A stretch of DNA of 16,865 nucleotides from Candidatus Poribacteria bacterium (GCA_016215705.1 JACRIR010000242.1:1-16865); one strand, 5' to 3'; positions 1 to 16,865 are shown, counted from the first letter of the stretch. The notes: generated by a model from the letters alone, not told the origin. A program made the numbers and translations.

Positions 1-123
1 CGCCTCGACTACAACCAGTACCGGCCACACAGTTCCCTCGGCGACCTGACCCCCGAGGAGTTCGCCAACCAAGACCGGGTCAGACAACCTGAACCGCGGA
101 ATCCGAACCTACAGGTGGCATGA
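1..123 (+). CDS. IS3-family transposase OrfB, C-terminal fragment
   Basis: Frame 1 is open from the window edge to TGA at 121-123 and encodes 40 residues. They include NQYRPHSSLGDLTPEEF, the characteristic end of the IS3-family (rve-type) transposase, where the motif RPHSSLG-x-LTPxEF closes the DDE integrase domain. The catalytic residues lie upstream, outside the window. The gene is cut by the window edge, so whether the copy is intact cannot be judged. It would insert and excise an IS3-type element and belongs to the IS that ends at about position 140. Confidence 0.85.
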   Translation, partial: RLDYNQYRPHSSLGDLTPEEFANQDRVRQPEPRNPNLQVA

Positions 124-140
124 GGAATGGGGGAAGGTCA
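121..140. repeat. Probable right inverted repeat of the IS3-family element
   Basis: Directly after the OrfB stop the sequence runs into GGGGGAAGGTCA. Its reverse complement, starting TGACCTTCCCCC, has the TG...CA terminus and C-run typical of IS407-like IS3 elements. The partner repeat is outside the window, so the boundary at 140 is inferred from this resemblance. Confidence 0.5.
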
Positions 141-359
141 CCATCTCAGACGCTCCTCACTAAACTCCGATTGCTTTTTCTGTACGGTTTTTTCATCTAT
201 GGATAAAAGAAATTCAGCGAGCGGCCCTTCACAATTCTTGTCCAGCGATTCGAATCGCTTTTCCAACTCTAGTGCGAGTCTTTCATGCTTCCATTCACCA
301 AATGCCAAATTAAAGGCGATGGCAAACTCTGCCAAATAAGCAAGTTTGAGGTAACTCAT
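138..359 (-). CDS. Small hypothetical protein, possibly truncated by the IS
   Basis: A 73-residue ORF with an ATG start at 359 and no clear Shine-Dalgarno sequence. The product is charged and probably helical (FGEWKHERLALELEKRFESL), with no family I recognise. Its TGA stop at 138-140 consists of the last three bases of the inferred IS inverted repeat. The present C-terminus may therefore be an accident of the insertion, with the original gene having been longer. A, T and Lys codons are frequent compared with the R-M genes further right. It could be a non-coding remnant. I assign no function. Confidence 0.4.
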   Translation of the reverse strand: MSYLKLAYLAEFAIAFNLAFGEWKHERLALELEKRFESLDKNCEGPLAEFLLSIDEKTVQKKQSEFSEERLRW

Positions 360-478
360 TTGGATTGGGTGTTCTTAGAAATTAACGTAAGGATTTTTAC
401 AAAAGAGTTACCGGCCACATCCATGATAGCGGCACAAGCGCGGAGTTTAATTCACTAATGCAGGATTACTCTCAGCAA

Positions 479-1123
479 TCATGCCAGCGCTGGTTGGGGC
501 ACTGGCTCATATAGTCTTGCGTTATCTTTAATGGCTTTGTCGAAGATATCTCTCAGCTGTACAGCGCGCTGATTATCATTGAAACTACCAACAGCGGTAT
601 TTTTTACAATATCCACCTCGATCCGGTATATTCTGTCATCCGAAACAAGAAAATGCACATCGGCATCCTTTAGTATATTTTCTTCGAGTACCTCTTTAAC
701 CTCTACTCGCTCAGTGCTTTTGAGAGTTAGTAATTGTGCCAAGAATTCGTTCTCGGCATCTTGATTAAGACGGTCTGGGCTTTGAACAAGAACGCTAACT
801 TTTCCACTCCTATCATTAACAAATTTCTTCATTTCATGAATTAGTGTTTCATCGTTGTAAACATTCGTCGACAACGAACCAGAAAAAAGCTTTACATACT
901 CCTGAGCGGAACGAAACACATTTCGCAAAATTGAAAGCGCATGGCTTGGGGAACTATTCGAGATAGTTCTCGTATCTTTATCTTTAGCGAGGCGCGCAAT
1001 AAATGCCTCGTACTCGACATCAACCGTAACCACTTGCGCAGCAGTTGTGTGTGTCATATCGACAGAGCCTTTGGTTTCGGAGAAATGCAAAGTGCGCCAC
1101 TTCTTTATAGGCAGGACATCCAA
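479..1123 (-). CDS. Orphan protein of unknown function, possible PLD-like fold
   Basis: The ORF of 214 residues starts at TTG (1123); an ATG at 1057 (MTHTTAAQVV) is the alternative start and would give 192 residues. Neither has a strong ribosome-binding site. The N-terminal half has helices (HALSILRNVFRSAQEYVKLF) followed by a strand-rich part (GKVSVLVQSPDRL). The C-terminal half contains VHFLVSDDRIYRIEVD and SFNDNQRAVQLRDIFDKAI. This order (SAQEYVKLFSGSL, a predicted beta-strand, then HFxxxDDRxYRxE and SFN) resembles phospholipase-D-like domains of small bacterial defence proteins. No full HxKxxxxD motif is present, so the assignment is inference and catalytic activity is unproven. The gene is AT-rich compared with the downstream R-M operons, which suggests a separate origin. 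Confidence 0.6.
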   Translation of the reverse strand: MDVLPIKKWRTLHFSETKGSVDMTHTTAAQVVTVDVEYEAFIARLAKDKDTRTISNSSPSHALSILRNVFRSAQEYVKLFSGSLSTNVYNDETLIHEMKKFVNDRSGKVSVLVQSPDRLNQDAENEFLAQLLTLKSTERVEVKEVLEENILKDADVHFLVSDDRIYRIEVDIVKNTAVGSFNDNQRAVQLRDIFDKAIKDNARLYEPVPQPALA

Positions 1124-1173
1124 CCGCGGTACCCTACAGCTAAGAGGCTATCCATAAGACCCCCCTGAGTGAA

Positions 1174-1202
1174 ACGGTGAAAAAACCTTCCGAGGTCACC
1201 GT
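1174..1202. repeat. Inverted repeat, 7-bp arms
   Basis: ACGGTGA (1174-1180) and TCACCGT (1196-1202) are perfect inverted copies separated by 15 bases. This is the leftmost member of a cluster of inverted repeats in the gene-free stretch 1124-1404. On its own it is weak evidence. Confidence 0.35.
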
Positions 1203-1217
1203 ACGCTGTTGGCAGTA

Positions 1218-1255
1218 TCAATAGCGCCGCTATTGAACCTAACCTTGGGTAGGTT
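1218..1255. repeat. Two adjacent inverted repeats
   Basis: TCAATAGCG and CGCTATTGA form a perfect 9-bp inverted repeat around one central base (1218-1236). AACCTA (1236-1241) and TAGGTT (1250-1255) form a second one, extendable to 9-bp arms with one mismatch. Neither is followed by a T-run, so they do not look like intrinsic terminators. Operator sites or a recombination site are possible. Confidence 0.5.
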
Positions 1256-1271
1256 AGTAAAGTCCTTTGTG

Positions 1272-1298
1272 ATACATAGAAGACGTTCTTCTATGTAT
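1272..1298. repeat. Perfect inverted repeat, 12-bp arms and 3-base centre
   Basis: ATACATAGAAGA (1272-1283) is followed by CGT and then TCTTCTATGTAT (1287-1298), a perfect 12-bp inverted repeat. The flanks are AT-rich but contain no T-tract on either strand, which argues against a simple terminator. It sits between the 63-residue gene and the orphan gene at 479-1123. The remainder of 1124-1404 shows no gene. Confidence 0.6.
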
Positions 1299-1404
1299 TT
1301 GAATTAACAACATAATTTATTTTAAGCAAATACCGGATCCGTGTGTTTCTGGAAAAACGTGCGTGGAGATCAATGCGGTTTCGGCCGTCCGCGCCATCGA
1401 ACCC

Positions 1405-1596
1405 TCAGAGGTCGATATGTGGACGTTTGACGCCTGCGTCACCGGCCTCGAGATCGTCCATGTCCTTGTACAGGACGACGGCCTCGTCGGAAATGCAGAG
1501 CGCGCGCCCGTCGGCGATCTCGATCAGGTCTAGCTCGATCCCGCCCCCTGAATCCCACGTCGGGACGCTCTTTATGCGGTCGGTTTCAACCTTCAT
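1405..1596 (-). CDS. Small hypothetical protein, 63 residues
   Basis: I chose the ATG at 1596 because GGAGG lies nine bases upstream; the longer frame from 1653 has no such signal. The product begins MKVETDRIKSVPTWDSGGGI and is acidic, with an ISDEAVVLYKDMDDLEAGD segment near the end and no signal peptide or membrane segment. It looks like a compact folded domain with a beta-rich first half. I do not recognise the family. It follows the HTH regulator gene (1676-2047) on the same strand, 79 bases downstream, so it may share its transcript as an accessory of the first R-M system. The partnership is inferred from position only. Confidence 0.6.
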   Translation of the reverse strand: MKVETDRIKSVPTWDSGGGIELDLIEIADGRALCISDEAVVLYKDMDDLEAGDAGVKRPHIDL

Positions 1597-1675
1597 GGCG
1601 AATTGCCTCCATATAGAAGCGTCCCATGATATGCCGGTCGTCCAATAACGCAACTCCGCACGGGAAACACGCCAT

Positions 1676-2047
1676 TCATGAACGTTTGCCTTCAGCAGGT
1701 GTCAATAAATAGTGTTGGTGTGCAGCATGAACAAGTCGCTCTAATATTTCCTTTTCAGCTTCCTGTTTCTGATTCAATGCGCTCTTTGCGGTCAATGCGC
1801 TTCCTTCCCCCGTAAGAATCCAGTGAAGATTTGGATGTAACCCCAGCTTGCTTCGAAGCAGCCCCAGCGCTCGCAATCGCTCTGTATCCATGAACGCGGC
1901 GCCACGCCTTATTTTCGAAAGCGTACTCGGGTTCGAGTAAGACAGCTGACGGCCTACGTCTATCCCGTAGGATCCCAATGCATCAATCAGAGCGACCAGG
2001 CGTAAACACATGTCACGCATGACAGCTCGGTTCTTAAGCCGTCGCAT
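1676..2047 (-). CDS. Helix-turn-helix regulator of the first R-M system
   Basis: A 123-residue protein. Residues 11-60 look like an XRE/phage-repressor helix-turn-helix: LIDALGSYGIDVGRQLSYSN, then STLSKIRRGAAFMD as the recognition segment. The phrase LHWILTGEGS at about residues 74-83 is typical of this repressor-like group, and a helical tail (QKQEAEKEILERLVHAAHQHY) probably dimerises. The gene is divergent from the methyltransferase gene at 2116, with 68 AT-rich bases between them holding a perfect palindrome. The expected role is timing R-M expression by binding there. The start is uncertain: ATG at 2047 or ATG at 2020 (MRDMCLRLV), neither with a strong ribosome-binding site. It could instead be an unrelated orphan regulator; its location makes control of the R-M genes more likely. 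Confidence 0.75.
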   Translation of the reverse strand: MRRLKNRAVMRDMCLRLVALIDALGSYGIDVGRQLSYSNPSTLSKIRRGAAFMDTERLRALGLLRSKLGLHPNLHWILTGEGSALTAKSALNQKQEAEKEILERLVHAAHQHYLLTPAEGKRS

Positions 2048-2050
2048 ATA

Positions 2051-2063
2051 TTGATATTATCAA
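2051..2063. promoter_or_regulatory. Palindromic operator candidate
   Basis: TTGATA-T-TATCAA is a perfect 6-bp inverted repeat around one base. It lies four bases from the regulator start codon and its left arm is the -35 hexamer of the methyltransferase promoter. Binding by the divergent HTH protein would block dcm transcription and probably its own. This is inferred from geometry. Confidence 0.5.
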
Positions 2064-2079
2064 ATATATATTATATTAT
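2051..2079 (+). promoter_or_regulatory. Sigma-70 promoter of the first methyltransferase gene
   Basis: TTGATA (2051-2056), 17 bases, TATTAT (2074-2079). The start codon at 2116 follows after about 36 bases, with a GAGGG ribosome-binding site (2104-2108). The spacer is almost entirely A/T. Confidence 0.55.
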
Positions 2080-2115
2080 CATAATTAGCCAAACTGCCAA
2101 CAAGAGGGAACCGCT

Positions 2116-3081
2116 ATGAGGCTGCGGGTCGGGGATTTGTTCGCAGGAGCCGGTCTTTTGAGCGGCGCGTTCACCCGCGCAGGGTTCAAAACTGTTTACG
2201 CAGCGGAGGCCGACCACCGGGCCATCGCTACTTTCAACCTGAACCACGGAAAAGTCGCCGAATGCAGAGACGTGCGACAACCGCGCGATGACGTTCGCTG
2301 TGACATCATAGTGGCGGGTCCTCCTTGTCAGGGCTTCAGTACCCTGGGCAAGAGGGACCGTGCCGACGAACGAAACGTTCTCTCACTCGCGATCGCGCGA
2401 TGGGTTCGGCCCAGCGGGGCGCGAGTGGTAATAGTCGAAAACGTGCCTCAGTTTCTGGAATCAGACCAGTGGCATCGCCTGACGGAGCGCATGAGGCGCC
2501 TCGGATTCGAGTCGCGCGCTTGGGTGCTCGACGCGTTCGATTACGGCGCACCGCAACGGCGGAAGCGTTCCTTCACGGTGTATTCGAAAATCGGGCTACC
2601 AGAACTTCCCAGACCGGTAAAACATAGGATTACGGTTCGTGACGCGTTCGAAGGGCTCGGCCTGAAACCCGATGTTGATGGCATGCACACCGCTCCGACG
2701 CCTTCAAAGCTCGCTTACGAACGCTTTGTAAGAATCCTCAGCGAAGGAAGTCGTTCGGATCTGATGACACGTTCGCCTCATCTGTGTCCGCCTTCGTGGC
2801 GACGGCTAGGACCGGATGTCAGCGACGTGTGGGGAAGAATGCGGTACGACGCGCCTTCCAACACGCTACGGTGTTGTTTCCAGAATCCCTCCAAGGGGCG
2901 CTACATACACCCGGTCGAACACCGCGTTATCACGCTACGCGAAGGGGCTCGATTACAGGGAGTGCCTGATAGCTGGAAGTTCGTCGGAGATAGGACGTCG
3001 GTAGCCCGGCAGATAGGGAACGGCGTGCCAATCCCGCTCGGCTACGCCGTCGCAAAAAGCGTGTCGGAGCTTTTTAGCTGA
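2116..3081 (+). CDS. DNA (cytosine-5-)-methyltransferase of the MORC-type R-M system
   Basis: A 321-residue enzyme, close in length to the smallest C5 methylases such as M.HhaI. Motifs in order: motif I DLFAGAGLLSGAF (7-19, S-adenosylmethionine binding), motif IV GPPCQGFS with the nucleophile Cys71, motif VI ENVPQFL, motif VIII QRRKR, and a C-terminal RQIGNGVP (motif X region). It transfers a methyl group to C5 of cytosine in a target that cannot be read from the sequence; the target-recognition region lies between motifs VIII and IX. It is divergent from the regulator and convergent with the ATPase gene, overlapping its 3' end by 8 bases. The adjacent Vsr-like gene fits a C5 methylase, because deaminated 5-methylcytosine gives T:G mismatches. 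Confidence 0.95.
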   Translation: MRLRVGDLFAGAGLLSGAFTRAGFKTVYAAEADHRAIATFNLNHGKVAECRDVRQPRDDVRCDIIVAGPPCQGFSTLGKRDRADERNVLSLAIARWVRPSGARVVIVENVPQFLESDQWHRLTERMRRLGFESRAWVLDAFDYGAPQRRKRSFTVYSKIGLPELPRPVKHRITVRDAFEGLGLKPDVDGMHTAPTPSKLAYERFVRILSEGSRSDLMTRSPHLCPPSWRRLGPDVSDVWGRMRYDAPSNTLRCCFQNPSKGRYIHPVEHRVITLREGARLQGVPDSWKFVGDRTSVARQIGNGVPIPLGYAVAKSVSELFS

Positions 3082-5245
3082 GCTCCTCGTCAAAACGCTC
3101 CTCTTCTTTCGCCAAGACCTCTATGTAGTCCATATGGAGCGTTTTCGCGCGCTCCAACATGACTGTAAGCGGGATGATCTGCCACGCCTGTGCCGGCGTT
3201 GATTTGTGATACTTGTCGAGCAGCACCATCTCCTCGGTATTGCGCGTCGCATTACCCGGCAGGCTGCCTATAAGGTAGCCGTACACGGTGGCCGTTTTAA
3301 ACTCGTTCTTTAGATAGCGCTCCACCTTCGTCATATAGCCTTCGAGTTGAGTGAGATGGCTGGCGGTTAGAGGGATGTTCGGCGACTTAAGTTCGACCAC
3401 CGTCACCCTTGTCTTCTGAGATCCGTCAGCAAGGACGAACACGAGATCCGGACGCGTGTGGTCCTTGTCTTTCTCAGGGTCGTAATCTTTGGGTTTTTCA
3501 GAATCGATGCCGAGCTCTTTGTCCAACTGCCTTGCAACGTCCCCCATGGGTTTGTCGCTCGCCAGATAGCGCGAGAATTCCGGCTCGATGAGCCAGGGAC
3601 TCTCCTTAAGAAGCTGGTGGAGTTCGCCTTCGAATTTCGCGCTTTTCCACTCGTCCTTCGACCGCTTTTGCAGCTTCTGCAGCGCCAGAATGCCGTTCCT
3701 GCGTCCGCGGTACAGTTTGAGCACATCACTGTGCTCGATCCTAGCCAGCTCGACCAGTTCGTGACCGACGACGGATATGCTTTTCGGATCCTCACCCAGA
3801 TGGGCGAGTTTCACCAGCACTTCGCCCGCGTTCATGGAACGGACCACCAGCGGAGCAACCTCGCGGAACAGCCTGCTCTGTGTGCCGTGACGGGCGGCAA
3901 GCGCTTTAAGCGCCTTTCTTGCCGGTACGCGGGTATTTGTTGAAAGCAAGTCGACCTGGTCCAAGAGAGCTTTGGAGACCGGGTCTTCGTCCATTTCCTG
4001 TTCTGCCTTCTTGTCACGAAACCTGCCGTGTTCCTGCAGGGCGTCCTTCATGATCTGCGTAACCGTGCTGATAAGGGCGTCAACCACCTCGTTGTCGGAC
4101 TTCAGGTCCGTGCGGCTCGTGCTGATGTGGTCTATGTCCTGCCTGTCCAATTCGTCCGCGTGGACCACGCATTCCATGTAGCTCTGGGAATGAAAATTGT
4201 GCATCCCTGTAGGGAGTTCGAACAGCGAGGGTCCGGCGGCAAGACGTTTGTTGCAGTAAATCCTTGCGCCACGCAACCGCGCGGGAAGGCTTCCTTTGAC
4301 ATCCGCAGGCTGTCCCTGCCCGTCGGAATTCGCCGCCTTGTCCTGTTCCTCGCCCTTCCGCGCCCTGAACATCGCGCGGTAGCGTATCGGGTACTTTACG
4401 ACGTCGGCCACATTGACTTCGATCGTGGCGTAACCGTCCTGATCGCATTTGTCGTCAGAAGGGTACTTGAACTCGTACTCCGCGGGCTCTTCCACGATCT
4501 TTTCGCCGTTCAGCTTCACGACGAACGCCTCCCCGAGGACTACGAAGTTCTGAGCGAGCGTGTTGCGCATGGTCGGCTGTTTCGCCTTGATCGCATCGCA
4601 ACGCAGACGGCTCAATACGACCTTGGTGCCGTGCTCGTCTAGCAAAAGGCCTTCGATATATTCGGGCGTAAAGGTCACATCATAGGCCGTAGACTTCTTC
4701 CTGATCTCCTCGTAATCCATCGTGAACTGCGTCGCGTACGTCTCGTTCTTACGTTTTGTCCAGATCGTGATTTTCTCAGCAGTACCGAAGCCAGCCAGTT
4801 TACCCAGCCCCTTTCTGCCCATGACGTATCGAAGGCCGGATTCGGACTTCCCGCCATCGGTTTTGCGACGGTTCCTGTTGACCAGGAGGTACTTGTTTTG
4901 GACTTCCTCCGCGCTCATACCGTGCCCGTTGTCCTGAATAACGATCTCGATACCCTCCGGCAACGGATCCTGGAGCACCGTGAATGTGCCTCGCTTTTCT
5001 TCTTCGACCTCCTTCTTGGCCTGTTCCCGAACAGCCGCACGAGCCTCCTCGATACGGTCGAAGGGGATGTTTATTTCGACAAGCTCGGCGTCGGCGTCGT
5101 ATCCGTTCGCCACGAACTCCACGAGGCTCTTGCCGACGGAGGTGTACATGTTGAGACCGAGCGATTCAAGCATGCCCGTGTCGATACCGAGACGAAGCTC
5201 TTGTGGCTTGGTAGTCGATGCTGCTTGGGTATTGGTCGTGTCCAT
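3074..5245 (-). CDS. GHKL (MutL/MORC-like) ATPase with C-terminal PD-(D/E)XK-like domain
   Basis: 723 residues. The N-terminal GHKL ATPase shows the N-box (EFVANGYDADAE, 43-54), the G1 motif DNGHGM (105-110) and the glycine-rich GRKGLGKLAGFG lid (143-154). The C-terminal part has HQLLKESPWLIEPEF and then RPDLVF with Asp600 and VVELKSPN with Glu618 and Lys620, the D-x17-E-x-K pattern of a PD-(D/E)XK nuclease, followed by QLEGYMTKVERYL as in DUF4263/SduA-type domains. GHKL ATPases of this kind linked to cytosine methylases and Vsr proteins are known as bacterial relatives of MORC ATPases in R-M systems. ATP-driven clamping would gate DNA cleavage. The ATG at 5245 has a GGAGG nine bases upstream. 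It is transcribed after vsr1 with a 16-base gap. The restriction role is inferred. Confidence 0.9.
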   Translation of the reverse strand: MDTTNTQAASTTKPQELRLGIDTGMLESLGLNMYTSVGKSLVEFVANGYDADAELVEINIPFDRIEEARAAVREQAKKEVEEEKRGTFTVLQDPLPEGIEIVIQDNGHGMSAEEVQNKYLLVNRNRRKTDGGKSESGLRYVMGRKGLGKLAGFGTAEKITIWTKRKNETYATQFTMDYEEIRKKSTAYDVTFTPEYIEGLLLDEHGTKVVLSRLRCDAIKAKQPTMRNTLAQNFVVLGEAFVVKLNGEKIVEEPAEYEFKYPSDDKCDQDGYATIEVNVADVVKYPIRYRAMFRARKGEEQDKAANSDGQGQPADVKGSLPARLRGARIYCNKRLAAGPSLFELPTGMHNFHSQSYMECVVHADELDRQDIDHISTSRTDLKSDNEVVDALISTVTQIMKDALQEHGRFRDKKAEQEMDEDPVSKALLDQVDLLSTNTRVPARKALKALAARHGTQSRLFREVAPLVVRSMNAGEVLVKLAHLGEDPKSISVVGHELVELARIEHSDVLKLYRGRRNGILALQKLQKRSKDEWKSAKFEGELHQLLKESPWLIEPEFSRYLASDKPMGDVARQLDKELGIDSEKPKDYDPEKDKDHTRPDLVFVLADGSQKTRVTVVELKSPNIPLTASHLTQLEGYMTKVERYLKNEFKTATVYGYLIGSLPGNATRNTEEMVLLDKYHKSTPAQAWQIIPLTVMLERAKTLHMDYIEVLAKEEERFDEELS

Positions 5246-5261
5246 AAATTACCGCCTCCCT

Positions 5262-5675
5262 TTATTTAGGTTTCTTCCTGACCAACATGCCGATCCTCCG
5301 CACCACGGCGTCGACATCGTCGTATGCCTGGTGTTCCCAGACGCGGAGCACGCGCCATCCCGACCGTCGCAACGCCCTGATATTGCGTCGGTCGCGGCGG
5401 CGGTTCCGCTCGATTTTGGTCTGCCAGTAGGCAGGAAGTGTATGCTTCCAAGCAGGATAGCGAAACCCGTGCCAGAAATCCCCGTCGATGAAGATAGCAA
5501 TGCGGTGTTCTAGGAACGCAATATCTGGCCTGCCGCGCAGACGAGAAACATGGCGACTGTAACGGTAACCTGCCGACGTAAGGGCCTTCATAACCAGCTT
5601 TTCGAGCCGAGTTCCCTGCGGCCGGTTCGCCTGCATGCAGCGCCTGCGCTGCGACAAAGTAAGGCGGTCAGTCAT
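5262..5675 (-). CDS. Vsr-fold endonuclease lacking the zinc site
   Basis: 137 residues with the very-short-patch-repair fold: MxxNRPQGTRLEKLV, then GRPDIAF with Asp51, then FIDGDFWHGF with His69, and NRRRDRRNIRALRRSGWRVLRVWEHQ. Asp51 and His69 match the catalytic residues of E. coli Vsr in number as well as kind. The structural zinc ligands do not: where E. coli Vsr has Cys66, His71, Cys73 and a Cys in the WEC motif, this protein has Asp66, Phe71, Tyr73 and WEH. It is upstream of the ATPase gene in one operon (16-base gap). It may nick T:G mismatches made at the methylase target, or serve as a cutting subunit of the system. The ATG at 5675 has only a distant GAGGG. Confidence 0.9.
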   Translation of the reverse strand: MTDRLTLSQRRRCMQANRPQGTRLEKLVMKALTSAGYRYSRHVSRLRGRPDIAFLEHRIAIFIDGDFWHGFRYPAWKHTLPAYWQTKIERNRRRDRRNIRALRRSGWRVLRVWEHQAYDDVDAVVRRIGMLVRKKPK

Positions 5676-5714
5676 CAGGATTTCGTCCCTCGGCCATTGT
5701 AATGATCGAGGATT

Positions 5715-5735
5715 TCCTTGTCTGGCTCACAAGGA
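5715..5735. promoter_or_regulatory. Inverted repeat upstream of the vsr1-ATPase operon
   Basis: TCCTTGT and ACAAGGA, perfect 7-bp arms around seven bases, 40-60 bases before the vsr1 start. A possible -10 (TACAAT on the minus strand, 5696-5701) lies between. This would suit a dimeric regulator. No regulator is assigned, since the palindrome by dcm1 has a different sequence. Confidence 0.4.
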
Positions 5736-5857
5736 CATTGTCCGATTGGGAATCCATCTTGATTTCTGGTATCGGTAATCGCAACCTACACCCGCAATCA
5801 GCTGAGCCCCGATAACCCGATCCAACAAGCAGGGGAGCACTATGGTCTCATATATGG

Positions 5858-5927
5858 GCGTACAGACGTACGCTACGGCGCGAAATTCCCAGATAGAGTT
5901 TCTTGAATGACTTACCTTATGTAGCGT
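5858..5927. repeat. Nested inverted repeats around the end of vsr2
   Basis: GCGTAC-AGAC-GTACGC (5858-5873) is a 6-bp inverted repeat. ACGCTAC (5870-5876) recurs inverted as GTAGCGT (5921-5927) across the vsr2 stop codon at 5912. Together they may fold the 3' end of the EcoRII-like operon transcript. No T-run follows. The rest of 5676-5911 shows no gene. Confidence 0.3.
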
Positions 5928-6382
5928 AGGTTACTTTCCACGGACTTGCGCGCTCGCCGACGGGACGGCGGCTCCGGTTTGAGAAACCGGCAGATCCTCT
6001 TCGCGAGCGCCACAAAGTCGCGAGTCTGGCATTCCCACACGACGAGCACGTGCCAGCCGCAAGCCCTGAGCGCGCGGATGTTGCGCCGGTCGCGCTTAAC
6101 GTTCCCAGCCCGCTTGTCGCACCAGAATGCGGCGTTGGTCCTGGGTATGACACGCCCTTGTTTGCAGGCGTGCATATGCCAGAAGCAGCCGTGCACGAAT
6201 ATGATTTTTTGCCGCGCTCGGAAAACGAGATCGGGACGTCCCGGCAGTTCCTTTCCATGCAGCCGGTAGCGGTAGCCCATGCTGTGTATCAGCCGGCGCA
6301 CGGCGAGCTCGGGGCCCGTGTCTTTGCCCCGGATTGCCGACATGTTCCGGCGGCGCTGCTCGGGCGTCAGAACATCGGCCAT
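5912..6382 (-). CDS. vsr: Very short patch repair endonuclease (Vsr)
   Basis: 156 residues, colinear with E. coli Vsr. The start MADVLTPEQRRRNMSAIRGKDT is typical. GRPDLVF carries catalytic Asp51, and HGCFWHMHAC carries Cys66, His69, His71 and Cys73 at the E. coli positions; the fourth zinc ligand is Cys118 in VVWEC. It nicks 5' of the mismatched T where deamination of 5-methylcytosine has produced T:G, which starts short-patch repair and protects methylated sites from C-to-T loss. It follows the EcoRII-like endonuclease gene by 6 bases, with GAGG upstream of ATG 6382, so it is the last gene of the second R-M operon. A dcm-vsr pairing is known in E. coli. The C-terminal tail (PSRRRARKSVE) is basic. 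Confidence 0.95.
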   Translation of the reverse strand: MADVLTPEQRRRNMSAIRGKDTGPELAVRRLIHSMGYRYRLHGKELPGRPDLVFRARQKIIFVHGCFWHMHACKQGRVIPRTNAAFWCDKRAGNVKRDRRNIRALRACGWHVLVVWECQTRDFVALAKRICRFLKPEPPSRRRARKSVESNLRYIR

Positions 6383-6388
6383 CCGTCC

Positions 6389-7564
6389 TCACGCGCGAAG
6401 GCGCGCCCGCACTTCACTGATGAAACCCTCGACGGTCAGGATACCTGCGCGGTGGCTCGGCGGGTAATCCGTGTGCAGGTGCTGCGGCACGACGAGATCC
6501 ACGTTCAGCTGCCTCATCTCGTCGAGCTGTGCTGATGAGACACCCTGCTGCAGCGTGAGAATGTGTTTGTGCGTCACGCGCGGCGCCTCGCGCGTGACCT
6601 GGCGCCAGCGGTCCTTGCAGGTCGTCTTCACGCCGAGGACGAAGAGCTTCTCAAGCGGGAAATCCGGATCCTCGTATTCCTTTTTGCCGGGAATCAGCAC
6701 GTCGGGTTTGGTGCCATCGACGTCCACGCGCACATCGAACGGAAGCTTCGCCTCACGGAGCAGATACTCGACGTGGAGCTCGAGCGAGCGCCCAGCGCGC
6801 GCCTTGCGCCGCTGGAGGATGGTCTGCGCCGTCCTGAGGAAGTCGTCCACCGATTTGAATGCACGCAAGACCTTCGGTTCGCACACGCGGCGCTCGACCA
6901 GTCTGAATAATTGGTACTCGGCCTCGACGAACAGCTGAAGCTGTGCGTCGCTCGGCTTCGACACGAACGCATTCACGCAGTCGAGCAGCGCCTGGCGAGC
7001 CTCGCCAGCAAAGCTCGTCGTGGGCGGGAAATCGGTAAGGGCCTTGGAAAACTCGCAGAAATGACGATCGATGCAGTCATCCTCGCCCTCGGGCGATGCG
7101 CCGGCGTCGCGATCGTAGAAGGCCCAGCGCCCTGTCACCTGGACGCCGAGACCGGCCTGCACATCCTCGATGTCGTCCTCGAGATCGAAGACGTACATCA
7201 GGAAACGGTCCATGCGCTCCGGAATCAGAATAAGTAGGCTGCCCACGCGGTCGGCGGTGAGATACGGAAAGTCCCGGCCGAAGTGCGTCATGCGGTACTC
7301 GCTTCGCGTACCGGTGCCGTACCACTTCACCACCGAATCCGTGATGCGACCGTCCTGCACCCAGACGGCCTGAACATGGTGATCGTGATTGACACCTTTC
7401 TGCGGCGGCTGGGGGGTGAAAGCCGCCCACTGCGCCTTCGGCAGATAGTAACCGCACTGGTGTCCGCCAGTCAGACCGACATCGTTCGGGGAAATGAATT
7501 TGAGAACCGCTTTGCCGCAGCGCCCCGCGTCGAGTATCGCCTGGTCACACGCCGGCGAGGGCAC
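6389..7564 (-). CDS. Type IIE restriction endonuclease, EcoRII family
   Basis: 391 residues against about 404 for EcoRII. The N-terminal effector-binding domain includes NDVGLTGGHQCGYYLPK, which matches EcoRII's NDTGATGGHQVGLYIPS region. The catalytic domain includes RKARAGRSLELHVEYLL and VKTTCKDRWRQV. Aligning on these, Asp288, Tyr297, Lys313 and Lys317 have the same spacing as EcoRII residues Asp299, Tyr308, Lys324 and Lys328. The enzyme would cut unmethylated CCWGG-like sites and need two sites; the exact target is inferred from the family. The start is GTG at 7564, which overlaps the methylase stop by 20 bases and has GGGAG about eight bases upstream. Translation is therefore coupled to the methylase and begins after it. 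Active-site residues look intact. Confidence 0.95.
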   Translation of the reverse strand: MPSPACDQAILDAGRCGKAVLKFISPNDVGLTGGHQCGYYLPKAQWAAFTPQPPQKGVNHDHHVQAVWVQDGRITDSVVKWYGTGTRSEYRMTHFGRDFPYLTADRVGSLLILIPERMDRFLMYVFDLEDDIEDVQAGLGVQVTGRWAFYDRDAGASPEGEDDCIDRHFCEFSKALTDFPPTTSFAGEARQALLDCVNAFVSKPSDAQLQLFVEAEYQLFRLVERRVCEPKVLRAFKSVDDFLRTAQTILQRRKARAGRSLELHVEYLLREAKLPFDVRVDVDGTKPDVLIPGKKEYEDPDFPLEKLFVLGVKTTCKDRWRQVTREAPRVTHKHILTLQQGVSSAQLDEMRQLNVDLVVPQHLHTDYPPSHRAGILTVEGFISEVRARLRA

Positions 7565-8801
7565 GGTTCGATCTCCCTTTCACTTTTCCTTTTTCCCCCG
7601 CCCGGCTCGTCACGACCGGCGTCTTAAGTAGGCAGCCGCCACGCATCGCGAGAAGCTGCCAGCCGAGCACGTCTGCGAGCTGGCGCGCAACGGCCTCGGC
7701 CACAGGGGGCACCACGGCGTTACCGAACTGCTTGTAAGCCTGGGTATCTGACACGACGATAGGCAGCCGGTCAGGAAAGCCCATCAGCCGCGCCGCTTCA
7801 CGCGGCGTGAGCCGGCGCGGATTGCGCCGTTTCTGCGGAATCAGGACCTCGGATCCGTCCTTGTAGTAGCGAGCCGAGAGCGTGCGGCTTACGCCATCGA
7901 AGTCGGCCATGCCGAAGCCGAAGCCGTTACCCTTCTCCTTGTGACGCTGCGCGTAGTCCTTGAGGTATGTCCACAGATGCGTGCTCAGCGTGTACTTCGA
8001 GTCTGGCGATTCCTCGAGGATGTCGCGGAAGCGCGGGCGCGGGCTGTCGGGTTCCGACGGGAATACGAATGGCGGATTCTCACCGAATACCCGCACGTCA
8101 AAACCAACAATGAAGACACGCTCGCGATGCTGCGGCACCCAGGCGGCGGCGTCAATGACCTTTGTGAAGATTCGATAGCCCAAATCCTCAAGCACCGAAC
8201 GGATGACCTGCCACGTCCGCCCTCCGTCATGCGACTGGAGGTTTTTCACATTCTCGAGAAGGAACGCCGGCGGACGTTTGTTCTCGAGAATGGTCGAGAC
8301 GTTGAAGAAGAGGTTTCCCTGAGCCGCATCCTTGAAACCATGCGGGCGACCGAGCGCGTTCTTCTTCGACACCCCCGCAATCGAGAACGGCTGACACGGA
8401 AAGCCCGCGACCAGCAGGTCATGATCGGGAATCTCGGCAGGTCTGATCTTCGTGATGTCACCGTGTGGTACCTCACCGAACCAGGCGTAGTAAGTCTTCT
8501 GGCAGTAGGTATCCCATTCCGATGAGAAGACACAACGCCCGCCCGCCGCCTCGACACCAAGACGCAGGCCACCGATGCCGGAGAACAAATCGATGAAACT
8601 GAACGGTATGCCGCCTCCGGTCCGCTGTGCCGGCGGCTGAATGTTGTCGAAGAGCGATGGCTGACTGCTTCCCCTGTGGGCGCCTTCCAGCAGATCCAGC
8701 ACAAATTCCTGCTGGGAGACTCTGCGCTCGCTACACCGCTCGCTGATCCACGTTTTGAGATCGTTCGGGATATCCCGAACCAGAATCGAGTTGGCGGCCA
8801 T
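7545..8801 (-). CDS. Dcm/M.EcoRII-type cytosine-5 methyltransferase with RHH-like N-terminus
   Basis: 418 residues from the ATG at 8801; an upstream TTG (8870) gives a longer frame, but homology-like sequence begins at the ATG, preceded by AAGGA. Motif I FIDLFSGIGGLRLG (69-82), motif IV GFPCQPFS with the nucleophile Cys136, motif VI ENVKNLQSHD, motif VIII PQHRER and motif X QFGNAVV. The stretch HKEKGNGFGFGMADFDGVSRTLSARYYKDG matches the Dcm target-recognition region closely, so CCWGG-type methylation is likely. Residues 1-42 (NSILVRDIPNDLKTWISERC, then SQQEFVLDLLEG) look like a FitA/Arc-type ribbon-helix-helix domain rather than the usual Dcm N-terminus, which suggests self-repression of the operon. 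It is the first gene of the methylase-endonuclease-vsr operon. Confidence 0.95.
   Translation of the reverse strand: MAANSILVRDIPNDLKTWISERCSERRVSQQEFVLDLLEGAHRGSSQPSLFDNIQPPAQRTGGGIPFSFIDLFSGIGGLRLGVEAAGGRCVFSSEWDTYCQKTYYAWFGEVPHGDITKIRPAEIPDHDLLVAGFPCQPFSIAGVSKKNALGRPHGFKDAAQGNLFFNVSTILENKRPPAFLLENVKNLQSHDGGRTWQVIRSVLEDLGYRIFTKVIDAAAWVPQHRERVFIVGFDVRVFGENPPFVFPSEPDSPRPRFRDILEESPDSKYTLSTHLWTYLKDYAQRHKEKGNGFGFGMADFDGVSRTLSARYYKDGSEVLIPQKRRNPRRLTPREAARLMGFPDRLPIVVSDTQAYKQFGNAVVPPVAEAVARQLADVLGWQLLAMRGGCLLKTPVVTSRAGEKGKVKGRSNRALAGV
8763..8780. repeat. Perfect 18-bp palindrome inside the methylase gene
   Basis: GTTCGGGAT is followed directly by ATCCCGAAC. It falls in codons 8-13 of the RHH-like segment, about 21-38 bases inside the gene. 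It may be an operator or an mRNA hairpin near the start codon, or chance. Confidence 0.4.
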
Positions 8802-8823
8802 GTCCTTATTTCTGGGAATTATT

Positions 8824-8843
8824 GATAGCAGAACGATAGCAGA
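8824..8843. promoter_or_regulatory. Two 9-bp direct repeats, 11-bp period, upstream of methylase
   Basis: GATAGCAGA occurs at 8824-8832 and 8835-8843, one helical turn apart. The pair is flanked by GGGAA (8814-8818) and TTCCC (8846-8850) and lies 22-43 bases before the ATG at 8801. Ribbon-helix-helix repressors bind tandem sites spaced by about one turn, so this is a likely operator for the methylase's own N-terminus. Confidence 0.55.
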
Positions 8844-8871
8844 TTTTCCCAACGAATGCACAAGTAGCAAC

Positions 8872-8892
8872 AGCGGCAGCGTCCCTGCCGCT
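8872..8892. repeat. GC-rich hairpin between the R-M operon and immA
   Basis: AGCGGCAG, five bases, CTGCCGCT: a perfect 8-bp stem, followed by the palindrome ACAGCGCTGT at 8894-8903. There is no T-run on either strand. It lies in the 341-base gene-free stretch 8802-9142, which otherwise shows only the direct repeats near the methylase start. It may attenuate read-through from immA, but this is weak. Confidence 0.35.
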
Positions 8893-9142
8893 CACAGCGC
8901 TGTTCCGCTCGCCCGCCTCGGCTCCGCCTCATTAGGCTTGCTCCACCCCACAACAGCACTCGCAGTTGCACGGAACGATCTCTTGCACCGATGGGGCCGT
9001 TCATCTGGTGAAGGTTGTCACACATCAATGGCAACACAAAGCAAGGTATTGCAGGCATGCGGACGGTCGGGCCATCTTATGGCTTATCCACCCAAATACA
9101 GCAGCGCAGGTGCTCTCTTTATACTGCGAAGCGTCTCGCTCT

Positions 9143-9991
9143 TTATTCCAGATCGCGCTCCGCTTCCTCTGCATCATCTACTTCCGCATAAAGCAGCGTC
9201 ATCCTGTAACCATCGCGCTGCACAAACGTCTGTTCCGCAAGAGAACTCGCGTTCCTAGCATCGGACAGCCACGCATGGGCGCTTATTTCCTCCCAGCCTG
9301 AGCAGGTGTCATCGCCCAGTTCGCTCGTCAGGCTCACCGAGCCTTTCGGCAAAGGCTGTCCCTTGCGAACGTCAAGGAACGGAAAGTCTTCATTGCGAAC
9401 GCCGTACAGCACGCTGCCATTCCGCGAAAACACGACCGCGCAGGGTTCGTCGTGGAGGGCCACGTACTTGCGGGCGCTCGCCTCCCAGCTCGTCTCGTAT
9501 TTTTCGGAAAGCTCGAGGATGTGTTCCATTTCCGGCCCGCCCAGGCGGCGCAGGTCTTTGCGGAAGTAGGTATCGGGCATCAGGATGCCGGCGGAGAAGC
9601 GGTTTGCCTCCGCCTCCATGCGCGCGGCCCTGTCATCGGAAGAGGCGCCGAATTTCCGCATGTCGCCGGCGGTGCAGCGGAACCCGGCGCCGTCGACCGG
9701 GACGTGCCAGGGGTTCAGAAAATGGCCCAGCTCATGGCCGACCGTGAACCGCTGGCGTTGCCGCGGACTCTGCCTGTTGACCAGGATGGTGCCGGAGGAT
9801 TTGTCGGCAAACGTCACGAGCCCGCCTTCGAAGCCGTCGGTCTCCAGCGGTTCGATCCGGTGAATATCCAGCGCCGCAGCGATGTCCTCGATGGGGACGG
9901 GAATGGGCAGATCGGGCATCTGCTTCAGGAGGGCGTGCAGCAGCTTTTCCGGGGTCGTGCAATCCGCGAGCTCCATGCGGTCGAGCTTCAT
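9143..9991 (-). CDS. ImmA/IrrE-family metallopeptidase
   Basis: 282 residues. The zinc metallopeptidase motif HELGH (86-90, in FTVGHELGHFLNP) is followed by EAEANRFSAGILMP, whose Glu (about 128) supplies the third zinc ligand. This is the COG2856 family, whose characterised members (ImmA of ICEBs1, IrrE/PprI of Deinococcus) cleave a partner XRE-type repressor in response to stress such as DNA damage. Start at ATG 9991 after a GGGGGAGAGGGG purine run. The gene follows the XRE gene by 14 bases in the same operon, the usual arrangement for protease and substrate. The long C-terminal region after residue 150 (YETSWEASARKYVALHDEPCAVVFSRNG) is a common extension. Substrate identity is inferred from context. 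A toxin-antitoxin reading is less likely. Confidence 0.9.
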   Translation of the reverse strand: MKLDRMELADCTTPEKLLHALLKQMPDLPIPVPIEDIAAALDIHRIEPLETDGFEGGLVTFADKSSGTILVNRQSPRQRQRFTVGHELGHFLNPWHVPVDGAGFRCTAGDMRKFGASSDDRAARMEAEANRFSAGILMPDTYFRKDLRRLGGPEMEHILELSEKYETSWEASARKYVALHDEPCAVVFSRNGSVLYGVRNEDFPFLDVRKGQPLPKGSVSLTSELGDDTCSGWEEISAHAWLSDARNASSLAEQTFVQRDGYRMTLLYAEVDDAEEAERDLE

Positions 9992-10005
9992 CCCCTCTCC
10001 CCCGG

Positions 10006-10329
10006 TTACCGGCGTTTCTTTTTCTTCATCGACTCGATGATCATCTGCAGGGTGCCCCGGTCCTGTTCGGACAGCTTCTTTATCGAACGGTACATGACCA
10101 GCAGGCCCTCCTCGTCGGAGTCCTTGTCCGGGGTTTCCCCGGTCAGGTGCGACACGCTCACGCTGAAGTGCTCGGCCAGCCGGGTGAGCAGGTCCAGGGA
10201 CGGATTGCTGCTTTTCCCGGCTTCGATCTCCCAGATGTGCGCCTTGGAGGCCCCCACGGCGTTCGCCACGTCCTGGAGCGATTCGCCCTGCTTAAGCCGC
10301 AGCTGCCTGAGCTTGGAGCCGATCGACAT
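10006..10329 (-). CDS. XRE-family HTH repressor, probable ImmA substrate
   Basis: 107 residues from the ATG at 10329, chosen because AGGG lies about nine bases upstream and because the HTH begins there (MSIGSKLRQLRLKQGESLQDVANAVGAS). Residues 7-62 form a standard Cro/CI helix-turn-helix, with SKAHIWEIEAGKSSNPSLDLL as recognition and following helices. The tail is charged and ends in MKKKKRR. The gene is divergent from tnsAB with about 155 bases between starts. An inverted repeat GTTCG-N6-CGAAC lies in its 5' leader. The role proposed is repression of itself and of tnsAB, with release by ImmA cleavage. That is inference from the known ImmR/ImmA arrangement. Confidence 0.88.
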   Translation of the reverse strand: MSIGSKLRQLRLKQGESLQDVANAVGASKAHIWEIEAGKSSNPSLDLLTRLAEHFSVSVSHLTGETPDKDSDEEGLLVMYRSIKKLSEQDRGTLQMIIESMKKKKRR

Positions 10330-10348
10330 CGTGACTGCCCTTCCCGTA

Positions 10349-10373
10349 GTTCGGTGAATCGAACGAAATTGTA
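10349..10373 (-). promoter_or_regulatory. XRE operator candidate and -10 box
   Basis: GTTCG (10349-10353) and CGAAC (10360-10364) form an inverted repeat around six bases. On the minus strand TACAAT (10373 to 10368) is a good -10; no convincing -35 was found. The placement suits autorepression. Confidence 0.4.
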
Positions 10374-10382
10374 GCACCTGCC

Positions 10383-10411
10383 TTGACAGTCCGCATCGTC
10401 TGATATATCAT
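10383..10411 (+). promoter_or_regulatory. Sigma-70 promoter of the tnsAB-tnsC-tniQ operon
   Basis: TTGACA (10383-10388), 17 bases, TATCAT (10406-10411): a near-consensus promoter. Transcription would start near 10418, only seven bases before the ATG at 10425. This favours the ATG at 10485, which has AGGC/GGCG just upstream, as the real tnsAB start. Confidence 0.7.
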
Positions 10412-10484
10412 TACGTTTAATACGATGTTGGCATACGACCCAAACGGGGCTCCGAGGCCCACTGTTTTTGCGAGGCAGGCGAAC

Positions 10485-13157
10485 ATGAGCAGCAAACGAG
10501 ATGATCTGGAATCGCTCTATGAGGGCCTGGGCATACCGCCCGAGGGGCGCGCGCAGATCGAGCGCGTCCGCAGCTCGCCGCCCTCGCGGACCGTCCAAAG
10601 CGGCAGAGGGAACGTCTGCGTCCGCTACCCCAGCCGGAAGATGGGGCACACCATCCAGGCGGAGAGCCATACGCTCGAGCTGCCCGGCATCTACCAGATG
10701 GAACACGACCGGGACGTTCTCGAGTACTACGATCAGCCGGCGGCGATCAAGCTGCGCTACCTCGCGAAATCCGGCCGGAAAACCGGCGCCTTCCACACGC
10801 CGGACTTCTTCGTCATCCGCCGGGACGGGGCGGGATGGGAGGAGTGGAAACACGAAAGCGAGCTTGTGCTGCTGGCCGCACAGCAGCCCGGGAGATATCA
10901 GAAAGATCCTGACGGGAAATGGCGCTGCCCGCCGGGCGAAGAGCATGCCGCCGCGTACGGCCTCCAGTACGCGATCCGAACCGACAAGTCGATCAACTGG
11001 AATACCTACCAGAACCTGATCTTTCTCGAGGATTACTTCGCCAGCGAGGCGCCCGCGCCTGAAGCATCGTTTGTCGAAGCCGTCCAGGCCAAGCTGCGCG
11101 AGCAGCCGGGGATCGCGCTGGCCGATTTGACCCGGGAGAACACCGGATTCGCGCCGGACAGCGTCTTCACCCTCATCGCGCGGAGGCTCATTTACTGCGA
11201 CCTCGCCGTCGCGCAGTTGCACGACCCGGAGAGGGCGCGGCTCTACCTCGATGAAACCGCGGGCAGCGCCCACAAGGCGGCTTCAGAATCGAACCGGGAG
11301 GACACGCGACCGCCCATCGCGACGATTTCGCTTCGTCCCGGACAGGCGTTCGTCTGGGATGAAAAGCACTGGACCATTCTCAACGCCGGCGCCACGAAAA
11401 TATCCGCGCAGGACGACGCCGGCGGCCGTATCGAACTGGATCAGGAAACATTCACGCAACTCGTCCTGGAAGGGCGGATCGCCGGCGATCCCTCGCCGGC
11501 GGCGGACGACGCCTCTAAAACGCATGAAACCCTGGCCAAGGCGCGGCCGGAAGACCTGGAGCTCGCGAACACTCGCTACGAGTTGATACGTCCCCTGCTC
11601 GACGGCGGCAAGCCCGTTTCGGACACCGTGACGGAGCGCACTCTCTACACCTATCTGAAGCAGTGGCGTGCGGCGGAAGAAAGCGTTGGTTGCGGGTACA
11701 TCGGCCTGCTTCCCGGGCATGCCCACAAGGGCAACCGGAAACCCCGGCTCCCGCAGGAATCCTTGCGGATCCTCGACGAGGTCATCGACGAGTATTACGA
11801 AAGCAAACGGGCCACGTCGATGTGGGTCGCATATGCCCGCTACTTAAATATATGCGAGAAACACGGTACGACGCCGGCAAGCTACAAAACGTTCACGGTA
11901 CACGTGGGGTCCAGGCCCATGCATGAACAGATTCGGAAACGCGAAGGTCATAAACGCGCCTACGCGCACGGGGAGTTCTACTGGCAGCTGGACACCCACA
12001 TCCCGCGACACGGCACGAGGCCGTTTGAGATCGCGCACATAGACCATACCGAGTTGCAGCTGGAGGTGGTCTCGTCGAAAACAGGAAAATCCCTGGGACG
12101 GCCGTGGCTTACCCTGATGATCGATGCCTACACCCGGGCCGTGCTGGGTGTCGTCCTGTCCTTCGAACCGCCCAGCTACCGCTCCTGCATGATGGTCATC
12201 CGGGACTGCGTGCGTCGGTATGGCCGGCTGCCCAAGATCCTGGTCGTGGACCGCGGAGCCGAGTTCGGGAGCGTGTATTTCCAGACATTGCTCGCGCGCT
12301 TTCAGGTGATCCTAAAAATGCGCCCGGCCTCGATGCCCCGGTTCGGCAACGTGATCGAACGGCTGTTCGGCGCCACGCAATCCCAGCTCATCGACAACCT
12401 GCTTGGAAACACCAAAATCACGCGCCATGTGCGCCAGATGACGCCCGAGGTGAACCCGAAGCGCCATGCGGTGTGGACGCTCGAGAAATTCGACGTCTTG
12501 TTTGGCGTCTGGCTTGCCGAGTTCTACGAAACCAACGCCCATCCGGCGCTCGGGGAATCCCCCAGGGAGGCGATGACGCGCGGGCTGCGGCAAACCGGCC
12601 TGCGCGAGTTCAAGCTCATTTCCTACGACGAAAACTTCCGGCTCTTGACCAGCCCCACCACGCCGCGCGGCGTGGCCCGCGTACATCCCGCGCGCGGCAT
12701 CAAGATCAACTATCTGTACTACTGGTCAACGTCTTTCCGGAACAAGCGCTTCGCGCGGGGGAAGGTCGATGTCCCGGTTCGCTACGACGCCTACAACGCC
12801 GGCATCGCGTATGCCCTGATCGATTCCTGCTGGGTTGCCTGCCACTCGGAAAGGTACACCGAATTCAAGGGGCGCACCGAGCGCGAGATCCGGATGGCCT
12901 CCGCGGAACTGAGGCAGCAGCAGCGTACCCACGGGCGCCAGCGCACGGTCACGGCCAGGGCGTTGGCGGCGTTTCTGCTGTCCGCGGAAGCCGAGGAAAA
13001 ATTCGCCGTCGAGCGGCAGCGTGAGGCGGAAACGAAAATTGTAAGGGAAAAATACGATTTTCCATCGAAGGCTGCGGAGCGCCCGGCGCTGCCGCCTGAG
13101 CGGGACGTCGAGACAGAGAGGCCGGTCACACAACCCAAACTGCTGGAGGTGTTCTGA
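10485..13157 (+). CDS. TnsA-TnsB fusion transposase
   Basis: 890 residues from ATG 10485. Residues 50-125 are TnsA-like: Glu60 in GHTIQAESHTLELPG, QPAAIKLRY, HTPDFFV with Asp107, and GWEEWKHE with Glu120 and Lys122, the E...D...(E/Q)xK nuclease set of Tn7 TnsA that cuts the non-transferred strands. The middle is TnsB-like with an HTH region and the DDE integrase core: IAHIDHTE (Asp520), LVVDRGAEF (Asp589) and GNVIERLFG (Glu625), spaced 68 and 35. A C-terminal basic/coiled segment (QRQREAETKIVREKYDF) may contact TnsC. Having both nucleases predicts cut-and-paste transposition. TnsAB fusions are known in some Tn7-like lineages, but most Tn7-type elements encode two proteins. The stop overlaps the tnsC start (TGATG). 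The start could be ATG 10425. Confidence 0.92.
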   Translation: MSSKRDDLESLYEGLGIPPEGRAQIERVRSSPPSRTVQSGRGNVCVRYPSRKMGHTIQAESHTLELPGIYQMEHDRDVLEYYDQPAAIKLRYLAKSGRKTGAFHTPDFFVIRRDGAGWEEWKHESELVLLAAQQPGRYQKDPDGKWRCPPGEEHAAAYGLQYAIRTDKSINWNTYQNLIFLEDYFASEAPAPEASFVEAVQAKLREQPGIALADLTRENTGFAPDSVFTLIARRLIYCDLAVAQLHDPERARLYLDETAGSAHKAASESNREDTRPPIATISLRPGQAFVWDEKHWTILNAGATKISAQDDAGGRIELDQETFTQLVLEGRIAGDPSPAADDASKTHETLAKARPEDLELANTRYELIRPLLDGGKPVSDTVTERTLYTYLKQWRAAEESVGCGYIGLLPGHAHKGNRKPRLPQESLRILDEVIDEYYESKRATSMWVAYARYLNICEKHGTTPASYKTFTVHVGSRPMHEQIRKREGHKRAYAHGEFYWQLDTHIPRHGTRPFEIAHIDHTELQLEVVSSKTGKSLGRPWLTLMIDAYTRAVLGVVLSFEPPSYRSCMMVIRDCVRRYGRLPKILVVDRGAEFGSVYFQTLLARFQVILKMRPASMPRFGNVIERLFGATQSQLIDNLLGNTKITRHVRQMTPEVNPKRHAVWTLEKFDVLFGVWLAEFYETNAHPALGESPREAMTRGLRQTGLREFKLISYDENFRLLTSPTTPRGVARVHPARGIKINYLYYWSTSFRNKRFARGKVDVPVRYDAYNAGIAYALIDSCWVACHSERYTEFKGRTEREIRMASAELRQQQRTHGRQRTVTARALAAFLLSAEAEEKFAVERQREAETKIVREKYDFPSKAAERPALPPERDVETERPVTQPKLLEVF

Positions 13158-14290
13158 TGATTCGTGACAAAAACAAGGTCGACGCCGACCTACAACAGAA
13201 ATTGGCTGCCTTCCGCAAGATCACCGTTAAGCACAAGCGCCTCATGGAGGCGCGCGAACTGCTGTTGCCCTACCTGCTCGATGAGGCCGAGGAGGGGGTC
13301 ATCTGCGTCGTCGGACCCACGGGCGCTGGGAAAACAACTCTGCTTAAACACTGCATCGCCGATGTGCTGGCGCACGAGGCGGCTGAAATGGAACGCGACC
13401 GCAGCTATATCCCGATCGCATACGTCGAGGCGCGTGCGCCGGAGCGGGGGAATTTCGAGTGGGCCGCTTTCTACCGTGACTGCCTTATCGCGCTGCACGA
13501 GCCGCTGGTGGACCGAAAAATCATGTCGAAGGTCGAGTTTGGCAAGCTCTCGCTGCCGGAATATGGCCCTTCGAAGTCCCGCTCCGTCACGCAGTATCGA
13601 ATCGCGCTTGATAACGCGCTGAAACATCGCCGAACCAAGATTCTGCTGATCGACGAAGGCCAAACCCTGTTAAAAGTCTCGTCCGCGAGGCTCGCGATCG
13701 ACCAGATGGATACGATCAAATCGCGCGCTTCGCTGACAGGCGTTAAACATGCGCTGATAGGCACCTATGAGCTGCTTAACACCGGCGATCTCAGCGGACA
13801 GCTGAGCCGGCGCCGCAGAAACATCCACCTGCCGCGCTACAATTGCGATGACCCCGATGACGTCGCTGAATTTAGCAGCATCATTCACACATTCCAGTCG
13901 AACCTTCCGATCCCGTGCAACGTCGATCTGACAGAATCCTTCGATTTCGTGTATGCAAAATCGGTAGGTTGTGCCGGCGTCCTGAAGACCTGGCTGGATG
14001 TGACTGAGAACTGGGCTGCGAACCAGAACCTTTCCAAGATCACTTTGAAAAACCTCGAGAAAAAGGCCCTGCCCAACCGCGATTTGATGAGAATGCTGAC
14101 CGAAATTCGTGAAGGAGAAAAACAATTCTCTGGGCCGTCCGACGACGAATTGATGGCCAAACTGGGACTATCCACGGCAAGCCACGATAAACCAAGTGAG
14201 GAAACAGCATCTGCCGCCAAAAAAGCCAACAACCGGCCGGGGCAGCGGCGTCCAACCCGCGACCCCGTGGGGGATGTCGCCGTTGCTTAA
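13157..14290 (+). CDS. tnsC: TnsC-like AAA+ ATPase
   Basis: 377 residues. Walker A GPTGAGKTT (53-61) and Walker B KILLIDEGQTLL with Asp166-Glu167, followed by the LIGTYELL region where the sensor residue is expected. TnsC-type ATPases assemble on DNA, carry the target signal from TniQ/TnsD to the transposase and give target immunity. The start codon overlaps the tnsAB stop by one base, with GGAGG about seven bases upstream, so expression is coupled. The C-terminal tail after about residue 320 (GPSDDELMAKLGLST and then a charged stretch) may bind TniQ. It is smaller than Tn7 TnsC (about 555 residues), as in TniB and CAST-like proteins. Confidence 0.92.
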   Translation: MIRDKNKVDADLQQKLAAFRKITVKHKRLMEARELLLPYLLDEAEEGVICVVGPTGAGKTTLLKHCIADVLAHEAAEMERDRSYIPIAYVEARAPERGNFEWAAFYRDCLIALHEPLVDRKIMSKVEFGKLSLPEYGPSKSRSVTQYRIALDNALKHRRTKILLIDEGQTLLKVSSARLAIDQMDTIKSRASLTGVKHALIGTYELLNTGDLSGQLSRRRRNIHLPRYNCDDPDDVAEFSSIIHTFQSNLPIPCNVDLTESFDFVYAKSVGCAGVLKTWLDVTENWAANQNLSKITLKNLEKKALPNRDLMRMLTEIREGEKQFSGPSDDELMAKLGLSTASHDKPSEETASAAKKANNRPGQRRPTRDPVGDVAVA

Positions 14291-15650
14291 GCATTTGATC
14301 GAAGTCACAAACGACGACATGATCGGGCAGGTATCTCTGCCACCGCGCACGCCGTATTACGGCTTGCCGCCAATCGGGATGGGGACATGGGCTGCGGAGA
14401 GCACGACAAGCTATGTGGCACGGCTGGCAGCGAATCACTGCATAAGCGTCATTGACCTCGTGACTAATGCCCTTGACGTCAGAACTCGCCGTGACGGGAC
14501 GCACTGGAAGCTGTTTCCAAGGCAAGGGGAGACATTCAAATTAAATGGCGTCAGTACGCTAGCGATGGAATGGGGCCACAAATTAGCAAACCTTACGCTT
14601 CAGCCTTCTCTATCAAAGACCAATTTGGCATCCCTGAGAGGAATACTGCCTAGCACCAGATTGGTAAGAAATACGCGCGCCTGGTGCCACCTCTGCCTTT
14701 GCGAAATGCAAGAAAACGCGGTGTATGAACCCCTTCTTTGGTCAATGCACCATGCGGTGGTCTGCCCGGAACATCACGTGCCACTTTCTACGATTTGTCC
14801 ATCATGTAAAGCGCCAAATACGGCAGCCCTGAGCCAACGCTATACGCTTGGGCACTGCACGCGATGTGGTAGCTGGCTTGGCATATCAAACGCTGAGGGA
14901 AAAGGCCCGCCTACGCAATGGGAAGAGTGGACCACCTTACAAATGAAATCACTGATCTCAGTAATTTCATCGAGTGAGAACGCGCCCAGTATCTCGGTCG
15001 CATATGACAACCTTGAGATACTAATCCTTACGGTTGGCAATGGACGTATGACGCGGTTTGCACAGGAAATTGACACAGATAAATCTACGTGCTCAATGTG
15101 GCTTAATAGGAAAAATTTTCCAACCCTTGACTACTGCTTTCGAATCAGCCTGGTTTCAGGAATAGACGTCGGCAAATTATTGTGTTCAGTGGTATCTCCA
15201 AGTGAGATTGATCGAAGTACCTGGGGGCGGGATGGCCAGCCACAATGGGTGAAACGACCCGTACGTCGAAAGATCGACTGGGAAAGTGTAAAAAAGAACT
15301 TTGAGGAAATCTGCCAAAACAATGAAACACCCTCACCCGGCCTGCGACGTGTCGCAAAGCGATTAGAAGTTGACGGTCGTCTTCTCAAAGAACGATTTCC
15401 TGACTTATGCGGCAGACTAGCACGAAGAAATACCATTTTTTGGGAGAAACGACCTGCACAGAGACATGAAGCGCTGAAGAAGCGCATCCGTCGGATGGTG
15501 ATCAAAATCGCCAAGAACGGTTATCGGCCAACCAGGCGTCGGGTAGCACGCGCGCTCGACCTAACTAGTGGAGATATCACAGACAAGCGTCTTCAAAAAA
15601 TTTGGCGGGACAGTGTGGCCAAGCTGCAAGCTTCGCAAGTATTCTGCTGA
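14274..15650 (+). CDS. tniQ: TniQ/TnsD-like target selector
   Basis: 458 residues if the ATG at 14274 is used (17-base overlap with tnsC); GTG 14196 would give 484. Neither has a clear ribosome-binding site. The opening LPPIGMGTWAAESTTSYVARLA is the TniQ signature. A zinc-ribbon region follows: CHLC (138-141), CPEH, CPSC and CTRC. The long second half has HTH-like stretches (RFAQEIDTDKSTCSMWLNRK and RPTRRRVARALDLTSGDI). This length and tail fit TnsD-type proteins that bind a fixed chromosomal site, rather than the short TniQ of CRISPR-associated elements; no cas genes are present. The neighbouring tRNA-Ile2 is the natural candidate target. AT content is higher in the second half than in tnsAB/tnsC. 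Confidence 0.9.
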   Translation: MSPLLKHLIEVTNDDMIGQVSLPPRTPYYGLPPIGMGTWAAESTTSYVARLAANHCISVIDLVTNALDVRTRRDGTHWKLFPRQGETFKLNGVSTLAMEWGHKLANLTLQPSLSKTNLASLRGILPSTRLVRNTRAWCHLCLCEMQENAVYEPLLWSMHHAVVCPEHHVPLSTICPSCKAPNTAALSQRYTLGHCTRCGSWLGISNAEGKGPPTQWEEWTTLQMKSLISVISSSENAPSISVAYDNLEILILTVGNGRMTRFAQEIDTDKSTCSMWLNRKNFPTLDYCFRISLVSGIDVGKLLCSVVSPSEIDRSTWGRDGQPQWVKRPVRRKIDWESVKKNFEEICQNNETPSPGLRRVAKRLEVDGRLLKERFPDLCGRLARRNTIFWEKRPAQRHEALKKRIRRMVIKIAKNGYRPTRRRVARALDLTSGDITDKRLQKIWRDSVAKLQASQVFC

Positions 15651-15710
15651 AACCGTTATAGCGCTTAGCTCCTGCAGGTTCCTTCTTTTGGAGAAAAACC
15701 TTCCGGCAAG

Positions 15711-15742
15711 AAAAAGCCCGCAAACCCTTTCGGGCTGCGGGC
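15711..15742 (-). terminator. Rho-independent terminator, minus strand
   Basis: Stem GCCCGCA (15716-15722) with TGCGGGC (15736-15742), and an inner CCC/GGG pair. On the minus strand the stem is followed by TTTTT (complement of 15711-15715). It would stop transcription coming from the tRNA side before it runs antisense into tniQ. It lies inside the inferred transposon end. Confidence 0.7.
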
Positions 15743-15804
15743 CTAGACAAACTTAGCCGCTTAGACAGAACGGCTACCGGCTACTTTCTTTTTACTCCGT
15801 AAGC

Positions 15805-15851
15805 TTTGAACAATAAGTCTTCAGTTGCCGAGTTTGAACAATAAAGCTTCA
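15805..15851 (+). repeat. Two direct repeats, probable TnsB binding sites
   Basis: TTTGAACAATAA occurs exactly at 15805-15816 and 15833-15844, 28 bases apart; extended to 19 bases, 17 of 19 match (both end CTTCA). The core ACAATAA(A)GTCTT resembles the TnsB site of Tn7 ends (ACAATAAAGTCTT), compared from memory. Position just after tniQ and before core genes fits a transposon end. The direct orientation is opposite to that of Tn7 sites relative to a right terminus, which is unexplained. Confidence 0.65.
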
Positions 15852-15855
15852 TTTA

Positions 15856-15875
15856 CTGAAAACTTATGGTCACAA
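15856..15875 (-). repeat. Degenerate inverted copy at the candidate transposon terminus
   Basis: The plus-strand segment CTGAAAACTTATGGTCACAA matches the reverse complement of the first direct repeat (15805-15824) at 15 of 20 positions. It holds the ACA (15872-15874) that would be the 3' terminus of a Tn7-type end. ACTGAAA here (15855-15861) is also inverted as TTTCAGT at 15876-15882. The exact end needs an empty-site comparison. Confidence 0.45.
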
Positions 15876-15909
15876 TTTCAGTTAACTCCCGGAAATCCTT
15901 AAATAATTT

Positions 15910-15986
<77 letters not shown>

Positions 15987-15998
15987 GACGTAGTCGTC

Positions 15999-16027
15999 AT
16001 TCTAAGACACAAACCCGATCAAACGCA
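15999..16027 (-). promoter_or_regulatory. Possible tRNA promoter
   Basis: On the minus strand a TAGAAT -10 box (16004 to 15999) lies 13 bases before the tRNA, with a weak TGCGTT -35 (16027 to 16022) 17 bases upstream. The GC-rich stretch after the -10 is typical of stringently controlled stable-RNA promoters. Confidence 0.35.
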
Positions 16028-16031
16028 CAAA

Positions 16032-16059
16032 AAAAACGGGCCGTTGCCGGCCCGTTTTT
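16032..16059 (-). terminator. rpoD terminator
   Basis: AAAACGGGCC and GGCCCGTTTT form a perfect stem of about 11 bp around a short loop, with A- and T-tracts on both sides, about 20 bases after the rpoD stop. It can act in both directions. Confidence 0.85.
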
Positions 16060-16078
16060 ACTTCCTTAAAACGCTTCC

Positions 16079-16865
<787 letters not shown>

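What the first reader, a model, noticed from the sequence alone, without database searches (positions are those of the whole stretch)
9143..10485. XRE/ImmA switch head-to-head with the tnsAB promoter
Seen: an XRE repressor gene and an ImmA-type HELGH protease gene form one minus-strand operon that is divergent from tnsAB. The shared region holds a near-consensus tnsAB promoter (TTGACA-N17-TATCAT) and an inverted repeat GTTCG-N6-CGAAC. Known: in ICEBs1, ImmA cleaves the repressor ImmR and so releases element transfer after DNA damage. Inference: this Tn7-like transposon is controlled by a protease-cleavable repressor that couples transposition to stress. Tn7-type elements are not usually described with such a control module, so this may be new.
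Basis: partly seen in the sequence, partly recalled or inferred. Interest (0 to 1): 0.8.

Follow-up and report, generated by a model that had tools for sequence, protein, structure and literature searches.

The report
CapH–CapP switch fronting Tn7-like transposase
A DNA-damage-triggered on/off switch that bacteria normally place in front of anti-phage immune genes sits here, with its promoter and paired operator sites, directly in front of the transposase genes of a Tn7-like jumping element, which suggests that stress or phage attack may release the element's movement.

Summary
In detail: an XRE gene and an M78 (HELGH) protease gene form a minus-strand operon divergent from a fused tnsAB, sharing one strong promoter and a GTTCG-N6-CGAAC repeat. 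The closest known pair is not ICEBs1 ImmR–ImmA but CapH–CapP, the ssDNA-activated repressor–protease pair that controls CBASS, Bub and other immune operons (PADLOC capP 4e-58, capH 1e-24). In annotated relatives on alphaproteobacterial plasmids the pair usually stands divergent from an immune operon. Their intergenic regions share one layout: TTGAC-N17-TAtnnT for the divergent gene with operator a over its −10, then the capH −10, then operator b, 46–50 bp from a. The window has this layout in front of tnsAB (spacing 49; 0 of 5000 shuffles reach the score; other tnsAB upstream regions lack it). Operator b matches Sphingobium's in 15 of 16 bases. So the whole regulatory cassette, promoter included, fronts tnsAB. 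The transposition core (related to type I-B2 CAST) looks intact. No related tnsAB locus I could read carries CapH–CapP, so this is one case, from a fragmented assembly of a rare phylum. New variant: a known immune controller wired to a transposase. Binding, cleavage and induction are untested.

The parts
10006..10329 (-). capH: XRE/HTH repressor, 107 aa (ATG at 10329; the longer GTG start at 10377 is unlikely)
   Evidence: PADLOC capH 1.1e-24; Pfam HTH_31 8.4e-10; best PDB match 7t5u; 41-51% identical to plasmid CapH homologues
9143..9991 (-). capP: M78 metallopeptidase (HELGH plus downstream Glu of the zinc site), 282 aa, 14 bp after capH
   Evidence: PADLOC capP 3.9e-58; PDB 7t5t CapP 3.1e-12; 37-43% identity to 9 relatives, H86 E87 H90 E126 invariant
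10383..10411 (+). tnsAB promoter TTGACA-N17-TATCAT
   Evidence: 11 of 12 matches, only sigma-70-like site in the region; same -35/N17/-10 register in most capHP relatives, there driving the divergent gene
10398..10414 (-). operator a (GTAATGATATATCAGAC on the minus strand), covering the tnsAB -10
   Evidence: Rank 8 of 33,698 positions with a model trained without the window; same strand and 49 bp from operator b
10349..10365 (-). operator b (CGTTCGATTCACCGAAC on the minus strand; inverted repeat GTTCG-N6-CGAAC at 10349-10364), just downstream of the probable capH -10
   Evidence: Rank 1 of 33,698 positions; 15 of 16 identical to the repeat in the Sphingobium capHP-CBASS region
10368..10373 (-). 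probable capH -10 (TACAAT)
   Evidence: Same place relative to operator b as TATATT/TATAAC in relatives; inspection, no test
10485..13157 (+). tnsAB, TnsA-TnsB fusion transposase (890 aa from ATG 10485)
   Evidence: Pfam TnsA-like_N and rve; PDB 9bw1_M 4.6e-247; conserved acidic residues D520, D589, E625 and TnsA-part D107, E120 present
13157..14290 (+). tnsC AAA+ ATPase
   Evidence: PDB 8fcu TnsC 3.2e-70; Pfam AAA_22 and TniB
14196..15650 (+). tnsD/tniQ target selector
   Evidence: Pfam TniQ 2.8e-16; PDB 8v32 TnsD 5.9e-43
15805..15874 (+). tRNA-proximal transposon end: two 27-bp TnsB-site-like repeats (15805-15831, 15833-15859) and a probable terminal ACA at 15874
   Evidence: Repeat family D12; no other good copy in the genome; terminus placed by inspection
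15910..15986 (-). tRNA-Met(CAT), presumed homing site; the transposon end lies 35 nt beyond its 3' end
   Evidence: ARAGORN; CyCAST TnsD homing inserts 30-33 nt downstream of a tRNA (PMC10293859)

Best explanation
A CapH-CapP regulatory cassette (capH, capP, the capH promoter, the divergent promoter and two operators) stands in front of tnsAB of a Tn7-like, TnsD-homing transposon. CapH binds operator a over the tnsAB -10 and operator b at its own start region, and so keeps tnsAB (and the closely packed tnsC and tnsD behind it) off while limiting its own level. When single-stranded DNA accumulates (DNA damage, phage replication, perhaps incoming DNA), CapP is activated and cuts CapH. tnsAB is derepressed and cut-and-paste transposition can occur. 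Steps: gene identity, cassette layout and operator conservation are shown by sequence; repression of tnsAB is inferred from the operator position; ssDNA activation and CapH cleavage are inferred from the known family; increased transposition is a further inference.
For: PADLOC capP 3.9e-58 and capH 1.1e-24; closest solved proteins 7t5t CapP and 7t5u; zinc-site residues intact. In relatives with an annotated neighbourhood the pair is usually divergent from an immune or immune-like operon: CBASS-type nucleotidyltransferase, multiubiquitin/ThiF, TIR + DUF2188. Regulatory layout shared with those relatives: divergent -35 TTGAC, N17-18 spacer, operator a over the spacer/-10, capH -10, operator b. 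Window operator pair score 20.5 at spacing 49 against relatives' 46-50: 0 of 5000 dinucleotide shuffles, 0 of 818 other window tiles, 13 other tnsAB upstream regions all negative. Operator b is 15 of 16 identical to Sphingobium's, whose recognition-helix stretch SKAHIWE is identical. tnsAB is the first gene after this promoter and no other sigma-70-like site lies between. Transposition genes intact.
Against: One instance only: the related tnsAB loci examined lack CapH-CapP. The host is a fragmented assembly (270 contigs) of a phylum with three genomes held; the left end is not on the contig, so neither the complete element nor the absence of a chimeric join can be checked independently. Operator a is weaker than b. 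The operator model was built from close relatives of this CapH and does not score more distant CapH regions well. No binding, cleavage or induction data exist for this pair.
Confidence: 0.74

Rival explanations
1. Relic: CapH-CapP came as cargo with an immune operon that was since lost; a deletion fused its promoter to tnsAB. CapH still represses tnsAB, but the link is accidental and not selected. (This differs from the best explanation in history and benefit, not in the molecular wiring, so the two confidences overlap.)
For: The cassette's usual partner is an immune operon; the window is otherwise a defence-gene cargo (two cytosine methylases, EcoRII-like and BbrUII/HgiDII-like nucleases, two Vsr); only one case found among related elements.
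Against: Both genes, the promoter and both operators look intact, and spacing is kept at 49 bp; divergent XRE genes occur at the same slot in two other related elements (L227, L229), which suggests a used regulatory slot.
Confidence: 0.3
2. The XRE-protease pair is ordinary cargo (toxin-antitoxin-like, or a controller of the adjacent restriction-modification genes) and binds only its own promoter; its place next to tnsAB is coincidence.
For: ImmA-family genes are counted as toxin-antitoxin cargo in 295 Tn7-like transposons (PMC8649781); the methylase gene follows on the same strand, with no promoter-like site in the gap.
Against: Operator a lies over the tnsAB -10 in the same orientation and spacing as over the divergent promoter of relatives; known CapH-CapP pairs control the adjacent divergent operon; for the related ImmR-ImmA of TnSmu1 a toxin-antitoxin role was tested and not supported (PMC10233336).
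Confidence: 0.13
3. ICEBs1-type switch: ImmA acts through RecA or a cell-signalling input on an ImmR-type repressor.
For: Same two-gene repressor-protease order and M78 peptidase family.
Against: CapP and CapH models are the best matches, no ImmR or ImmA family model was matched, and the operator layout is that of capHP-immune regions. No RapI/PhrI-like genes were seen in the window.
Confidence: 0.07

Closest known systems
CapH-CapP controller of CBASS, Bub and other immune operons (Lau et al. 2022, as cited in PMC13373217)
   Same: Both proteins by family model and PDB match; two-gene operon; divergent target gene; paired operators with 46-50 bp spacing; -35/N17/-10 register of the divergent promoter
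   Different: The divergent gene is a transposase (tnsAB), not an immune effector operon
ICEBs1 ImmR-ImmA and TnSmu1 ImmR-ImmA (PMC10233336)
   Same: XRE repressor plus M78 protease controlling mobility of a mobile element; DNA-damage input
   Different: Controls an integrative conjugative element; different subfamily; here it is a DDE Tn7-like transposon
CvkR and Arc regulators of type V-K CAST (PMC9938897)
   Same: Small repressor divergent from a core gene of a Tn7-like element; CvkR represses cas12k and tnsB
   Different: MerR or ribbon-helix-helix proteins, no protease partner and no DNA-damage input described
RtaC/RtbC (VpxR) Xre regulators of type I-F3 CAST (PMC11406308, PMC12150760)
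   Same: Xre repressors in Tn7-like elements, proposed zygotic induction
   Different: Described as acting on guide-RNA (atypical CRISPR) expression; no protease partner
PmcCAST (type I-B2) transposition core
   Same: TnsAB, TnsC and TnsD match its solved proteins best; tRNA-adjacent insertion
   Different: No CRISPR genes or second TniQ gene seen on this contig; the left part of the element is missing

Membership tests
CapH-CapP | Protease belongs to the CapP family, with an intact zinc site | tested here: met
   PADLOC capP 3.9e-58 over residues 12-269; 7t5t; HELGH and E126 invariant
CapH-CapP | Repressor belongs to the CapH family and is encoded just upstream | tested here: met
   PADLOC capH 1.1e-24; 14-bp gap
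CapH-CapP | Pair controls the adjacent operon through operators at its promoter | tested here: inconclusive
   Operator pair present in sequence; binding not testable here
CapH-CapP | CapP cleaves CapH on ssDNA | not testable with these tools
   Known for the family (PMC13373217, PMC10904395); no biochemical data here
CapH-CapP | Associated gene set is an immune operon | tested here: not met
   The divergent gene is tnsAB. This concerns the context, not the identity of the pair
ICEBs1-type ImmR-ImmA | Proteins closest to ImmR and ImmA | tested here: not met
   Best family and PDB matches are CapH and CapP; no direct pairwise comparison with ICEBs1 proteins was run
Tn7-like transposon | tnsA, tnsB, tnsC and tniQ/tnsD in order, intact | tested here: met
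Tn7-like transposon | Ends with repeated TnsB sites and a target-site duplication | tested here: inconclusive
   Two repeats at the tRNA-side end; left end not on the contig and not found elsewhere in the assembly, so no duplication could be checked
Type I-B2 CAST | Cascade genes, CRISPR array and second TniQ | tested here: inconclusive
   None among the proteins of this contig that were searched, but the element is incomplete; no dedicated array search was run

The most novel reading that the evidence does not exclude
A Tn7-like transposon has put its transposase under an ssDNA-sensing immune controller, so that phage attack or DNA damage triggers the element, with its defence-gene cargo, to move elsewhere: a stress-released transposon using the immune system's own alarm.
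Probability: 0.45. Interest if true: 0.85.

Novelty: new variant of a known kind. Interest (0 to 1): 0.7.

Why it matters
How Tn7-like transposons decide when to move is poorly known; described control acts mostly on target choice or guide RNA. This locus offers a concrete, testable case in which an immune-operon sensor of ssDNA directly gates the transposase. If true, it would show that CapH–CapP is a general plug-in controller, tie defence-island mobility to phage or DNA-damage stress, and give a natural inducible promoter for Tn7/CAST-type cores.

Tried and rejected
(1) ICEBs1 ImmR–ImmA as closest relative: rejected on family and PDB matches. (2) The inverted repeat as the tnsAB operator: it lies at the capH start region; the tnsAB operator is operator a. 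(3) A recurring capHP–tnsAB pairing: searched 19 loci of genome contigs, 400 Chloroflexota, 292 cyanobacterial and 386 broad genomes, and viral contigs; none found. (4) Exact operator-b pattern in viral contigs: 27 matches, none in a locus with a CapH or CapP homologue, so probably chance. (5) Empty site in the two family members: rpoD and the tRNA-Met matches are not neighbours there, so no empty site was obtained. (6) Left end in the own genome: only background-level pattern matches.

Full report
WHAT IS THERE. The window is one contig (C189) of a 5.5-Mb assembly in 270 contigs, from a phylum of which only three genomes are held. Its right half is a Tn7-like transposition core: tnsAB fusion, tnsC, tnsD/tniQ, then two 27-bp TnsB-site-like repeats and a probable end at 15874, 35 nt beyond the 3' end of a tRNA-Met next to rpoD. 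TnsAB, TnsC and TnsD have as closest solved relatives the proteins of entries 9bw1 (4.6e-247), 8fcu (3.2e-70) and 8v32 (5.9e-43); that these are the PmcCAST (type I-B2) proteins is from my own knowledge. TnsD of the related CyCAST inserts 30-33 nt downstream of a tRNA (PMC10293859), in keeping with the distance here. Conserved acidic residues of both transposase halves are present. To the left on the minus strand lie the XRE gene, the M78 protease gene, and a restriction-rich cargo.

THE OBSERVATION. Both genes, the divergent arrangement, the promoter and the repeat are real. Two refinements: the XRE gene most likely starts at 10329, and tnsAB at 10485, where its start aligns with relatives.

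WHAT THE PAIR IS. The protease matches PADLOC capP at 3.9e-58 and the repressor capH at 1.1e-24; in the PDB the best matches are 7t5t (CapP) and 7t5u. CapH–CapP is known to control CBASS and other immune operons: CapP is activated by ssDNA and cuts CapH (PMC13373217; PMC10904395). The closest relatives found are on plasmids, mainly alphaproteobacterial (135 plasmid records match; 31 over at least 80% of the protein). Of the neighbourhoods I read, most have the pair divergent from an immune or immune-like operon: nucleotidyltransferase-led CBASS-type, multiubiquitin/ThiF, or TIR + DUF2188. Exceptions: two Acinetobacter plasmids and one small Pseudosulfitobacter plasmid with hypothetical or DUF2188 genes, and two degraded or unclear contexts; one record had no annotation.

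THE OPERATORS. The window's repeat GTTCGATTCACCGAAC (minus strand) is 15 of 16 identical to GTTCGATTGACCGAAC in the Sphingobium capHP–CBASS region; the two CapH proteins share the recognition-helix stretch SKAHIWE. Anchored on the divergent −35, relatives show one layout: TTGAC, a 17-18 bp spacer, operator a over the spacer and −10 of the divergent gene, then the capH −10, then operator b. A 17-bp model from nine sites of five relatives, window excluded, finds in the window a same-strand pair at 10398 and 10349, spacing 49, against 46-50 in relatives. Its score of 20.5 was reached by none of 5000 dinucleotide shuffles (maximum 15.5), by none of 818 other 156-bp tiles of the window (maximum 6.3), and the 13 other tnsAB upstream regions scored −2.8 to −11.5. 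Alone, b ranks first and a eighth of 33,698 positions. A model trained by iteration on more relatives ranks them fourth and eighth, so a is the weaker site. Held-out near-duplicates of the training set score high as expected; more distant CapH regions do not fit this motif, though several show candidate paired sites of their own at similar spacing.

WHAT FOLLOWS. The promoter that drives immune operons in relatives drives tnsAB here. It is the only sigma-70-like site upstream of tnsAB in the scanned region, and operator a covers its −10. The simplest reading is that CapH represses tnsAB and capH, and that ssDNA-activated CapP releases both. Repression is inferred from position; induction and cleavage are inferred from the family; an effect on transposition is a further inference, since Tn7 cores also need target and end recognition.

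HOW COMMON. None of the related tnsAB loci I could read has capHP: 19 from genome contigs, 27 matches in 18 of 400 Chloroflexota genomes, others in 292 cyanobacterial and 386 broad genomes, and one viral contig. Several of those have little upstream DNA, so the number with a readable upstream is smaller; some are the same locus fetched twice. Two (L227, L229) have an XRE gene of another kind divergent from tnsAB, so a divergent repressor at this slot is not unique, but the protease pair is, in this sample. The papers searched hold no tns-fronting repressor–protease pair; subscription papers are not covered, and ImmA as cargo is common (295 elements, PMC8649781).

COMPARISON. It works like CapH–CapP and, by both family models, is a CapH–CapP pair; what it controls is new. 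In purpose it resembles ImmR–ImmA of ICEBs1 and TnSmu1 (PMC10233336). Known regulators of Tn7-like elements are CvkR, which represses cas12k and tnsB (PMC9938897), and the Xre proteins RtaC/RtbC/VpxR of I-F3 CASTs (PMC11406308; PMC12150760); none has a protease partner in those accounts. Toxin–antitoxin pairs built into Tn3-family transposition modules are a looser parallel (PMC7157771).

LIMITS. One instance, an incomplete element, an assembly that could in principle be chimeric, and no experiment. A relic left by deletion of an immune operon would look the same at the sequence level and is my main rival (0.3); it would leave tnsAB under CapH all the same.

VERDICT. Real, well supported as a CapH–CapP cassette fronting tnsAB, and a new combination of two known kinds. 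Interest 0.7.

Noticed in passing
L227 (309-1361 -) and L229 (1069-1368 -), upstream of tnsAB: Two other related elements have an XRE-type gene divergent from tnsAB without a protease partner; in L229 a tniQ gene follows it. The slot upstream of tnsAB may be a general place for repressors.
   Followed up: partly
10447-10470: A terminator-like hairpin with a T run lies in the presumed tnsAB leader, between the promoter and ATG 10485; about 1.5 such sites are expected by chance in the scanned stretch, so it may mean nothing.
   Followed up: no
2116-8870: Cargo rich in restriction genes: two cytosine methylases, an EcoRII-like nuclease, a BbrUII/HgiDII-like GHKL nuclease and two different Vsr endonucleases.
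   Followed up: no
1-124: The contig starts inside what reads like the C-terminal end of an IS3-type transposase, which may be why the left end of the transposon was not assembled.
   Followed up: no
7566-7582: The third-best operator-like match in the window lies just upstream of the EcoRII-like gene start; probably chance.
   Followed up: no
L095 (G000:C110:16353-17084): The same genome holds a second, more distant XRE plus M78 pair (E 2e-23 to the CapP alignment) and nine M78 matches in all.
   Followed up: no
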